From: Actinosynnema sp. ALI-1.44
GTDB lineage: Bacteria > Actinomycetota > Actinomycetes > Mycobacteriales > Pseudonocardiaceae
DNA: 64,000 nucleotides
Reading direction: 5' to 3'
Assembly (NCBI RefSeq): GCF_001984155.1
Contig: NZ_MTQO01000045.1
Span: 310,001-374,000, forward strand
In this document: positions 1-64,000 of the stretch, one piece after another
Position numbering within the stretch: the first letter of the stretch is position 1
How the letters are laid out: each line of letters opens with the position of its first letter
Program-made: the position numbers and the translations under genes
The notes under the pieces: model-generated
The model's input: the letters and a program-made list of their open reading frames with translations, nothing else
What the model was told of the DNA's origin: nothing
Databases searched by the model: none

Positions 1-1392
1 GAGCAGGAGTTCGACTGCCTCAAGTCGGCGGCGGGCTGGGCCGCGGCCCACGACCTCGCCGGGCACACCTGGCGCATCGTGCAGGCCATGCTCACGTTCC
101 TCGACCGGCGAATCCCCGGGTACGACGGGACAGCGCTGTTGAGTGACGCGTACGCGGCCGCCGAAGCGGCGGAGGACACGCTCGGCTGCGCGTACATGCT
201 GAACTCGTTGGGCGCGCAGGTGATGAACAAGGGCGACCGGCGGGCCGCGGTCGGGTACTTCGCCCAGAGCCTGGCGAAGTTCAAGGAGCTCGGGCACGTC
301 AGCGGCCAGGCGATGGCGTGCGGCAACGTCGGCCTGATGTACGGCGAACTGGGCGAGTACGAGCAGGCCAAGGAGTACGCCACGCGGGCGTTGGTGCTGT
401 GCGAGCAACTCGGGTATGCCAGAGGCATCGCGTTGAACCTCGACAACCTCGGCGTCACCTACACCGTGACCGGTGACTACAGGAAGGCCAAGGAGTGCCA
501 CCAGCAGGCATCGAAGATGCTGTTCGTGCTCGGGGACGACCCGGCGCGCGGGACGAACGAGTACCACCTCGGCTGGGCGCTCACCCGGCTCGCCGACTTC
601 GCCGGTGCGGCACGGGCTTTCCGGACCGCGATCGTGATCTTCCGCGAGTTCGGCAACCAGCGGTGGGCCGCCGCGGCACTCGGTGACCTCGGTCTGATGC
701 TGCTGAAGGCGGGACACCCGCTGCTGGCCCGTGACATGCTGGACACGGCGCTGGTGACGATGCGCAGGATCGCGGACCCACGGGCGGACGAGTTCGAGGC
801 GGCACTATCCCAATTGGACAATGACGTGGCACTGGAGACGTTCGAGGCCCGCGATGGCTGGCCCGCGCTGAGAGAACGCCTGGCAGGCCGGGTGGCGGAC
901 CTGGCGGCGATGGACGAGGCAGTCGAGTTCGCAGTGCGCTGGCACGGCAACCAGAAGCGCCCCGCCGGTGAGCCGTACGTGGAGCACCTGCTGGAAGTCG
1001 TGACGATCCTGGCCGAAGGCGCGGGCGTGACGGACATCGACGTGCTGCGTGCCGGTGTGCTGCACGACGTCGTCGAGGACACCGACTGCGACCTGGACAC
1101 CGTCCGGGAGGAGTTCGGCGACCGGGTCGCCGAACTGGTCGGCTGGGTGACCAAGGGCGACGACCGGGAGGCGTACCTCGCGAGCCTCGCCACGGCGCCG
1201 AAGGACGCGTTGACGGTCAAGCTGGCCGACCGGATGAGCAACGTCCAGCGGCTGGGAACGCACCCGAGGCAGGCGAAACAGCAGTCGTACTACCGGGAGA
1301 CCGTGCGCACGATCGTGCCGCTCAGCAAGGGGTTCCCGTGGTTCGAGGCGTGGTACACGAAGTGGCGGGCCGAGTTTAGCCACCTTGCCTGA
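1..1392 (+). CDS. TPR protein with C-terminal MESH1/SpoT-like HD hydrolase domain (5' partial)
   Basis: The frame is open from the first base, so the N-terminus lies outside the window; 463 residues are visible. Residues about 55-260 form repeated tetratricopeptide helices with A/G-L-Y-E and N-L-G patterns, as in the C-terminal half of AfsR/NB-ARC type actinobacterial regulators. Residues about 305-460 match the small-alarmone hydrolase fold: His315 (HGNQKR), the HDVVED motif at 355-360 and Asp410 (LADRMSN) are the metal and substrate residues known from SpoT and MESH1. No synthetase domain follows, so hydrolysis of (p)ppGpp or a related alarmone is inferred. TPRs would supply partner binding or regulation. 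The gene overlaps the next, convergent gene by 17 bases. The fold assignment is firm; the substrate and the missing N-terminal domain are unknown. Confidence 0.8.
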   Translation, partial: EQEFDCLKSAAGWAAAHDLAGHTWRIVQAMLTFLDRRIPGYDGTALLSDAYAAAEAAEDTLGCAYMLNSLGAQVMNKGDRRAAVGYFAQSLAKFKELGHVSGQAMACGNVGLMYGELGEYEQAKEYATRALVLCEQLGYARGIALNLDNLGVTYTVTGDYRKAKECHQQASKMLFVLGDDPARGTNEYHLGWALTRLADFAGAARAFRTAIVIFREFGNQRWAAAALGDLGLMLLKAGHPLLARDMLDTALVTMRRIADPRADEFEAALSQLDNDVALETFEARDGWPALRERLAGRVADLAAMDEAVEFAVRWHGNQKRPAGEPYVEHLLEVVTILAEGAGVTDIDVLRAGVLHDVVEDTDCDLDTVREEFGDRVAELVGWVTKGDDREAYLASLATAPKDALTVKLADRMSNVQRLGTHPRQAKQQSYYRETVRTIVPLSKGFPWFEAWYTKWRAEFSHLA

Positions 1393-2047
1393 AGTAGAAC
1401 TCCCTGCACAGGTGGTTGTCGCGGGTTCCCTTGAAGTCGAGGAACGCGGCGATGATGACCAGGCCCTTGTTGCTGTTCGCGGCCAGCGTCGCCGAAAACG
1501 ACCCCAGGTCGTAGACCGCGTGGAACGCGGGTTCGCCCAGGTTGTCCATGTACAGCGTTGCTCGCGTTGTGCCCCAGTCGGTTGGTTCTTCGGCCGCGGT
1601 GACGTGCAGCGTGCCGCCGTCGAGCGTGAACCCGGTGATCCATTGGGTTGACGGGTTCGAGTTCACCCATTGGGCCCGCGCGCCAGGTGCCGGTCGGTGG
1701 AAGAACTCGCGGGAGTAGTGGCCCAGTCGTCCGTCGGTGAACTCCGTGTACGACTGGATGACCAGGATTCCGAACTTCTCGTTCGCGGCCAGCTCGGTGC
1801 GGATGTCGCCGAAGGCGTACCGCGCGTGGAACCCGGCCACGGTGTTGGTTCCGCTTGCCACGTAGGGGTTCGCGGGCACCGTGCCCCAGCTGGTCAGGCC
1901 GTGGCAGGTGATCCGCATGGATTCCGATACGTCCACGCGGGTGATGTACTCGGTCGACGGGTTCGAGTTGACCCACGACCCGACCAGCGCGGACCAGTCC
2001 GGCGGGACACCGGTCAGCTGCTTGGCGTCGGCTCGCGTGGTGTCCAT
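1376..2047 (-). CDS. Tandem-domain protein of unknown function (two WVNSNPST repeats)
   Basis: This 223-residue protein is an internal duplication. One copy runs from about residue 25 to 124 and the second from 127 to 223. Each copy starts with WVNSNPST, has a central (S/D)WGT motif and ends with an aromatic (R)EF(F/Y) segment. Similar W-N-x-N-P / C-D-W-G domains occur in uncharacterised secreted or biosynthetic proteins, but I cannot name a function. There is no signal peptide. The ATG at 2047 was chosen because a GGAGAA ribosome site lies just upstream. The methyltransferase upstream runs past this start by 34 bases, so the two are probably translationally coupled and belong to the same operon as the luciferase-like gene. 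Confidence 0.75.
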   Translation of the reverse strand: MDTTRADAKQLTGVPPDWSALVGSWVNSNPSTEYITRVDVSESMRITCHGLTSWGTVPANPYVASGTNTVAGFHARYAFGDIRTELAANEKFGILVIQSYTEFTDGRLGHYSREFFHRPAPGARAQWVNSNPSTQWITGFTLDGGTLHVTAAEEPTDWGTTRATLYMDNLGEPAFHAVYDLGSFSATLAANSNKGLVIIAAFLDFKGTRDNHLCREFYFRQGG

Positions 2048-2799
2048 GGGTGTTCTCCTTTCCTGGCCCAGAAAACCCTTGCCCACTCGCGGGTCGGTCC
2101 GGCCTGGCCACCGGCCAGCGGCGCCGAGCCGAGCGGGACGAACCCGGCCATGTCCAGGATCAGGTCGACCTCGCGGGGCGCGAAGTACCGGATCGGGTGC
2201 ACCTCCTGCTCCCCGGCGGTCACCACGGAGGAGCCGGAGAACATCCACAACCGGACGTCCGTCGAGTACACCTGGGCGTGCCGGTCGATCCAACCGCCGG
2301 ACAGCCGGATCAGCTGTTCGCCGCCGTCGGTCAGTACCGTGCAGCCGCCACGAACCCCGCTGCGCAGCACGGCCGCGCCGTCGAGGACGTCGAAAACCAG
2401 CATGCCGCCCGGTCGCAGGCGGCGGTGCGCGACGGCGAGCGTCTCGAACAACGCGGAGTCCGTGGTGTGGTAGCCGAACACCGAGAACATCATGATCACG
2501 GCGTCGAACGAGCCAGCCAGGTCGGCGTCGGCGGCGTCCGCCGCGATCACCTCGGCCGACGGGTACGCCGCCAGCCTCGCCTCCGCGATCGCGGCCATGT
2601 CCGGTGACCGGTCCACGCCGGTCACGCGGTAACCGGCCTTGGCGAGCAGTTCGAGGTGCCTGCCGGTACCGCAGCCGATGTCGAGCACCGACCGCACCCC
2701 GCCGCCGAACAACGCGCCCAACTGGTCCACTTCGGACTCGTAGTCCTTCGCGGCGTGCCAGCGGTCGTACCAGCGGGCGTGCAGTTCGCCGAAGTTCAC
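2014..2799 (-). CDS. Class I SAM-dependent methyltransferase
   Basis: A 261-residue class I methyltransferase. Motif I is intact (VLDIGCGTG, residues 38-46), followed by an acidic loop after strand 2 (GVDRS) and the motif around RPGGMLVFDVLDG. The N-terminal WYDRWHAAKDY resembles small-molecule N-, O- or C-methyltransferases of secondary metabolism; the acceptor cannot be read. The GTG at 2799 was preferred over a GTG at 2829 because it gives a GTGA overlap with the stop of the upstream gene. It is closely related to that upstream gene, with shared SEV(D/E)Q, RPGGMLVFDVLDG and IRYF-PRE blocks, so the two look like a tandem duplication. It probably acts in one short pathway with the flavin-dependent enzyme. 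Confidence 0.85.
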   Translation of the reverse strand: MNFGELHARWYDRWHAAKDYESEVDQLGALFGGGVRSVLDIGCGTGRHLELLAKAGYRVTGVDRSPDMAAIAEARLAAYPSAEVIAADAADADLAGSFDAVIMMFSVFGYHTTDSALFETLAVAHRRLRPGGMLVFDVLDGAAVLRSGVRGGCTVLTDGGEQLIRLSGGWIDRHAQVYSTDVRLWMFSGSSVVTAGEQEVHPIRYFAPREVDLILDMAGFVPLGSAPLAGGQAGPTREWARVFWARKGEHPWTPREPTPSS

Positions 2800-3371
2800 G
2801 TCCGGCTCGCCCAGACCAGCCGGAACCACGCCAGCGCCGGATCGGTGAACGGCTCGGCGCCGAGCTGCGTGAACCCGCAGACCGACAGCAGCAACCGCAG
2901 CTCACGCGGCAGGAAGTACCGGATCAGCCGGGTTTCCGCCGACTGGGACACGACCTGGTCGCCCATCAGCCGCCACGTGCGCAGGTCCAGCTCGTAGACC
3001 TGTTCGTCGGTCCGCACGTCGCTGCTGTGCCCGCACAGCAACGAAGCCTCCTCCACGAGGCCGCGCAACGGCAACGACGCCGTGAGCACGGATTCCCCGT
3101 CGAGGACGTCGAACACCAGCATCCCGCCCGGCCTGATCCGGCGGTGCGCCGCGGTCAGCGCGGCACGGATGGTGTCGTTGCTGATCAGGGCACCGATCTC
3201 GGCCATCATCACCATCGCGTCGACCGGCCCGGTCGGCTCGACCTCGAAGCCGCGCGCGGTCAGCGCGGGCAGGTACGCGGGGGTCCCGGTGACCGTGCCC
3301 GGGTCGAGGATCCCGGCGATCTGCTCCACTTCGGACTTGACGTCCCGCTGGAGGATCCGCAGGGGGAACAC
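2796..3371 (-). CDS. Truncated methyltransferase-like protein without the SAM-binding motif I
   Basis: 191 residues. The C-terminal two thirds align with the neighbouring methyltransferase, but the expected VLDIGCGTG is replaced by ILDPGTVTGT and part of the first Rossmann strand-helix pair is missing. The usual SAM site is therefore absent. The GTG start at 3371 shares a base with the TAG stop of the luciferase-like gene (TAGTG), and the stop overlaps the next GTG start. That tight packing argues for translation rather than decay. It may be a non-catalytic partner of the intact methyltransferase or a degenerating duplicate; the sequence cannot distinguish these. Confidence 0.65.
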   Translation of the reverse strand: MFPLRILQRDVKSEVEQIAGILDPGTVTGTPAYLPALTARGFEVEPTGPVDAMVMMAEIGALISNDTIRAALTAAHRRIRPGGMLVFDVLDGESVLTASLPLRGLVEEASLLCGHSSDVRTDEQVYELDLRTWRLMGDQVVSQSAETRLIRYFLPRELRLLLSVCGFTQLGAEPFTDPALAWFRLVWASRT

Positions 3372-4414
3372 TACGCCGTCACCCTCGGCAGGACCTCGGC
3401 GCCGAAGTACGCCATTTCCTCCAGGTCCGGGTGCCCCATGAACAGGAACCGCGTCACCCCGACCGAGCGGTACTGGCAGATCGCCTCGACGATCCCGTCC
3501 GGCGAGCCGACCAGCGAGATACCGGGCGGCCCGAGGTACGGCACAGCGCCGGTCCACAGGTAGGGCGTGACCCACTCGGAGCCCCGCGCCGCGAGGGCAT
3601 AAGTCGACTTGTAGCCAACGGAGTCCGAACGGCCACGCAACCGCCCGTGCACCCCCCGCGCCTGCTCCCCCGCCGAGGCCACGACCGCGTGCGCGGCTTC
3701 GACGGCCTCGGTGTGCGTCGGGCGGCAGATCAACGTGACCAGCAGGCCCACCTCGGTGCCGCTGTCGAGCACGGGCTGGATCCGCCGGCGCAGACGCACG
3801 GGCGCGTCCGGCAACGTGAGCAGGCAGTCCGCGTGCCGGATCGCCAGCTCGACGGCCTGCTCCGAGCTGCCACCGAGGTAGATCTCCGGCCTGCCGCCGT
3901 CGAACGAACCGCACAACCGGGCGTCTTCGACGCGGTAGTGCCTGCCTTCGAACGTCACCGGGCCGTCGCGGCGCCACAGCGCGTGGCAGATCGTCCAGAA
4001 CTCGTCTGTGCGTTGATATCGCTCGTCGTGCGTGAGGAAGTCGCCGTAGTAGCGCAGTTCGTCCGGGGCTCGCCCGGCCACGATGTTGAGGCACACGCGT
4101 CCGCCCGTGACCGCGGCCAACGTGTTGACCTGCTGGGTGAAGTACGTCGGCGACGAGATGCCCGACCGGACGGCGACCAGGAACTTGATCCGCTCGGTCC
4201 GGGTGCCGAGCACCGCCGAGTACACGATCGGATCCGGCCGCGTGAAGCCGAACGCCATCAGCACGGACTCGATCCCGCACGTCTCGGCCTGTTCGCAGAA
4301 GTCCAGGTGTGCGGCCACCTCCGGCATCCCGCTGAGCGACGTCAACGCCCGCGACCGGCGCAGCGGGTCGCCGACCGAGGACAGGCTCCACAGGAATCGC
4401 ACCCTGGACGACAT
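3371..4414 (-). CDS. LLM-class flavin-dependent monooxygenase (SsuD-like)
   Basis: A 347-residue TIM-barrel protein of the bacterial luciferase / alkanesulfonate monooxygenase family, which uses reduced FMN and oxygen. Recognisable are FWSLSSVGD-like N-terminal residues, TYFTQQVNTLAAVTGGRVCLNIVAG in the flavin region (residues about 90-115), the DEFWTICHALW helix and the GSPDGI element near the C-terminus. A flavin reductase is not encoded nearby, so FMNH2 would come from elsewhere. It is the first gene of a four-gene operon with two methyltransferase-like genes and a tandem-domain protein. Oxidation plus methylation suggests a small tailoring pathway, but the substrate is unknown. ATG start at 4414; about 75 bases separate it from the AAA gene upstream. 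Confidence 0.85.
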   Translation of the reverse strand: MSSRVRFLWSLSSVGDPLRRSRALTSLSGMPEVAAHLDFCEQAETCGIESVLMAFGFTRPDPIVYSAVLGTRTERIKFLVAVRSGISSPTYFTQQVNTLAAVTGGRVCLNIVAGRAPDELRYYGDFLTHDERYQRTDEFWTICHALWRRDGPVTFEGRHYRVEDARLCGSFDGGRPEIYLGGSSEQAVELAIRHADCLLTLPDAPVRLRRRIQPVLDSGTEVGLLVTLICRPTHTEAVEAAHAVVASAGEQARGVHGRLRGRSDSVGYKSTYALAARGSEWVTPYLWTGAVPYLGPPGISLVGSPDGIVEAICQYRSVGVTRFLFMGHPDLEEMAYFGAEVLPRVTA

Positions 4415-4489
4415 CGTCCGACGGTAGGCCAGGCGGCTACCGGTCCGGCATGGGTCAATTCTCCTAGGACAACCGCCTTCCCGTGAGGG

Positions 4490-7400
4490 TTATTTGTCCC
4501 TGATGGCCGACGCGATCGTGCCGACCTGGTCGGCGAGCAGGCCGACGGCGCCCACCGCGCGGCTCATCGGGTCCTCCTCGTCGCCGCCCAGTGCCTGTTC
4601 ACGCATGTAGGCGGCCTTCACCTCGGCCCACCGCCTGGCCTGCTCGGCGGTGAGCGTGCCGCGCAGTTCGGCGAGTTTGAGCAGGTTCGCCTCGGCTCCG
4701 GAGGTCAGCGTCTGCGCTTCGGCCAGGTAGTGGTCGCCGACCACGGCCGCCAATTCCGCGTCGTTCATCGCCGGGACGATCTTCTCGGCCAGCTTGTTCA
4801 TGTTCCGGTACGAGCCCTGCAACTGGTACGGCGGTTCGGTGCGGGACGCGTCCGCCTGGGCGGCCGAGGCGATGTACGCCTTGTTGTTGGCCAGGATCAC
4901 CTGCTGCACGGTCAGCAGCTTGCGCAGCACCGACAGGACCTGTTCCAGCTCGACCGACGAGTACGGGTGTGCCAGCTGGTCGGGCCGGACCGTGGGGTCG
5001 CCTTTCGCGAGCCGCACCAGCTTCGGCACGTCCGACCTGTCTCGTGTGGACAGCGGTGCCAGTACCGCGTTGGACGTCAACGAGTTCTCGATGAAGCTCA
5101 ACGCGAAGAGGTCTTCCTTGCCCGACAGCACGTCGCCGAGGTTCCAGACGTCGGCGCGGTTGGCCAGCATGTCCGGGATGCGGAAGCGTTGCCCTGACTC
5201 GGTGTACGGGTTGCCTGCCATGCAGACCGCGAACCGCTTGCCACGCAGGTCGTAGGTTTTCGTCCGGCCCTTCCAGACGCCTTCCATCCGGCGCTGCGCG
5301 TCGCAGAGCGAGATGAACTTCTGCAACAGCTCCGGTGACGTGTGCTGGATGTCGTCCAGGTACAGCAGGACGTTGCTGCCCATCTCCAGTGCGAACGAGA
5401 TCTTCTCGATCTCCTGGCGTGCCGTGGCGTTCGGGGCTTCCGCCGGGTCGACCGACGTCACCGCGTGTCCCAGCGCCGGGCCGTTGACCTTCACGAACAC
5501 CAGGCCGAGCCGGTTGGCCACGTACTCCATCAGCGTGGTCTTGCCGTAACCCGGCGGCGAGATCAGCAGGAGCAGGCCCATCTGGTCGGTGCGCTTCGAG
5601 TCACCGGCTGTGCCCAGCTGTTTGGCGAGGTTGTCGCCGATCAGCGGCAGGTAGACCTCGTCGAGCAGGCCGTTGCGCACGAACGCGCTCATCACCTTCG
5701 GCTGGTACTCCTCGAACCGCAACGCGAGCCGCTCGGTCGCCACGAGCTCCGCGCGCTTGCGCTGGTACGCGCGGAAAGCCGGGACGCGTTCGGTGTGGAA
5801 GGCGCGTGTCCTGGCGAGCAGTTCGTCCAGGCGGAAGGTCAGCTTGCGGTCCACGATCCTCGGGTGCGTGCCCAGCAGGCCGCCGACCGTCGCGTCCAGC
5901 GCCGCCGACGAGTCGTGCCGCGGCACGTCGTGGCACAGCTCAAGGGCGATCGCTTCGGGCAGGTCCGGGCTGGTTTCGCCGACGCTGGCCAGGAACGCCG
6001 TCAACCACGCCGAGATCAGCTGGTGCCGCTCGGCGATGCCGTCGATCGAGCGCAGGTCCTCGTCGAACTCCTTGGCTGCCTTGGCCTGTGCGCCCAGCGT
6101 CCGGCGGAAGCGCTCGACGAGCGAGCGGGCCCCCGCGCTGGTGACGAACCCGAACGGCGCGCTGGAGAGCTCCTCGAACAGGTACTCCCCGGCCAAGGGA
6201 TCCGATTCGAGTCCTTGCGCGGTCAGGAACTGCGTGATCTCGGACGTGAGTTCCACGGCCAGGTCGTCGATCGCGGACGTGTGCCCGAAGGCCGCACGGG
6301 CACGCGCCAACGAACCCGCGCGCCTCGACCACGCCGCTTTGGCCGCGTCGTCCGGTCCGTACGCCCAGAAGATCGTCGCTGCCGCACGGGCATGCGGCGG
6401 GTAGCGCAGAACGCCCGCACCCGCGCGCAAGCGCGTGATGGCTTCAAGGATCTTGGCCGCGTCGTGGTCGTGCACGCCGCGCTCGTAGCCCTCGTCGTAC
6501 CGGGTCTCGGCGATCCTCCTGACGTGCTCCAACGCGGCGTCCTCGTCCAACGGCGTGGACGGAACCTCCACTGTGGCAAGGAATTCGCCACGGTAGACCG
6601 CGGGCGTCTCGGACACGAGCAGCTGGTTCCAGAACGGCCGGGTGGCTTCGAACTCGGCGTCCACGACCGGGTCGCGGAAGTCCGTGCCGGTGATCCCGAC
6701 CGCCAGCCCGTCGTCCTGCGGCACCAGGGTCAGGTCCATGGCCTGCGTGTTCACCGCGAACACGTGCCTGCCGAGCTTGATCGCGTCGCCGCCGTCGGCG
6801 TACAGGTCGAGCCGGTCACGCAGTGAGCGGCCCGCTTCCTGGCGCGCGGCCTTGATCCGGCCGTCCAACTCGTCCGCGCGGACCTGGTCGCCCAGTGCGC
6901 GCAGGTCGTCGGCGACCGAACGCAGCCTGGCCACCATCGGGTCACCGGCGAAGTACGTGTTGACGTCGTCCAGCGTCGCCAGCTGACCGGCCCTGCGCTG
7001 CACGCTGCCCAGGATCCGGTCGGCGGACTCAACCAGCCGGTCCGCGCGACGGGCCCGCTCGTCCAGCAACGCCTGCTTGCGGGCGGAGAACGCCTCGTAG
7101 ACGTCCGTGCGTTTGGCGCCGAGTTCGGCCATGAAGTCGTCGAACTCGCCGAAGCGCGACTCCAGGTTCTCCAGCTGGAGCATCAGCCTGCCGAGGCCCT
7201 CGTCGCACTTCTGCGGGCTGTCGGCGACCGCGAGCGCACCCGTGATCGCCTGGCCGAGCAGCGCGAACTCGGCCGCGAACTCGGCACGCCCCTCGCTCGC
7301 GGCGAGTTCCCGGCGGCGTCCGTCCACAGTGGCGCGTGCCCGGTTGATCCCGCCGAGCACCTCGCCGACGCGCGACAGGATCCCGGTGCGGACGACCGCG

Positions 7401-9340
7401 TCGGCGATGTCGAGCGAACTGACCACCTGGGTGAGCAGTTCGAGCCCCTCGGCCTGGTCGGCCAGCCGGTCCTGGACCGGCACCGCCTCCGCGACGGTCC
7501 TGATCGCCGAGCCTTCCGCGACCAGTCGGTCGACTTCCTCGTGGTACCCGGTGAACGCGTCCTCGCCGCTGAGGAACTCGACCGCGCGCTGCGCGGCGGT
7601 CCCCAGTTCCTCGGTCAGCAGGGTGTTCAGTTCCTCGATGCGGGCGGTGTCGATGTACCGCATCTCCTTCAACGTGATCAGGTGGCCCTGCGCCTTGCGC
7701 AGTTCGGCCAGCTGCGACACCCAGGCGTCGGCCGTCTTCGGCGCCTCACCCCTGACCTTGCGGACCAGTGACGCGATGTCCTGATCGGACTGGGTCAGCG
7801 CCGCCGCGGCCTGGTTCGTGAGCGCCTGCACGCCTTCGAACTCGTCGAGCACCTGCTCGGCGGCGCCGCGCACCTCCGACAGCGGTGTCCGCAGATCGCC
7901 GAGTTCCTGGTCACCGAGCCAGTGGTAGTGGTCGAAGGCCCGGTCGCAGGCGGCGATCAGTGCTTCGAAGACCTCGGTGGACGGCGCCATCTCGCCGACC
8001 ATCCGGGAGATCGACAGGCAGTCCGAGATTCCCCGGACCAGGTCGGCGTTCCCGACGCGGCCGAGCGGGCCCGTCCCGCTCTCCTGTGCGGCGGCGTACG
8101 TGTCGGACAGGTACGGCGTCTGCCAGACCTGCATCGGGTGCACGCGCGTGGGCTCGTCGGACACCGCGCGGAAGACGACAAGGGTCCCGTCGTCGAACAA
8201 CGACCAGCCGTGGCACGGGATCGGGGTGCCGACTTCCTTGCGGATCACGTTGTACGGCAACAGCAGGTACTTGCCCTCGGCGCGGGCGTGGAAGACGTAG
8301 AGCACGTCCTCGCCGTTGGTCGAGCGGATCACCCGCTCGAACTCCAGGCTGGCCACGTCCGTGTCGAACGTCTTCGCGGCGCCGGTGAGCAGGTAGTAGC
8401 CGCCGGGAAAGATGATGCCATGGTCCTCGGGCAGCCGCTGGCACGCCTGCCCGATCCCGTCGAGCCGCGTGACGCTCTTGGTCTGCGTGTTGAAGACCAG
8501 GTACCGCCACTCGGTTTCCTTGTACGGCTGGATCTTCAGCAGGATCAGCGCACCGACACAGGCGTAGCACACGGCCGCGTCGGCCAGGCTTTGCAGCGGT
8601 TCGGCGACCGGCTCGGCGTAGACACCCTCGCCGGTCTCGGTGTTGTTCTCCAGCTTGATGGTCAGGTCGCCGCCGACCGTCTCGATGAACACCTCGTTCT
8701 GGATCGAGATGTGCGGGTGGCGGCCGAGCACGTGGTCTTCACGCGTGGTTTCGGTCCACTCGAAGTCGTGCGACGGCGGGAAGACGTGGTCGCGCTCGCC
8801 CCGGTTGTCCTCATAGGACAGCTTGCCGTCGGCGGCGACGAGCCAGCGCATCACCTTGATGTCGCCCGCGTTCGCTCCCGTCTGGAAGATCGCAAGCAGC
8901 TTGCCCTCGACCTTGCGCAGCTGCAGCAGCCGGGTTTCCTTGTAGTACCGGTACAGCTCGGCGAAGTCGTGCACGAACTGCGGGTCGTCGAGCAGACCCG
9001 GCAGCGCGGCGTCGTCGAACCGGAACGCGTCGCCGTCACGGACGAACGAGTGCAGCGAGAACACGTCGTCGACCTCGGTGTCCGGCCGCAGTCCGATGAA
9101 CACGTTGTACCCGAACAGCATCGAGCCGTTGACCGACACGACGTCACGCGGCACGCAGTTGTTCTCCGTGCGGATCCGTTCCGTGCCGATCAGCCGCAGT
9201 TCGGTGCCGCCGAACACCTGGACGCGCTCGGTGTTCAGCTGCTCGGCACGGGCCGCGAGCGCGGCGGCGTGCTCCGCCAGCCGCGCCCTGAGCAGCTCGT
9301 ACGTGCCCTCGTCCAGTGAAACAGGCGCGACGGTGGTCAT
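4490..9340 (-). CDS. Giant AAA ATPase of the DUF3686 / 'DNA repair ATPase' type
   Basis: A 1616-residue cytoplasmic protein. The N-terminal 600 residues fit the DUF3686-type region usually annotated as DNA repair ATPase. Helical, partly coiled-coil sequence follows to about residue 1150. A C-terminal AAA module carries Walker A (PPGYGKTT, near residue 1260) and Walker B (LLYLDDIQ, near 1325). It starts with an ATGA overlap on the flotillin gene, so the two are co-translated. Pairing with a flotillin and an NfeD-like protein points to a membrane-microdomain or envelope role rather than classical DNA repair; that is inference. No nuclease or helicase motif is visible. The family name comes from recognised architecture and is not proof of function. 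Confidence 0.85.
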   Translation of the reverse strand: MTTVAPVSLDEGTYELLRARLAEHAAALAARAEQLNTERVQVFGGTELRLIGTERIRTENNCVPRDVVSVNGSMLFGYNVFIGLRPDTEVDDVFSLHSFVRDGDAFRFDDAALPGLLDDPQFVHDFAELYRYYKETRLLQLRKVEGKLLAIFQTGANAGDIKVMRWLVAADGKLSYEDNRGERDHVFPPSHDFEWTETTREDHVLGRHPHISIQNEVFIETVGGDLTIKLENNTETGEGVYAEPVAEPLQSLADAAVCYACVGALILLKIQPYKETEWRYLVFNTQTKSVTRLDGIGQACQRLPEDHGIIFPGGYYLLTGAAKTFDTDVASLEFERVIRSTNGEDVLYVFHARAEGKYLLLPYNVIRKEVGTPIPCHGWSLFDDGTLVVFRAVSDEPTRVHPMQVWQTPYLSDTYAAAQESGTGPLGRVGNADLVRGISDCLSISRMVGEMAPSTEVFEALIAACDRAFDHYHWLGDQELGDLRTPLSEVRGAAEQVLDEFEGVQALTNQAAAALTQSDQDIASLVRKVRGEAPKTADAWVSQLAELRKAQGHLITLKEMRYIDTARIEELNTLLTEELGTAAQRAVEFLSGEDAFTGYHEEVDRLVAEGSAIRTVAEAVPVQDRLADQAEGLELLTQVVSSLDIADAVVRTGILSRVGEVLGGINRARATVDGRRRELAASEGRAEFAAEFALLGQAITGALAVADSPQKCDEGLGRLMLQLENLESRFGEFDDFMAELGAKRTDVYEAFSARKQALLDERARRADRLVESADRILGSVQRRAGQLATLDDVNTYFAGDPMVARLRSVADDLRALGDQVRADELDGRIKAARQEAGRSLRDRLDLYADGGDAIKLGRHVFAVNTQAMDLTLVPQDDGLAVGITGTDFRDPVVDAEFEATRPFWNQLLVSETPAVYRGEFLATVEVPSTPLDEDAALEHVRRIAETRYDEGYERGVHDHDAAKILEAITRLRAGAGVLRYPPHARAAATIFWAYGPDDAAKAAWSRRAGSLARARAAFGHTSAIDDLAVELTSEITQFLTAQGLESDPLAGEYLFEELSSAPFGFVTSAGARSLVERFRRTLGAQAKAAKEFDEDLRSIDGIAERHQLISAWLTAFLASVGETSPDLPEAIALELCHDVPRHDSSAALDATVGGLLGTHPRIVDRKLTFRLDELLARTRAFHTERVPAFRAYQRKRAELVATERLALRFEEYQPKVMSAFVRNGLLDEVYLPLIGDNLAKQLGTAGDSKRTDQMGLLLLISPPGYGKTTLMEYVANRLGLVFVKVNGPALGHAVTSVDPAEAPNATARQEIEKISFALEMGSNVLLYLDDIQHTSPELLQKFISLCDAQRRMEGVWKGRTKTYDLRGKRFAVCMAGNPYTESGQRFRIPDMLANRADVWNLGDVLSGKEDLFALSFIENSLTSNAVLAPLSTRDRSDVPKLVRLAKGDPTVRPDQLAHPYSSVELEQVLSVLRKLLTVQQVILANNKAYIASAAQADASRTEPPYQLQGSYRNMNKLAEKIVPAMNDAELAAVVGDHYLAEAQTLTSGAEANLLKLAELRGTLTAEQARRWAEVKAAYMREQALGGDEEDPMSRAVGAVGLLADQVGTIASAIRDK

Positions 9341-11406
9341 CGGGGCAGCAGGCCCGCCACCGAGTGCTCACCGATGCCGAGCCGGTTCGCGGTTTCCAGC
9401 AGTTCCTGCAGCTTGCCCGACTCCTTGCCACCGGCGCCGATCAGCTTGAGCAGCAACGCCGACACGGTCAGGTTCTGCACGTCGGCCGTGCTGATCCCGC
9501 TGAGCATCTGGCCGATGTCGTCGGCGAAGTTCCGCTCGCCGTTGAGCCACGGCTTGGCCAGCGTCTGCGCGGTGGCCGAGTGCTCGACGAAACCGTCGAC
9601 GCTCTTGCCCATGGAGACCGCGCCGACCAGGCGGTCGAAGAACATCGACTCGCCGCCGACGATGTCGATGTCGGCTTTCTCCAGCCCGGCGGCGATGACC
9701 GACGCCTGCGACTCGGCGACCTGGCGCTGGACGTCCAGTCCGGCGAGCCGGATGTCCTTCTCCATCTCCAGCCGCAGCCGGTATTCCTCGTGCTCGCGGG
9801 TGGCGTCGTTCATCGCGGCGAGCGCGGCGGCCTTCTCGGTGAGCCCCTCGGCCTCGCCCTTGAGCTTCTCGCGCAACGCTTCCGCGACCGCGACGGCCTT
9901 CTCCTTGTCCACGTTCGCCTCGGCGAGGCCGATCTTCGAGGTCGCTTCGGCCTTGGCGAGGGCCTTCTCGCGCTCGACCACGGCCTCCGCGCGGCCCACC
10001 TTCTCGATGGCGTCCGCGTCGCGTTCCCTGACCTGGACGCTGGCCAGGCCCTCCGCGGCCGCCTGTGCCTGCGCGCCCTCGGCGAGCCGGATCTTGGCGC
10101 GGGTGTCCAGTTCCGCGGCCTGCTGACGGGCCTCGGCGAGCGCGAGCTCGCGACGGGCGTCGTACTTCGCTGCCTGCTCGGCCGCCTCGGCGGCCTTGAT
10201 GTCCTTGACCAGCTTCTCCTGCGCCTCGGCCTCGGCCTGGATGACCAGTGCCTGCCGCATCCGCTCGGCCTCCTCGACCGCGCGCAGGCGCTTGATCGTC
10301 TCCTCCTGCTCGGCGACGGTCTTGTCGACCGCGATCCGCTCGCGGACCACCTCGGCGATCGCGCGCTTCTCGCCTTCGAGCTCCTTGTCCTTGCTGATCC
10401 GGGAAAGCTCGGTCTCGCGCTCGCGGGCGATCACCTCGAGCTGGCGGTCCTTCTCGATCCGCTCGGTCTCGATCGCGATGACCCGTTCCTTGTTCTTCGC
10501 GGCGACGGCGATCTCACGGGCCCGGTTCTCGTCCTGGATGCCCAGCTGCTCCTCGGTGCGCAGGTTCGCGGCGTGCGCCTTGAGCCGCTCCTCGGCCTGC
10601 ACCTTGGTGATCTCGGCTTCCTCACGGGCGCGGACGGTCTGGACCTCGCGGTTCTGCTTGGCCTCCGCGTCGGCCTGGCGGCGCTCCAGTTCGAGGATCT
10701 GCTCACGGGCGTCGACGTTCTGCCGCGTGATCTCCTTCTCCTCGTTGCGCTGGTACTCGTTGGTGCGCACATGCTCGATCGCGGTCAGCTCGGTGATCTT
10801 GCGGATGCCTTGCGCGTCGAGGATGTTGGCCGGGTCGAGGTGGCTCATCGGGGTCTGCTCGAGGAAGTCGATGGCCGCGTCCTCGAGGCTGTAGCCGTTG
10901 AGGTCGGTGCCGATCACCCGGATGATCTGGTCACGGAACTCGTCGCGCTTGGTGTACAGGTCGACGAAGTCGAGCTGCTTGCCGACGGTCTTGAGCGCCT
11001 CGGAGAACTTCGCGTTGAACAACGCCTGCAGCGTGGACTCGTCGCTGGCGCGGGCGGTCCCGATGGCCTGCGCGACCTTGATGACGTCTTCCGCGGTCTT
11101 GTTGACGCGCACGAAGAACGTGATGCGGATGTCCGCGCGGATGTTGTCCTTGCAGATCAGGCCCTCTTGACCGGCGCGGTTGATCTCGATGGTCTTCACC
11201 GAGATGTCCATCACCTCCGCGCGGTGCAGCACGGGCAGCACGATCGCGCCGGTGAACGTGACGTGCACGTTGCGCACCTTGGAGATGATCAGCGCCTTGC
11301 CCTGCTCGATCTTGCGGAACAGCCTGCTGACCGTGAACAGGATGATCAGGATGACGAGCAGCACGACGCCGATCAGCACGCCCGCCCCGATTCCGATAGC
11401 GTCCAT
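9337..11406 (-). CDS. Flotillin / SPFH-domain membrane protein (YqiK-like)
   Basis: 689 residues. One N-terminal membrane segment (about residues 4-26) is followed by an SPFH/PHB domain (about 30-210). A very long charged, heptad-rich helix with Glu/Ala/Arg repeats runs from about 220 to 560, and the C-terminal region starts near 580. This is the flotillin architecture, larger than Bacillus FloA and close to E. coli YqiK. Such proteins oligomerise into membrane scaffolds. The NfeD-like gene sits 6 bases upstream and the AAA ATPase starts inside this stop codon, giving a three-gene operon. The NfeD/flotillin pairing is well known (YuaF-FloT, YqiJ-YqiK); the coupling to a giant AAA protein is the unusual part. 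Confidence 0.92.
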   Translation of the reverse strand: MDAIGIGAGVLIGVVLLVILIILFTVSRLFRKIEQGKALIISKVRNVHVTFTGAIVLPVLHRAEVMDISVKTIEINRAGQEGLICKDNIRADIRITFFVRVNKTAEDVIKVAQAIGTARASDESTLQALFNAKFSEALKTVGKQLDFVDLYTKRDEFRDQIIRVIGTDLNGYSLEDAAIDFLEQTPMSHLDPANILDAQGIRKITELTAIEHVRTNEYQRNEEKEITRQNVDAREQILELERRQADAEAKQNREVQTVRAREEAEITKVQAEERLKAHAANLRTEEQLGIQDENRAREIAVAAKNKERVIAIETERIEKDRQLEVIARERETELSRISKDKELEGEKRAIAEVVRERIAVDKTVAEQEETIKRLRAVEEAERMRQALVIQAEAEAQEKLVKDIKAAEAAEQAAKYDARRELALAEARQQAAELDTRAKIRLAEGAQAQAAAEGLASVQVRERDADAIEKVGRAEAVVEREKALAKAEATSKIGLAEANVDKEKAVAVAEALREKLKGEAEGLTEKAAALAAMNDATREHEEYRLRLEMEKDIRLAGLDVQRQVAESQASVIAAGLEKADIDIVGGESMFFDRLVGAVSMGKSVDGFVEHSATAQTLAKPWLNGERNFADDIGQMLSGISTADVQNLTVSALLLKLIGAGGKESGKLQELLETANRLGIGEHSVAGLLPR

Positions 11407-11412
11407 CGCTTT

Positions 11413-12003
11413 TCAGTCCTTCAGATGAGTCTCGACCGGGGCGACCCAAAAGAACTCGCCATCGGTGTCGTAGTCGTAGATCAGCGCCGTCCGGCCGGCG
11501 CGCAGGTCGTCCTCGCCGGCCTGGCGAACCTGGACGACAGCGGAGGAACCGTCCTCCGCGTGCACCTCGGCCTGGCCGAAGTCCCCCGTGACCGTGCCGG
11601 TGCGGATCACGCACGTGCGACCGACGAAGTCGGCGCGCGACGCGACGGGTCCGGAGTGGAACACCGCGCGCAACGGCGTCACCATCAGCCTGGTCACCAG
11701 CAATGCCAGGACGATCGCGACGAGCAGGACCACCGTGCCCAGCACGATCCGCCCGCCGGTGCCGAGTCCCGCGAGCAGCACGGTGCCGACCAGGCTGAGG
11801 AACCAGCCGACCACGATCGTCAGTGTCAACGCGATCGTCAGCGGCACGCCGCCGAAACCGAGCGCTCCGAGCAGGTCCCCCGCGTCCTCGTCGACGTCGA
11901 CGGCACCCAGGAGGGTCAACAGCCAGTAACCGACGCAGACGACGAGCAGGAAAGTGAACAGCACGGCAGGGAAAGCCAGCGTTGCCTGGAAGAACTCGGC
12001 CAA
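11413..12003 (-). CDS. NfeD/YqiJ-like membrane protein
   Basis: 196 residues with three or four hydrophobic segments in the first 110 (around 10-35, 50-80 and 85-108). A soluble OB-fold-like C-terminal domain follows from about 120, with the pattern DFVGRTCVIRTGTVTGDFGQA typical of YqiJ/NfeD proteins. NfeD-family proteins partner flotillins encoded next to them. Here the flotillin starts 6 bases downstream, so they almost certainly form one operon and one membrane complex. The ATG at 12003 is the first in the frame. No protease Ser-Lys dyad is visible, so this belongs to the short, non-protease class. Confidence 0.85.
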   Translation of the reverse strand: MAEFFQATLAFPAVLFTFLLVVCVGYWLLTLLGAVDVDEDAGDLLGALGFGGVPLTIALTLTIVVGWFLSLVGTVLLAGLGTGGRIVLGTVVLLVAIVLALLVTRLMVTPLRAVFHSGPVASRADFVGRTCVIRTGTVTGDFGQAEVHAEDGSSAVVQVRQAGEDDLRAGRTALIYDYDTDGEFFWVAPVETHLKD

Positions 12004-12064
12004 CCCGCCCCCTAGACGCCGAACTCCGGTGCCTTCCCCATCGGCCCGGCGGGGCGACTATAAC

Positions 12065-12535
12065 TCAGCGGCGCTCACTGAGCGTTTCCATGGCAGCCCC
12101 GTGACCGAATCGTGTCACATGGTTGTCCACTTGGGCTGTGTTTCGCAGTTTTCCCAGCGCACGGTGCTGAACCAGCCGGACGGCGGCAGCAGCGATCCCC
12201 ACGGCCTGCGCGGTCTGCTCAGCGGTCAGCCCGCACAGCACACGCAGCACGATCACTTCCCGCTCGTCGGCCGGAAGAGCGGCGACGTCCAGCGCGGAAT
12301 CGGGGCAGCCAGGCGCGCCGTCCAGTTCTTTGTCAACCATTTCGGCGGCGATCCGGTAAGTGACCGCCAACAATGGATCATGCCCTTCGGGCAACGCGCG
12401 GAGAACGGCGTACAACGATTCACGCGCGACGAGGTCCGCGACCGCGAACGCCCCGTCCCGCCTGCCGATCCGCGCGCGGCAGTACCGCACCACAACAGGC
12501 TTGATCGTTCCGAGAACGATGGCACCGAGACTCAT
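12065..12535 (-). CDS. ECF RNA polymerase sigma factor, ShbA/SigD-like
   Basis: 156 residues. The N-terminus TIKPVVVRYCRARIGRRDGAF matches region 2.1 of the actinobacterial ShbA/SigD group. Residues about 88-132 are region 4.2 with a helix-turn-helix (GLTAEQTAQAVGIAAAAVR) and QHRALGKLR. ShbA proteins direct transcription of the principal sigma gene in streptomycetes. In region 2.2-2.4 the usual acidic helix is changed to VADLVARESLY and the linker is short, so this looks like a diverged paralogue. ATG 12535 was chosen for its GGGGAG ribosome site; an in-frame upstream extension to 12712 lacks one and looks non-coding. It lies 61 bases upstream of the NfeD-flotillin operon on the same strand. 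No anti-sigma gene is adjacent. Confidence 0.75.
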   Translation of the reverse strand: MSLGAIVLGTIKPVVVRYCRARIGRRDGAFAVADLVARESLYAVLRALPEGHDPLLAVTYRIAAEMVDKELDGAPGCPDSALDVAALPADEREVIVLRVLCGLTAEQTAQAVGIAAAAVRLVQHRALGKLRNTAQVDNHVTRFGHGAAMETLSERR

Positions 12536-12756
12536 GACGTCTCCCCGTGGCTTTCTCGACCAGTCAGGGATGAGACTGGCGAAAGGCCCCCGACTTACGC
12601 GACTTTCCAGGATTTCCTCAAGAAATACCCTGCGTGGCAACCCGATTTCGGGACGCGCCGGTAATACTCCACTCAGCCCATCGGGCACGCTAACAGGCTG
12701 ATAACTATTCACCCGAACCGCCGTTGCGCAGTTGATCTACGCGGTTCACTGCGCCC

Positions 12757-13167
12757 GTGAGGAACAAGGTCGCACTCGTGGCGGTGGTCGCGAGCACCGC
12801 AGGCGTGCTGATGGCGTGTTCGAGCAGCGAGTCCAAGTTCGCGGACGAACTCAAGGCAGCGGGCTTCGGAGCGGTGAAGCCGACTTCGGAGACGGAGAAG
12901 AAGACGAAGAAGGTCGGCGGCAAGACCGTGAAGACGAGCACGAAGGTGCTCGAGGCGGTCGTCCGGGTGAAGGGCTGCGACCTCGAGTTCGAGAAGGTCT
13001 CCGGTCAGTCCGGCTACTGGCTGGACGAGTTGCACGTCAACGGCCAGGAACCGGACTGGCCCGGCTACCCGGAGAACCTCCGCAAGCAACAAGTGGAGAA
13101 AATCTTCGCGGACAGCAGCGGCAAGCCGGACGGCTTCACAACCTGCTACAAACCCAACGAGCCCTGA
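12757..13167 (+). CDS. Small lipoprotein of unknown function
   Basis: 136 residues with a short signal peptide ending in a lipobox (VLMAC, Cys at about residue 21), so the mature protein should be lipid-anchored outside the membrane. The body is Lys-rich (a run of KKTKK residues near 50) with two further Cys that could form a disulfide. No domain is recognised. The GTG at 12757 is the start that places the signal peptide at the N-terminus. It is transcribed away from the sigma gene; the 12536-12756 interval between them is shared upstream sequence with no clear operator. Confidence 0.75.
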   Translation: MRNKVALVAVVASTAGVLMACSSSESKFADELKAAGFGAVKPTSETEKKTKKVGGKTVKTSTKVLEAVVRVKGCDLEFEKVSGQSGYWLDELHVNGQEPDWPGYPENLRKQQVEKIFADSSGKPDGFTTCYKPNEP

Positions 13168-13174
13168 CCAGCCC

Positions 13175-13980
13175 CAACCAGCTCGCGCGCAAGCGCAGAG
13201 CAGCCCGCAACGGCTCGCGCGCACAGCAGGCGGCTTGCGCGCAAGCACAGGCCAGCCCAGGTCGGCGAGCGAGCAAACGCACAGCAGGCGGCTTGCGCGC
13301 AAGCGCAGAGGTCGGCTTCGGGGGTGTCTCCTGCCCGTCGGCCTGGGCGAAGCCAACCACGGGCTGTCAGGAGGTCCGCCTACGACAATGGCGGGCCCAG
13401 CGATAGCTATACGGATCTCTTGACAGTCCGTGGTTCCCTGGGGCAGGTCGACGGGCAGGGGACACCCGCGCCCTGAAACCCCGGGACACGAAAAGCATGC
13501 GCGAGGACAACACCCCGCGACCCCTCCTGCTCAGAGGTCTGCCTCCCGGCGAGGGACCCCATCTTTTCAGGCCTGGGATCTCACGTTTCCGGGTCGATGA
13601 ACACGCCTCACTCCTGGTCAAGTCTGGGATCCTGACGGGGTGAAAAGACAGGCCCCTCGCCGGGAGCAGACCTCTGAGCAGGAGGTCTTCGCGCCGTGTT
13701 CCTCCCGGCGCATGTTTTTATGACCCGGGGTTCCAGGGCGCGGGCGCCTCCTGCCCGTCGACCTGCCCCAGGGAACCACGGACTATCAAGAGGATCGGTA
13801 TGGCTGTCGCTGGGGCTCTTTGGAGGCCGACCTCTTGACAGCCCATGGTTGGCTTCGCCCAGGCCGACGGGCAGGAGACACCCCCGAAGCACCACTCTGC
13901 GCTGACGCGCAGGCCCGTTGGGGTTGCTCTGCGCTTGCTTGCGAGCCGTTGCGGGCTGGGCTGCGCATGCGCGCGAGCAC
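13175..13980. repeat. Large nested imperfect inverted repeat, non-coding
   Basis: The left arm (about 13175-13566) is the inverted copy of the right arm (about 13640-13980) around a centre near 13600. Matching blocks include 13316-13379 with 13823-13889, 13412-13480 with 13730-13797, and 13520-13566 with 13638-13680. Each arm also contains an internal inverted pair, so a module of about 50 bases recurs four times in alternating orientation (around 13320, 13425, 13745 and 13835). Its cores are CTCCTGCCCGTCG and TTGACAGTCCGTGG. The outer flanks carry GCGCAAGCGCAGAG / GCAACGGCTCGCGCGC units found again near 60.0 kb. Short open frames here are by-products of the palindrome. No transposase is present. 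Confidence 0.85.
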
Positions 13981-14019
13981 CGTGGGGTGGTTCGGGTGGG
14001 CCACTCACGGGAACTAGGG

Positions 14020-14859
14020 TCAGCGGCTCAGGAATGCTTGCAGTCCGGCCAGGTCGTCTGTGTTGATGTGGTCGACGCCTGCCTTGCGCAGCTCGGTCCA
14101 GATCGCTTCACGCGCCGCACCGGGTGTGTCCGGGGTCGCCCAGAACCTGACCCGCTGACCTGCCTTGTGGGCGACGGAAACGATGTGACGCAACCGGTCT
14201 CGTTCCGCCGATGGGAACTCGCCGGTGCCGTTCCACGTGAACAGCGAGGTCCAGTTGTCGGACACGAGCGGGGTCATCCGGGCGTCCGACCCGGGGCCGA
14301 GGTCGTTCGGGTTCGCGATCCGGCCGTCGTAGAACGCCTGGCGGTACCGCTGCGAGGCCATCAGCTCACGGGGGCGGTCGCCGGAGATGACCGCGGTCAC
14401 CGGGCCGCGCAGCACGAAACCGTTGATGTACTGCGTGAACAGCAGGGGGTAGCGGCGCATGACCTTGTCCAACTCGGTGTACGCCGCCACGCCGTTGGTC
14501 TTGATGTCGATCAGCAGCTGGAAGGCGACCGGCTTGCCCCGGTACACCGATCCGCCGTTGGCCAGCACTCGCTTGTAGAGCGGGTCGAGGTAGAGCGACT
14601 GCAGGGTCCGCTCCGGCGTCAGGTCACCCGGGTCGTGGCCGACGAGCAGTTGGCCGTCGACCAGGTAGATGTCTGCTTCCACGCTCGTGAAGCCGTGGTC
14701 GAGCGCGTCGAACAGGGGGCGTTCGTGCTCGTAGTCGTTGTGCGCGTGTGCCTGCGGCAACGGGCGCACCTGGGGTTTGGCCGACGCGACCGCCGCGCTG
14801 CCGACAATCAGCGCGAACACGCTCAGAATCACTGTCACTAACCGCATGCGGATCACCAT
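14020..14859 (-). CDS. Secreted GDPD / PI-PLC-like phosphodiesterase
   Basis: 279 residues with an N-terminal signal peptide (hydrophobic to about residue 25, cut near ASA). The mature start HAHNDYEHERPL is followed by VEADIYLVDGQLLVGHD (residues about 60-77). These carry the His-Asn and Glu-x-Asp metal and substrate residues of the glycerophosphodiester phosphodiesterase / PI-PLC TIM barrel. The C-terminal FWATPD...WTELRKAGVDHINTDD is the closing barrel strand of this fold. It probably hydrolyses phosphodiester head groups or teichoic-acid-like polymers outside the cell; the substrate is unknown. ATG 14859 has an AAGG ribosome site; ATG 14847 is an alternative that shortens only the signal peptide. 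Confidence 0.8.
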   Translation of the reverse strand: MVIRMRLVTVILSVFALIVGSAAVASAKPQVRPLPQAHAHNDYEHERPLFDALDHGFTSVEADIYLVDGQLLVGHDPGDLTPERTLQSLYLDPLYKRVLANGGSVYRGKPVAFQLLIDIKTNGVAAYTELDKVMRRYPLLFTQYINGFVLRGPVTAVISGDRPRELMASQRYRQAFYDGRIANPNDLGPGSDARMTPLVSDNWTSLFTWNGTGEFPSAERDRLRHIVSVAHKAGQRVRFWATPDTPGAAREAIWTELRKAGVDHINTDDLAGLQAFLSR

Positions 14860-14952
14860 AGGCTGCCTTGAGCTGCGGAAACGTTAACGCTGGGCGAAGA
14901 GTTGCCGGGGTGGGCACTGGACGAGATCACCGATGCCGTGTGTAGCGGGTCT

Positions 14953-14967
14953 GTTACAGTCGCGCGC
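14953..14967 (+). promoter_or_regulatory. Probable leaderless promoter (-10 TACAGT)
   Basis: TACAGT at 14955-14960 lies 7 bases before the ATG at 14968, the spacing expected when transcription begins at the start codon. There is no Shine-Dalgarno sequence. The same GTTACAGTCG occurs at 52014-52023, upstream of the ABC-F gene. Confidence 0.4.
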
Positions 14968-15462
14968 ATGATCACCCGGATCGGCAGCCTGCGTACGGCC
15001 ATCGCGGTGGCCACCGGCATCCTCACCCTCTACATGGGACTTGTCGTCCTGAACAACGTCACCGACTTCCCCACCAACCGGGCGTTCGTCGAGCACGTCC
15101 TCGCGATGGACACCACGTTCCAGTCACCGAACACGATGTGGCGTGCGATCACCAGCTCCACCGTCGCCCTGCTCGTGTACATCGCGATCATCGTGTGGGA
15201 GGCGCTCACCGCGATCGTCCTCGGCATCGGGTTCGTCAAGGGTGTGCGTGGCAGCGACGGGGCTCGTTCCTACGGCACTGTCGGGTTCCTGATGATGATG
15301 GCGTTGTTCGGCGCGGGGTTCATCGCGATCGGCGGCGAGTGGTTCCAGATGTGGCAGTCGCAGCAGTGGAACGGCCTGCAGCCCGCCACGTTCAACTTCC
15401 TGATCGCGTCCGCCGGGCTGATCCTCACCCGATTGCATGACCGTGCACCCGACCGAACCTGA
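14968..15462 (+). CDS. DUF2165 small integral membrane protein
   Basis: 164 residues with four predicted membrane helices (about 8-30, 58-85, 105-130 and 140-158) and the DUF2165 signatures LYMGLVVLNNVTDF and GGEWFQMWQSQQWNG. Members are four-helix inner-membrane proteins of unknown role. The ATG at 14968 has a -10-like TACAGT only 7 bases upstream and no ribosome site, so translation is probably leaderless. It is a single gene, divergent from the phosphodiesterase and 74 bases before a methyltransferase on the same strand. Confidence 0.85.
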   Translation: MITRIGSLRTAIAVATGILTLYMGLVVLNNVTDFPTNRAFVEHVLAMDTTFQSPNTMWRAITSSTVALLVYIAIIVWEALTAIVLGIGFVKGVRGSDGARSYGTVGFLMMMALFGAGFIAIGGEWFQMWQSQQWNGLQPATFNFLIASAGLILTRLHDRAPDRT

Positions 15463-15536
15463 GGCTGGGCCTGCGCAGTTCGCCTGGTAGCCAACAACAG
15501 AACCACGATGGGCCGCTTGCTTGTGTTGCGGACCAA

Positions 15537-16427
15537 GTGGATGCTGTCCTGATGACGCGTGCCACGCCGCCCCGGTTGCAGCCGATCGGCCCACGCTCCT
15601 ACGACAGCGAGACACCCAACGCATCGAGGATGTACGACTACTACCTCGGCGGGGCGATGAACTTCACCGCCGACCGTGAACTGGCCGAACGGGCCAAGAC
15701 CGTCCTGCCGTGCACGCCGTCGCTGGCGCGGCTGAACCGGTCGTGGCTGCGGCGCGTCGTGGACACCTGCCTTGACGAGGGAATCGACCAGTTCCTCGAC
15801 CTCGGCTCGGGAATTCCCACCGTCGGCAACGTGCACGAAATCGTCCAGCGACGCGCCCCGCAGGGGCGGGTGGTGTACGTCGACTACGACGCGACAGCGG
15901 TGACTCACGCCCGGAAGCTGTTGCAGGGCAACGAGTACGCCGGGATCGTGCACGCCGACATCCGCGACCCGGGCAGTGTCCTGCGGGCTCCGGAAACCCG
16001 TCGGCTGCTGGACTTCGGACGGCCGATCGGGCTGCTGATGGTCGGGATCCTGTTGTACGTCGGCCCGGAATACGACCCGGGCGGGCTCGTGGCCACCTAC
16101 CGTGACGCGTGCGCGCCCGGGAGCCTCGTGCCGATCTCAGTGATCACCACCAAGCTCGTCGCCGGCAAGGACCCGGTGACGCACAAGCAGGTTCTCGACC
16201 TCATCAGCGTGTACGCCGACGCGAGTGAACAGATCAACGACTGGAGCGAGGCGGACCTCGTCTGCTGGTTCTCCGGGATGGACCTGCTGGCCCCGGGCAT
16301 CACGCTGTTGTCCGAATGGCGGCCGGACGGCGCGCTGGAAGCCGACAACAGCAGCGAAGCCCGGCTGCTGGGCATCGGCGGAATGGGACGGGTCCGGGGC
16401 ACCGAGGCCCCGGACCCCTCTGACTAG
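15537..16427 (+). CDS. SAM-dependent methyltransferase, DUF574 / Methyltransf_19 family
   Basis: 296 residues. SARMYDYYLGG-type N-terminal motif (here NASRMYDYYLGGAMNF), then FLDLGSGIPT as motif I and VVYVDYDATAVTHAR as the acidic loop. These define the DUF574/Methyltransf_19 family, which is abundant in actinomycetes and mostly uncharacterised. The substrate is unknown. A GTG at 15537 and an ATG at 15552 are both possible starts; neither has a strong ribosome site. The stop overlaps the stop of the convergent peptidase gene by 4 bases. Confidence 0.88.
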   Translation: MDAVLMTRATPPRLQPIGPRSYDSETPNASRMYDYYLGGAMNFTADRELAERAKTVLPCTPSLARLNRSWLRRVVDTCLDEGIDQFLDLGSGIPTVGNVHEIVQRRAPQGRVVYVDYDATAVTHARKLLQGNEYAGIVHADIRDPGSVLRAPETRRLLDFGRPIGLLMVGILLYVGPEYDPGGLVATYRDACAPGSLVPISVITTKLVAGKDPVTHKQVLDLISVYADASEQINDWSEADLVCWFSGMDLLAPGITLLSEWRPDGALEADNSSEARLLGIGGMGRVRGTEAPDPSD

Positions 16428-18217
16428 CGGCGAAGCGCCTTCACGGGACGCTCCGAGGTTTGGTCGAAGATCTCCTGCAGCAACGGGTTCTGCTCCGCCG
16501 CACCGGCCGAAAGGCTGCGCGGCAACGGATGCGCCTTGCCGTCGAGCGGTCCCCTGACTTCGTAGACCGAGCCGTCCTCCGGCAACGGCGCGGTACCGCA
16601 GATCTCGTTGCGACCCGGCAGTTCGCCGTTGAACAGGAACCTGTCACCGAACTGCTGCACGCACGAGGACGGGCCGAGGATGTACTCGCCGTGCTGTCCC
16701 TCGTCGTCCACCGACACGAGCCGGGCAGCGTGCGAGATGTCCTTGTACGTCCGCAACGCGCCCTCGTAGGCGGTCTGCGGGTCGAGTTCGGCGTGCACCA
16801 GCAGCATCCGCGGCGCACCCTTCAGGTCGAGCTGGCGATCCTGCGGCGGATACGGCCAGAACGCGCACAACGGCACACCGTTGAGGTAACCGGCCCACGG
16901 GTTCTGCCTGGCCATCCGGTCGGCTTCACGCGTGTAGAACCGCGGATCCTTGTTCCACGCCGTGTCGTTGCACCGCACGGTGTCACCGAGCGCACCGAGG
17001 TTCACGACCTGGTCGGCCGCCGCGGTCACCGGGATCTGGTAGCGGGACTTGATCGTGGCGAGCGTGTCGTACGCCTGCAACGCCGGGGCCAGGCGTGCCC
17101 AGGCGCGCTCCACGTGACCGGCCTGGACCTTGTCCGCCGGGGCCTTCACCAACTCGTCGTGCACCAGGATGTCGACCAGCGCGCGGATGAACCGGCGGTC
17201 GTTGCCGATCACGCCGAGTACCTTGAAGTCCAGGTCGTGCGGACGGACCGAGGTCCTGCCCGCCTGCTGCAACGCCCCCAGCTTGCCGCGGATCGCGTCG
17301 TAGGTCCGCTGCACGTCGCGGGCGGTCGTGCCGAGGTTGCCGGTGATCTGGTCAGCGTGCCTGCCGACCCACGGCTTGAACTGGGTGTCGAACCGGCGCT
17401 GATAGGACCACGGGTCGAAGTTGACGTTGTCCCACTGCGTGTGCGTCCAGTCCATGTTGGAGTCCAGGACGAACCGGCCGACGCGCTGCGGGTACGTGTC
17501 GGCGTACCAGCCGCCGAGCCACGTGCCGTAGCTGTAGCCGACGAAGTGCAGCAACCTGTGCCCCTGCAGGGCGCGCAGGAACTCCATGTCGTAGACGGTC
17601 TGCTGCGTGCTGACGAACCGGCCGAACTCGGTCGACGCGCACGCCTTGGCGTACAGCTTCGCCTCGGCGATCTCGGTGCGGTGGGTCTGCTCGTCGCGGA
17701 CGCGGTAGTCCGGGGTGGTCGGCAGCGCGGCCAGTTCCTCGGACGTGGTCAGGCAGCGCAGCGCCTCGCTCTGACCGAAGCCGCGCGGGTCGAACCCGAG
17801 CAGGTCGAAGTCGCGGAACATCTGCGGCCGGGACAGCGCGAGCGTGGCCGTCAGGTTCAGCCCGGGGCCGCTGGGGCCGCCGGGGTTGCTGGTCAGCAGG
17901 CCACGGACCGGGCCGGTGGCCTTGCTGTACGCGATCGCCACCGTGATGTCCGGGTGCGCGTCCGGGTTGTGCCAGTCCATCGGCACCTTGACCTTGGCGC
18001 AGTTGGTCGTCGGGGCCTGCGGGTTGGCCTGCTTGATCGCCGCGTCGAACGAACAGGGCGCCCACTGGATCGGCTGATCGAGATAGCGCTGCGGGATCGC
18101 CGGGTTACGCGGCTCGGCAGGCCTGCGGTCAGGCTGGGCCACGCTCGGCGGCGCCAGCACCGCGAGAGCCATGGCAGACGCCGCCACAGCTGACACTAGG
18201 ACACGTAAGGAAGCCAT
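16424..18217 (-). CDS. Secreted S33-family alpha/beta-hydrolase peptidase
   Basis: 597 residues with a Sec signal peptide (about 1-28, cut near SVAQ). It has the layout of secreted Streptomyces tripeptidyl aminopeptidases (SlpD/SlpE group): oxyanion region NPGGPSGPG, nucleophile GYSYG (in FVGYSYGTWLGG), acid in HAELDPQT and catalytic His in GQHGEY. The insertion between strands 6 and 8 is the lid typical of family S33 exopeptidases. It is expected to release short peptides or single residues from protein fragments outside the cell, alongside the M4, S1 and S8 proteases of this window. It ends against the convergent methyltransferase gene. Confidence 0.88.
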   Translation of the reverse strand: MASLRVLVSAVAASAMALAVLAPPSVAQPDRRPAEPRNPAIPQRYLDQPIQWAPCSFDAAIKQANPQAPTTNCAKVKVPMDWHNPDAHPDITVAIAYSKATGPVRGLLTSNPGGPSGPGLNLTATLALSRPQMFRDFDLLGFDPRGFGQSEALRCLTTSEELAALPTTPDYRVRDEQTHRTEIAEAKLYAKACASTEFGRFVSTQQTVYDMEFLRALQGHRLLHFVGYSYGTWLGGWYADTYPQRVGRFVLDSNMDWTHTQWDNVNFDPWSYQRRFDTQFKPWVGRHADQITGNLGTTARDVQRTYDAIRGKLGALQQAGRTSVRPHDLDFKVLGVIGNDRRFIRALVDILVHDELVKAPADKVQAGHVERAWARLAPALQAYDTLATIKSRYQIPVTAAADQVVNLGALGDTVRCNDTAWNKDPRFYTREADRMARQNPWAGYLNGVPLCAFWPYPPQDRQLDLKGAPRMLLVHAELDPQTAYEGALRTYKDISHAARLVSVDDEGQHGEYILGPSSCVQQFGDRFLFNGELPGRNEICGTAPLPEDGSVYEVRGPLDGKAHPLPRSLSAGAAEQNPLLQEIFDQTSERPVKALRR

Positions 18218-18268
18218 GCCCTATACGTAATCGCCCGGCAGCCCGTCCGGGAGGGCCAGACGTCTGAA

Positions 18269-18316
18269 CCTTCGTGCGTGTTTGGCCGGTTGGAACCGGC
18301 CAAACACGCACGAAGG
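18269..18316. terminator. Perfect 23-bp hairpin with GG loop
   Basis: Arms 18269-18291 and 18294-18316 are exact inverted copies. The tip reads GGTTGGAACC. It lies just past the htpG stop and upstream of the S33 peptidase start, so it mainly terminates htpG. A sister hairpin with the same tip is at 53799-53838. Confidence 0.85.
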
Positions 18317-18320
18317 GGTT

Positions 18321-20204
18321 TCAGAGGGCCTGGGCGAGGCGGTCGGCGAGCAGGCGCGTGAACCGGGACGCGTCGGCCAGTTCGCCGCCTTCGGCCAGCA
18401 GGGCGATGCCGTAGATCAGCTCGGCGGTCTCGGCCGCGCCGTCCTTGTTCTCCTGCTGGGCCGTGCGCAGGCTGGTGACCAGCGCGTGGTCCGGGTTGAG
18501 CTCGAGGATCCGCTTGACCGGCGGGAGCTCCTGGCCCATCGCGCGGTACATCTTCTCCAGCGTCGGCGTGAGGTCGTTCGCGTCACCGACGATGCAGGCG
18601 GGCGACGTGGTCAGCCGCGAGGACAGCCGGACCTCCTTGACGCTGTCCTTGAGCGTCTCGGTCATCCAGGTCAGCAGGTCGGCGAACTCCTCGGTCTTCG
18701 CCGTGGTGTCCGCGTCGGTGTCCAGGTCGACCTGGCCCTTGGCGATCGACTGGAACTGCTTGCCGTCGAACTCCGGCACCGAGGACGCCCACATCTCGTC
18801 CACCGCGTCGGTGAGGATCAGCACCTCGTAGCCCTTGGCCTTGAAGGCCTCCATGTGCGGCGAGTTCTCGATGATCGAGCGGGACGCGCCGGTCAGGTAG
18901 TAGATGTGCTCCTGGCCGTCCTTCATCCGCTCGACGTAGTCCTTGAGCGAGGTCAGGTCGTCGGTGGAGTTCGTCGAGGCGAACGACGCGATCTCCAGGA
19001 TGGCGTCCCGGTTGTCGAAGTCGTTGACCAGGCCTTCCTTGACCGCGGCGCCGAACTCCTGCCAGAACGTCTTGTACTTCTCGGCGTCGAGCGCCTTGAC
19101 CGTGGACAGCACCTTCTTGACCAGCCGCCGCCGCATCAGCTGGATCTGCCGGTCCTGCTGGAGGATCTCGCGGGACACGTTCAGCGACAGGTCCTGCGCG
19201 TCCACGACGCCCTTGATGAACCGCAGGTACTCCGGCATCAGCGCTTCGCAGTCGTCCATGATGAACACGCGCTTGACGTACAGCTGGACGCCGCGCTTGC
19301 TCTCCCGCATGAACAGGTCCATCGGGGCGCGTGACGGGATGAACAGCAGCGCCTGGTACTCGAACGTGCCCTCGGCCTGCATCTGGATGATCTCGAGCGG
19401 ATCGGTCCAGTCGTGGCTGATGTGCCGGTAGAACTCCTTGTACTCGTCCTCGGTCGCCTCGTCCTTGGGCCGCGCCCACAGCGCCTTCATCGAGTTGACG
19501 GTCTCGAACTCGACCGTCTTGGTCTCTTCGCCGTCCTCGGACTTCTCAGTCTTCTCGACCTTGAGCCGGACCGGCCAGGTGATGAAGTCGGAGTACCGGC
19601 GGATGATCTCGCGCAGCTTGTACTCGGCGGTGTAGTCGAAGAGGTGGTCTTCGGCGTCCTCGGGCTTGAGGTGCAGGATCACCGACGTGCCCTGCGGGGC
19701 GTCGTCGGCCGGTTCGATCGTGTACGTGCCCTCACCAGCGGATTCCCACTTGGTGCCGCCGGTCTCGCCTGCCTTGCGCGTCACCAGCGTGACCTTGTCC
19801 GCGACCATGAAGCTGGCGTAGAAGCCGACGCCGAACTGACCGATCAGGTCGGCCGAGTTCTCCTTGCTCTCCTTGAGCTTGCGCAGCAGTTCCGCGGTGC
19901 CGGACTTCGCGATCGTGCCGATCAGGTCGACGACCTCGTCACGGGACATCCCGATTCCGTTGTCCCGGACAGTGAGCGTGCGTTGTGTCTTGTCGGTTTC
20001 CAGCTCGATGCGCAGGTCATCGGTGTCGACGGCCAGGTCCTTGTCCTGGAAGGCGGCGAGCCGGACCTTGTCGAGCGCGTCCGAGGCGTTGGAGATCAAC
20101 TCCCGCAGGAAGATGTCCTTGTTCGAGTAGATCGAATGAACCATCAGCTGCAGCAGCTGGCGTGCCTCGGCCTGAAACTCGAGCGTTTCCATCTGGGTGT
20201 CCAC
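18321..20204 (-). CDS. htpG: Hsp90-family chaperone HtpG
   Basis: 627 residues, the normal length for HtpG. The GHKL ATPase domain has FLRELISNASDALDK with the catalytic Glu and ATP-lid Asn, DNGIGMS and GQFGVGFYASFMV (residues about 30-140). Middle-domain signatures include DLFMRESKRGVQLYVKRVFI and NVSREILQQ, and the C-terminal dimerisation region is complete. It refolds or holds client proteins in the cytosol, driven by ATP. Either GTG 20204 or ATG 20192 can start it; the ATG gives the usual METLEFQAE beginning. No HspR (HAIR) or CIRCE box is visible in the short upstream gap, so heat control is not evident from sequence. Confidence 0.97.
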   Translation of the reverse strand: MDTQMETLEFQAEARQLLQLMVHSIYSNKDIFLRELISNASDALDKVRLAAFQDKDLAVDTDDLRIELETDKTQRTLTVRDNGIGMSRDEVVDLIGTIAKSGTAELLRKLKESKENSADLIGQFGVGFYASFMVADKVTLVTRKAGETGGTKWESAGEGTYTIEPADDAPQGTSVILHLKPEDAEDHLFDYTAEYKLREIIRRYSDFITWPVRLKVEKTEKSEDGEETKTVEFETVNSMKALWARPKDEATEDEYKEFYRHISHDWTDPLEIIQMQAEGTFEYQALLFIPSRAPMDLFMRESKRGVQLYVKRVFIMDDCEALMPEYLRFIKGVVDAQDLSLNVSREILQQDRQIQLMRRRLVKKVLSTVKALDAEKYKTFWQEFGAAVKEGLVNDFDNRDAILEIASFASTNSTDDLTSLKDYVERMKDGQEHIYYLTGASRSIIENSPHMEAFKAKGYEVLILTDAVDEMWASSVPEFDGKQFQSIAKGQVDLDTDADTTAKTEEFADLLTWMTETLKDSVKEVRLSSRLTTSPACIVGDANDLTPTLEKMYRAMGQELPPVKRILELNPDHALVTSLRTAQQENKDGAAETAELIYGIALLAEGGELADASRFTRLLADRLAQAL

Positions 20205-20239
20205 CCGGCGATTATCTCAATGCGGCGCGCCGGCGTTAT

Positions 20240-20277
20240 CGCCTGGTCCGGTGGTGAGCGCACCACCGGACCAGGCG
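20240..20277. terminator. 16-bp perfect hairpin
   Basis: Arms 20240-20255 and 20262-20277 (CGCCTGGTCCGGTGGT and its complement) enclose a 6-base loop. It follows the tannase stop on the minus strand and separates that gene from htpG. Confidence 0.8.
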
Positions 20278-20282
20278 GTTGA

Positions 20283-21803
20283 TCAACTGCGCCGGCAGGT
20301 GAAGCTGCCCGGCGCGTTCGGGTCGCCACCCTGGTACCTGGCCACCGACGGGTACAGGCACAGGTTCCGGCCGGCCTTGCCGTCGGCGGTCCGGGCGGGC
20401 AGCGTCCGCGGAGCCTCGCCCTTCTCGACCCAGTTCACCAGCGCCGCCATCGGGTCGACCGGGACCGCGCCGAGCCCACCGGAGCAGTGGTCGACGCCCG
20501 GCGCCAGGAAGACCCGGTAGAAGTCGTCCACGTTGCCCAGCCGGCGGCCGACGCGGTCGCGGTAGTCGACCGTGCCCTGGTACGGGATCAGCGCGTCGTC
20601 AGTCCCGTGCCAGGTGATCATCTTGCCGCCTGACCTGCGGAACGCGGACAGGTCAGGGTCGTCGGTGCCGATCACCGAGTGGTAGCGCGCCCGCGATTCG
20701 GCGAACACCCGGTAGTACTGCGCGTAGGACATCTTGCTCACGTCGAACCCCGGGTCGCGCTTGACGAAGTACTGCACCCACGTCGCCGAGATCTCGAACG
20801 GCGGCTGCCCGGCGACCCAGCCGAGGTCGGTGCCCTTGTTGAAGCCGTACCAACCGTGCGGGCCGTCCCAGATCTTGCGGATGACGTCGGCGTCCGCGCG
20901 CGAGACGACGACTTCCTTGCCGTCACAGACGATCTTGGTGCCGACCAGGTCGAAGGGGTTGTAGTGGCACGTCCTCGGGTCGTTGACCACGCGGTCGGCC
21001 ACGCCGTCGATCCGGTCACACGCGTCGACCGCCGCCTTCTCGAACGCGTCCAGCTCGCACTGCGAGAGCTGGTTGTGCTCCTCGTTCTGGACGACCGTCG
21101 GCCACAGGTCGGCGACGAGGAACCGGTCCCAGTTGATCGCGGGCGCGTTCGCGTTGATGCCGTCGTAGTCGTCCGGGTAGCGCTGGGCGTTCATCAGGCC
21201 CTGCCGCCCGCCCGTGGAGCAGCCGTTCCAGTACGAGTACGTCGCCGGGCGCCCGTAGAACTGGGCTGTCACGGCCTTGCCCGCGACAGCCATGTCGTGC
21301 AACGACCTGGAAGCGAAGTTGCGCAGCAGTTCAGTGTTGACGTTGCCGTTCGCGTCCAACGCCCACTTGCTCGGGTTGCTCGGATTCGAGTCGACGCCGC
21401 CGTCGGTCGTCGTGGCCGCGTAGCCCAGTTTGACCTGCTCGGCGAGCATCGCGTCCCAGGTGCCCATCGAGTAGCCGCCACCGCCGACGCCCTGGAACCG
21501 CCCGTTCCAACCGGTGGCGGGCAGCCATGCCCTGACCGTCACCTTGTCGCCGACGCCCGGATGCGTGAGCACTGCCGTGACCTCGCAGTACGGCGGGACG
21601 TTGGTGACCGGCGGGATGGGGAACCCCGGCGGGTACTCCACGGTCCCGCCCGGTTTGTCGACCGCCGTCACCGAGACGACCTCGGCGCCGGGAACTGCCG
21701 GCTTGCCCACCGCGCCACACCCCTGTGCGGCGGACGCGGTCGGCGCGGTGATCACGAACGTCGCGGAAACCAGCGCCACCATGGCGCCTACCAGTCGTTT
21801 CAT
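20283..21803 (-). CDS. Secreted tannase / feruloyl esterase family hydrolase
   Basis: 506 residues with a signal peptide cut near ASA (residue 25). It carries the CS-D-HC motif set of the tannase/feruloyl esterase family: nucleophile in YWNGCSTGGRQG, acid in WHGTDDALIPY and base in GVDHCSGG. The Cys residues next to Ser and His form the characteristic disulfide that joins the active site. The lid region (about 230-390) holds further Cys. It should cleave ester bonds of hydroxycinnamate or gallate conjugates in plant material. It is a single gene bounded by a strong hairpin, and fits the plant/chitin-degrading secretome of this region. Confidence 0.88.
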   Translation of the reverse strand: MKRLVGAMVALVSATFVITAPTASAAQGCGAVGKPAVPGAEVVSVTAVDKPGGTVEYPPGFPIPPVTNVPPYCEVTAVLTHPGVGDKVTVRAWLPATGWNGRFQGVGGGGYSMGTWDAMLAEQVKLGYAATTTDGGVDSNPSNPSKWALDANGNVNTELLRNFASRSLHDMAVAGKAVTAQFYGRPATYSYWNGCSTGGRQGLMNAQRYPDDYDGINANAPAINWDRFLVADLWPTVVQNEEHNQLSQCELDAFEKAAVDACDRIDGVADRVVNDPRTCHYNPFDLVGTKIVCDGKEVVVSRADADVIRKIWDGPHGWYGFNKGTDLGWVAGQPPFEISATWVQYFVKRDPGFDVSKMSYAQYYRVFAESRARYHSVIGTDDPDLSAFRRSGGKMITWHGTDDALIPYQGTVDYRDRVGRRLGNVDDFYRVFLAPGVDHCSGGLGAVPVDPMAALVNWVEKGEAPRTLPARTADGKAGRNLCLYPSVARYQGGDPNAPGSFTCRRS

Positions 21804-21898
21804 CGTTCTCCCCAGGGGTCGGAATCCTACTCACCGTAATTGATCAGTTCCCCCGGATGACGGTATCCGCGGTGGCAAGCTTTCGCTTAGCTGACGCT

Positions 21899-22633
21899 AT
21901 GCGAATCGTTGATCTTGCGACCCGCCCCGACCTCGCGGAGGCCGCGCTCGACCTGGGCGATGTCGGGGGTCAGTTCATCTACGCGGGCGCCAGCGGGAAG
22001 ATGATCACCCTGGATCGGTTCCGGCAGCAGTGGGGGCGTTACTTCCTGATCGCGCTCGAGGACGACGTGCCGATCGCGCGCACGCTCTCGGTGCCGCTGG
22101 CCTATCCCGCGCCGGACCGGACCGAACTGCCGGACCACGGCTGGGACGAGGCGGTGCAGTGGGCGGCACAGGACAAGATCGACGGACGTCCGCCGAACGC
22201 GTTGTGCGCGTTGGAAGTTGTGATCGATCCCCGCCACCGGGGCAAGCACCTGTCGTCGGAGATGCTCAAGGCGCTCAAGGCGCGTGCGGCGGAAACCGGG
22301 CTGTCCAAGCTGATCGTGTCCGTGCGGCCGATCGGCAAGGAGGACGAGCCGAACACCCCGATGGCGGAGTACGCCTTCCGCCGCCGCCCGGACGGCCTGC
22401 TCGCCGACCGCTGGCTGCGCACCCACGAGCGACTGGGCGCCGAGCTGATCAAGATCTGCCCGTTCGCGGTGACCATCTCCGGTTCGTTCGCGGACTGGAA
22501 GCAGTGGGGCAACGTCGACCTGGTCGACGGTGACAACCTCTTCGCGGGCGGGATCGCGCCGATCATCGCGTCGGCCGAACGGGATTACGGCGTGTACGTC
22601 GAACCGAACGTCTGGATCGAACACCCCATGTAG
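21899..22633 (+). CDS. GNAT-fold acetyltransferase-like protein
   Basis: 244 residues from the preferred ATG at 21899 (MRIVDLATRPDL); an in-frame ATG at 21857 would add 14 poorly patterned residues. The acetyl-CoA site is suggested by LEVVIDPRHRGKHLSSEML (residues about 103-121), the V-x-P-x-x-R-G-K-x-L motif A of GNAT enzymes, followed by the helix KALKARAAETG. The C-terminal half is longer than a minimal GNAT domain and unrecognised. The acceptor is unknown. It is transcribed convergently to the LPMO gene, with a shared hairpin terminator between them. Confidence 0.65.
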   Translation: MRIVDLATRPDLAEAALDLGDVGGQFIYAGASGKMITLDRFRQQWGRYFLIALEDDVPIARTLSVPLAYPAPDRTELPDHGWDEAVQWAAQDKIDGRPPNALCALEVVIDPRHRGKHLSSEMLKALKARAAETGLSKLIVSVRPIGKEDEPNTPMAEYAFRRRPDGLLADRWLRTHERLGAELIKICPFAVTISGSFADWKQWGNVDLVDGDNLFAGGIAPIIASAERDYGVYVEPNVWIEHPM

Positions 22634-22708
22634 CACCGGCCGGGGTCACGAGCGATGGGTGATCCACGAGCTGGACTTCGAGGACATCGGAGGGCCGCAC
22701 GGACGTGA

Positions 22709-22749
22709 ACGGTCCCGGCCTGGTGCAGGGGCCAGGCCGGGACCGTTTT
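22709..22749. terminator. Bidirectional terminator hairpin with T-run
   Basis: CGGTCCCGGCCTGG pairs exactly with CCAGGCCGGGACCG around a short loop, with TTTT at 22746-22749. It sits between the convergent acetyltransferase and LPMO genes. Confidence 0.85.
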
Positions 22750-22756
22750 CAAGCAA

Positions 22757-23266
22757 TCACCTGATGTTGACGTCGATGCACACGTAGAACGCGTTCGCGG
22801 TGTCCGCGATGTTCCACACGACGAGCATCTTCTGACGGCCCTTGAAGCTGCCGAGGTTCACGTTGTGCGTGAACGTCGAAGCCGGGCGAGCACCACCATC
22901 GCTCTTCGACCACACGCGGGTGCCACCGATGAAGTACTCCCACGTGCTGGTCGCGTGCGAGGCGGTGATCCGCCATGTGAAAGCCTGGTTCGAGCTGACG
23001 TCCTGGACCTGCCAGCCCAAGTTGTCGTTGTTCAGCTCGCTGAACCTGCCGACGTTGCCGTGGCAGTTGCGCAGACCCTTGGGGCCTTCGACGCTCTGCG
23101 GCTCGTACTTGATGCCGCCGCACTGGACGACGCCACGCTTGCACTGGTCCTGCCTGCTGGACGGGCTGGTGATCCATCCGTGTGCCGATGCCGTCCCGGG
23201 AAGGACGATGGCGAGCAGGGGTGCGATCAGAAGTCCGACAACGGCCGCGATGAAACTGCGCTTCAT
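22757..23266 (-). CDS. AA10 lytic polysaccharide monooxygenase, probably chitin-active
   Basis: 169 residues; signal peptide 1-28 ends at ASA, leaving His29 as the mature N-terminus (HGWITSPSSRQ). The second copper ligand is His104 (ITASHATSTWEYF), completing the histidine brace. Cys42, Cys49 and Cys68 plus a C-terminal Cys can form the usual disulfides. At 141 mature residues it is a small single-domain AA10 without a carbohydrate-binding module. AA10 enzymes oxidatively cut crystalline chitin or cellulose with copper and peroxide/oxygen. The DasR operator core about 100 bases upstream makes chitin/GlcNAc control, and so chitin as substrate, the better reading. Confidence 0.92.
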   Translation of the reverse strand: MKRSFIAAVVGLLIAPLLAIVLPGTASAHGWITSPSSRQDQCKRGVVQCGGIKYEPQSVEGPKGLRNCHGNVGRFSELNNDNLGWQVQDVSSNQAFTWRITASHATSTWEYFIGGTRVWSKSDGGARPASTFTHNVNLGSFKGRQKMLVVWNIADTANAFYVCIDVNIR

Positions 23267-23367
23267 ACTTTCAGCTCCTCAAGACGACGAGCTGCGGTCC
23301 GGTGTCGCGCGCCGACCGGCACCGTCCGCCCGGTGCCGATACCAAACACAAGACCTGCAGGGTTTTG

Positions 23368-23379
23368 TGGTCTAGACCA
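23368..23379. promoter_or_regulatory. DasR operator (dre) upstream of the LPMO gene
   Basis: TGGTCTAGACCA is a perfect 12-base palindrome identical to the core of the DasR-responsive element known from chitin and N-acetylglucosamine genes of Streptomyces and relatives. It lies 102 bases upstream of the LPMO start, in a position suited to repression of that promoter. Confidence 0.85.
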
Positions 23380-23380
23380 T

Positions 23381-23819
23381 ACTAACGTCCGACGTATCGG
23401 TCAAGAGATGGCAAAGCCGTACAGCTACTCGGCGTTCCCGACCGATTGGTGACGACCAGCGCTCGAGCATCGGTCCACAAGGTGAAAACACCGTTCGTCA
23501 CCGTACGTCAGTGTGCGCCACCGACCCGCCGCAACGGAAGAGGTGGACTGGACCAATTAGAAAACCTTGGCGCACTTGATCTCGGCGGTCGGCCCGACGA
23601 GCCGATTCCCTGTTATGGCACTGGGCCGAATGCAGCATTGACGGTCACTCCCCCTACCACTTGTATCGGGGACACGTCTACGCGTAGGCAGACCTTGACC
23701 CTGCACACGGTCCGATGCCGCCGGGCACGTCCAGCACGCGCCCGGCGAGCAGGGCTGTCCTGAGATCCGGCGTGCCCGCCCCATCACCCTGTCCGGGTGC
23801 GCCCTGTGGAGGACTGCTG
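23381..23819. other. Intergenic region upstream of the M4 protease
   Basis: No credible gene: open frames here lack ribosome sites and family features. The only structured element noticed is a 10-base palindrome CTACGCGTAG at 23678-23687, about 130 bases before the protease start, which could be an operator. A GGAGG ribosome site precedes the ATG at 23820. Confidence 0.5.
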
Positions 23820-25340
23820 ATGAAACGCAAGCGAGCGGGCCTGGCCGTGACCGCCAGTCTCGCGTTGGTCGTGTCCACGCTGACGGCACTGGCGCAAACC
23901 GCTCAGGCCGAGGAACTCGCCACCCAGGCGGCCGATCGCGCGGGTGTGGCGCTGGCGCAGAGCCCGGACGAAACGTTCCGCCGCGCGGCGACGACCGCCG
24001 GAGCCGCGGGACTGTTCTACTCGTCCTACCAACGGACCTACCGCGGACTCGACGTGGTCGGCGGCGACGCCGTGATCGTCACCGACGGCAAGGGAACCGT
24101 GCACGACCAGATCAAGGCCGACACCGCACGGATCAACGTCGGCACCCGGCCGGCCCTGACCGCGAGCACCGCACGGGACATCGCCCGCAAGCACCTGGGC
24201 TCGGTGGACAGGACGAGTGAACGGCTGGTCGTCCTCGCCGGTGAGCGGCCCGCATTGGCGTACGAAGTGGTACTCAACGGTTGGGCGGCCGAGCAGGTGC
24301 CCAGCGTGCTGCACGTCTACGTCGACGCGCACAGCGGTGCCGTGCTGGACAGCTGGGACGAGGTCAAAGCGGGAACCGGCAACAGCTTCTACAACGGCAA
24401 CCCGGTGACGATCAACACCCAGCAGAGCGGCAGCACGTTCTCGACCATCGACCCGACGCGCAACGGCGTCCGGTGTGCCCGGTCGAGCAACCAGCAGGTG
24501 TTCACCGGCCCCGACGACAACTGGGGCAACGGATCCGGCACCGACCTGGAAACGGCGTGCGTCGACGCGCTGTACGCCGCACAGAAGCAATGGGACATGC
24601 TGCGCAGTTGGCTGGGACGCAACGGCGTCGACGGCAACGGCCGTGGCTTCCCCGCCCTCGTGGGCCTCTCGGCCGTCAACGCGTTCTGGAACGGCAGCGC
24701 GGCTTCGTTCGGCCGCTCGCGTGACGGACAGCGGCAAGTCGTCCCGATGGACGTGGTGGCGCACGAGTTCGGCCACGGCATCTTCCAGTTCACGCCGGGC
24801 GGATCGAGCGGCGGCGGCAACGAGAAGGGCGGGCTGAACGAGTCGACCGGTGACATCTTCGGCGCGTTGACCGAGCACTTCGCCAACAACTCGAACGACC
24901 CGCCGGACTACGAGGTCGGCGAAGAGGTCAACCTGGTCGGCAACGGCCCGATCCGGTTCATGCACCAGCCTTCGCAGCGCAACCACCCGAACTGCTTCAG
25001 CTCGTCCATCCCGAACACCGAGGTGCACGCGGCCGCGGGCCCGCAGAACCACTGGTTCTACCTGCTCGCCGAGGGCACCAGCCCCGGTGGCGGCAAGCCG
25101 AACAGCCCGACGTGCAACAACACCACGATCACCGGCATCGGCATCCAGAAGGCGGGCCAGGTCTTCTACAACGGCCTGCTGCGCAAGACCGCGACGTGGA
25201 CGCACGCACGCGCCCGTGTCGCCACTCTCCAGGCGGCCAAGGCGATCTTCCCCGGCAGTTGCGCCGAGTTCGACGTCACCAAGGCCGCGTGGGCGGCGGT
25301 GAGCGTCCCGGCGCAGTCAGGCGAGCCCGCCTGCCCGTGA
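23820..25340 (+). CDS. Secreted M4-family (thermolysin-like) metalloprotease
   Basis: 506 residues. Signal peptide about 1-30 (cut near AQA), then a propeptide with an FTP/PepSY-type inhibitor region up to about residue 190. The catalytic domain has the zinc motif HEFGH (His315, Glu316, His319), the third ligand Glu341 in NESTGDIFG, and the downstream His in GPQNHWFY. The start is fixed by GGAGG 8 bases upstream of ATG 23820. Secreted as a zymogen, it would self-mature and degrade proteins with a preference for bulky hydrophobic residues, as family members do. Six Cys in the catalytic part suggest disulfides, more than in thermolysin itself. Confidence 0.92.
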   Translation: MKRKRAGLAVTASLALVVSTLTALAQTAQAEELATQAADRAGVALAQSPDETFRRAATTAGAAGLFYSSYQRTYRGLDVVGGDAVIVTDGKGTVHDQIKADTARINVGTRPALTASTARDIARKHLGSVDRTSERLVVLAGERPALAYEVVLNGWAAEQVPSVLHVYVDAHSGAVLDSWDEVKAGTGNSFYNGNPVTINTQQSGSTFSTIDPTRNGVRCARSSNQQVFTGPDDNWGNGSGTDLETACVDALYAAQKQWDMLRSWLGRNGVDGNGRGFPALVGLSAVNAFWNGSAASFGRSRDGQRQVVPMDVVAHEFGHGIFQFTPGGSSGGGNEKGGLNESTGDIFGALTEHFANNSNDPPDYEVGEEVNLVGNGPIRFMHQPSQRNHPNCFSSSIPNTEVHAAAGPQNHWFYLLAEGTSPGGGKPNSPTCNNTTITGIGIQKAGQVFYNGLLRKTATWTHARARVATLQAAKAIFPGSCAEFDVTKAAWAAVSVPAQSGEPACP

Positions 25341-25345
25341 CCTGA

Positions 25346-26125
25346 TCACGCGGTGGCGGGTTCGGCACCGGGCCCGCCACCGCGGATCACCTCGACGAGA
25401 CTGGCGAAGCTCTCCGCGCCGTGACCGGCCGCGATGCCCCGTGCGGTGAGATCCTGGACCACTTTCGGCAACGCGGCGTCCATGCCGCGTTGTTCGGTCA
25501 CGGTGATCAGGTCGCGCATCAGCGGTTCGTCGAGCTCGAGCCATTCCTCGTCCCCCGGGTATTGCCCGGTGTCGATCTGGTCGGCGTAGTCGTCGATGAC
25601 GGCGGCGACTGTGGTCCGCATCCACTCGTTCAGCATGGGTGTGAAGGCCCGCGCGGCAACTCCCTCCGAGGTGAGCAGCGCGGCCGTCTGCAGGTAGCCG
25701 GTCAGCGTCGCCCACGCGAAGTTCAGCATCGCCGCGTCGTAGAGCGACGCCGTCCCCGCTGCCGGTCCGAGGTACGTCGCCGATCCCAGCCGGGCGAGCT
25801 GCTTCTCGGTGCGGGCGAACACATCCGGCGATCCACTGTAGACGATGACCGTTTCGGGACGGCCGACGTGCTCGGGGTGCGCCATCAGCGCGCCGTCCAG
25901 GTACCGGCCGGGGAACAGGTCCGCGGTCCTGGCCGCGTCCTCGCTCGTGCCGGATGTCAGGTTCACGATGTCGGCGTCGCCGGGCAGTCGCGGGACAAGG
26001 GAGTAGTCCTCGACGCAGACCACGACCAGATCAGCGTGCCCCGCCACCGTGTCCGTCGCGGGCACGGCCAGCGCGGCCGCGATCGCCGCGGCTCGGGGGT
26101 TCGTTCCGATCACCACTGTTCGCAC
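25346..26125 (-). CDS. Imine reductase-like NAD(P)-dependent dehydrogenase
   Basis: 259 residues. VNLTSGTSEDA, YLDGALMAHPEHVG and the helix block GTASLYDAAMLNFAWATLTGYLQ (residues about 140-162) fit the imine reductase branch of the 6-phosphogluconate dehydrogenase-like superfamily. The Rossmann start is abbreviated: VRTVVIGTNPRAA replaces the usual G-x-G-x-x-G, and the beta-2/beta-3 segment is shortened, so cofactor binding may be altered. GTG 26125 was chosen because an earlier in-frame start would run through the operator. It follows the TetR gene, with a 19-base palindrome between them. The substrate (cyclic imine or other carbonyl/imine) is unknown. Confidence 0.75.
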   Translation of the reverse strand: MRTVVIGTNPRAAAIAAALAVPATDTVAGHADLVVVCVEDYSLVPRLPGDADIVNLTSGTSEDAARTADLFPGRYLDGALMAHPEHVGRPETVIVYSGSPDVFARTEKQLARLGSATYLGPAAGTASLYDAAMLNFAWATLTGYLQTAALLTSEGVAARAFTPMLNEWMRTTVAAVIDDYADQIDTGQYPGDEEWLELDEPLMRDLITVTEQRGMDAALPKVVQDLTARGIAAGHGAESFASLVEVIRGGGPGAEPATA

Positions 26126-26127
26126 GA

Positions 26128-26146
26128 AACCTACATTATGTAGGTT
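26128..26146. promoter_or_regulatory. TetR-type operator palindrome
   Basis: AACCTACATAATGTAGGTT (minus strand) is a perfect palindrome with one central base. It lies 2 bases before the GTG of the reductase and touches the stop codon of the TetR gene, and probably overlaps the reductase -10 region, so binding would block a near-leaderless transcript. Confidence 0.75.
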
Positions 26147-26705
26147 AGCGGGCGGAGGCAAGCCGTTTCACGACAAGACTGGCGGTGGCGATCGCGTCGG
26201 CCCGCGAGATCCGGCCGTCGGCCGCGGCCCGCGCCAGGCCGTCGACCGCGCTGAACATCCCGGTCAACGCGGGCAGATCCAGCCGCGCGAACGGTTCCAG
26301 CGCCTGCCGGAACTGCTCGATGTGGAACTCCCGCGACTCCCGCAGCACCTCCCGCGTCTGCGGGCTGCCGGACAACGCGGCGAAGACCTCCTCACACTTC
26401 TCACCCGCGTCCACGACCCCGTCGACGTACGCCGTGCTCAACGCGGACGCGACCGCGCCGAGCGACCGGGCACGCTGCCGCAACGCCTCACGCATCGTCG
26501 CGCCGATCCGCTCGTCGTAGTCGCGGTAGAGCTCCACCAGCAGCCCTTCACGGGTTCCGAAGTGGTCGTACACGACCGGCCGCGACACCCCCGCCCGGTC
26601 CGCGAGGGTGACCAGCGTCAGCGCGTTGGTGCCGTCGGCGCGGATGATCTCCAACGCCGAGTCCAGCAACTGCCGACGCCGGTCGGCACGACTCAACCTG
26701 CCCAT
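26145..26705 (-). CDS. TetR-family transcriptional repressor
   Basis: 186 residues. The N-terminal HTH (residues about 8-55) has RADRRRQLLDSALEII, the recognition part LADRAGVSRPVVYDHFGTREGLL, and an all-helical C-terminal ligand domain. ATG 26705 was taken as the start because the sequence before it is not HTH-like. The adjacent perfect palindrome and the reductase gene 20 bases further make it the likely repressor of that reductase, relieved by a ligand related to the reductase substrate. It may be co-transcribed with the small XRE gene 8 bases upstream. Confidence 0.9.
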   Translation of the reverse strand: MGRLSRADRRRQLLDSALEIIRADGTNALTLVTLADRAGVSRPVVYDHFGTREGLLVELYRDYDERIGATMREALRQRARSLGAVASALSTAYVDGVVDAGEKCEEVFAALSGSPQTREVLRESREFHIEQFRQALEPFARLDLPALTGMFSAVDGLARAAADGRISRADAIATASLVVKRLASAR

Positions 26706-26713
26706 GTGTCCAT

Positions 26714-27064
26714 TTAGCCATATGCTCTTCCGCAGCAGCGGCAACGGTCTTCGACCGGGCGCTTGCCCGCGTCGGTCAACTGCGCCTGCTGCCAGTGCTG
26801 GTGCCACCGTCTGAGCTCCGCGTTGTGCTTGGCCGCCAGCACGGCCCCGTCGCGGTGCTGCGCCAGCGCGCGGACGAACGACTGCACGAAGTCGATCTTG
26901 GGCAGGCGTTTGCCGTTCAGTATCTCGCTGATCGTCGACGGCGACAGCGGATGGCCGCCGAACTGGGCGGCCAGTTCGCACACCCGGTGGTAGCTGGGTT
27001 TGCCGCACCTGATGTGCAGCGCTCGTAAGCTCGCGGCGAACTCGTTGGCTTGTTGGGTCGGCAC
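26714..27064 (-). CDS. Small XRE-type DNA-binding protein
   Basis: 116 residues. The first 70 form an XRE-like helix-turn-helix (LSPSTISEILNGKRLPKIDFVQSFVRAL). The C-terminus ends in a short Cys pair (CRCCGRAYG) that could bind metal or be redox-active. Similar small N-terminal modules front larger NB-ARC/TPR regulators in actinomycetes, so this may be a free-standing version. Its target is unknown. It lies directly upstream of the TetR gene on the same strand. Confidence 0.7.
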   Translation of the reverse strand: MPTQQANEFAASLRALHIRCGKPSYHRVCELAAQFGGHPLSPSTISEILNGKRLPKIDFVQSFVRALAQHRDGAVLAAKHNAELRRWHQHWQQAQLTDAGKRPVEDRCRCCGRAYG

Positions 27065-27516
27065 GGCGGCTTCTCCCCTTTCTCAAATGGCGCGCCAGGA
27101 AACGTCTCGACGGGAATGATCGCAAGCCGGATATCCGCCCTTGTCCGGTTTCATTCGGGGATGTTCGACGCCGTCCCGACCTCCGCGGTCCGACGAACCT
27201 CGCCTACCAGGCACTTCACCCGAACCGCACTTCAGCGGAACCAGTGGACTGATCCATTTGGTTGAACCTTTGCTCTACCGAGTGGCGTCTCATCCTTTGG
27301 TCTGCCGTTTGACAGCCCGGTCGCACCGTCGGGACCATTCCGCGCATGAGTGCTGGTGTCGCCCTAGTCCGGCGGCTTCACGTGGACCTGGCCAAGCAGG
27401 CCAGTTCGCTGTAAGCGAGTTCTCGCTCCCTCACCTCACGAATACCACGTCACGCGCGCGTTCCCGCGCGCCGTTTTCCCGTGGCACGAACCCATCCAAT
27501 GAACAGGGAGTTGTTC
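27065..27516. other. Intergenic region between divergent XRE gene and SBP56-like gene
   Basis: No gene is supported. A TTGACA at 27309-27314 could be a -35 element for the sulfur locus, but no good -10 follows at the usual spacing. GC-rich repeats (GCGCGCG near 27455) may fold. An AGGGAG site 6 bases before ATG 27517 decides the start of the next gene. Confidence 0.4.
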
Positions 27517-29346
27517 ATGTGGTCGAATTCGCCGCGATGGCGAAAAACCGTGATCGGCGCGGCGGCGAGCCTGCTCGCCGTCGGCGCGCTGACCTACAGC
27601 GGTGCCAGTAGTACCGCGTACGCCGACGTCAAGACCTTCGTCGACGCGCGCAAAGGGTCCGACGGCAAGCAGTACTGGGTCAAGAACCACCTGGTCACCA
27701 GCCAGGTGAGGGCCGCGGCGGGCCAGCGCAAGAAGTGGCTGCTGGTCTGGGCCGGTGACGAGAACATCGCCGACACGCTGGTCAAGGACCTCAAGAACCT
27801 GCCGGGTTCCCTGGCGGGCGGGCTCAACAAGGCGACCAACGCCCTGCCGGGCCCGGACTTCCTCGCCGTCATCGACGCCACCGAGGGCTCACCCGCGTAC
27901 GGCAAGGTCGTCAACACCGCCACAGTCGGCCCGCTCGTGGAGAACGAGCCGCACCACATGCAATACGTGTGGCACAAGGGCGACACCATCTACGCGGGTG
28001 CGCTGTTCGCCGCCGCGACCTACACGTTCGACGTCTCCGCGCTGCCCGAGTTGAAGCTCAAGGGAATCAGCCTGCCGACGAACACGCTCGGCGGCTCGGT
28101 GCCCGACGCGTACTGGACGCTGAAGGACGGTACCGCGTACGGCACCTACATGGGCGGTCCGGTCGTGCCGGGCCCGCACGTCTACGCCAACGGTCAAACC
28201 GTTGTGGGCAACGGTTTCGCGGGCAGCCCCGGCGCGTTGATCCGGTTCGACCGGACTGGCAAGGTGCTGTCGCAGACGTCGGCAGCGACACCGCAGGGCG
28301 ACAACGAGAAGCTGTGCGCGAACCTGCCGAGGCTCGGCAAACCCACATGTGCCAACCCGCACGGGATCCAGGCTCGTGAAGACCTCAACACGTTGGTGAC
28401 CAGCGACTACGCCGAGCCGCGCACCATCATCCTCGACCCGGTCAAGGCCCCGTCGCCGTACCTGCGGCGGCCGACCGTCCGCACATGGGACATCACCGAG
28501 CGGGACAAGCCGAAGCTGCGGGCGGTGTCGTACCTGCAGGACGGCCCGCGTGCCGACCCCGCCGACCCGCTGCACCAGGAAAGCCGTGCGGTCATGGAGA
28601 CCACTGTGACCAACCTGCCTGGTCACAAGGGCGCGTTCGCCCAGACCATGCAGGGCGGTGCGGTGCACTACACGCCGGACATCACGGCCCCGAACCCCAA
28701 GTGGGTCGAGGTGTTCGACGACGGCGCCGCGAACAAGGCGATCCACCCGGGCAACGACTCCAACGGCGGCGGGTCCAACGGCGGCTGGATCCAGACCAGC
28801 CCGGACGACAAGTACCTGTACCGCGCGATCTCCGGGCGCGGCAAGGGTGCGCTCGGGCCGGACGACCCCGGCACGACCGGTGGCGTGTACGTGCTGGACA
28901 TCCAGAAGCTGCTGGCAGCGGGCACGAGCTTCCAGTGCCGGATCGACACCCTCGAAGAGGCACGCGGCGGTGGCGCGGAGGCCGACTGCCCGACCGTTGC
29001 CGGTGCCGCGCCGATCAACCCCGGTCAGCCCGCGGCGGGACCGCACTGGGGCGCGTACGACAACTTCAAGCTCGGCGAGGACGGTTTCTACCACGAGACC
29101 ACGTCTCCCGAGCGCCTGGCGGTGTCGAACTACTTCGTCGCGCGGACCGGGCTCGACGGTGACCACAAGGTCAACATTCTCAAGCTGGGCAAGGACGGCA
29201 AGCTCGCACTGGACACCGCGTTCAAGGACGAGTTCACCGGCCAGACCGGCATCAACTTCAACCGCAAGCAGTGGCCGCACGGCGCCTTCGGCAACGCCAA
29301 GCCGCACTCGGAGCTGTTCGTCATCGCGGACGCGGATGTGAAGTGA
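27517..29346 (+). CDS. Secreted SBP56 / methanethiol oxidase-like beta-propeller protein
   Basis: 609 residues; signal peptide about 1-35 (cut near AYA). The block DFLAVIDATEGSPAYGKV then NEPHHMQY and TYTFDVSALPELKLKGI follows the order of selenium-binding protein 56 (SELENBP1, bacterial MtoX): a (D/Y)LA-x-(I/V)D...SP-x-Y start, a paired His and a Y-x-(F/V)DV strand. A further His sits in CANPHGIQAREDL, where the family has copper-binding His. The extracellular location matches copper loading outside the cell. MtoX oxidises methanethiol to formaldehyde, sulfide and peroxide; here that is inference because the protein is a distant member. It leads an operon-like run with a membrane protein, two secreted peptides and a YeeE/YedE-type transporter. 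Confidence 0.75.
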   Translation: MWSNSPRWRKTVIGAAASLLAVGALTYSGASSTAYADVKTFVDARKGSDGKQYWVKNHLVTSQVRAAAGQRKKWLLVWAGDENIADTLVKDLKNLPGSLAGGLNKATNALPGPDFLAVIDATEGSPAYGKVVNTATVGPLVENEPHHMQYVWHKGDTIYAGALFAAATYTFDVSALPELKLKGISLPTNTLGGSVPDAYWTLKDGTAYGTYMGGPVVPGPHVYANGQTVVGNGFAGSPGALIRFDRTGKVLSQTSAATPQGDNEKLCANLPRLGKPTCANPHGIQAREDLNTLVTSDYAEPRTIILDPVKAPSPYLRRPTVRTWDITERDKPKLRAVSYLQDGPRADPADPLHQESRAVMETTVTNLPGHKGAFAQTMQGGAVHYTPDITAPNPKWVEVFDDGAANKAIHPGNDSNGGGSNGGWIQTSPDDKYLYRAISGRGKGALGPDDPGTTGGVYVLDIQKLLAAGTSFQCRIDTLEEARGGGAEADCPTVAGAAPINPGQPAAGPHWGAYDNFKLGEDGFYHETTSPERLAVSNYFVARTGLDGDHKVNILKLGKDGKLALDTAFKDEFTGQTGINFNRKQWPHGAFGNAKPHSELFVIADADVK

Positions 29347-29348
29347 CC

Positions 29349-31046
29349 ATGGAGCACTCGCACGGTGGTGTGCCGGTCGAGGTGTCGTCCGCGTGGCCGC
29401 TCTGGCTGCGCTTGACGCTGGTCCTGACAACGGCGTTCGTCGCCGGGATCGGGTTCGCCCAGTCCGGTGTGTTGTCACGGCGCCTGCGTGCGTCGACAGT
29501 TCTGCTGGCCGCCGCGTCGGCCGCGCTGGCATTGATGTCCATTGTGGCTGTCAACGTCAACGTGTTCGGCGCGCTCGGTCACGCCGTACTGGTCAGCACG
29601 GTCTCGTTGCTGCTGGGCAAGCCCCGGTTCGCCAGGTGGGCGGCGGGCGCGCTGATCGTGCTGCTGGTGGCAGAGACGACCGGGTGGACCGCCGGCGAGG
29701 GCTCTTCACTGCAATTGGTGCTGGACACGGCTTACGTGGTCGCGGCGGTCGTGTGGCTCGGGCACGCCGCGCTCGACCGGAGCCGCCCGCTGTGGGTGTT
29801 CGGCGGTGTCCTGGTGGTGGCCGGGGTGATCAGGGTCGGTACGTCCGGGCTGGCGCTCGACCGACGGCTCTACACGACCTCGCTCGGTCTGGTCCTGCTG
29901 GCCGCCACCCTCGTCCCGGTGATCGGGATCGTGCTGTCCCGCAAGAGGACCGCTCAGAACACAGCCGGATACACGGCGGGCGCGGTCGCGGTGGCGCTGG
30001 TGGCGTGGAGTGCCGCCGCGGCCGTTCCGGTTCCGCCGGAACTGCCCGTTCCCGGTGTCCCCGTCCTGGTCGAGGCCAACGTCGCGGGACAGCGGGTGCC
30101 TGTGCTGATCAGTCCGCACCGACCGGGGCGCAATCTGGTGCACGTCCCGGCGAGCGCGGGCGACGTACAGGTCAGTACGCCGGGCAGCACACCGGTCCAG
30201 GCATCGCCGATCGCGGGCGCGGAAGGGGCGTGGGCCGAGGTCGACCTGCCCTCGGGGCGTGGCGAGGTGGTGCTGGCCAAGGGTTCCGCGTCGGCTTCGG
30301 TCGGTGTGGACACCGGTGACCAGCCGGGCCCGTCCCTCGCGACAGGAGTGGACGGTCCCGAGTGCGCCAGTGCCGCGCTGGGCGGTTTGGTCGCCGGGGT
30401 CCGCCAGGTGCTGGCGCGGTGCCCGGCGGACGCGCTGTCCGATGAGGACGCGGACGCGTTGCGCAAGGTGGTCACGTTCCTGAATTCCCGAGGCGTCAAG
30501 GGGATCACTCTCGTCTCGGACGACTCCGGGCGGAGTGTCCGCGCGGCGGCGGTGGTTCGGGAAGCGGCCGCGAACGCGGGGATCCGGATCGGCGGGGATC
30601 CCCGGCAGGACAGCGCACTGGTCGCGGTCTCCGGGTGGTCGGTCGCGGCGGGCACACTGCCGAGGATCGCCGCGCAGCAGGCGGAGACACCGATCCACCC
30701 CCACGGGATCTACGTGGCCCCGTGGCTGTTGAACACCCCCATCGGCACGTCCGTCACCACGTTCTCGGTGCCGCTGCGGTTCGACCCGCGAGAGGAGTCG
30801 GCTGTGTCCTACGCGGTCACGCTCGGCAACAGGTTCGGCGGTGAAAGCCCCACGATCGCCGGTTTCCACGCGTGGCGCGGGTCGGTCCCGAGCACCGGGG
30901 CGCAGATCTACGCCGTGGCACAGGTGACCGCGATGCCCATGGGACCGGGCGAGGTGCACGCGCCCGGGATGCCGATGACCGAAGAGCTGGCAGGGCAGTG
31001 GATCGCCAAGGCCACCGTTGTGCCTGTCAGTGCCCAACTCGATTGA
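29349..31046 (+). CDS. Polytopic membrane protein with large extracytoplasmic domain
   Basis: 565 residues, starting 2 bases after the upstream stop. The His-rich N-terminus MEHSHGG could bind metal. About eight hydrophobic helices follow to residue 240; one stretch (DTAYVVAAVVWLGHAAL) resembles CopD-type copper membrane proteins. The rest (about 240-565) is outside the membrane. Part of it (KGITLVSDDSGRSVRAAAVV) reads like a periplasmic-binding-protein type 1 fold. The C-terminus is rich in Met and His (TAMPMGPGEVHAPGMPM), a pattern seen in copper sites. The name is unknown to me. Translational coupling to the SBP56-like gene suggests that it loads copper into, or shuttles electrons from, that protein. 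Confidence 0.7.
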   Translation: MEHSHGGVPVEVSSAWPLWLRLTLVLTTAFVAGIGFAQSGVLSRRLRASTVLLAAASAALALMSIVAVNVNVFGALGHAVLVSTVSLLLGKPRFARWAAGALIVLLVAETTGWTAGEGSSLQLVLDTAYVVAAVVWLGHAALDRSRPLWVFGGVLVVAGVIRVGTSGLALDRRLYTTSLGLVLLAATLVPVIGIVLSRKRTAQNTAGYTAGAVAVALVAWSAAAAVPVPPELPVPGVPVLVEANVAGQRVPVLISPHRPGRNLVHVPASAGDVQVSTPGSTPVQASPIAGAEGAWAEVDLPSGRGEVVLAKGSASASVGVDTGDQPGPSLATGVDGPECASAALGGLVAGVRQVLARCPADALSDEDADALRKVVTFLNSRGVKGITLVSDDSGRSVRAAAVVREAAANAGIRIGGDPRQDSALVAVSGWSVAAGTLPRIAAQQAETPIHPHGIYVAPWLLNTPIGTSVTTFSVPLRFDPREESAVSYAVTLGNRFGGESPTIAGFHAWRGSVPSTGAQIYAVAQVTAMPMGPGEVHAPGMPMTEELAGQWIAKATVVPVSAQLD

Positions 31047-31059
31047 CACGGAGGAACTG

Positions 31060-31248
31060 GTGCGCAAAGCAGTGATCGTCGCGATCTCAGTCCTTGGACT
31101 GAGCCTCGTGACCGGTGGCGTCGCCGCCGCCGAGACACCAGTCTGGGTGTTGCCCGGAGTGGATCTCGGCAGCGTGCTGGCGCCGACAACCGGCCTGCCC
31201 CAGGCCATCGCCCCGGTGTTCGACCTGCTCAAGCTGGTCGGCGGCTGA
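31060..31248 (+). CDS. Small secreted peptide A
   Basis: 62 residues: a signal peptide of about 24 (MRKAVIVAISVLG... cut near AAA) and a mature peptide of about 38 that is hydrophobic, Pro/Leu-rich and free of Cys. GGAGG precedes the GTG start at 31060. A related peptide gene follows 11 bases after its stop. No family is recognised; the tight linkage and good ribosome site support a real gene. Confidence 0.7.
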   Translation: MRKAVIVAISVLGLSLVTGGVAAAETPVWVLPGVDLGSVLAPTTGLPQAIAPVFDLLKLVGG

Positions 31249-31259
31249 AAGGAAGTCAG

Positions 31260-31457
31260 ATGAGGAAGACCATCACGGCGGTCGCCGCGGCGCTGCTGGT
31301 GCTGAGCGCGACCCCGGCAACGGCCGACCCGGTGATCGTGGACGAACCGGACACCAGCGACCTGACCACCACGTGGACGTTCGCCCCGCTCGGCGTCCCG
31401 GTGTTCGGCCTGATCCAGTCGATCGTCAAGGCACCGAACGGAATCATCCCGAACTGA
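31260..31457 (+). CDS. Small secreted peptide B
   Basis: 65 residues: signal peptide about 1-22 (cut near ATA) and a mature part of about 43 with an acidic start (DEPDTSD) and a hydrophobic C-terminus (GVPVFGLIQSIV). AAGGAAG precedes the ATG. Like peptide A it begins MRK, has no Cys, and carries a similar Pro-Val/Leu-Phe-x-Leu core, so the two are probably diverged duplicates. A GC-rich hairpin follows. Confidence 0.7.
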   Translation: MRKTITAVAAALLVLSATPATADPVIVDEPDTSDLTTTWTFAPLGVPVFGLIQSIVKAPNGIIPN

Positions 31458-31470
31458 GTCCACTCCGAGT

Positions 31471-31492
31471 CCCAGCCGCCCCCGCGGCTGGG
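31471..31492 (+). terminator. Intercistronic 9-bp hairpin
   Basis: CCCAGCCGC (31471-31479) pairs with GCGGCTGGG (31484-31492) around CCCC. There is no T-run, so it may be a partial terminator or an RNA-processing stem that separates expression of the small peptides from the downstream transporter. Confidence 0.6.
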
Positions 31493-31520
31493 GCTCTCCC
31501 CATCAGGACAGGAGGTCCCG

Positions 31521-32771
31521 GTGACCACCCCCGCGGACACACAGCTGTTCCCCACCTCGTGCGCCGCGCCGGTGCCGCGGCCGTCCGAGCCGGTCAAGGT
31601 CGTCCCGCTCGCGGTCGCCGGACTGCTGGCGGCGGGACTGACCTGGTACGTCTCGGCTTCGTTCGGCGTGAAACCGGCCGTACTGCTCATCCTGGGGCTG
31701 GGTCTCGGGCTCGCGCTGTTCCACTCGCGGTTCGGGTTCACTTCCGCGTGGCGCCAGCTGATCGCGGTCGGCAACGGCCAGGGCCTGCGGGCGCACACGC
31801 TGTTGCTCGGCACTGCCGCCACGCTGATCGCGTTGATCATCTCGACCCGGTCCGGGCTGTTCGGCTCGGTTCCCCAGGCCACCGGCGGACCGCTCGGCGT
31901 TGCGTTGTTGGTCGGCGCGGTGCTGTTCGCCATCGGCATGCAACTCGGCGGCGCGTGCGCGTCCGGCACGCTGTTCGCGGTCGGCTCAGGACAGTCCACG
32001 ATCGTGTTGACACTCGGCGGTTTCATCGCCGGGTCGGTCTTCTACACATGGGCTTTCCCGCTGTTCGACGGATGGCCCGCGCTGCCGGGTGTGCTGCTGG
32101 CCGATCACGTCGGCTGGCTCGGCTCGTGGCTGATCACGGTCGGTGTGCTCGTGGCGATCGTGTGGATCACCAAACTGGTGCAGGCCCGGCGCAATCCGCC
32201 GCCGGTCGACGTGGTGCCGACCGCGCGCGGGGTAGCCCGTGTGCTGCGCGGCTCGTGGCCGGTGCTCGTCGGCGCGGTCGTGCTCGGCGTGCTCGCCGCC
32301 GCTGTTTTCCTGGTGTCCGGTGGGATCTGGGGCATCACGTCCGCGTTCGCGCTGTGGGGCGCCAAACTGCTCCAGCTGTTCGGGGCGCACCCGGAGACGT
32401 GGGAGTTCTGGCGGTCGGGTGCGAACGCGAAGTCGCTGGCCGCACCGATCTGGACGGACAAGACCAGCCTGACCAACATCGGCATCATGATCGGCGCGGC
32501 GGTCGCGGCCGCGGCGGCCGGTGCGTGGAAGATCCACAGCCAGATCCCGTGGCGCACCGCCGTCGCCGCCCTGCTCGGCGGTGTCATGATGGGAATCGGC
32601 GCCCGGCTGGCCGGCGGCTGCAACATCGGCGCCTACCTCGGCGGCATCTCGGTCGGCAGCCTGCACGGCTGGCTGTGGGGGCTGTTCGCGCTCGGCGGCA
32701 CGTGGATCGGCCTGCGGCTGCGCCCCCTGTTCGGCCTCGGCAACCCCAAGCCGTCGGACAGCGTCTGCTGA
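31521..32771 (+). CDS. YeeE/YedE-family sulfur-compound transporter
   Basis: 416 residues with about ten membrane helices in two related halves. Each half carries the family motif with a conserved Cys: GGACASGT (near residue 135) and GGCNIGAY (near 365). These are the residues that pass thiosulfate in characterised YeeE. GGAGG precedes the GTG start at 31521. It should import thiosulfate or a related sulfur species. Its place behind the SBP56-like protein, whose relatives release sulfide, suggests capture of sulfur made outside the membrane. The link is inferred from gene order only. Confidence 0.85.
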   Translation: MTTPADTQLFPTSCAAPVPRPSEPVKVVPLAVAGLLAAGLTWYVSASFGVKPAVLLILGLGLGLALFHSRFGFTSAWRQLIAVGNGQGLRAHTLLLGTAATLIALIISTRSGLFGSVPQATGGPLGVALLVGAVLFAIGMQLGGACASGTLFAVGSGQSTIVLTLGGFIAGSVFYTWAFPLFDGWPALPGVLLADHVGWLGSWLITVGVLVAIVWITKLVQARRNPPPVDVVPTARGVARVLRGSWPVLVGAVVLGVLAAAVFLVSGGIWGITSAFALWGAKLLQLFGAHPETWEFWRSGANAKSLAAPIWTDKTSLTNIGIMIGAAVAAAAAGAWKIHSQIPWRTAVAALLGGVMMGIGARLAGGCNIGAYLGGISVGSLHGWLWGLFALGGTWIGLRLRPLFGLGNPKPSDSVC

Positions 32772-32793
32772 GCCCGTCCGAGCAAGCCAGTTG

Positions 32794-32833
32794 CGTCCCG
32801 GGGAGATCTGTGGGTACCCTCGGGACGTCTCCC
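32794..32833 (+). promoter_or_regulatory. Structured leader ahead of the Rho-like gene
   Basis: CGTCCCG (32794-32800) pairs with CGGGACG (32821-32827), extendable by GGG/CCC with one bulge. The adjacent GGGAGA (32801-32806) can instead pair with TCTCCC (32828-32833), so two alternative or knotted stems are possible about 100 bases before the Rho-like start. Confidence 0.45.
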
Positions 32834-32926
32834 TCTGTGGATGCAGGCAGTCGGCCTCCCACGGAGAGTCTTTCAAAACCTTCGCCGGACGACGTTTCCC
32901 GGCATACCCACACCTGAGGAACACCC

Positions 32927-33982
32927 ATGCAGGAAATCACCGGAATTCTCGACATAGTGGACGGCAAAGCGCATGTCCGGGCGGAGGGCTACCTGCCCGG
33001 CCCGGACGACGTCCAAGTCCCCGTCGGACTGGTCCGCAAGCACGGCATGCGCCGCGGCGACACGGTCAGCGGCAGTACCGACGGCCACAAACTCACCGCG
33101 GTCGAACACGTCAACGGCCAGGCACCGCGCCAACGCCCCGACTTCGCCGACCTGGTCACCATCCACCCCGACGAACGGCTCAGGCTGGAAACCGAGCAGC
33201 ACGAGCTGACCACCAGAACCCTCGACCTGCTCATGCCGGTCGGCAAGGGCCAGCGGGCGCTGATCGTCGCCCCACCGAAAGCGGGCAAAACCATGGTCCT
33301 GCAAGCGATCGCGCACGGCATCGCGAAGAACCACCCGGAATGCCACCAGATGCTGCTGCTGATCGGCGAACGCCCCGAGGAGGTCACCGACTTCGCCAGG
33401 GCGGTGCCCGGCGAGGTGATCGCCGCCACCTTCGACCTGCCGCCCCGCCAGCACGTCGCCATCGCCGAACTGGCCGTCGAACGGGCCAAACGGCTCGCGG
33501 AAGCGGGCAAGGACGTGGTGATCGTGATGGACTCGCTGACCAGGCTCGGCCGTGCCTACAACCTGGGTGCGCCCGCGAACGGCCGGACATTGACCGGAGG
33601 TGTCGACTCCGGCGCGCTCGTGCACCCGAAACGCCTGCTCGGCGCGGCCCGCAACATCGAGAACGGCGGCTCGGTCACCATCTTCGCCACCGCGCTCGTG
33701 GAAACCGGCTCGATGGGCGACAGCGTGATGTTCGAGGAGTACAAGTCCACGGGCAACGCCGAGGTCAGGCTGGACCGCGGGCTCGCGAACAAGCGGATCT
33801 TCCCCGCGATCGACCCCGGTCAGACCAGCACCCGCCGCGAAGACCTGCTGCTGACGCCCCAGGAGCAGGTGGCGACCAGGGTCGTGCGACGCGCGCTGCA
33901 CGACCGCGACATCACTGTTCTGCTCGACAAGCTGCGTCAGACGCAGACCAATGCGGAGTTCATGAGCAGGCTCCAGCACTGA
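32927..33982 (+). CDS. Short Rho-type transcription termination factor paralogue
   Basis: 351 residues. It keeps a shortened cold-shock-like RNA-binding domain (GYLPGPDDVQVP, residues 20-32, then GMRRGDTVSG) and the full hexameric ATPase core. The core shows Walker A APPKAGKT (about 114-121), Walker B DSLTRLGRAYN, GGVDSGAL, ARNIENGGS and the Q/R-loop region EEYKSTGNAEVRLDR. It lacks the N-terminal helix bundle and the large Arg/Asp-rich insertion of main actinobacterial Rho proteins, which exceed 600 residues. It is therefore probably a second, specialised Rho, with the housekeeping gene elsewhere. ATP-driven RNA release is likely because all core motifs are present. Its stop overlaps the convergent glycosidase gene by 23 bases. 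Confidence 0.85.
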   Translation: MQEITGILDIVDGKAHVRAEGYLPGPDDVQVPVGLVRKHGMRRGDTVSGSTDGHKLTAVEHVNGQAPRQRPDFADLVTIHPDERLRLETEQHELTTRTLDLLMPVGKGQRALIVAPPKAGKTMVLQAIAHGIAKNHPECHQMLLLIGERPEEVTDFARAVPGEVIAATFDLPPRQHVAIAELAVERAKRLAEAGKDVVIVMDSLTRLGRAYNLGAPANGRTLTGGVDSGALVHPKRLLGAARNIENGGSVTIFATALVETGSMGDSVMFEEYKSTGNAEVRLDRGLANKRIFPAIDPGQTSTRREDLLLTPQEQVATRVVRRALHDRDITVLLDKLRQTQTNAEFMSRLQH

Positions 33983-35885
33983 ACGCGCCCCCTGGCAGCC
34001 GCTCCACCGACCCGGGTTCCACGCCGAGCAGACGCAGGAAAGCCAGCAACGGCTGGGAATGGCTGTGCAGGTTCGCCACCGGGTAGGCCTGCATGGCCAC
34101 CCCCATCTCCGGCATCGCCCACGTCTCGCCGGGCCGGTCGCTTTCCGGCGGCAGGTACGCGTCCGGGCCGGACAGCGTGCCCGACCAGATGTCCGGGTAC
34201 GCCGCCGAGTGCGACCGCAGGCTCATCCGTTTCCACTCGTCCCACGCCAGTTCCGGGGCGTACCGGGCCGCCGCCCACACCAGGGTCATGTTGATCGAGA
34301 ACCAGATCTCGCCCGGCCCCGGCCAGCGGACGCGGGCGCCGAGCGGCGACCGCGACCGGCAGGTCCGGTCGATCGTACCGAGCAGGTCCCTGGCCTGGTC
34401 GTCGTCCGCCGCGCCGCAGAGGATCGCCCACGGCTGGACCTCCAGCCACAGGTCGTTGTCCCCGATCGGTCCCGCTCCCCACGCGCGGCGGAACCACCTG
34501 CCGTTCCACTCGTCCGACACCCTGGCCCGCAGATCCCTTGCCAGCGCACGGGCTTGCGCCGCGGTCTCGGCGTCGGCGATCCGCGCGTACACCGGCAGCA
34601 CCCACGCCGCCATGGCCGAGTTGAGCACCGACTCGCCGTGCTCGACCATCCACTCCTTGTCCACTCCGGACTCGACGATGGCCAGGTCGTTCCAGTCGGC
34701 GTTCAGGATCCGGACGTGCCCGTGCTCACCGAGGCCGACCTCGTCGACGAAGAACCTGAACTGCCTGCGCAGGTGCTCCCGCAACGGCACCGGTCCGGCC
34801 CGGTGCACGGGGTGGTACGGCACCGGCTGGTCCAACGCGGCGAGGTCGCCTGTGGCCAGGACGTACTCGGCCGCCAGCCACAACGCCCAGAGGTTCTGGT
34901 CCGACGGCCGGAACCTCCTGGTCCACGGTTGTTTGCGGCCGTCGAGCGCGTACGGGAGGTCGCCGTCCGGGCCGCCCCACGCACAGGTGTTGCGCAGCAC
35001 CGACAACGCGAGGTCCGGTTCGAAGTACACCAACGGCAGTGCGTGCTGGAGTGGATCACGGGCCGCGCCGTTGAACCCGTGCCGGAACGAGTACGCCGAC
35101 CCCTGGTCCAGGGTGTGGCCGCCGAGGACTCCGTCGGCGCAGGCCGCCCCGGTCAGCATCGCGGCGTGCCAAGGGATCTCGGCCGCCGCCTCCGGTGCGC
35201 GCTCGGACGTCGCCCGGGGCAACCGCTCGCGCAGTCGCCGCAGGCTGCTGTCGTAGACGCCGACGTCCACCGGTCCGTCGTCGATCCCGAACCGGAACCA
35301 CACGACAGTGCTCTGCCCTGCCACGAGGTCGACCGCGCGTTCGATGGTCAGCGGCCCGGACTCGGCCGCCATCCGATCACCACCGACCTCCTCGAGCACG
35401 ACCGTGGCCGGGTCCGGCGGCGTGTCACCGCGTGGCGGGCCGAATTCGAGGTTGACCAACCGCGGTTGGACGTCCCAGTGCTCGGTCAGCGTCCGGCGGC
35501 CCGTTGTCCTGCTGCGGATCTCCACGCGGATCAGCAGCCACGGGTGCTCGCCTTCCGGGCACAGGACCGTGCGCCGCAGTTCGACGTCGTCGTCGGCCTT
35601 GGTGACGCGCAAGAACGTGGGGCCGAACAGGATCCGCGCCTCGGCGTCGAGGCCGGTGAGGGCGCTGACGCCGGTGCGCTCCGCGATCCACCGGCAGTCG
35701 ACGTGCTCGTCCCACACACCGCACAGCCCGTCGCTGCCCGCCACCAGCGTGATCCGGCGGTTGCCGAGGTGCACGACGGCCACAGTGGACTCCTGATCGA
35801 TGATCGGGTCCCACGTGCGTGCGGCGGCGGTGTAGGCGAAGGCGGGAAGATCTTCTGCCCGAGTCCATTCCCCGAAGGCGCTCAC
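33960..35885 (-). CDS. GH94/GH36-like glycosyl hydrolase or phosphorylase
   Basis: 641 residues without a signal peptide. The N-terminal half is a beta-sandwich; the C-terminal (alpha/alpha)6 barrel contains NADWNDLAI (near residue 395), equivalent to the D-W-N-D catalytic-acid motif of cellobiose-phosphorylase-type enzymes. FRPSDQNLWALW and GEIWFSINMTLVWAAARY are further barrel landmarks. It could cleave a beta-glucoside or act as a phosphorylase; the substrate is unknown. The GTG at 35885 was chosen because upstream sequence belongs to the divergent gene, whose ATG is only 18 bases away, so promoters must lie within the coding ends or the transcripts are leaderless. Confidence 0.75.
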   Translation of the reverse strand: MSAFGEWTRAEDLPAFAYTAAARTWDPIIDQESTVAVVHLGNRRITLVAGSDGLCGVWDEHVDCRWIAERTGVSALTGLDAEARILFGPTFLRVTKADDDVELRRTVLCPEGEHPWLLIRVEIRSRTTGRRTLTEHWDVQPRLVNLEFGPPRGDTPPDPATVVLEEVGGDRMAAESGPLTIERAVDLVAGQSTVVWFRFGIDDGPVDVGVYDSSLRRLRERLPRATSERAPEAAAEIPWHAAMLTGAACADGVLGGHTLDQGSAYSFRHGFNGAARDPLQHALPLVYFEPDLALSVLRNTCAWGGPDGDLPYALDGRKQPWTRRFRPSDQNLWALWLAAEYVLATGDLAALDQPVPYHPVHRAGPVPLREHLRRQFRFFVDEVGLGEHGHVRILNADWNDLAIVESGVDKEWMVEHGESVLNSAMAAWVLPVYARIADAETAAQARALARDLRARVSDEWNGRWFRRAWGAGPIGDNDLWLEVQPWAILCGAADDDQARDLLGTIDRTCRSRSPLGARVRWPGPGEIWFSINMTLVWAAARYAPELAWDEWKRMSLRSHSAAYPDIWSGTLSGPDAYLPPESDRPGETWAMPEMGVAMQAYPVANLHSHSQPLLAFLRLLGVEPGSVERLPGGAFSAGACS

Positions 35886-35903
35886 GCTGCCAGCATCGCA
35901 GTT

Positions 35904-37376
35904 ATGCGAGCACATGTCTGCGCTTTGGCCGCCCTTCTGCTCACCCAGTTCGCCACGGCGGCACAGGCCGCGCCCGGCAAGGGGTGTGACTCGGTGGTCG
36001 ATCCACCGGCCTTCACCAGCGAAGCCGAGTTGGCACAGCAGACCGCCACGATCGCGGGCTTCGGCCTGCGGAGCACCGCGAGCCCGGCGCACACCGCGGT
36101 CGTCGACTGGCTGGAGCACCAGGTCCGGCGGTTGCCGGGCATCACGACCCGGTCGGAGCCGTCCCGGATCCGGCGCTGGCTGCCGGTCACCGGTGACCTC
36201 GCGGCCAGCGGCGCCCTGTCCGCCGGACACAGGCGGATCCCCATCGCGGGCGTCGTTCCGTACAGCGAACCGGCCCTTTTCGCGTCGGGGCACCTGGTCC
36301 ACCTCACCGAGCCCGTCACGGCGGCGAACGCGCGCGGGAAGGTGGTGATAGTCGACTTCCCCGATGTGGACAGGGGATATCTCGCTGAGGCAGCGCTCAA
36401 CGACGCCCTGATCGCCGCGGGGAAGGCGGGCGCGGCGGGTTTGATCTTCGCGTTCGACCTCCCCCGGGAACAGGTCCGCGGCTACTACGACCCGCACACC
36501 GGAACGCACTACCGCGTGCCCGCTGTGTTCGTCGGCGGTGAGGAGGCCAAGCGCCTCAAGGCAATGGCCGGTAGCCGGGCGAGCCTGACGGTCCTGGCCT
36601 TCACCGGCGAGGCGCGAACCCGCACGGTGGTCGCCACCCTGCCGGGGCTGAGCGACGAGAGGATCGTCTTCGACACCAACACCGACGGCAACACGTGGGT
36701 GCAGGAGAACGGCAACGCGGGCATGCTGGCGCTGGCCAAGTACTTCGCGAACCAGCCACGGCGTTGTCGTCCGCGCACAATGGAGTTCGTCTTCGCGACC
36801 GGACACCTGCACCGGTCCGCTGAGGGAACCGAGCTCTACGCCCGCAAGCTGGACGCCGAGTACGACGGCGGAACGGTCGCGTTCGCCTTCGCGATCGAGC
36901 ACTTGGGCACCCGTGAGTACGTGCGCGTCGGTGACGAGTTGCGGCCGACAGGACTGAGCGAGCCCATGGCGTGGTTCGCCGGGAGCCCGGTGCTGGCCGC
37001 CGCCGCGCAGGCCGCGATCGACCGGCACGGCATCGACAGGGCGTTCGTGTTGCCGGGCATCGACGTGCCAGTCCCGGATCGCGTGCCCACGAGATGCTCG
37101 TTCGGCGGTCTCGGCACGCACTTTCAGAGCCACCTGATCCCCGCCATGGCGACGGTCTCGGGGCCGTGGTCGCTGTGGGCACCGTCGTTCGGCAGGGACG
37201 CGATCGACTTCGCCAGGATGCGCGCCCAGTTGCTGGCCGCAGGCGACGCGGTGCTCACGCTGGCGAACGTCCCACGGGCGGACATCGCAGGGCCGCATCT
37301 GGCGTACCGCCAGGCGCGCGCGGCCGGGACGCCGACCTGCTCCCACGAACTGCCTCCGGAGCAAGCGACGCATTGA
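35904..37376 (+). CDS. Secreted M28-like protein with PA domain, metal site degenerate
   Basis: 490 residues; signal peptide about 1-22 (cut near AQA). A PA-like domain (about 100-225) interrupts an M28 aminopeptidase fold. In M28 enzymes the zinc ligands come as H-x-D, a D-N pair and E-E; here the matching segments read NTDGNTW, QENGN and GHLHRSAEG. Most ligands are therefore changed and peptidase activity is doubtful. The C-terminus has three Cys that may form disulfides. It could be a binding protein or use another metal arrangement. Divergent from the glycosyl hydrolase with an 18-base gap. Confidence 0.7.
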   Translation: MRAHVCALAALLLTQFATAAQAAPGKGCDSVVDPPAFTSEAELAQQTATIAGFGLRSTASPAHTAVVDWLEHQVRRLPGITTRSEPSRIRRWLPVTGDLAASGALSAGHRRIPIAGVVPYSEPALFASGHLVHLTEPVTAANARGKVVIVDFPDVDRGYLAEAALNDALIAAGKAGAAGLIFAFDLPREQVRGYYDPHTGTHYRVPAVFVGGEEAKRLKAMAGSRASLTVLAFTGEARTRTVVATLPGLSDERIVFDTNTDGNTWVQENGNAGMLALAKYFANQPRRCRPRTMEFVFATGHLHRSAEGTELYARKLDAEYDGGTVAFAFAIEHLGTREYVRVGDELRPTGLSEPMAWFAGSPVLAAAAQAAIDRHGIDRAFVLPGIDVPVPDRVPTRCSFGGLGTHFQSHLIPAMATVSGPWSLWAPSFGRDAIDFARMRAQLLAAGDAVLTLANVPRADIAGPHLAYRQARAAGTPTCSHELPPEQATH

Positions 37377-37410
37377 CAAAGAACATTTTTACGTTCAAGT
37401 TGTCTTTACC
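37373..37410 (+). promoter_or_regulatory. AT-rich promoter region of the ArsR-SRPBCC operon
   Basis: TTGACA at 37373-37378, overlapping the preceding stop codon, is an exact -35 match in an unusually AT-rich 40-base stretch. The -10 is not clear. A short inverted pair GAAC...GTTC (37383-37398) may be an autoregulatory site. Confidence 0.4.
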
Positions 37411-37959
37411 ATGAAAGAGGTGTTTTACATCGACCGGTTCGAGCAGGCCGAGGCCCTGCTCAAGCCGCACCGTGTCGAAGTGCTCCGGCAGCTGGCGCAC
37501 CCGAAGTCGTGCACCGAGGTGGGCGCGGTCCTGGGCCAGTCACCCCAGCGCGTCTACTACCACGTGAAGAAGATGGTGGACGCCGGACTGGTGACGCAGG
37601 TCAGCGAGCGCCGGGTTCGCGGCATCCACGAAGGCGTGTACCAGGCCAGCGCGCAGTCGTACTGGTTGTCGCCGCAACTGGTCGGCCGCGTGGGTAGCCG
37701 CACGGCGCAGGACGAACTGAGCCTCGGCTACCTGCTGAACCTCGTCGAAGAGGTGCACGACGACGTGGCCACGCTGACCGGCGGGCCGACACTCGCCGTG
37801 TCCGGCGAGATCAGGCTGCCGAACGGCAACCGCGAAGCCTTCCTGAACGACCTGCGCACCACGTTGCAGGAGTTGTTCACCCGCCACGGCGGCGCGGAAG
37901 GGGAAGCCTTCCGCCTGGCCGTTGCCTGCTATCCCAAGGAGGACACGACCGATGAGTGA
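37411..37959 (+). CDS. ArsR-like winged-helix regulator
   Basis: 182 residues. Residues about 10-85 form a winged helix (LKPHRVEVLRQLAHPKSCTEVGAVLGQSPQRVYYHVKKM) of the ArsR/HTH_20 type. The C-terminal 90 residues form a helical effector or dimer domain without ArsR metal Cys. Its stop overlaps the ATG of the SRPBCC gene by 8 bases, so the two are co-translated. ArsR-AHSA1 pairs are common in actinobacteria, where the regulator controls its own operon; the signal here is unknown. Confidence 0.85.
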   Translation: MKEVFYIDRFEQAEALLKPHRVEVLRQLAHPKSCTEVGAVLGQSPQRVYYHVKKMVDAGLVTQVSERRVRGIHEGVYQASAQSYWLSPQLVGRVGSRTAQDELSLGYLLNLVEEVHDDVATLTGGPTLAVSGEIRLPNGNREAFLNDLRTTLQELFTRHGGAEGEAFRLAVACYPKEDTTDE

Positions 37960-38812
37960 CGCCCTGACACTGGAAGCACACCTGTCGAAACCTCCCAAGG
38001 AGGTGTTCGAAGCGCTGACGGACGCGACAGCACTGCGCGTCTGGCTGGCGGAGCAAGCCGAAGTGTCCCTGCCGGACGAGCGGTACGCGTTCTGGGGCAA
38101 GCACACCCCACAGGGGACCGAAGCGGCGCAACAGCTGCTGGCGGTCACAGCGGACACGCTGAGCTTCTCGTGGACGCTGGACGCGCAGGAAACGACGGTG
38201 ACAGTCCAGCTGTCGCCTGCCGAAGACGGAACCGTCCTACGCCTGCGTCAGACTGATCTGCCCACCCTCGACGAACTGATGAACCCGCCGGGCCGCCGCG
38301 ACGGACGGCACTCGATGCACACCTTCTGGAGCCTGGCCGTGGCCAACCTGGCCGAGTACCTGGACGGCAGGCCCTTGACGCCGAAGGCCGACTTCGGCCC
38401 GGCGCGCTCGAAGGAGATCAAGGCCTCGTACACGATCGCCGCGCCACCGTCCGAGGTCTTCGCGAGCCTGCTCGACCCGGCGACGATCAAGAAGTGGTTC
38501 GGCTGGGAAGCGGTGGTCGAGCCGCACGTCGGCGGCACGATGGCGGTGGGCGTGGACGGCCGGATCTTCGAACTGGAGCCGAACCGGAAACTCGTCTACG
38601 GCGACGACGAAGGAACGGTCGTCCGGTGGGAACTCGAAGATACGCAAGGAAGAACCCACCTGACGTTCGTCCAGAGCGGATACACCGACGACGAGTTGGA
38701 CAGCGCGGCCCAGCACGAGGCGGGCTGGCTCGCCGGTCTGGCCGAGCTGAAGCGGATGCACGAGCTCGGCCCCGGCTGGCGGCCGCCGACCACCGAACTC
38801 CCCGACTCCTGA
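37952..38812 (+). CDS. Tandem SRPBCC (AHSA1-like) domain protein
   Basis: 286 residues made of two START/AHSA1-like domains, about 1-130 and 145-280. Each starts with the P-P-x-E-V-F-(E/A) helix entry (SKPPKEVFEAL; AAPPSEVFASL), and the second keeps the K-K-W-F-G-W pattern. SRPBCC domains form a deep hydrophobic pocket for small ligands. AAGGAGG precedes ATG 37952. Coupling to the ArsR gene suggests that both respond to the same hydrophobic compound. The ligand is unknown. Confidence 0.85.
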   Translation: MSDALTLEAHLSKPPKEVFEALTDATALRVWLAEQAEVSLPDERYAFWGKHTPQGTEAAQQLLAVTADTLSFSWTLDAQETTVTVQLSPAEDGTVLRLRQTDLPTLDELMNPPGRRDGRHSMHTFWSLAVANLAEYLDGRPLTPKADFGPARSKEIKASYTIAAPPSEVFASLLDPATIKKWFGWEAVVEPHVGGTMAVGVDGRIFELEPNRKLVYGDDEGTVVRWELEDTQGRTHLTFVQSGYTDDELDSAAQHEAGWLAGLAELKRMHELGPGWRPPTTELPDS

Positions 38813-38819
38813 ACCACGG

Positions 38820-39611
38820 TCAGACCAGCAGGATGATCGTGAGGCCGACGACCACGTCCAGGACACCGCACCACTCGGAGAACGCACGCGGCACGACCTT
38901 GTCGTAACGGTGATGGACGTAGTCCCACACACCATGCAGGAGCCAGCCCGCACCGATCAGATACTTGGCCACTTCATCCGGCACAGCCAGCGCGACAACG
39001 ACAAGCACCAGATACGCGCCGAGCCCAGCGAGCTGAACGCCTAGTACACCAGGCTCACGCAAACGCTTGCGATATGCACCGATCGCGAGGTAGGCGGTCG
39101 GCAGGACCATCAACGCGACCGCAGGCGGGTACAGCGGCTCAACCCAGCTTTCGATCGTCATCAGCAGCGCCAACAACGTCGGCCAACGGTGTTTCAACAG
39201 GCCTGGCAGGGGTTTCGACCTGTGGTGCGCGGTGTACTCGGCACGCCTGAGAAGCATCACGGCAAGCATGGCAGGCAACATCAGGACATGCCCGCCGATC
39301 ATCACGGCGTCACCGGAAACCACCCCCAGCCAGTGAGGCACAAGCAGAACCAGGAAAGGCACGTACATGGCAGCACCCATCTCGGCGATGGGTGCCCAAC
39401 CATGGCCACGGACCCGCATCCAGATCGACATACCGACAGTCATGTTCGTGGCCATGACAAGCGCGCTGATGTCCGGACGCGCCAGATCGCCCCACCAGCC
39501 GAGCGAGAGGCTCCACACGGGACCGAAAAGCACCATCCCCGCGACCATCGCGGCGACCATTTCCGCGTAGTGCCTGGCGAACCGCCCGTTGAGAGCCAAT
39601 GTTTCAGTCAT
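38820..39611 (-). CDS. Polytopic membrane protein of unknown function
   Basis: 263 residues with seven or eight hydrophobic helices throughout and Met-rich segments (GGHVLMLPAMLAVMLL). There is no recognised transporter motif. A HRSKPLPGLLKHRWP cytoplasmic loop follows helix four. The ATG at 39611 begins MTETLALNGRF; a longer frame upstream lacks support. It is convergent with the SRPBCC gene (7 bases between stops). Confidence 0.65.
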   Translation of the reverse strand: MTETLALNGRFARHYAEMVAAMVAGMVLFGPVWSLSLGWWGDLARPDISALVMATNMTVGMSIWMRVRGHGWAPIAEMGAAMYVPFLVLLVPHWLGVVSGDAVMIGGHVLMLPAMLAVMLLRRAEYTAHHRSKPLPGLLKHRWPTLLALLMTIESWVEPLYPPAVALMVLPTAYLAIGAYRKRLREPGVLGVQLAGLGAYLVLVVVALAVPDEVAKYLIGAGWLLHGVWDYVHHRYDKVVPRAFSEWCGVLDVVVGLTIILLV

Positions 39612-39947
39612 GTACTGAGCGTGCGGCGCCCACCGCGCAAGGAGTACCCGCACGCTGTCATATCTCGACCGTGCGGATCGCACGACTCAGATGTGCACGC
39701 TAACGGTTGTGACCACTAGGGTGTGTGTCGGAAGTGCTCAAGAACTCTTGCAGAGATGGCTTTCTGGGATGGGTGCGGATCCTTCTGAGTGACGGCACGC
39801 CATAGCCACGAGATGGCCTCCCGACCTGCACGGTTCGACCGCTCGGGGCTTCCCTGAGCAGGGCCCGACCTCGGCGTCAAGCGTGTGGGCGACGGAGTCG
39901 AGATCCGGTGCTTCGGTCGCCTATGTCAACGTGTATTGATGTCCCTC

Positions 39948-40799
39948 TCAGTGGAAGTCCGCCGCGTGGTCCACCGCCCACTCCTGGAAGGATCGGGCCG
40001 GGGTGCCCGTGATGCGCTCCACTTCATCGTTGACCGGCTCCGGACTGTCGAGCATCTCCGCCTGGGCTGGCAACACGGCCTCCACCAGCTCTGCCGGGTA
40101 GCCTGCGGCCTTCATCTGCTCGATGGCCTCGTCCAGCGCGACCTCCTCGAACCGCACCGGTCGCCCGATCGCCTCGCTGATCAGGGCCACCTGCCGTTCC
40201 TGGGTGATCAGTTCGGGGCCGGTGATCAGGGGGCGGGCGCCGAGCAGGGCGTTGGTCGTCAGCGCCTGAACGGCGACCGCAGCCATGTCCGCCTCGTGGA
40301 TCAGCGGGCGGGCCAGCCTTGCCAGCAGCGCCCGTACCGCACCGGTGGTGCGGACCTCCTCCGCCCAGCCCAGCGTGTTGCTCGCGAACCCGGTGGGCCG
40401 CAGCGCCGTCCACTCCAGGCCCGATGCCTCGATCAGCCGCTCCAGCTCCGTGTGGAACATGGTGATCGCCTCGCCGGGCTTCTCCTGCTCGCTGCCGACC
40501 CCGGCGGATGACAGGTACACCACCCGTCGAGCGTGCTTCCCGATCGCGTCGATCACGTCCGACGCGCCCTCAGCGCTCAGGAACGGCCACACCAGGAAGA
40601 CCGAATCGACGCCCTCCAGGGCCGTGCCCAGCGACGCGGGATCACCGAGATCGCCACGCACCGCCTGCACACCCTCCGGGAAGTCCGCCTCCCCTCGCAC
40701 CAGCGCCCGCACGGGCACGCCCGCCGCGTGCAGTTGGGTCACCACCGCGCCGCCGACCTTTCCAGTAGCGCCGGTCACCAGGATCCTGGGCTGTGTCAT
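39948..40799 (-). CDS. NmrA-like NAD(P)H-binding reductase
   Basis: 283 residues of the atypical short-chain dehydrogenase (NmrA/QOR2) type. The Rossmann start is ILVTGATGKVGG (residues 6-17), with VYLSSAGVG and WTALRPTGFASN further on. NmrA-type proteins lack the usual Tyr-Lys catalytic pair and often bind NADP(H) as sensors or quinone reductases. The ATG at 40799 has GGAG upstream. It lies inside the proposed IS ends and is a probable passenger. The 228 bases before it on the left (39720-39947) contain no gene. Confidence 0.82.
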   Translation of the reverse strand: MTQPRILVTGATGKVGGAVVTQLHAAGVPVRALVRGEADFPEGVQAVRGDLGDPASLGTALEGVDSVFLVWPFLSAEGASDVIDAIGKHARRVVYLSSAGVGSEQEKPGEAITMFHTELERLIEASGLEWTALRPTGFASNTLGWAEEVRTTGAVRALLARLARPLIHEADMAAVAVQALTTNALLGARPLITGPELITQERQVALISEAIGRPVRFEEVALDEAIEQMKAAGYPAELVEAVLPAQAEMLDSPEPVNDEVERITGTPARSFQEWAVDHAADFH

Positions 40800-40952
40800 C
40801 GGAATCTCCTCGTCTCGCCGTTCGATGACAAGACTCTCGTACCTCAACCAAGGTTCAGGTCAAGCAGCGGCCGGAGTGGCCGTCAGGTGCTGTTCCAGCC
40901 AGCCATCTGCCCGCGGTGGTGGAACGTGGATCCCCCGTGTGACGGCCGAGCG

Positions 40953-41766
40953 TTACAGCCACTCGTTGATGGCTGCGATGAGCACGGTCGCCTCGTAGCG
41001 GACCGCGAGCTTGTCGTATCGCGTGGCGACGGCACGATGCCTCTTGAGGCGGTTGATCCCGCACTCGACCGCATGACGCTCCCGGTAGTCGAACGGGTCG
41101 AAACGCGGCGACCGGCCGCCGCGGGAGCCAAGCTTCTGGCGGTTGCGCACCTGGTCGGCCTTGTCGGGGATGGTGCAACGGATCCCGCGGCGGCGCAGAT
41201 AGGCGCGATTCCTGCGGGAGGCGTACGCCTTGTCAGCGCACACGCGATCAGGACTGCGGCGAGTCCCCGCGCTGCCCAGCGGTCACCACGATCGACATGG
41301 GCTTTTGGCGCTGCTCGACGGCCAGATGCAGTTTGGTGGTGAACCCGCCGCGCGAACGTCCCAGCCCATGATCATTGGGTTCGGCGAACACATCGCCCGG
41401 CGGCTCTTTCTGCAGTTCACCCTGCTTCCGGGCCCCGGCCGCATGCTGATGGGCGCGGCACACCGTGGAGTCAATGCTCAGGTCCCCCACGATCGCACCT
41501 TCCGCATCGGCCAGGCACTGGAGGTGGCTGAGGATCCGGTGCCAGGTGCCGTCCCGCTGCCATCGGCGGAACAGATCGTAGATCCGGCCCCACGGCCCGC
41601 ACTCGACAGGCACGTCCCGCCACGGAACACCGGTCCGCACCCGAAACCGTATGCCGTTGATCAGCTGCCGCCGCGACCAGACCGGCGGCCGTCCCGCCTT
41701 CGTCCCCTTCGGCAACAGCGGCTCCAGCACCGCCCACTGTTCGTCCGTGAGATCTCCCCGTGCCAT
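40953..41766 (-). pseudogene. IS5-family transposase, internally deleted and frameshifted
   Basis: The 5' part (from ATG 41766) encodes LTDEQWAVLEPLLP, the DUF4096-like N-terminus, and the first Asp block SIDSTVCRAHQH. It ends at a stop after GQRGDSPQS near 41250. The 3' part, in another frame, continues with [14 protein letters not shown] (second Asp) and [16 protein letters not shown] (Glu). Related transposases carry about 20 more residues between these parts. A deletion with frameshift therefore separates the DDE residues and the enzyme is probably dead, unless frameshifting rescues it. Confidence 0.8.
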
Positions 41767-41811
41767 GAACCATGACCATTCATCACTCAAGATCCACTTT
41801 AGACACACGGC

Positions 41812-42600
41812 CTAGTCCAGCAGCGCCAAATCCCTAGGCACCAATGTCGTCGACTTCAACAACTCCCGCAACAAGTTGTCGTTCAAAGCGTTCCCGACCG
41901 GCTCCCCCACCTCCTCGCGAGTCAACCCGGGAACACCGTCACGCGAAAGCAGTTCCCGAACGGTCTTGACCCGGTGCTCGACCTTCTTCGCCGTCCAGCC
42001 GGTCTCCTTGTCGAGCTCCGCCAGCATGTCCGCGGTCTGCTGCCAGGTCAACGGCTGCGCCCCGGGGTCGTGCCGGAGGTAACGCTGCCCGAGCACCACC
42101 AGTACCAGGCGCTCCTCGTCGGTCAGCTCGTACCGCCGGGGCAAGTCGGTCTTCTCGGTGTGCCGTGACACTGGTTTGGTACCGTCGACCCCGGTCACGA
42201 ACACCTCCAGCAGGTGCTCCCTTTCCCTGGACCCCGGCACGAGCAACGGGGTGTAGCCCACCGCGAGCGGGATCGCGTCCTCCTCGGCGAACAGCCACTG
42301 GGCGCGGGGCAGGCGGATCGGTCTGCGGCCGGTGTTGCGCAGCCACCATCGTCCCTGCCAGTGCCGCAACTCCCCGTGTCTGCGGCTGACCTGGCGGTCG
42401 TCCTCGCCGATGCAGATGTGCACTTCGGGGCGGTTGCGTCCGAAGTAGACGACCCGGCCCTCGCTGGGGCCGACCGAGTAGCCGCCGCCGAGCGCGAGGG
42501 CGTGCACGGAACCCGAGACCGCGCGCGACACCCCGTTGACCAGGCTGTCGTGCCCTCGCGGCAGCAGCAGTCCGCCCGCGTACCTCAGCTCGGGGTTCAT
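41812..42600 (-). CDS. FHA-domain protein with C-terminal winged-helix-like region
   Basis: 262 residues. The FHA domain (about 45-110) has YFGRN, a phosphothreonine-binding loop DDRQVSRRHGEL (Ser-Arg-Arg-His) and WLRNTGRRPI. The C-terminal region (about 150-260, LTDEERLVLVVLGQRYL onwards) is helical and reads like a winged helix, as in FHA regulators of actinobacteria. ATG 42600 has GGAGG 6 bases upstream. It is the last gene of the kinase locus, 20 bases after the pseudokinase stop. It probably reads phosphothreonines set by the kinase at 50083-51741. Its TAG stop coincides with the CTAG target of the IS element, so insertion stopped just short of the gene. Confidence 0.88.
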   Translation of the reverse strand: MNPELRYAGGLLLPRGHDSLVNGVSRAVSGSVHALALGGGYSVGPSEGRVVYFGRNRPEVHICIGEDDRQVSRRHGELRHWQGRWWLRNTGRRPIRLPRAQWLFAEEDAIPLAVGYTPLLVPGSREREHLLEVFVTGVDGTKPVSRHTEKTDLPRRYELTDEERLVLVVLGQRYLRHDPGAQPLTWQQTADMLAELDKETGWTAKKVEHRVKTVRELLSRDGVPGLTREEVGEPVGNALNDNLLRELLKSTTLVPRDLALLD

Positions 42601-42620
42601 CTCGACCTCCTGGCCTTCCA

Positions 42621-43814
42621 TCACTGACACACCGCCCCGCGCACAGGCTTCGGCTTGCTCTCGAAGATCTGCGCGACACCCGCGTTGGTTCCCCTGACCT
42701 TGAAGCAGTACTGGCGCCCGGCCTCGACCGTGACCTTGAAGGTGGTCTCGCGCCGGGCTTGCTTGTAGTCGGGCTCGCCACCGACCGGCATCACGACAAC
42801 AGTGACATCGAGCGCTTGGGAGCTCTCCCAACGGAGCATGATCTCGCTGCCCTGGTCCACCGGGTCGGCGAGGTCCAGCGTCACCGGCGTCTGCGGTGCG
42901 GCCGATCGCGGGTCTGGTTCGTCCGAGCCCAGCGGCAGCATCCACCAGACCACCGCGGCAGCCGCGGCCGTGGCAGCGCCTCCGGCGGCGTAGGGAATCC
43001 ACGACCGGCGACCGCGCACCACGACGGCGGGCCCTGGGTCGGGCCGCGACAGCATCTTGCCGAGTTTCGCCACGACCGTGGACGCCTTGTCCGTCCGGTG
43101 CACGGCCGCGGGCGCCAGCATCCGGGCGACCGCGGTGGCCAGCTCGACGGGGACGTCCGGCCTGCTGACCGCCGGGATGGGCTCCTTGAGCACCCGGGCG
43201 ATCCGGTCGATCGGCGACTCACCGATCCGCTTCGGGTACGGCGAGTCGCCGGTCAGCGCGAAGTACAACAGCGTGCCCAGCCCGTAGACGTCGGCGCGTT
43301 CGTCGAGCACACCGGACTGCAGCGTCTCCGGCGACATCCATTCGATCCCGTGCAGCGGGTCACGGCGCGGCACGGCCTGCCGGATCGCCACGCCGAAGTC
43401 CGAGAGAACGGCCTGGCCCGACCTGCGGTACAGCACGTTGTTGGGGCTGACCCCGCCGTGCAGCACACCGGACGCGTGCGCGGCGGTCAGCGCACGAGCC
43501 AGGCCGTAGCCGAGTTCGAGGACCTCCTGGACTTCGAGCGCCCCGGTGCGCCGGACGCGGGCGGTGAGCGACTCCGCGCACAACTCCATGCGCAGCAGGT
43601 GCTTTCCGCCGCGCAGTTCGGGCAGACCGGTCGGCAGGATCGGCAGCGTCGCCGCCAACTGCGCCAGCTTGTCCCGGTCGCGCCGGATCGCGGCCAGCGT
43701 CCTGCGGTCGAACGACTTGTCGAACGTCTTCTCCGCCACCGGATATCCCGATTCCGTGGCGGTGTTGACGGCGGTGTTGACAACGGCGAACGGGCCGCGG
43801 CCGAGGAACGTCAT
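42621..43814 (-). CDS. Membrane-anchored Ser/Thr pseudokinase
   Basis: 397 residues: kinase-fold domain about 1-265, one membrane helix about 293-312, and an exported C-terminal domain of about 85 residues with two Cys. The Gly loop (FLGRGPFAVV), Lys29 (VAEKTF), DFG 139-141 and SPE are kept. The catalytic HRD-x-K-P-x-N reads HGGVSPNN (119-126), so the catalytic Asp and Lys are Gly and Ser. Phosphotransfer is therefore unlikely; ATP binding may remain. It overlaps the transglutaminase-like gene (ATGA) and leads into the FHA gene. A scaffold or receptor role in the kinase pathway is the best inference. Confidence 0.85.
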   Translation of the reverse strand: MTFLGRGPFAVVNTAVNTATESGYPVAEKTFDKSFDRRTLAAIRRDRDKLAQLAATLPILPTGLPELRGGKHLLRMELCAESLTARVRRTGALEVQEVLELGYGLARALTAAHASGVLHGGVSPNNVLYRRSGQAVLSDFGVAIRQAVPRRDPLHGIEWMSPETLQSGVLDERADVYGLGTLLYFALTGDSPYPKRIGESPIDRIARVLKEPIPAVSRPDVPVELATAVARMLAPAAVHRTDKASTVVAKLGKMLSRPDPGPAVVVRGRRSWIPYAAGGAATAAAAAVVWWMLPLGSDEPDPRSAAPQTPVTLDLADPVDQGSEIMLRWESSQALDVTVVVMPVGGEPDYKQARRETTFKVTVEAGRQYCFKVRGTNAGVAQIFESKPKPVRGAVCQ

Positions 43815-45832
43815 CGGATCGCGAACACCGCCCGCAACCTGGCGCCGAACGCGCGCCCGGCGAGTGCCCGGCGGATCTGCCCGACTTCGGCCCATGCCTT
43901 GGCCACGGCGTGGTCGTCGGCACCCATGCCGGACCACAACGCGACGTCCAACTGCCCGGCCATCCCCCACAACGCGTTCACGATGGACGCGTTGTGGGAC
44001 GTCCGTGCCAGGTCACGCGGGGTCATGCCGGGTGTGATGCGGGATCCGTGAGCACGCATCAGGTCCCTGGCCTCCCACCACGCGGCCACCACCCCGTCGG
44101 CGCCTGTCCGCCGTCTGCGGCGCAGTGTCCGCACGGCTTTCCGCGTGGGAACCACCAGCAGTGCCAGGAGGATCGGGCCGACCAGTCCGATCAGCGCCCA
44201 CAGCGCCGCCTTCATGAAGTCGAACGGTGTGTCCGGGCGCTGCGGCGCGGGAGATGGCGGCAACGGCGGCTCCGGCGCCTTGTCCGGCGGCTGCACCTTG
44301 TCCCGCGCCTGCGCGGTGATCTGCGCCAGCCGTGACGGCGCCGGGCCCGCACCGCCTGCCCCACCGGCCGGGTCGAGCGGCACCCAGCCGAGCCCGGCCA
44401 CGGCGACCTCCGGCCACACGAGGATGTCGCGGTTGTGCACGATCGTCTCCGCGCCGACCGGGGTCCGGGGCGCGCGGTAGCCGACGGCCAGCCGCGCGGG
44501 GATGCCGGCGATCCGCGCCATGGCGACGTACGACGCGGCGAACTGTTCGCTCGTGCCCCGCTTGCTCTCCAGCAGGAACTCCCGCAGCTGCGGCCAGCCG
44601 CTGCCGGTCGGCAGCACCCCGCCGGTCACCACTTTGTAGTTGTCCCTGAGGTACTTCTCCAGCAGCAACGCCGTCCGGAACGACGGGCGCATCCCGCCGG
44701 TCGCGGTGGTGGCCAGTTCCTGGATGTCCGGGGGGATCACGCCGAGCCCGCCCGGTGCGTCCGCCGACGACAGCGCGGCGCCCGGCAACGTGTCGTCGAC
44801 CTGCGGCTCCCACCAGGTCAGGTCGTACTCGACCGCGCCCTTCCGGTCGGGCAGCAGCAACGCGCCCGTCGCCGGGTCGATCAGCGGCGCGGCACCCGTG
44901 ACCGACGCGGGCATCCCCTGGCTGGGCAGCCATTGCCCGTCGGGGGCCTGGATCTTGGCCGAATACCGCACCGGGGACGCACCGGCCGGTCGAGCGAGTT
45001 CCGCGCCGAGCCTGCGGTACTCCTCCGACGGTTCCCACGTGACGCCGTTGAACTCGGTCAGCACGACCAGCCGCCACCGGTCCACCGGCCCGGTCGCGGT
45101 GTAGCTGAACACGGGAGTGTCCGGTTTGCCCAGCCTGGCCGCGACTTCCGCGAGCGGGCTGACCGTGCGTGGCAACGGGACCTGCGCGGAGTCGGTCCGT
45201 TGCACGGAGTACGGCTCGCCGACGTCGATCAACGCACCCACGGCCGCGCCCACGACGCCGAGTACGACGGTAGGCACCAGCATCAGACCCGGCCGCCCCG
45301 GGATGTACAGCCCGGCGGCCACCACGGCGAACCCGAGCGCCGCCACGACGGCCATCGTGCCGGACAACGCGACGAACGCCTGGCTGACCACGAGCACCGC
45401 GAGGCTGGGCAGCAGCGCGGTCGCGGGCCAGCGCAGGAGTTCGATCCCGATCACGGCCGCGAGCAGGACGAGCAACGGCACGAACAGCATCGCCTCGGCG
45501 TCCGGGCGGACCGGCCAAGTCGACTGCACGGTGAGCTGCCACGAGTCCGTCACACCGGAGACCATGGCGCCCAGGTTGTCCCCGTTCGGCACGCCGAACA
45601 TCACCACGCACACCGCGAGAAACCCCAGCACGACGGCGATCAACGGCCGCCACGCCTGCAAAGCCTTGGCGCGCAGACACAGTTCCACCGTGGCGTAGCA
45701 GGCCACGAGAACGACCGCCACCGGCAGGAGCAGCGGGCGCAACCCGAAGACCGGCGCGAACAGCAGACCGGGAACCGCGGCGGCCAGCAGCACCCACAAC
45801 GCCGGGACACGGAGGCTTTTCGGTGTGCTCAT
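43811..45832 (-). CDS. Transglutaminase-fold membrane protein, catalytic residues lost
   Basis: 673 residues: about six N-terminal membrane helices (to residue 215), a large extracytoplasmic part with a transglutaminase core (about 400-500), one more membrane helix (near 560) and a cytoplasmic C-terminal DUF4129-like tail. The core pattern G-x-C-x-x-F-A is GTSEQFA (Ser428 for Cys), and the D-A-H-A-W pattern is DILVW, so Cys and His are both replaced; the D-P Asp remains. It should be inactive as a protease or transglutaminase. It sits between DUF58 and the pseudokinase with ATGA overlaps on both sides, the usual place for TGase genes in MoxR loci. Confidence 0.85.
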   Translation of the reverse strand: MSTPKSLRVPALWVLLAAAVPGLLFAPVFGLRPLLLPVAVVLVACYATVELCLRAKALQAWRPLIAVVLGFLAVCVVMFGVPNGDNLGAMVSGVTDSWQLTVQSTWPVRPDAEAMLFVPLLVLLAAVIGIELLRWPATALLPSLAVLVVSQAFVALSGTMAVVAALGFAVVAAGLYIPGRPGLMLVPTVVLGVVGAAVGALIDVGEPYSVQRTDSAQVPLPRTVSPLAEVAARLGKPDTPVFSYTATGPVDRWRLVVLTEFNGVTWEPSEEYRRLGAELARPAGASPVRYSAKIQAPDGQWLPSQGMPASVTGAAPLIDPATGALLLPDRKGAVEYDLTWWEPQVDDTLPGAALSSADAPGGLGVIPPDIQELATTATGGMRPSFRTALLLEKYLRDNYKVVTGGVLPTGSGWPQLREFLLESKRGTSEQFAASYVAMARIAGIPARLAVGYRAPRTPVGAETIVHNRDILVWPEVAVAGLGWVPLDPAGGAGGAGPAPSRLAQITAQARDKVQPPDKAPEPPLPPSPAPQRPDTPFDFMKAALWALIGLVGPILLALLVVPTRKAVRTLRRRRRTGADGVVAAWWEARDLMRAHGSRITPGMTPRDLARTSHNASIVNALWGMAGQLDVALWSGMGADDHAVAKAWAEVGQIRRALAGRAFGARLRAVFAIR

Positions 45833-46965
45833 CGGGCGATCACCGTCTGCCATTGCCTGGTCGCGTCGACCGCGTCGGCGGCACGCAGGACCTTGCCTCC
45901 CGCGACAGCCATGTTCCTACGCCCCAACGTGATCACCACGAGATCCGCGTAACGCGACCGAACCCGTGCCAGCGCGGTCTGGTCAGCGGCGGACACAGCC
46001 GACGAGATCACCACGAACTGACCACCCCACGACTGCGCCAACGCCCTGGGCACAAGCGGCAAACCGGTCTCGGTGGTGCGTTCGAGCACGCACAGCTCGT
46101 CGAGCAACCGCTGCACCGCGACGGCACCGGGAGTGGTGATCACGTCGATTCCGCTCGGCGTGACCAGCTGGCACCGGTTGTCGGCCTTCGCCGCGGCCAC
46201 CACGAGTGACGCGGCGACGTCGACGGCCTCCTCGAACTCCGGTGCGGCCGCGATCTCCGGGCGGTTGTCCAGCAGGACGGTGAACTGCGGCTGCTGCGGA
46301 TCGGCGTAGTCGCGGATCATCAGTTTCCCGGTCCGCGCTGTGGCCTTCCAGTGCAGGTGGCGCACTTCGTCACCGGGGACGTATTCGCGCACCTCGCGGA
46401 TGTCCAACGAGCCGCGCGGCGAAGTCTCGTTCGCCGCGCCGTCGTGGTGGTGCAACGGCAGTCCGCTGGCGGCGGAACGCACCGGGAGCGTTCGCGGGTA
46501 GACCCACAGCGTCGCGGTGTCGCCGATGTGCAGCTTGTTCTCACCGAGCCCCAGCGCGTCGCTGCGCCGCAGCGTCAACGGCCCGACCTCGTGCCTGCCG
46601 CGCTGCCACGTCGGCAACTCGTTCAGGTAGGCCTGCTCGGCGCCAGGAGCCAACGACCGCACCGCGATGCGCAACGTGCTCGCGCCGAGCCGGTCGACAG
46701 CCGTGAACGCGGCCTGCCAGCGAGTGCCCGGGTTGCGCACGCGCAACACGATCCCGGCGCGGTTGCCCCGCTCGACCCGGTCCGGGTAGACGTCCCGCGC
46801 CACGTCGACCCGGGGTTTGCGCCCGGCGACCGCGACCGCGGCCAGGACCGCGCAGAAAGCGATGCCCCCCAACACGACCAGCACCGAGTACCCGGCCAGC
46901 AACCCCGTGACGAGCAGGACAGGCGCGGCCACGAGCGTGGCGATGCCGCGCCGCGTCAAGCGCAT
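45829..46965 (-). CDS. DUF58 membrane-associated VWA-like protein
   Basis: 378 residues. Two N-terminal membrane helices (about 8-50) precede a beta domain and the DUF58 signature DIREVREYVPGDEVRHLHWKATART (about 190-215), followed by a VWA-like fold with LLDNR. DUF58 proteins are partners of MoxR ATPases and act in envelope assembly or maturation. The start is 2 bases after the MoxR stop and the stop overlaps the transglutaminase-like start, so this is one operon. The VWA metal-binding D-x-S-x-S is not preserved in full (LLDNRPE), as is common in this family. Confidence 0.9.
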   Translation of the reverse strand: MRLTRRGIATLVAAPVLLVTGLLAGYSVLVVLGGIAFCAVLAAVAVAGRKPRVDVARDVYPDRVERGNRAGIVLRVRNPGTRWQAAFTAVDRLGASTLRIAVRSLAPGAEQAYLNELPTWQRGRHEVGPLTLRRSDALGLGENKLHIGDTATLWVYPRTLPVRSAASGLPLHHHDGAANETSPRGSLDIREVREYVPGDEVRHLHWKATARTGKLMIRDYADPQQPQFTVLLDNRPEIAAAPEFEEAVDVAASLVVAAAKADNRCQLVTPSGIDVITTPGAVAVQRLLDELCVLERTTETGLPLVPRALAQSWGGQFVVISSAVSAADQTALARVRSRYADLVVITLGRRNMAVAGGKVLRAADAVDATRQWQTVIAR

Positions 46966-46967
46966 GA

Positions 46968-47918
46968 TCAAGCCCCTGTCATGGCCGGAACGGGGATCTC
47001 GTTGAGCAGTTCGGAGACGATGTCCTCGGCCCGGCGCTGCCGCAACTCCGCGTCCGGCGTGAGGATCAGCCGGTGGTCGAGCACGGGATGCGCGACTTCC
47101 TTGATGTCGTCCACGGTGACGTACCCGCGCCCGTAGGTCGCCGCGACGGCCTGTGCGGCACGCACGAGCGCGATGCTTCCCCGCGGGCTTGCGCCGTAAC
47201 GCAAATCCCCGTGCCGACGGGTTTGTGCCGCGATCGTCGCGGCGTACTCGACGACAGCGGTGTGCACCCGCGCGCCACGCACCTCGGCGACGGCGGACTG
47301 CAGCGTCGGGATGTCGACCACGGCGGGCAGTTCGTCCGGGTCGACACCGGCGCAGTCGCTCATGATCACCATGACCTCGGACTTCAGGTCCGGGTAGCCG
47401 ATCCGCAGCCGCATCAGGAACCGGTCGAGCTGCGCCTCGGGCAACCGGTACGTGCCCGCCATCTCGATCGGGTTCTGGGTGGCGATCACCAGGAACGGCC
47501 GCGGCACCTCGTGGCTGACCGAGTCGACGGTGACCCGCCGCTCGGCCATCACCTCGAGCAGCGCGGACTGGGTCTTCGGTGTGCCGCGGTTGATCTCGTC
47601 GGCCAGTACGACGTTGGCGAACACCCCGCCGGGATGGAACGCGAACTTCTCGTCGTTCTGGTGGTACACCTGCACACCGGTGATGTCGCCGGGCAACAGG
47701 TCCGGCGTGAACTGGATCCTGCTCCACCGGCCGCTGATGCTGCGCGAGAGACAGCGCGCGAGGGTGGTCTTGCCGAGGCCGGGAACATCCTCGATGAGCA
47801 GGTGCCCTTCGCTGAGCAACGCGGCGACTGCAAGCCGCACGACCTGCGGCTTGCCGCGCAGGACGCGTTGCACGTTGTCCGCGATCCTTTGGTAGACCTC
47901 GCCTGCCGACACTGTCAT
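46968..47918 (-). CDS. MoxR-family AAA ATPase
   Basis: 316 residues. Walker A GLGKTT (in IEDVPGLGKTTLAR, residues about 43-55), Walker B VVLADEINR, sensor-1 IATQNPIE and RLPEAQLDRFL are classic MoxR. The C-terminal lid follows. MoxR proteins act with VWA/DUF58 partners as remodelling chaperones. The ATG at 47918 lies 5 bases after the stop of the FN3 gene and the stop is 2 bases before DUF58. All ATPase motifs are intact, unlike the two downstream pseudoenzymes. Confidence 0.93.
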   Translation of the reverse strand: MTVSAGEVYQRIADNVQRVLRGKPQVVRLAVAALLSEGHLLIEDVPGLGKTTLARCLSRSISGRWSRIQFTPDLLPGDITGVQVYHQNDEKFAFHPGGVFANVVLADEINRGTPKTQSALLEVMAERRVTVDSVSHEVPRPFLVIATQNPIEMAGTYRLPEAQLDRFLMRLRIGYPDLKSEVMVIMSDCAGVDPDELPAVVDIPTLQSAVAEVRGARVHTAVVEYAATIAAQTRRHGDLRYGASPRGSIALVRAAQAVAATYGRGYVTVDDIKEVAHPVLDHRLILTPDAELRQRRAEDIVSELLNEIPVPAMTGA

Positions 47919-47923
47919 CCCTT

Positions 47924-50035
47924 CTACCAGACGATGTGGTTCGATTCGACCCGGCCGTTGGGTCCCTGCACCCAGACCCAGATCTCCTGGCCGGGTACGT
48001 CGTAGTTGAGCTCCGGGTACGTGACCTTGCCCTGCGCGTCCGTCGTGGCGAACTCGTCGTTGTTGACCGTCGGGTTGCTGCTCGAACTCAGGGTCAGCCG
48101 GTACCGCTTGTTCGGCGCGAACCCGGTCAACGTCGTGGGCACCCAGAAACAGTTGGGGGGCTTGCAGTTGCTGGTGGAGGACCGCCCGCCCTTCGAGATC
48201 GTGATCTTGGGGTTCACCGCGGGAGGCTGGCTGTCCTGCACGACGACCGTCTGGGCCTGGCCGTTGACCGTGTTCCCGCCAGGGGTCTTGGTCACCGCGC
48301 GCACGGTGAACGTGTATCTCGTGCTCGCCTGAAGCTGTGGGTACGTCGTCTGCGTGCCGGTCACCGTGCGCTGAGCCTGCCCTGTACCGGTGACGAGGTA
48401 GTGCACGAGCGTTCCGCCGTTGAGCTGGGGTTGTCCCCAGCTCAACGTCACGTCTCTGGTCGGGCGGTCGTCCTTGTCGTAACTGGCCTGCAGGTTGAGC
48501 GGCGGCCCCGCCGGGGAGACTGGCGCGACCGGTGTGATCGCGGCGGACGCCGACCCTGGCCCGGCGCCCATCTGGTTGATCGCGGTGACCGTGAAGACGT
48601 AGCTGACCCCGTTGGTCAGACCGTTCACGGTCGTCTGGCGCGCGCCCCCGCCCAGCGTCAACGAGCCTGTCTGGCCTGTACTGGCGCGCCAGGAAACCTG
48701 GTAGGACGTGATTTCCGCACGGTTGTTCGCAGCCGCGCCCCACTTCACGGCCACCGAGTTGTTCCCCGCGGTGCCCGAAACCGAGGGAGGCGCGCCCGGA
48801 CGGCCTGGGGGGACGGCGGGTGGCGGCGCCACCGGCTGCTGTGGCTTGTCCGGCTGCCCGGTGGGTTGCCTCGGTGGCTGCGACGACGACGGCGGCGGCG
48901 CCGCGACACGGCCGTCCGGCGGTCCGCCGGTGTTCGGGGCGGGCACGGGTGGCTGTGTCTGGGTGGGGCGTTCGGCCGTGGACACGTCCTGCACGTTGCC
49001 GTCCTTGGCGACGACGATCACCTGTGTGCCGTCGGCGTCCTCGACGTAGACGCGGTTGTCCTCGCCCTGGCTGAGCCTCGGCTGGCCGGTCTTCTGCTTG
49101 ATCGGCTTGGTGTCCTTGGCCCGGCCGTCCGGCGCGAACGTCAGCACGTTGCCGCTTTGCCGGTCCACCAGCACGACCACGTCCCCGGTCGACATCGGAC
49201 CGTCGTAGTCACCTGGCGGCAACGCGACCGTGATGGGTGGGGCAGGCGGGCTCTTGGTGTCGGCCAGCAACAGGGTCTGCCGCTGCGGGTCGAGGATCGC
49301 CACGCGGCCGCCCACGTCCTGTGTCGCGGGCCGGGCGGTCGGCGGCACCGACACCCCGAGCGGCACGCCGTCGCCGAGCTTTCCGTTGTCGATGGTGTGC
49401 AGCGTGCTGGTGAACGTGTCGACGAACTCCGGCCGGTCGTCCACAATGGTCAGAGCGCCGTCGTGGCCAGGCGGGACGCTGACCGGACAGCCGTCGACCA
49501 CCGGCGAGTTCTTGTTCACCGTGCAGATCTGGCCGACTTCCCTGCGGTGCAGCCACAGCGTGCCGTCCTTGGTCAGGATCGGCGTGCCGAACGCGCCACC
49601 GGTTTTGATGACCGTCGGCGGGTCGCCCATCCGCATGACCATGCCCGAGTTCCGGTACGCCAGGTACGGGCCACCGACGCCCTCGATGGCCTCCGGGCGC
49701 TCCTCGGCGGGCGGGCTGATGCTGCCCCGCACCTCCAGTGTCGCCTTGTCGAACTGGGTGATGGTGCCCGTGCCGACCACGTAGCCGTGGGTGTCGCTCT
49801 GCACGACCTGACTGCCCGGCGCGCCGTTGACGTTGGCGTGCGCGTCGATGTTCGTTGTCGCGCCGTCGATGTGCAGCGCCATCTGCAGAAGCGAGTTGAA
49901 CACCCAGTGCCCGCTCAACGCGAACTGCCCCGCGGGCAGCGGCCTGGCCGCGCCCGTCAGCGCGGCGACGAGCACGCCCGCGGCCAGGATGGCGATCAAC
50001 GCGAACGGCCGACTCCGCTTCAACACGCGCGGCAA
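47924..50035 (-). CDS. Exported beta-propeller-like protein with two FN3 domains
   Basis: 703 residues. A single N-terminal membrane anchor or signal (about 12-30) precedes a beta-strand-rich propeller-like part (about 40-360). A Pro/Gln-rich spacer (about 365-425) leads to two fibronectin type III domains (about 430-515 and 520-610) and a C-terminal beta domain with a Cys pair (NCKPPNCFW). The Pro-rich spacer is typical of cell-wall-spanning segments. It is the extracytoplasmic component of the kinase/MoxR locus, 47 bases after the kinase stop and 5 before MoxR. Possible roles are wall sensing or a structural partner of the exported parts of the pseudoenzymes. Confidence 0.82.
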   Translation of the reverse strand: MPRVLKRSRPFALIAILAAGVLVAALTGAARPLPAGQFALSGHWVFNSLLQMALHIDGATTNIDAHANVNGAPGSQVVQSDTHGYVVGTGTITQFDKATLEVRGSISPPAEERPEAIEGVGGPYLAYRNSGMVMRMGDPPTVIKTGGAFGTPILTKDGTLWLHRREVGQICTVNKNSPVVDGCPVSVPPGHDGALTIVDDRPEFVDTFTSTLHTIDNGKLGDGVPLGVSVPPTARPATQDVGGRVAILDPQRQTLLLADTKSPPAPPITVALPPGDYDGPMSTGDVVVLVDRQSGNVLTFAPDGRAKDTKPIKQKTGQPRLSQGEDNRVYVEDADGTQVIVVAKDGNVQDVSTAERPTQTQPPVPAPNTGGPPDGRVAAPPPSSSQPPRQPTGQPDKPQQPVAPPPAVPPGRPGAPPSVSGTAGNNSVAVKWGAAANNRAEITSYQVSWRASTGQTGSLTLGGGARQTTVNGLTNGVSYVFTVTAINQMGAGPGSASAAITPVAPVSPAGPPLNLQASYDKDDRPTRDVTLSWGQPQLNGGTLVHYLVTGTGQAQRTVTGTQTTYPQLQASTRYTFTVRAVTKTPGGNTVNGQAQTVVVQDSQPPAVNPKITISKGGRSSTSNCKPPNCFWVPTTLTGFAPNKRYRLTLSSSSNPTVNNDEFATTDAQGKVTYPELNYDVPGQEIWVWVQGPNGRVESNHIVW

Positions 50036-50082
50036 GCTACCCGTCCGGCCCGGGAGGGGTCCCGAACACGGGTTTCAGCAGG

Positions 50083-51741
50083 TCAGGACGTGATGCGAAA
50101 GCTGCCGAGGACGGCGTCGCGGACAGGTCGTGTCGTTCGCCAGCCGTCCTGCTCGGCCTTGGCGCTGCCCGCGTACAGCGTCACGGTCAGGAGGTAGAGC
50201 CTACCGCTGTCGTCACTGAACGCCCTGGTCAACGCGTGGATCACGGTACCGCCGGAGGCGGTGGTGTACGCGTACTCGAGATCCGCTGTCTTGCCGTTGT
50301 CCTCCAGCGCGATACGCGTGTAGCCGAGGTTGTCCCTGCTGTTGGCGTTGTTCGCGTTGAGCACTGACAGGTACTGCACCAGAGGCGTTCGTGCTTTGGC
50401 GTCGTCCCGGCGGACCTGCACCTGCATCGCGCCGCTGCCGGGATCGAGCCGCTCGTTGTTCCAGATGACGTCGCTCTGCGCGCCCGGCTGGGACTCCGAC
50501 CGCGTCCACGTCTTCGGCACCTGGATCTCGAAGCCCAGTTTCTCCTTGTGCAGTTGCAGTTCGGGGACCGGGCTCGGCTCGGCCGTAGCGGGACCTTGCG
50601 GTGACTGTTGTTGGCCTTGGGGTGGTGACTGCATGGCGAGGGTGATCACGACGACCACGACAGCCACCACGAACGCCGCGCCGAGCCCCAGCAACAACCC
50701 GTTTTTCCTGGTACGAGGCCGGACAGGCACGGGATCGAGCGTGACGTCCCCGGGCGTGGCGGGCGCGTGCAACGGCATCAACGGCGGCGGGGCCGTCCGG
50801 GTGTTCGGGGCGGTCGCGTGCACGTCCGTGACCTGGCTGGCCGCGTTGTCGATCCAGGTCACTTCGTCGGGCGGGGCGACGACCCGTGGCGTTCCGCCCT
50901 GTGGTGTTCCACTCCGCGGCGTGAGTGTCGCCGCGATCGTGCTGAGCCGGTCGATGGCGGCGACCGCTGTCATCCGCTCGGCCGGTGGTTTGCGCAGCAG
51001 GCCCTGGATGACCGGCCACAACCGGCCGATCCGCTTGTCCGGATCCGGGTCACGGGACGCCGCCGCGGCCAGTGTGCTCTGGATGTCCTTGCGCTTGAAC
51101 GGGGAACGGCCGACCACAGCGCCGTACAACGTCACCCCGACCGACCACATGTCCGCGGCCGTCGTCGCTTCCTGGCCGTCGATGCGTTCCGGCGCGATGT
51201 ACTCCGGCGAACCGGGCATCTGCCCCGTTCCGGTCAGCGCGGACGCGCCGTCGATCAACGCGATGCCGAAATCCGTCAGCACGACGCGGTCGCCGTCGAG
51301 CATTATGTTGCCCGGCTTGACATCCCGGTGCAGGATTCCCCGTTGGTGCGCCGCGTCCAGCGCACGCAGGACCTGCATCCCGATGTGAGCCACCTCCTCG
51401 ACAGGCAAGGGACCGTCGTGGTCGAGGATGTCGGCCAGCGACCGTCCCTCGATCAGCTCCATCACGATCCACGGCAGGCCGTCGTCGGTGACGACGTCGT
51501 GCACAGTGACGATCCCGGGATGCCTGAGCTGGGCCGCGGCTCTCGCCTCCCGCAACACGCGGCGCGCCGCGGGCTCCGACTCGCTGGGATCAGCCGACTC
51601 GTTGAGCCGCAGTTCCTTGATCGCCACATCCCGGTGCAGGAATTCGTCGTGTGCGCGCCACACGACGCCCATTCCGCCGCGGCCGATGGCCGCCACCAGG
51701 CGATACCGCTTGGCGACGACCCTCCCCTCGCCCTGTGTCAC
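50083..51741 (-). CDS. Transmembrane Ser/Thr protein kinase (PknB type), active
   Basis: 552 residues: kinase domain about 12-275, Pro/Thr-rich linker, one membrane helix (about 372-393) and an extracellular domain of about 150 residues resembling a lipoprotein LpqN/DUF4853-like sensor fold. Key residues are present: Gly loop GRGGMG (20-25), Lys42, HRDVKPGN (Asp140), DFG and APE. GTG 51741 is preferred; extension upstream is not kinase-like. As first gene of the minus-strand run it is likely the active enzyme whose products the FHA protein reads, with the downstream pseudokinase as non-catalytic partner. No PP2C phosphatase gene is present in the window. Confidence 0.92.
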   Translation of the reverse strand: MTQGEGRVVAKRYRLVAAIGRGGMGVVWRAHDEFLHRDVAIKELRLNESADPSESEPAARRVLREARAAAQLRHPGIVTVHDVVTDDGLPWIVMELIEGRSLADILDHDGPLPVEEVAHIGMQVLRALDAAHQRGILHRDVKPGNIMLDGDRVVLTDFGIALIDGASALTGTGQMPGSPEYIAPERIDGQEATTAADMWSVGVTLYGAVVGRSPFKRKDIQSTLAAAASRDPDPDKRIGRLWPVIQGLLRKPPAERMTAVAAIDRLSTIAATLTPRSGTPQGGTPRVVAPPDEVTWIDNAASQVTDVHATAPNTRTAPPPLMPLHAPATPGDVTLDPVPVRPRTRKNGLLLGLGAAFVVAVVVVVITLAMQSPPQGQQQSPQGPATAEPSPVPELQLHKEKLGFEIQVPKTWTRSESQPGAQSDVIWNNERLDPGSGAMQVQVRRDDAKARTPLVQYLSVLNANNANSRDNLGYTRIALEDNGKTADLEYAYTTASGGTVIHALTRAFSDDSGRLYLLTVTLYAGSAKAEQDGWRTTRPVRDAVLGSFRITS

Positions 51742-51808
51742 GTTGGCAATGTACCGACCGTGCCGGAGCACGTCCGCGTGAACACGAGAGGTGACTCTTG
51801 ACCGACGG

Positions 51809-52030
51809 TCAACGAGCTGCCCTGGCGATGAGATCGGCGACCTCGCCCGGCCGGGAGACCGCCACCGCGTGCGAGGCTCCCCGCAACTCGACCACGTCAC
51901 GGGCCTGCGCGCGTTCCGCCATCTCGTCGTCCGACATGCCCAGCGCGGTCCCCAGCTGCCCGGTCGTCTCGTGCGAGACCCAGTGCAGGTTCCTGCCCAG
52001 GTTACCCGCGGCTGTTACAGTCGATGATCA
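51809..52030 (-). pseudogene. C-terminal remnant of an alpha/beta-hydrolase gene
   Basis: On the minus strand the frame reads LHWVSHETTGQLG, a short helical part, then VVELRGASHAVAVSRPGEV, the region around the catalytic His of alpha/beta-hydrolases, and ends at a TGA (51809-51811). An in-frame stop cuts it near 52030 with no start, ribosome site or nucleophile elbow, so only the last about 65 codons remain. The rest of 51742-52169 has no gene except the leader elements below. Confidence 0.6.
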
Positions 52031-52123
52031 GGTGAGAGGAGTCGAGCTTCCGATGCTCGTTGCCGAGGACGACGTCTCCGGGTGAGCCCGGTCTGACCAG
52101 CGGTGCGCCAGTGGCGACACCGC
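52016..52123 (+). promoter_or_regulatory. Promoter and possible attenuator leader of the ABC-F gene
   Basis: A -10-like TACAGT (52016-52021) is followed by a possible 10-codon leader ORF (ATG 52053, MLVAEDDVSG, stop 52085) with GAGAGGAG before it. A stem, GCGGTG (52100-52105) with CACCGC (52118-52123), lies between the leader and the ABC-F ribosome site GGGAG. Leader-controlled induction is known for antibiotic-resistance ABC-F genes. Confidence 0.4.
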
Positions 52124-52169
52124 GGTTCGTCATGTCCCGCGCACGTTCACCTCATCTGGGAGTTCCTCG

Positions 52170-53786
52170 GTGTCCAAGATAGTTTGTTCCGCTTTGTCCT
52201 TTTCCTGGCCGGACGACACCCCGGTGTTCGACGACCTCACCTTCAGCATCGGCACCGGCCGCACCGGGCTCGTCGCGCCCAACGGCGCGGGCAAGAGCAC
52301 GCTGCTGAAGCTCATCGCCGGTGTGTACGAGCCGCTCAGCGGCTCCGTGACCACCGAAGGCGTGGTCGGCTACCTGCCGCAGACGCTGCCGCTCGCCGGT
52401 GAGCCGACCGTGGCCGAAGTGCTGGAGATCGCGCCCGTCGTGCGCGCCCTGCGGGCGATCGAGTCCGGCGACGCCGACGAAGAGCACTTCACCACCATCG
52501 GCAACGACTGGGACATCGAGGAACGCGCCCGCGTCGAGCTCAGCAGGCTGGGGCTGCCCGATGTCGCGCTCGACCGCACGGTCGGCACGTTGTCCGGCGG
52601 GCAGATCGTGTCCCTCGGCCTGGCCGCGCAACTGCTCAAGCAGCCGGACGTGCTGCTGCTCGACGAGCCGACGAACAACCTGGACCGGGACGCGCGGCGG
52701 CGGCTGCACGACGTGCTCGGCGAGTGGAAGGGCTGCCTGCTGCTGGTCAGCCACGACCGCGTCCTGCTCGACCGGATGGAACGCATCGCCGAGCTCAGCC
52801 ACGGCGAGATCCGGTTCCACGGCGGCAACTTCAGCGACTACGAGGCCGCGAAGCAGGCCGCGCGGGAAGTCGCGGAGAAGAACCTGCGCAGCGCCGAGCA
52901 GGATCTGAAACGGGAGAAGCGGGAACTTCAGCAGGCCAGGGAACGCTCGGCGCGCCGGGCGGCGACCGGCGCGCGGACGAACACCGACATCCCCCGGATC
53001 GTCAAGGGCGGACTGCAGCGGCGGGCCCAGGAAAGCGCCGGGAAAGCCGACACCATGCACGCGCAGCGCCTCGACGCCGCGAAGGCCAAAGTGGACGAGG
53101 TCGACCGGGCGCTGCGCGAGGACCAGACCATCGCGCTGTCCCTGCCGGACACCGACGTCCCCGCCGGCCGGACGGTGTTCCACGGGCAACGGATGCAGGT
53201 CCGTTCGCTGTTCGCGGGCGAGGGCGTGGACCTGTCGGTGCGTGGACCGGAACGGATCGCGTTGCTCGGCGCGAACGGTGTCGGCAAATCCACGTTGCTG
53301 CGGCTCGTCGCCGGTCTGCTCACGCCGGACAGCGGGCTGATGACACGCGCCGAAGGGCGGGTCGCGTTCCTGTCGCAGAAACTCGACCTGCTCGACCTCG
53401 AACGATCCACCATGGACAACCTGCGGTCGGCCGCGCCGCACCTGCCGCAGTCGGAGATGATGCACCTGCTCGCGCGTTTCCTGTTCCGCGGCGAGCGGGC
53501 CAACCTCCCGGTCGGTGTCCTGTCCGGCGGTGAACGCCTGCGGGCCACGCTGCTGTGCGTGCTGTGCACCGAGCCCGCCCCGCAGTTGCTCCTGCTCGAC
53601 GAACCGACCAACAACCTGGACCTGGTCAGCGTGGACCAGTTGACCAGTGCGATGAACGCGTACCGGGGTGCCTTCATCGTCGTCAGCCACGATGACCGGT
53701 TCCTCGCCGACATCGGGGTGCGGCGGTGGCTGCGCCTGGCCGACGGCGAACTCACCGAAACCGGCCCACCCGCGGCGGACTACTGA
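52170..53786 (+). CDS. ABC-F family ribosome-protection-type ATPase
   Basis: 538 residues with two ABC domains and no membrane part. First Walker A APNGAGKST (about 36-44), signature LSGGQ, Walker B LLLLDEPTNNLD; second Walker A GANGVGKST, signature LSGGE. A long charged helical linker (about 225-320) is the P-site tRNA interaction motif that contacts the ribosomal centre. ABC-F proteins adjust elongation or expel ribosome-targeting antibiotics. The long Arg-rich linker and the leader-like region upstream suggest an antibiotic-resistance type, but no drug can be named. GTG start at 52170 with GGGAG upstream; a strong hairpin follows the stop. Confidence 0.9.
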   Translation: MSKIVCSALSFSWPDDTPVFDDLTFSIGTGRTGLVAPNGAGKSTLLKLIAGVYEPLSGSVTTEGVVGYLPQTLPLAGEPTVAEVLEIAPVVRALRAIESGDADEEHFTTIGNDWDIEERARVELSRLGLPDVALDRTVGTLSGGQIVSLGLAAQLLKQPDVLLLDEPTNNLDRDARRRLHDVLGEWKGCLLLVSHDRVLLDRMERIAELSHGEIRFHGGNFSDYEAAKQAAREVAEKNLRSAEQDLKREKRELQQARERSARRAATGARTNTDIPRIVKGGLQRRAQESAGKADTMHAQRLDAAKAKVDEVDRALREDQTIALSLPDTDVPAGRTVFHGQRMQVRSLFAGEGVDLSVRGPERIALLGANGVGKSTLLRLVAGLLTPDSGLMTRAEGRVAFLSQKLDLLDLERSTMDNLRSAAPHLPQSEMMHLLARFLFRGERANLPVGVLSGGERLRATLLCVLCTEPAPQLLLLDEPTNNLDLVSVDQLTSAMNAYRGAFIVVSHDDRFLADIGVRRWLRLADGELTETGPPAADY

Positions 53787-53798
53787 CAGGTGGTTGTC

Positions 53799-53838
53799 GT
53801 GAGTGGTCAGCGGGGTTGGAACCCCGCTAACCACTCAC
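53799..53838. terminator. 19-bp hairpin with GGTTGGAACC tip
   Basis: Arms 53799-53817 and 53820-53838 pair with a single G-T wobble. It lies 13 bases after the ABC-F stop. The tip matches the hairpin at 18269-18316. Confidence 0.85.
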
Positions 53839-53900
53839 AAGGAAGTGCCAGGGGAGGGAACACCCCTGCTTAGGCCTTTCCCCCGGCACTCCCCCGGCGG

Positions 53901-54983
53901 TCAGCTGAAGCAGAAACCCTGACTGCCGCCGAAGCCCCAGCACCGGATGTCGCGCTGGGATGTGGCCGAGCGCCCGCTGCCGTCGGTGACGGTCAGCTTC
54001 GCCTGGTAGGTGGCGCTCCTGCTCGGGTACGTGTGGTTCACCCGAGCGCCGTTGCCCGTGGTCCCGTCGCCGAAGTCCCACGAGTACGACGAGATCGTCC
54101 CGGTCGAGCCCGACCCGTCGAAGGCACAGGTGAGGCTGGACTGGCAGGAGGCGGTGAACGAGGAACCCGGGCCGCTGGGCGGCGGGCCGGTGTCGCCCAG
54201 CTGCTCGTTCGCCCAGTCACCCAGCACGCCCCAGAGCTTGGCGTGCGCGTTGTACGACGCGCAGTCGGTGCGCAGCCACGAGAAGACGCCGTAGATCTTT
54301 CCGTCCACAAGGTACGGTCCGCCGCTGTCGCCCTGGCACAGTCCGGTCCGGCCGTCGCCGTAGCCGTCGCAGAACATGTACGTGGCGTTGAACTGCCCGG
54401 CGATGTTGCGGCAGTTCGAGTCGTCGACGACCGGCAGCGTCGTCTTCCAGAGCTTGCTGTTCTTGCGTGCGTCGTCCTTGTCGGTCTTGCCGTAGCCGAC
54501 CGCGGTTCCCGCGGTGCCGATGGACAGCTTGTCGCTCGAGTTGGCGATCTTCGGGTAGGACATCCCCGCGGGTGTGGGGATGTCGGTCTTGGTGAAGATG
54601 ATCGCCACGTCGTAGCCCTCACGCCAAGCGTCGGCGTGGGTGAACTTCGGGTGCACGCGGAACTCCTGGATCTCGATCCGCGTGCCCTTGCTGGTGTCCA
54701 CGAGGTCGTCGCGGCCGTACACCAGGTACTTCGGCTCGCCCTGGCCGAACTTGCAGTGCGCGGCGATGATCACCGCGCGCTTGCCGACGACCGAGCCGGT
54801 GCAGGACTGCTCGGCCGGGCGGACGCCACCGGTGCGCATCTGGGCGATGATGAACGGGTACTCCGACACCGTGGTCTGCTGGCCGTTGATGACCCGCACA
54901 CCCGGTTGTTCGGCGGCGACCGCCGGGCTCGCGGCACACGCCAGTCCCACGAGCGAGGCAACCAGTGCCTTCATGATTTTCAT
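53901..54983 (-). CDS. Secreted trypsin-like S1 protease with C-terminal PKD domain
   Basis: 360 residues; signal peptide about 1-23. The chymotrypsin fold has IAAHC (His), DVAII (Asp) and GDSGGP (Ser), with Cys pairs for the usual disulfides. From about 265 a PKD domain follows (WDFGDGTTGNG, HTYPSRSATY), and the chain ends CWGFGGSQGFCF. The N-terminus after the signal (VRVINGQQ) resembles the activation-site start of trypsins. It begins 9 bases after the stop of the S8 protease gene, so both are likely co-expressed. The S8 enzyme carries an almost identical PKD and tail, suggesting a shared anchoring or secretion role. Confidence 0.9.
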   Translation of the reverse strand: MKIMKALVASLVGLACAASPAVAAEQPGVRVINGQQTTVSEYPFIIAQMRTGGVRPAEQSCTGSVVGKRAVIIAAHCKFGQGEPKYLVYGRDDLVDTSKGTRIEIQEFRVHPKFTHADAWREGYDVAIIFTKTDIPTPAGMSYPKIANSSDKLSIGTAGTAVGYGKTDKDDARKNSKLWKTTLPVVDDSNCRNIAGQFNATYMFCDGYGDGRTGLCQGDSGGPYLVDGKIYGVFSWLRTDCASYNAHAKLWGVLGDWANEQLGDTGPPPSGPGSSFTASCQSSLTCAFDGSGSTGTISSYSWDFGDGTTGNGARVNHTYPSRSATYQAKLTVTDGSGRSATSQRDIRCWGFGGSQGFCFS

Positions 54984-54992
54984 GGCTTGTCC

Positions 54993-56759
54993 TTAGAAGC
55001 AGAAGGCCTGGCCGGAACCGAAGCCCCAGCACTGGACGGAACGCTGCGAGGTCGCCGAGTTGCCCGAGTTGTCGGTCACGGTCAGCTTTGCGGTGTACGT
55101 CGCGCTCTTGGCGGGGTAGGTGTGGCGTGTCGTGGCGCCGTTGCCGGTCGTCCCGTCGCCGAAGTCCCACGCGTGGCTGGCGATCTGGCCGTCGGGGTCA
55201 CGGGATCCGGTGCCGTCGAAGGCGCAGTTCGCCGAGGACTGGCAGTTCACGGTGAAGCTCGCCGTCGGGGGTTGCCCGCCGCCGCTGCCGCCCACGTTCA
55301 CCTGCTGCTCGGCGGTGTTGGACTTGCCGGTGTTGTCGGTGACCGTGAGCTTGACGGTGTACGTGCCCTTCGTGCCGTACGTGTGGTCGACGGTCTTGCC
55401 GTCGCCGTCCGCGGTGTTGTCACCGAAGGCCCACTTGTACGACGAGATCGTCCCGGAGGAGGTTGATCCGTCGAAGGAGCACTTCAGACCGTTCGACGGG
55501 CACGACGCGGTGAACCGCGCGACCGGACCGTCCGGCGGGGTGCCGGTGTTCGGGATGTACAGCAACTTGTTGGGGGAGCTGCCGATCCCGGACAGCTTGC
55601 CCTGGCTCGCGTTGTCCACGACCCACTTCTCGAGCTCGGCGGGTGTGCTGCTGGGCGCGTCGTGCAGCCGCAACGCCATCGCACCAGCCACGTGCGGCGC
55701 GGCCATCGAGGTGCCACCGATGGTGTTGTACGAGCTGTTCCCGTTGATCCAGGCGGAGTTGATGCTGTCGCCGGGCGCCCAGACGTCCATGCAGGTGCCG
55801 TAGTTGGAGTCGGAGCGCTTGCCGTCGCCGCTGGTCGTGCTGCCTGTCGTGACGCCCTCGGTCATCTGGCCGCCGGGACCGTAGCTGCAGACGTTGCCGC
55901 CGTTGTTGCCGTTGATCAGCGCCCACTGGACGCCCGAGTTGATCGAGCCGCGGATCGCCGAGACGGCCACGTCGGGGTCGTCGGTGTAGATGCTCATGTT
56001 GACCACAGCGGGCTTCTTCGCGTTCTGCGCGATCCACTCCGCGGCCTTGTTCACGTCGGTGTCCTGGCCGTATCCGTCGCACTTGAGGATCCGGACCGAG
56101 ACGAGGTCGGCCTTCTTGGCCACGCCGCGGGTCGAGCCGCCGACGATGCCCGCGACGTGACTGCCGTGGCCGTTGCAGTCCTTGCCGCCGTCGTTCGCGT
56201 TGATGAAGTCGACGCCCGCCTTGGCCCGGCCGCCGAACTCGTTGTGCGTGTAGTTGATCCCGGTGTCCACGATGTACGCGGTGACCCCGGCGCCGTCGTT
56301 GGGGTACGTGTACGACCGGTCGAGCGGCCGGTCGCGCTGGTCGATCCGGTCGATACCCCAGTTCTGCGGGTCCTTCTGCGTTCCGCCGGGACCGAGCGAC
56401 GATGTCCCGATCCGGGCGGTGCCCGACTGCCGGACCTCGGCGACCCTGGGGTCGGCGGCCATCCGGCGGGCCTGTTTGCCCGACAGGCCCGTCACGACGA
56501 AGCCGGACATGGTCTTGCTCAGCACGGCGTCGACGGTGCCGCCGAATCGTTCGGTCAGGCTCTGCGCGGCTTGCTGGCTCGATGCCCTCGCGGTGGTGTC
56601 GGGCTTGTACGTCACCAGGAAGGTGCCCGCCACCGGGTTGCTGGTCTTGTCGACGATCGCGCCCTCGGGTTGTGCGACCGCCGTGTTCACTGTTCCGAGC
56701 ACGAGGCTCGCCGTGGCGGCGAGTACCGACGCCAGAAAGCGCCGTTTCCACGTTCCCAT
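54993..56759 (-). CDS. Secreted subtilisin (S8) protease with two PKD domains
   Basis: 588 residues: signal peptide about 1-29, an I9-type propeptide (about 40-115), and the proteinase-K-like catalytic domain with Asp in YIVDTGIN (near 165), His in GHGSHVAG (near 200) and Ser in GTSMAAPH (near 350). Two PKD domains follow (about 425-500 and 508-575). The chain ends CWGFGSGQAFCF, as in the adjacent S1 protease. ATG 56759 has GGAGGAAC upstream. It is a broad-specificity extracellular protease, probably expressed with the S1 enzyme, which it might activate. Confidence 0.93.
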   Translation of the reverse strand: MGTWKRRFLASVLAATASLVLGTVNTAVAQPEGAIVDKTSNPVAGTFLVTYKPDTTARASSQQAAQSLTERFGGTVDAVLSKTMSGFVVTGLSGKQARRMAADPRVAEVRQSGTARIGTSSLGPGGTQKDPQNWGIDRIDQRDRPLDRSYTYPNDGAGVTAYIVDTGINYTHNEFGGRAKAGVDFINANDGGKDCNGHGSHVAGIVGGSTRGVAKKADLVSVRILKCDGYGQDTDVNKAAEWIAQNAKKPAVVNMSIYTDDPDVAVSAIRGSINSGVQWALINGNNGGNVCSYGPGGQMTEGVTTGSTTSGDGKRSDSNYGTCMDVWAPGDSINSAWINGNSSYNTIGGTSMAAPHVAGAMALRLHDAPSSTPAELEKWVVDNASQGKLSGIGSSPNKLLYIPNTGTPPDGPVARFTASCPSNGLKCSFDGSTSSGTISSYKWAFGDNTADGDGKTVDHTYGTKGTYTVKLTVTDNTGKSNTAEQQVNVGGSGGGQPPTASFTVNCQSSANCAFDGTGSRDPDGQIASHAWDFGDGTTGNGATTRHTYPAKSATYTAKLTVTDNSGNSATSQRSVQCWGFGSGQAFCF

Positions 56760-56897
56760 AGTTCCTCCGATGCAGGGAGATGACCGCACGGAAGATAAAG
56801 ATCGGAAACGCGCACTGACCATAGTTGTTAGGCGTGCGGGCGGGATCTTCACCGCAATACTGTTAACCCGGTTGAAAGCCCAGCTCAGGTCCCGCTG

Positions 56898-57842
56898 TCA
56901 GGTCCACTGCCAGCGCATGCCGACGATGCCGGACGGCACGTCCGACTCGGCGACGAGCGCGGTGTTCGAACTGCCGATCCACAGCTCGGTGAGGTCCTCT
57001 TCCGCGCCGCTCACGTCCTGCCGCGCGTACCGGTGGCACTGCGCCGGGATCACGCCGGGCTCGAACCTGGTCTGCAGCACGAACTCCCGGATCGGCTGCT
57101 GGAACCGGTACTCGTAGTTGAGCATCCGCACGCCCGGGCTGAACTGCCACTCGTACTCGACGAGCGCGCGTTCCCCGGCGTCGAGCACCCGGTCGAGGAT
57201 CAACTCGGCCGCCGTGACGCCCTCGGCGTCGTCCATCCGGACTCGCCCGGCGCGGCAGAACCGCACGCCAGCCAGCGTCGGCGGGTTGGCCGGGTCCTCC
57301 TGGGTGATGTGGATGACGCCGCACCGCGACAGCCGGTCCACGTTGGCGACCACCAGTTCCCGCAGGTGAATGCTGCTGGTCCGGCGGTGCTCGTCGATCG
57401 TCACGGTGACCTGTGTGCTGATCCGGGTCAGCGCGCCGCGAGGCGGCACACCCACCTCGGTCAGCATCTCGACCGCGCGGCCCGACTCGAACAGCTTGCC
57501 CAGGTCGGTGCTGCCGGTGACATGGCCGATCCACCGGCCTCGTGGGCGGGCCGGTCCGAGCAGTGCCACGAGCGAGTCCGCCGGCAGGTCGAGCATCTGC
57601 TCCAGGCAGCGCACCGCCCGGAGGGACCCGGGGCGTTCCGGCCTGCTGCGGCCACGGCGCCAGTAGCTCAAGGTCGGCACGCTGACCCTGGCTCCTTGTT
57701 CGGCCAGCCGTACCTGGATCTGGTCGAGTGTCAGTCCGCTCGCCTCGATGGCGAGGTGCAACGCGGCCGGGAACGGGCCGTGCCGCAGGGCCTGCCGCAG
57801 TTGCGCGCGCAGTGCTTGGTCCGGCGTCGCGTTCGTCGACAT
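56898..57842 (-). CDS. XRE-type regulator with large C-terminal sensor region
   Basis: 314 residues. Residues about 30-95 form a helix-turn-helix (LTLDQIQVRLAEQGARVSVPTLSYWRRGRSRPERP). The following 200 residues are beta-rich and unrecognised, ending RWQWT. Actinomycete relatives are described only as XRE-type or hypothetical regulators. It is divergent from the beta-helix gene. The 179-base gap holds an imperfect palindrome CCAGTTAACTTGG (57890-57902), a possible operator. It lies upstream of the protease pair on the same strand and may control either side. Confidence 0.7.
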   Translation of the reverse strand: MSTNATPDQALRAQLRQALRHGPFPAALHLAIEASGLTLDQIQVRLAEQGARVSVPTLSYWRRGRSRPERPGSLRAVRCLEQMLDLPADSLVALLGPARPRGRWIGHVTGSTDLGKLFESGRAVEMLTEVGVPPRGALTRISTQVTVTIDEHRRTSSIHLRELVVANVDRLSRCGVIHITQEDPANPPTLAGVRFCRAGRVRMDDAEGVTAAELILDRVLDAGERALVEYEWQFSPGVRMLNYEYRFQQPIREFVLQTRFEPGVIPAQCHRYARQDVSGAEEDLTELWIGSSNTALVAESDVPSGIVGMRWQWT

Positions 57843-58021
57843 ACGAACCTCCTAGGCGACTCTGCCCGATCCGTCTTGTTCGCGTTTACCAGTTAACTTG
57901 GATAACAGGCAACGGCCGAAGCTCGTGAGTGTTTCCCAGACCGGCCGGACCATGGCGCTGAACCGATCCACGAGGTAGAAATACCCCCGATCCCTCCGGT
58001 CTCTGGAGAACAGGCAGGTCG

Positions 58022-59893
58022 ATGACGATCGAGCAGCACCAGGCGCGTGGGAGCGCTTTCACGCAGTTATCCGGATGGGGCGGGGCGCTCGCGCTCGGCC
58101 TCGCCCTCGTCACCACCGCGAGCAGCACGGCAGTAGCGGATCCGATGAGCGAACGACACGGCGGCGCCCCCGACCTCGGCCCGAACGTCACCGTCTTCGA
58201 CCCGGGCATGCCGGTCGAGCGGATCCAGGCCACGCTGGACGCGACGCACGCCAAACAGGTCGACAACGAGATGGGCACCCAGCGGTACGCGTTCCTGTTC
58301 AAACCGGGGACCTACGGCACGGCGGACAAGCCGCTGCAGATCAAGGTCGGGTACTACACCGAGGTCTCCGGGCTCGGCGCGGCACCGACCGACGTGGTGA
58401 TCAACGGCAAGATCGAGGTGTACAACCGCTGTCTGAACAACGCGGGCCCGAACTGCCTCGCGCTGGTCAACTTCTGGCGCACGCTGTCCAACCTGTCGTT
58501 GACCGTCAACGCCAAGGGGCAGGACGGCTGCCGCTCGTCGGCCAACTTCTGGGCGGTGTCCCAGGCGGTGTCGTTGCGCAGGCTCGACATCACCGGCGGC
58601 GGCCTGTCGTTGATGGACTACTGCACCGAGGGCCCGCAGTACGCCAGCGGCGGGTTCATCGCCGACTCGCGGTTGCCCGCCACCACGAACGGGTCGCAGC
58701 AGCAGTGGCTGACCCGCAACAGCGAGGTGGCGAGCTGGTCCAACGGCGTGTGGAACCAGGTCTTCTCCGGTGTGGTCGGCGCGCCCGACGACTCGGCCTT
58801 CCCGGCGCCGCCGTACACGACGCTGGCCAACACCCCGGTCAGCCGGGAGAAGCCGTACCTGTTCGTCGACGCCAAGGGCAAGTACCACGTCCGCGTGCCG
58901 TCCGCCCAGCAGAACACGCGTGGCATCTCTTGGGCCAACGGCATGACGCCCGGTCGCACGATCCCGCTCAGCGACTTCTACGTGGCCAAGCCCGGTGATT
59001 CGGCGCAGACCATCAACGCGCACCTCGCCTTGGGCAAGAACCTGCTGCTCACGCCGGGCGTGTACGACATCGCCCGCAGCATCGAGGTCCGCTGGCCGAA
59101 CACGGTGGTCCTCGGCATCGGCCACGCGACCCTCACGGCAGCACGCGGCGCGGTGCCGCTGGAGATCGGGGACGTCCCCGGTGTCGTCGTCGCTGGCGTC
59201 ACGATCGACGCGGGCCCGCAGGAATCGCCCGTGCTGCTGCGCGTGGGCAGGCAACGCGGCTGGAGTTGGAGCACGCCGCGCAACCCGACCACGCTGTCCG
59301 ATGTGTACTTCCGGGTCGGCGGGCCCCACATCGGCAAGGCGGACACGGCATTGGAGGTCAACAGCGACAACGTGCTGATCGACCACACCTGGGTATGGCG
59401 CGCCGACCACGGCATCGAGGGCCTCGACGACACCCAACGCTGGAACACCAACACCGGGCGCCAGGGCGTTGTCGTCAACGGGGACAACGTGACCGCGACG
59501 GGTCTGTTCGTCGAACACTTCCAGCGGTACAACACCACGTGGAACGGCGAGAACGGCACGACGATCCTGTACCAGAACGAGCTGCCGTACGACCCGCCGA
59601 CGCAGGCCGACTGGATGAACGGCGACGTCGAGGGCTACGCGGGGTACAAGGTCGGCCCGAAGGTCCGCAACCACACGCTGCACGGCGCGGGCGTCTACGT
59701 GTTCAACCAGAACAACCCGCAAATCCACACCGAGAACGGGTTCGAGGTGCCGCGAGCCCCCGGCGTGAAGCTGCACCACATCATGACCGTGAACCTCAGC
59801 GCCGGGGTGATCGACCACGTGGTCAACGGGGTCGGAGATGCGGCCGACACGACGAAGATCGGCCAGCCGGTCTACATCAAGCAGTACCCGTGA
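58022..59893 (+). CDS. Secreted right-handed beta-helix protein (GH55/pectate-lyase-like fold)
   Basis: 623 residues. A signal peptide with an extended N-terminus (cut near AVA, residue 39) is followed by a repetitive beta-strand pattern. SLRRLDITGGGLSL, NVLIDHTWVWRADHGIEG and GVVVNGDNVTATGLFVEHFQ are beta-helix turns; the two-part layout resembles GH55 exo-beta-1,3-glucanases. Homologues are often labelled adenylyl cyclase, a name the sequence does not support. It probably acts on a polysaccharide, but catalytic residues are not assignable by eye. GGAG precedes ATG 58022. A perfect hairpin terminates it. Confidence 0.75.
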   Translation: MTIEQHQARGSAFTQLSGWGGALALGLALVTTASSTAVADPMSERHGGAPDLGPNVTVFDPGMPVERIQATLDATHAKQVDNEMGTQRYAFLFKPGTYGTADKPLQIKVGYYTEVSGLGAAPTDVVINGKIEVYNRCLNNAGPNCLALVNFWRTLSNLSLTVNAKGQDGCRSSANFWAVSQAVSLRRLDITGGGLSLMDYCTEGPQYASGGFIADSRLPATTNGSQQQWLTRNSEVASWSNGVWNQVFSGVVGAPDDSAFPAPPYTTLANTPVSREKPYLFVDAKGKYHVRVPSAQQNTRGISWANGMTPGRTIPLSDFYVAKPGDSAQTINAHLALGKNLLLTPGVYDIARSIEVRWPNTVVLGIGHATLTAARGAVPLEIGDVPGVVVAGVTIDAGPQESPVLLRVGRQRGWSWSTPRNPTTLSDVYFRVGGPHIGKADTALEVNSDNVLIDHTWVWRADHGIEGLDDTQRWNTNTGRQGVVVNGDNVTATGLFVEHFQRYNTTWNGENGTTILYQNELPYDPPTQADWMNGDVEGYAGYKVGPKVRNHTLHGAGVYVFNQNNPQIHTENGFEVPRAPGVKLHHIMTVNLSAGVIDHVVNGVGDAADTTKIGQPVYIKQYP

Positions 59894-59898
59894 CCCAC

Positions 59899-59938
59899 GA
59901 CGGTGTCCCGCCACGGTGGATGGTGGCGGGACACCGTC
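59899..59938. terminator. 16-bp perfect hairpin
   Basis: GACGGTGTCCCGCCAC (59899-59914) and its complement (59923-59938) enclose an 8-base loop, 6 bases after the beta-helix stop. Confidence 0.85.
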
Positions 59939-59989
59939 ATCGGTCGAGCATGGTCATGATCAATGTGCATCGGTCAGTACAGATGATGA

Positions 59990-60070
59990 GTTGTGCGGCT
60001 TGCGCGCTGGTGCGCGAGCCGCCTGCACGGCGCGTGCTTGCGAACCGTTGCGGGTTGCTCTGCGCTGGCG
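59990..60070. repeat. Dispersed GCGCTTGCGC / CGTTGCGGGTTGCTCTGCGC repeat
   Basis: CGGCTTGCGCGC, TGCTTGCGAACCGTTGCGG and GTTGCTCTGCGC repeat units of the outer flanks of the palindrome at 13175-13980 (for example 13922-13960). It lies after a terminator and beyond the end of the PoxB gene, in non-coding DNA, so it looks like a dispersed genomic repeat. Confidence 0.6.
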
Positions 60071-60075
60071 AGTGT

Positions 60076-61809
60076 TCATGGCCTGGGGATGTTGCGCAGG
60101 TTCGTCCTTGCCAGTTCGATCATTCTGCCGACGCCGCCCTGCAACACGGTCTTCGTTGCTCCGATGGCGAAGCCTCTGACCATCTCGCCGGTGATGTGGG
60201 GTGGGATGGACAGTGCGTTCGGGTCGGTGACCACGTCGACCAGTGCTGGGCCGGGGTGGGCGAAGGCCTTGGTCAACGCGTCCCGCAGCGTCGCTGGGTC
60301 CTCTACTCGGGTGGCGTGGATTCCGCAGGACGCGGCGATCGCCGCGTAGTCGACCGTGGGGTGGTCGGTGCCGAACGACGGCAGCCCGTCGACGAGCATC
60401 TCCAGCTTCACCATGCCGAGCGTGGAGTTGTTGAACAGCACCACTTTCACCGGGATGTTCGCCGCCGCGACGGTCAGCAACTCACCCATCAGCATGCCGA
60501 GGCCGCCGTCACCGGACAGGGACACGACCTGGCGTCCGGGGTGCGCGAGTTGGGCACCGATGGCGTGTGGCAGGGCGTTGGCCATGCTGCCGTGGCGGAA
60601 CGAGCCGAGCACACGCCTGCGGCCGTTGGGCGTGAGGTACCGGGCGGCCCACACGTTGCACATCCCTGTGTCCACTGTGAACACCGTGTCCTGGTCGGCC
60701 ACGTCGTCGAGTACGGCGGCGACGAACTCGGGGTGGATCGGGCGGTGCTTGTCGATGCGTTCGGTGTACGCGCCGACCACCTTCTCCAGTTTGCGTACGT
60801 GTTCCCGCAGCATCCTGTCCAGGAACGAACGGTCGGCGCGTTCCCTGAGCAACGGCAGCAGCGCGTCGATCGTCAGCTTGACGTCACCGTGCACGGCGAG
60901 GTCCAGTGGTGTCCGGCGGCCCAGCCTTGCCTGGTCGATGTCGACCTGGACCGTGCGGGCCTGCGGCAGGAAGTTGGCATACGGGAAGTCCGTGCCCAGC
61001 AACACCACTCGGTCTGCTTCGTGCATCGCGTCGTAGCAGGCGCCGTAGCCGAGCAGGCCGCTCATCCCGACGTCGAACGGGTTGTCGTACTGGATCCATT
61101 CCTTGCCGCCCAGCGAATGCCCGACCGGCGCGGCCAGCCGGTCGGCGAGGGCCATCACCTCCGCGTGCGCACCGCGTACACCCGCCCCGGCGAACAGCAT
61201 CACCTTCTCGTCGGAGTTCAGCAGCTCGGCCAGCTCGGCGACCTGGTCCTGCGGCGGCACAACGGGCGAGGCAGTCATCAGCGGCACGGACAGCGACGCC
61301 GCCCCGGACGTCTTGAGTTGCGCCACGTCGCCCGGAATCGTCAGCACCGAGACACCGCCTTTGCCGAGTGCGGTCCGCATCGCGATCGGCAGCAGCCGCG
61401 CCATCTGCTCGGGCTCGGTGATCAGCTCGTTGAAGTGGCTGCACTCGGTGAACAGCTGCGTGGGATGCGTCTCCTGGAAGAAGCCGGTACCGATCTGCAC
61501 CGACGGGATGTGCGACGCGATCGCCAGCACCGGCGCACCGGATCGGTGCGCGTCGTACAGCCCGTTGATCAGGTGCAGGTTGCCCGGTCCGCAACTGCCC
61601 GCGCAGACCGCCAGCTTCCCGGTCACCTGGGCCTCGGAGGCAGCCGCGAACGCTGCGGCCTCCTCGTGACGCACGTGCACCCATTCGATGCCGTCGGTCT
61701 TGCGGATCGCGTCCACGATCGTGTTGAGACTGTCCCCGACGATGCCGTAGACCCGTTCGACGCCCGCGTCACGCAGCGTCCGGACGAGCTGATCAGCCAC
61801 AGTGGCCAT
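60076..61809 (-). CDS. poxB: Pyruvate dehydrogenase (quinone) / pyruvate oxidase PoxB
   Basis: 577 residues of the thiamine-diphosphate enzyme family. The N-terminal domain has the catalytic Glu in VRHEEAAAFAA (near residue 50) and CAGSCGPGNLHLINGLYDA. The middle FAD domain contains LLGTDFPYANFLP. The C-terminal domain holds the ThDP motif GDGGLGMLMGEL...NN. The pattern matches PoxB/cytochrome-type pyruvate dehydrogenases rather than acetolactate synthase. PoxB oxidises pyruvate to acetate and CO2 and passes electrons to quinone at the membrane. It is a single gene and ends within 10 bases of the dispersed repeat. Confidence 0.9.
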   Translation of the reverse strand: MATVADQLVRTLRDAGVERVYGIVGDSLNTIVDAIRKTDGIEWVHVRHEEAAAFAAASEAQVTGKLAVCAGSCGPGNLHLINGLYDAHRSGAPVLAIASHIPSVQIGTGFFQETHPTQLFTECSHFNELITEPEQMARLLPIAMRTALGKGGVSVLTIPGDVAQLKTSGAASLSVPLMTASPVVPPQDQVAELAELLNSDEKVMLFAGAGVRGAHAEVMALADRLAAPVGHSLGGKEWIQYDNPFDVGMSGLLGYGACYDAMHEADRVVLLGTDFPYANFLPQARTVQVDIDQARLGRRTPLDLAVHGDVKLTIDALLPLLRERADRSFLDRMLREHVRKLEKVVGAYTERIDKHRPIHPEFVAAVLDDVADQDTVFTVDTGMCNVWAARYLTPNGRRRVLGSFRHGSMANALPHAIGAQLAHPGRQVVSLSGDGGLGMLMGELLTVAAANIPVKVVLFNNSTLGMVKLEMLVDGLPSFGTDHPTVDYAAIAASCGIHATRVEDPATLRDALTKAFAHPGPALVDVVTDPNALSIPPHITGEMVRGFAIGATKTVLQGGVGRMIELARTNLRNIPRP

Positions 61810-61960
61810 GAGTGGTGCCCCTTCCTGTCATTTCAGCAGTACAACCGCTTGCGCTCGGCCGCCACTCGGAGTGAGGGGGCCCACTGGGTGCGCGCGGCGG
61901 TCACGGACCTGGAGCGCGCCGGTCATGCCGTCGTGCACACGGCTGCAGCACGCTGGACGC

Positions 61961-63046
61961 ATGGGACCTCTCAGCGGAATCCGGGTCGTCGAGCTCGCCA
62001 GTCTCGCGCCGGGCGCGTTCGGCGCGATGATCCTGGCCGACCTCGGCGCGGACGTGCTGCGGATCGACCGGCGCAGCCGGGCGCGCGGGCTGGACCTGCC
62101 CGTCGGTGTGCTCGACCGGGGCCGCAGCACGATCGCGCTGGACCTCAAGGACCCCGGGGACCTGGCCACGGTGACGCGGATCGTGGAGTCGGCCGACGTG
62201 TTCGTCGAGGGGTTCCGGCCCGGCGTCGCCGAGCGGCTCGGGGTCGGCCCGGACGACCTGCTCGAGCGCAACCCCCGGCTGGTGTACGCCAGGATGACCG
62301 GGTGGGGGCAGGACGGTCCGCTGGCGCCGCGAGCCGGCCACGACATCAACTACCTGGCGATCTCCGGTGCGCTCGACCCGATCGGCCCGGCCGGGCACCG
62401 GCCCGTGCCGCCGCTGAACCTGGTCGGCGACTTCGGCGGCGGCGGAATGCTGCTGGCGCTCGGCGTGCTGGCCGCGCTGCTGGAACGCCAGTCCTCCGGC
62501 CAGGGCCAGGTCGTGGACGCCGCGATGGTCGACGGTTCGTCACTGCTGATGACGTTCATCCACGGCATGCGCGACACGGGTCTCTGGCCGAACCCGCGCG
62601 GCGGGAACCTCTTCGACTCCGGTGCGCCCTTCTACGACACGTACGAATGCGCCGACGGCCGGTTCGTCGCAGTCGGCGCGGTCGAGACGGAGTTCTACGA
62701 CCAACTGGTGTCCACATTGGGCATCGAGGACGCGCCACACCAGTACGACTTCGGCCAATGGCCGCGGCTGCGGGAACAGTTGGCAGCCGCGTTCAAACAG
62801 CGCACCATGCACGAGTGGGCCGAGGTCTTCGCGGACGTCGACGCCTGCGTCGCGCCGGTGCTCACCCCGCAGGAAGCGCCGGACCACCCGCACAACACGG
62901 CCCGCGCGGCGTTCGTCGACGTCGGTGACACCCGGCAACCCGCTCCCGCCCCCAGGTTCAGCCGCACACCAGCCGACCCGCCACGGCCGTTGAACACCGT
63001 GGACGCCAGGGCGATGCTGGACAGCTGGGCCGTCGACCACGTCTAG
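61961..63046 (+). CDS. CaiB/BaiF family, alpha-methylacyl-CoA racemase-like enzyme
   Basis: 361 residues of the class III CoA-transferase fold. GIRVVELASLAPGAFGAMILADLGADV at the start, GHDINYLAISGALDPIG (catalytic His region) and NLVGDFGGGGMLLALG (catalytic Asp) match alpha-methylacyl-CoA racemases such as mycobacterial Mcr, as opposed to formyl-CoA transferases. It would epimerise 2-methylacyl-CoAs during branched-chain or sterol side-chain breakdown. The ATG at 61961 begins MGPLSGIRVVELA; longer in-frame starts add non-homologous sequence. Divergent from PoxB; the C-terminus faces the AraC gene across a repeat. Confidence 0.88.
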   Translation: MGPLSGIRVVELASLAPGAFGAMILADLGADVLRIDRRSRARGLDLPVGVLDRGRSTIALDLKDPGDLATVTRIVESADVFVEGFRPGVAERLGVGPDDLLERNPRLVYARMTGWGQDGPLAPRAGHDINYLAISGALDPIGPAGHRPVPPLNLVGDFGGGGMLLALGVLAALLERQSSGQGQVVDAAMVDGSSLLMTFIHGMRDTGLWPNPRGGNLFDSGAPFYDTYECADGRFVAVGAVETEFYDQLVSTLGIEDAPHQYDFGQWPRLREQLAAAFKQRTMHEWAEVFADVDACVAPVLTPQEAPDHPHNTARAAFVDVGDTRQPAPAPRFSRTPADPPRPLNTVDARAMLDSWAVDHV

Positions 63047-63062
63047 CCACCTTGCCGCACCC

Positions 63063-63119
63063 GTGCAACGAAGGCCACATTCGTAGCCGGTGGTGCAACA
63101 AAGGCCACATTGGTTGCAC
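63063..63119. repeat. Two 21-base direct repeats between convergent genes
   Basis: GTGCAACGAAGGCCACATTCG (63063-63083) recurs as GTGCAACAAAGGCCACATTGG (63093-63113), 30 bases apart. The second copy ends in GTTGCAC (63113-63119), the inverse of its own start, so it can fold. It probably serves as a terminator or is a dispersed intergenic repeat. Confidence 0.65.
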
Positions 63120-63124
63120 GCGTG

Positions 63125-64000
63125 TCAGTGTTCGTCGGGCCGGTACGCACCGGGTGGGCTGCCGGTCCACCGCCGGAAAGCCCGCCGGAACGCGCTGGCC
63201 TCCGAGAACCCGAGCCGCACGGCCAGGTCGTCGACCGATTCGTCGCCGCGAACGAGGCTGGCGATCGCGGCGTCCCGCAGGATCTCCTCCTTGATCCCGC
63301 TGACCGACGTCTTCTCGTCCCGCAGCAGCCGCCGCAGGTGCTGCACGCTGACCGCCAGCCGGTCGGCGATCTCCTCGGCCGTCGGCCACGTCCCGCGCAG
63401 CCCGCGCTCCAAGATCCTGCGGACCCGGTCGGCGGTCGTGCTGCCGTAGTCGCGCCGGGCGTACCAGACGCCCGGCTGGTCGCTGAGGTAGTCGGCCAGG
63501 TCGTTCTCGTCACGCACGACCGGCGCGCCGAGCAACGCGGAGTCGAACTCCAGCGCGACCATGCCGTCCGGGCCGTCGAACACGGGCATCCGGCCGTACA
63601 TCGCGTGGTAGTCGGCGGCGTACGGCGGCACGGCATACGGCAGCTGCACACACCGCAGTGCGATCCGGCGTCCGATCAGCCAGCTCGTCCACCTGTGCAC
63701 CAGTGCGACGAGCAGTTCGGTGCCGAGGTGCTCCGGATCGTCCAGCTTGCTGACGTCCAACTCGACCCGCGTGGTCGATTCGCCGAACCGCGCCCTGATC
63801 CTGGGCACACCGGTCAGCACGCGGCTGGCCCCGCAGGTCCGGATGATGACCGTGCGCAGGTCCGGCGCGTGGATGATCGACAGGGTGACGAACTTGAGCG
63901 TGCCGAGCGGGATCGGCGGACCGATCCCGAACAGCTCGTCGTCGGTCAGCTTCCACAGGTCCTGGGTGACCTTGGCCATCTGCTCGACGGTGACGCGCGT
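63125..64000 (-). CDS. AraC-family transcriptional regulator (5' partial)
   Basis: The frame runs off the right edge, so the N-terminus is missing; 291 residues are visible. QDLWKLTDDELFGIGPPI begins the PF12625-type arabinose-binding-like domain. The C-terminal AraC double helix-turn-helix (about the last 90 residues) has PTAEEIADRLAVSVQHLRRLL, LVRGDESVDDLAVRLGFSEASAFRRAFRRWTG and the end PPGAYR. Regulators of this subclass (OruR/Rv1931c-like) control fatty-acid, amino-acid or xenobiotic use. Possible targets nearby are the racemase and PoxB, but no operator is recognisable. Confidence 0.9.
   Translation of the reverse strand, partial: TRVTVEQMAKVTQDLWKLTDDELFGIGPPIPLGTLKFVTLSIIHAPDLRTVIIRTCGASRVLTGVPRIRARFGESTTRVELDVSKLDDPEHLGTELLVALVHRWTSWLIGRRIALRCVQLPYAVPPYAADYHAMYGRMPVFDGPDGMVALEFDSALLGAPVVRDENDLADYLSDQPGVWYARRDYGSTTADRVRRILERGLRGTWPTAEEIADRLAVSVQHLRRLLRDEKTSVSGIKEEILRDAAIASLVRGDESVDDLAVRLGFSEASAFRRAFRRWTGSPPGAYRPDEH

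Follow-up and report, generated by a model that had tools for sequence, protein, structure and literature searches.

A conserved actinobacterial cluster of a remote SBP56 relative, a putative copper-type membrane protein, two secreted peptides and a YeeE-type transporter looks like an undescribed way to gain sulfur

Five adjacent genes in the window (the whole 64,000-nt stretch of DNA that was analysed) form a cluster that is conserved in many relatives despite repeated reshuffling, and that looks like an undescribed way to gain sulfur from outside the cell. The best reading of the locus is an envelope copper oxidase of an organosulfur compound with recapture of the sulfur, which we hold with somewhat less than even confidence. 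All five open reading frames were confirmed in the window, and from the SBP-like gene through YED they are separated by gaps of 2, 13, 11 and 63 nt. The features are:

27517..29346, + strand: SBP-like secreted protein (SBP), 609 aa, beta-propeller-like in its model, remote SBP56 relative
29349..31046, + strand: membrane protein (MEM), 565 aa
31060..31248, + strand: precursor of a small secreted peptide (PEP1), GTG start, 62 aa, motif W-x-x-P-G-x-D-x-G
31260..31457, + strand: precursor of a small secreted peptide (PEP2), 65 aa, motif VDEPDTS..TFAPLGVPV.GL
31467..31496, + strand: 13-bp RNA hairpin between the PEP2 and YED genes, no U-tract, terminator- or attenuator-like
31521..32771, + strand: YeeE/YedE-family transporter (YED), GTG start, 416 aa, PF04143

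Gene order was counted in 80 of 95 confirmed relatives, from which seven with less than 6 kb downstream were excluded; genes in the relatives are GC3-based predictions with provisional starts. In the 73 related loci with enough flank, MEM follows SBP in 71, both peptide genes are present in 61 and YED in 35. The five-gene set singled out by the sequence-only reading does occur in other genomes. The cluster is kept through eight gene arrangements that include YED. Among 200 genomes of the same family 74 are SBP-positive (including fragments only in G137 and G139, and two-piece genes in G066 and G187), and YED lies within 10 kb of SBP in 49 of these. Of 66 genomes with both SBP and YED, 17 have the two genes on different contigs or more than 10 kb apart; no YED was found at E 1e-10 in eight of the 74. 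YED is present anywhere in the genome in 58/59 PEP2-positive genomes, compared with 51/141 of the others. Coordinates for the co-occurrence counts were transferred by hand, and the Fisher tests on them ignore kinship and are descriptive only. The linkage of the cluster genes is far beyond chance.

YED is no fixed member of an operon, being on the opposite strand in eight of 35 linked loci. The 71-nt region between PEP2 and YED folds at -39.1 kcal/mol (z -3.79), and a clear hairpin was judged by eye to be present in seven of the nine such regions folded, the window included. A scan for sigma-70 promoters found none. The supposition of one transcript for all five genes is not supported, given the hairpin preceding YED and the strand reversals. 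Against the condition of separate, unlinked expression of the transporter, YED probably has expression that is separate, in part at least, from that of the other genes, but the genes are linked.

YED scores 195.7 bits against PF04143 (cut-off 27). Cys146 and Cys367 correspond to C91 and C293 of S. thermophila YeeE, while Gly72 occupies the position of the exit Cys22; the last residue is Cys416. The exit position is Gly in all 35 linked YED proteins, and the C-terminal residue is Cys in 35/35 linked and 19/19 unlinked proteins. The unlinked set comprises 20 loci, with no predicted YED in L175 and the exit-cysteine pattern not found in L177, and shorter PF04143 proteins are excluded from these counts. 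No match to TusA or YeeD was obtained in any of 13 genomes searched (that of the window and 12 others). The YeeE/YedE-type assignment is therefore good for the family and fails for the three-cysteine thiosulfate importer set with YeeD/TusA, and the proposed thiosulfate specificity is not supported. One paper states that YeeE-like proteins import zero-valent sulfur, and that the YeeE/YedE family serves purposes beyond thiosulfate assimilation in some bacteria (PMC11582611). The YED tree (75 rows, 67 after removal of near-identical ones, with linked or free labels of L104-L133 assigned by hand) has two deep clades, each with SBP-linked members. On it the linked label changes at least 10 times, seven changes being forced by starred branches. 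No common neighbours of unlinked YED genes were seen by eye.

The N-terminus of SBP is signal-type, ending by eye in ...AYA with DV following, and the AF2 model (pLDDT 82.8, pTM 0.84) is beta-propeller-like. SBP falls below the cut-offs of both PF05694 (15.5 bits, curated cut-off 34) and the NCBIfam MtoX model NF052453 (22.2 bits, cut-off 650); PF05694 is matched weakly by 31 of 32 SBP relatives, at best with 1.7e-6. A search of the PDB with the single SBP sequence gave no match, and profile searches alone succeeded. Profile-profile alignment with SBP56 by hhalign gave 94.8%, E 5e-8 over 395 columns, and the best PDB fold in Foldseek is 2ece (E 5e-16), followed at 2.3e-11 by the lactonising enzyme 1jof. 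On sequence grounds SBP is a remote member of the SBP56 superfamily. The profile-level match expected for the 609-residue protein is present, and the description SBP56-like stands for superfamily by profile and fold, as a remote homology under the Pfam cut-off.

Six residues are needed in SELENBP1, according to PMC10362175; three of them appear to be kept in SBP and three to be missing. The HH pair (His73-His74 of SELENBP1) is His146-His147 of SBP, invariant in 32/32 relatives and also present in 4/4 more distant rows aligned (four of eight distant rows passed the motif filter). In the profile alignment, with human numbering transferred by inference, Glu361 is at the Glu252 position and Pro281, adjoining the invariant His282, at that of Asp189. 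HxxH is absent: nowhere among the 609 residues are two His spaced three apart. In its place the profile alignment has TNTL, and the register preferred by eye DAYW. Since HxxH is absent and the Asp189 position appears to be Pro281, the metal site of SBP must differ from that of SELENBP1. His282, His510, His550, His588 and His597 are invariant in 32/32, among many invariant His, Asp and Glu residues. SBP is about 130-165 residues longer than 16 aligned SBP56 proteins. Some rows in two of the alignments of relatives may have wrong N-termini.

The name MtoX is not warranted for SBP because HxxH is missing, and identity with that methanethiol oxidase is not supported by the NCBIfam score either (22 of 650 cut-off bits). 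Methanethiol as the substrate likewise lacks support. The usual MtoX partners, already remarked on as absent, were indeed not found: a search of the entire genome gave no SCO1-SenC match at E 0.01, and no mauG-like gene was noticed among the conserved neighbours of the locus. SCO1/SenC and MauG neighbours of MtoX are common, not obligatory. A true MtoX system, with a methanethiol oxidase freeing sulfide or sulfane sulfur and YED as thiosulfate importer, would fit the superfamily, the HH pair, a Glu aligned with the Glu252 position and the apparent export of SBP, which MtoX shares (PMC5739008). Yet besides the low score and the missing partners, SBP is without the HxxH that, as part of an HxxHC metal motif, is reported for every SBP among 129 aligned sequences (PMC10277263), and YED has neither exit Cys nor a TusA that could be found; we regard such a system as very unlikely.

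Genes for sulfur assimilation also occur beside SBP. On three Streptomyces plasmids SBP-MEM lies between a side with cysH-cysC-cysD, a GTP-binding protein and a sulfonate-type ABC transporter, and a side with nitrite/sulfite reductase; the surroundings in Saccharothrix (L094) are similar, without a cysC match. In the plasmid records seen, the proteins of the system are called 'hypothetical'. The link to cys genes is a single clade of the SBP tree (the Streptomyces plasmids and Saccharothrix), and hence one evolutionary event. In 70 loci (L015-L084) there was no cys-pathway gene, bar weak GTPase matches to CysN in six; two of the 70 have an SsuA-type match. Transport or assimilation genes (YED and cys genes) are thus repeatedly beside SBP, and the sulfur link suggested at the outset is upheld. 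A role in sulfur metabolism is supported by independent links, namely the two YED clades and the one clade with the pair amid sulfate/sulfonate assimilation genes.

In the SBP tree the clade of the window is apart from a paralogue clade with support of 100/99 and 100/100. Labels were given by hand, and L009-L012, with too little flank for YED, were assigned to 'other'. L082, L195, L206, L207 and L211 did not pass the motif filter, and the tree is rooted on long branches, chiefly that of L197. Paralogues in the genome of the window (where they have no adjacent MEM), L204 and L091 have natural-product-like surroundings. Near the paralogues of the window's genome and of L204 there are genes for NDP-hexose 2,3-dehydratase (L102, L204) or class-V aminotransferases (L103, L204), with glycosyltransferase- and esterase-like genes identified by eye; SARP regulators and MFS pumps occur in the five Streptomyces plasmid regions read. 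Such neighbours, and the lactonising enzyme as second-ranked fold, would be in keeping with SBP as a secreted enzyme that tailors or detoxifies small metabolites, such as thiols, glycosides or lactones of natural-product-like kind, the nearby sulfur genes meeting a general need. However, the clade of the window stands apart from the paralogues, and the genes conserved around its SBP are those of the five-gene set rather than biosynthetic genes; even the paralogue clade contains the sulfur-assimilation loci. We consider this explanation fairly unlikely.

MEM has about eight long N-terminal helices (residues 15-223), taken as membrane helices and CopD-like, then a beta-sandwich (~236-322) and a type-1 periplasmic-binding-protein-like (PBP-like) domain (~330-525) whose fold match is weak (best Foldseek E 5.6e-3). 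Cys339 and Cys358 are invariant in 26/26. The MEM of the window has no Pfam match of its own above cut-off and no CopC domain; DUF6239 is matched by 5/26 relatives. In six of seven distant SBP relatives the next gene starts with a CopC-type sequence, and Pfam analysis of five of these six partners found CopC and CopD in all five (two CopD matches just below cut-off), a periplasmic-binding domain in four and FixH, below cut-off, in two. MEM aligns by profile with the CopC-CopD-PBP proteins (96.3%, E 1.5e-9) from the CopD part on, with no counterpart to CopC. The guess of copper is supported by this alignment to proteins encoded next to an SBP-like gene in distant relatives, and MEM is a candidate copper-type partner. 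Its description as Met/His-rich is weak by composition (His+Met 2.8% of residues), although Met-x-Met occurs within the last 75 residues of 65/77 MEM proteins. MEM as a His/Met-rich copper sponge was dropped, the composition being ordinary.

The same CopC and CopD matches, the alignment of MEM to the CopD part, and the genome without an SCO1 match, could indicate a system for copper acquisition or homeostasis. MEM would then be a CopD-type importer and SBP would store copper or act as a cupric reductase, with YED incidental. We think this quite unlikely, since it is at odds with the recurrent association with two YED clades and with cys genes, and a domain of ligand-binding-protein type is unexpected for plain copper import.

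The frames of PEP1 and PEP2 are under coding constraint: substitutions relative to K. philippinense (L084) number 9/3/23 by codon position in PEP1 and 8/4/27 in PEP2. PEP2 was found in 59 of the 200 same-family genomes, and in 59/59 its distance from SBP is under 10 kb. PEP1 and PEP2 may be paralogues: comparison of their profiles gave 91%, E 1e-6, but the signal peptide makes up a large share of the alignment. That two small secreted proteins are so tied to the locus (PEP2 in 59/59, both in 61/73 loci), and that MEM has a PBP-like domain, might suggest that SBP is no enzyme but a propeller with a structural or ligand-binding role, assembled with both peptides in the envelope or at the surface, MEM being a sensor-like receptor. 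The many invariant His, Asp and Glu of SBP and its membership of a superfamily of enzymes argue against this, and the sulfur linkage would be left unexplained; it appears improbable.

What is observed is the gene content with its conservation and linkage, the homologies and the missing motifs. For the preferred organosulfur oxidase we infer copper loading, catalysis, substrate, the peptide roles and the direction of transport as follows. The SBP propeller would be exported and loaded with copper. Outside the membrane it would oxidise a thiol or another reduced organosulfur compound of that sort, with cleavage of a C-S bond or release of sulfane or reduced sulfur. Some MTOs release sulfane sulfur, according to PMC10936201. 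MEM would anchor SBP at the membrane, its CopD-like part handling the copper of SBP and its PBP-like part binding substrate or signal. YED would import the freed reduced sulfur to the cytoplasm without TusA/YeeD, perhaps via the C-terminal cysteine, and PEP1 and PEP2 may belong to the envelope assembly as subunits with a structural or regulatory role. More tentatively still, the locus may combine a copper-propeller oxidase of a new family, whose metal site is unlike that of SBP56, a CopD-PBP copper-handling receptor that loads or gates the oxidase, two new small secreted families, and a TusA-free YeeE-type importer whose C-terminal cysteine replaces the exit cysteine and YeeD acceptor; we found no description of such a system.

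If this is true, an actinobacterial group that includes antibiotic producers can gain access to organic sulfur outside the cell. There would be a metal site and a CopC-CopD-PBP partner with which to test the still disputed chemistry of the SBP56 superfamily, and a hint of a YeeE-type import mechanism that needs no YeeD/TusA. Two peptide families would be defined, with an unusually clean genomic tie to one function.

Compared with YeeE/TsuA and YeeD/TsuB, YED is alike in PF04143 and two of three cysteines (C293 to C367, C91 to C146), and differs in the Gly at exit Cys22, the C-terminal Cys and the lack of a TusA/YeeD match in 13/13 genomes. The SoxT/PmpAB/YedE importers of zero-valent sulfur are of the same family as YED (PMC11582611); they differ in that no sox, hdr or rhodanese-type partner was noticed among the conserved neighbours of the YED cluster. 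SBP resembles MtoX/SBP56/SELENBP1 in superfamily profile, fold, signal-type N-terminus, HH pair and a Glu aligned with the Glu252 position, but is far under the family cut-offs, lacks HxxH, has other invariant His, is longer, and comes from a genome without an SCO1 match. MEM differs from CopC/CopD proteins of YcnJ type in its attached type-1 PBP-like domain and in having no CopC part and no Pfam match, whereas it is like them in the CopD part and in the beta-sandwich after it, and occupies the same gene position as the CopC-CopD-PBP proteins.

The SBP56-like gene (SBP) and its four followers form one locus on the + strand, as the sequence-only reading had proposed. Three genes upstream, the locus itself and two features downstream of it are as follows.

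20283-21803, - strand: tannase/feruloyl esterase
22757-23266, - strand: LPMO_10 (lytic polysaccharide mono-oxygenase)
23715-25340, + strand: M4 metalloprotease
27517-32771, + strand: five open frames, i.e. SBP (609 aa), MEM (membrane partner, 565 aa), PEP1 and PEP2 (small secreted peptides, 62 and 65 aa) and YED (YeeE/YedE-type transporter, 416 aa; codon 416 is a terminal Cys, before the stop at 32769-32771)
32927-33982, + strand: short-form Rho paralogue, directly downstream of YED
40953-41808, - strand: IS4/5-type transposase, two adjacent frames

The gaps from SBP through MEM and PEP1 to PEP2 are 2, 13 and 11 nt, and 63 nt separate PEP2 from YED. The SBP of K. philippinense is 95% identical to that of the window, and substitutions between the two loci at codon positions 1/2/3 number 28/18/156 in SBP, 118/57/247 in MEM, 9/3/23 in PEP1 and 8/4/27 in PEP2. 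From this third-position bias the two small frames are, on sequence evidence, true genes. In the window neither peptide contains a cysteine or histidine, which makes a sulfur or copper relay by them unlikely; a structural or regulatory role is our guess. The Rho paralogue (NCBIfam NF041509 paralog_Rho2, 581.5 bits, cut-off 628) has a tblastn match only in K. philippinense among loci L001-L094.

The occurrence of the set in other genomes was examined by scanning genome contigs, which gave 95 confirmed SBP relatives. Gene order was counted in the best 80 of these; seven have less than 6 kb downstream, leaving 73. MEM follows SBP in 71 of the 73, 61 have both peptide genes and 35 have YED. The YED-bearing loci fall into eight arrangements (by order, strand or content), among them MEM-YED-PEP1-PEP2 in 15 of 35 (11 Saccharopolyspora, 4 Kutzneria), PEP1-PEP2-YED in seven, and YED on the strand opposite to the cluster in eight. 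A search of 200 genomes from the window's family finds SBP in 74, PEP2 in 59 and PF04143 in 109. PEP2 lies within 10 kb of SBP in 59/59. Of the 74 genomes with SBP, 66 have YED somewhere and 49 have it at most 10 kb away, and YED is present in 58/59 PEP2 genomes vs 51/141 others. All of these are raw counts, uncorrected for kinship. That the set is kept together despite its changing order is good evidence that the five share one function. A 13-bp hairpin lies between PEP2 and YED (z -3.79, a value for the window region only); in regions of this type a clear hairpin was judged by eye, without shuffles for the relatives, in 7 of 9 folded (window included; L071 unclear, L018 none). Taken with the strand flips of YED, this makes a single five-gene transcript seem unlikely as a rule.

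Family profiles do not by themselves place SBP as the SBP56-like oxidase it had been taken for: it scores 15.5 bits against PF05694 (cut-off 34) and 22.2 bits against NCBIfam MtoX (cut-off 650), and no PF05694 match over the cut-off occurs anywhere in the genome. What stands is membership of the superfamily. PF05694 is matched weakly by 31 of 32 relatives (best 1.7e-6), and when a profile of the 32 is run against the PDB, Sulfolobus SBP56 (2ece) comes first (E 0.02). Compared profile to profile with 16 SBP56 proteins of actinobacteria, SBP reaches 94.8% (E 5e-8, 395 columns), and its AlphaFold2 model (pLDDT 82.8) matches 2ece best in the PDB (E 5e-16; next 2.3e-11). Homology to SBP56 proteins is therefore firm, and distant.

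The available part of PMC10362175 reports that SELENBP1 activity needs each of His73, His74, His137, His140, Asp189 and Glu252. The HH pair is present in SBP as His146/His147, invariant in 32/32 relatives, and the invariant Glu361 aligns with Glu253 of actinobacterial SBP56 in the profile-profile alignment, which we take for Glu252 of SELENBP1. At the position of Asp189 the alignment places Pro281, adjoining the invariant His282. The HxxHC motif, found in every SBP of a 129-sequence alignment according to an extract of PMC10277263, is absent, and nowhere in the protein are two histidines three apart. Across the 32 relatives His282, His510, His550, His588 and His597 do not vary; in four more distant sequences His510 and His597 are kept 4/4, His282 and His550 3/4 and His588 1/4. 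With the motif missing and other invariant histidines present, SBP belongs to the superfamily but lies outside the known family, and its metal site is probably a different one.

MEM has no match in Pfam or NCBIfam at E 0.1. Five of 26 relatives match DUF6239, on which a literature search found nothing. The AlphaFold2 model of MEM (pLDDT 89.0) starts with eight long helices, followed by a beta-sandwich and an alpha/beta domain; this last domain weakly resembles binding proteins of the LivK type (best Foldseek E 5.6e-3). SBP occurs in 10 of 396 actinobacterial genomes searched, seven of them with far relatives, and in six of these seven (not L197) the gene after SBP starts with a CopC-type sequence. 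Pfam, run on five of the six products, finds CopC in 5/5 (8e-12 to 6e-17), CopD in 5/5 (two just below cut-off), a periplasmic-binding-protein (PBP) domain in 4/5 (7.5e-14 to 9e-17) and FixH in 2/5, below its cut-off. These chains (L192-L196) of ~950-990 aa directly follow the distant SBP56-like gene; we know of no description of a CopC-CopD-PBP fusion. When MEM and the five are compared by profile, the match is 96.3% (E 1.5e-9) and runs through the CopD part and the stretch after it, up to the PBP start; the best description of MEM is thus a putative CopD-PBP protein lacking CopC. It had been described as a Met/His-rich, copper-type protein. The first term is only weakly borne out, His + Met making up 2.8% of MEM; for the second, a copper role, support comes from descent, through CopD kinship, and not from composition.

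YED matches PF04143 with 195.7 bits. In alignment with YeeE structures, Cys91 and Cys293 of S. thermophila YeeE are kept as Cys146 and Cys367. Cys22, the exit residue, lies at the interface with YeeD, and a YeeD cysteine is the proposed acceptor of the ion (PMC11073785, in part); the Cys22 position is Gly in 35/35 linked YED proteins (i.e. encoded near SBP). The last residue is Cys in 35/35 linked and 19/19 unlinked proteins (54 long PF04143 proteins examined). The terminal Cys also occurs away from any SBP cluster, and is a trait of the transporter subfamily rather than of the cluster. No TusA-family match was found in this genome or 12 others (11/14 control genomes gave a match), and YED may act TusA-free, via its C-terminal Cys. 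In a tree, 67 YED proteins fall into two deep clades, each with linked and free members; the state 'linked' switches 10 times or more, and seven of these switches are forced by well-supported branches. The transporter slot was therefore filled by two YED lines.

SBP next to a MEM-type gene is also found in six plasmid records, every one from Streptomyces, with the products annotated hypothetical; two of the records are probably one plasmid, and five regions were read. In three (pSA3239, NBC_01276, NBC_00158) SBP-MEM lies inside sulfur genes: cysH, cysC and cysD occupy one flank together with genes for a GTP-binding protein and a sulfonate-type ABC transporter, nitrite/sulfite reductase occupies the other, and sirohydrochlorin chelatase is encoded close by. 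Another has cysD alone, and the last zero annotated sulfur genes and a sulfite-reductase-like stretch by tblastn. Saccharothrix yanglingensis has the layout of the three plasmids without a cysC match, and a short contig of Streptomyces Isolate_45 carries cysH. The SBPs of cys-linked loci form one clade in the tree, so the linkage counts as one event, and as a second, independent sulfur link. In the window's own SBP clade 0/70 loci (L015-L084) have a cys-pathway match, save weak GTPase matches to CysN in six; in Amycolatopsis anabasis an NMT1/SsuA-type ABC transporter is divergent from SBP.

Two SBP paralogues in the window's own genome (L102 and L103, contig C48) have natural-product-like surroundings, with NDP-hexose 2,3-dehydratase near the first, a class-V aminotransferase near the second, glycosyltransferases and esterases by eye, and no adjacent MEM. 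Paralogues at L204 and L091 also have natural-product-like neighbours; at L204 (1256-14995) tandem SBP genes and MEM share their neighbourhood with a homocysteine S-methyltransferase and two proteins of the class-V aminotransferase family, and this may be a cluster for a sulfur-containing natural product. The paralogues speak against the proposal below; the chemistry of the family may be broader. The window's SBP belongs to a clade distinct from that of these paralogues.

We suggest that SBP, exported to judge from its N-terminus, would be loaded with copper through MEM, as CopC-CopD kinship suggests, and, given its superfamily and the sulfur links, could work outside the membrane to oxidize a reduced organosulfur compound. 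By analogy with MTO (PMC10936201, part of the text) reduced or sulfane sulfur would be released, and YED could import it, as YeeE-type proteins are reported to do (PMC11582611, likewise in part), for the assimilation pathway suggested by the Streptomyces linkage.

A literature search, with most subscription journals outside its scope, found methanethiol oxidase paired with YeeE only in work on Hyphomicrobium regulators, and nothing that joins selenium-binding protein to YeeE and thiosulfate or to CopC, CopD and periplasmic binding protein, or SBP56 to Amycolatopsis. The locus would combine a copper SBP56-superfamily oxidase with YeeE-type transport, known in kind, and there is a real chance that the system is new. 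SBP shares the HH pair with SBP56 and SELENBP1, but lacks HxxHC, and in the alignment proline stands at the position taken for Asp189; MEM aligns with the CopD part of the CopC-CopD-PBP proteins, without CopC; and YED keeps two of the three cysteines of S. thermophila YeeE, with Gly at the exit and a cysteine at its end.
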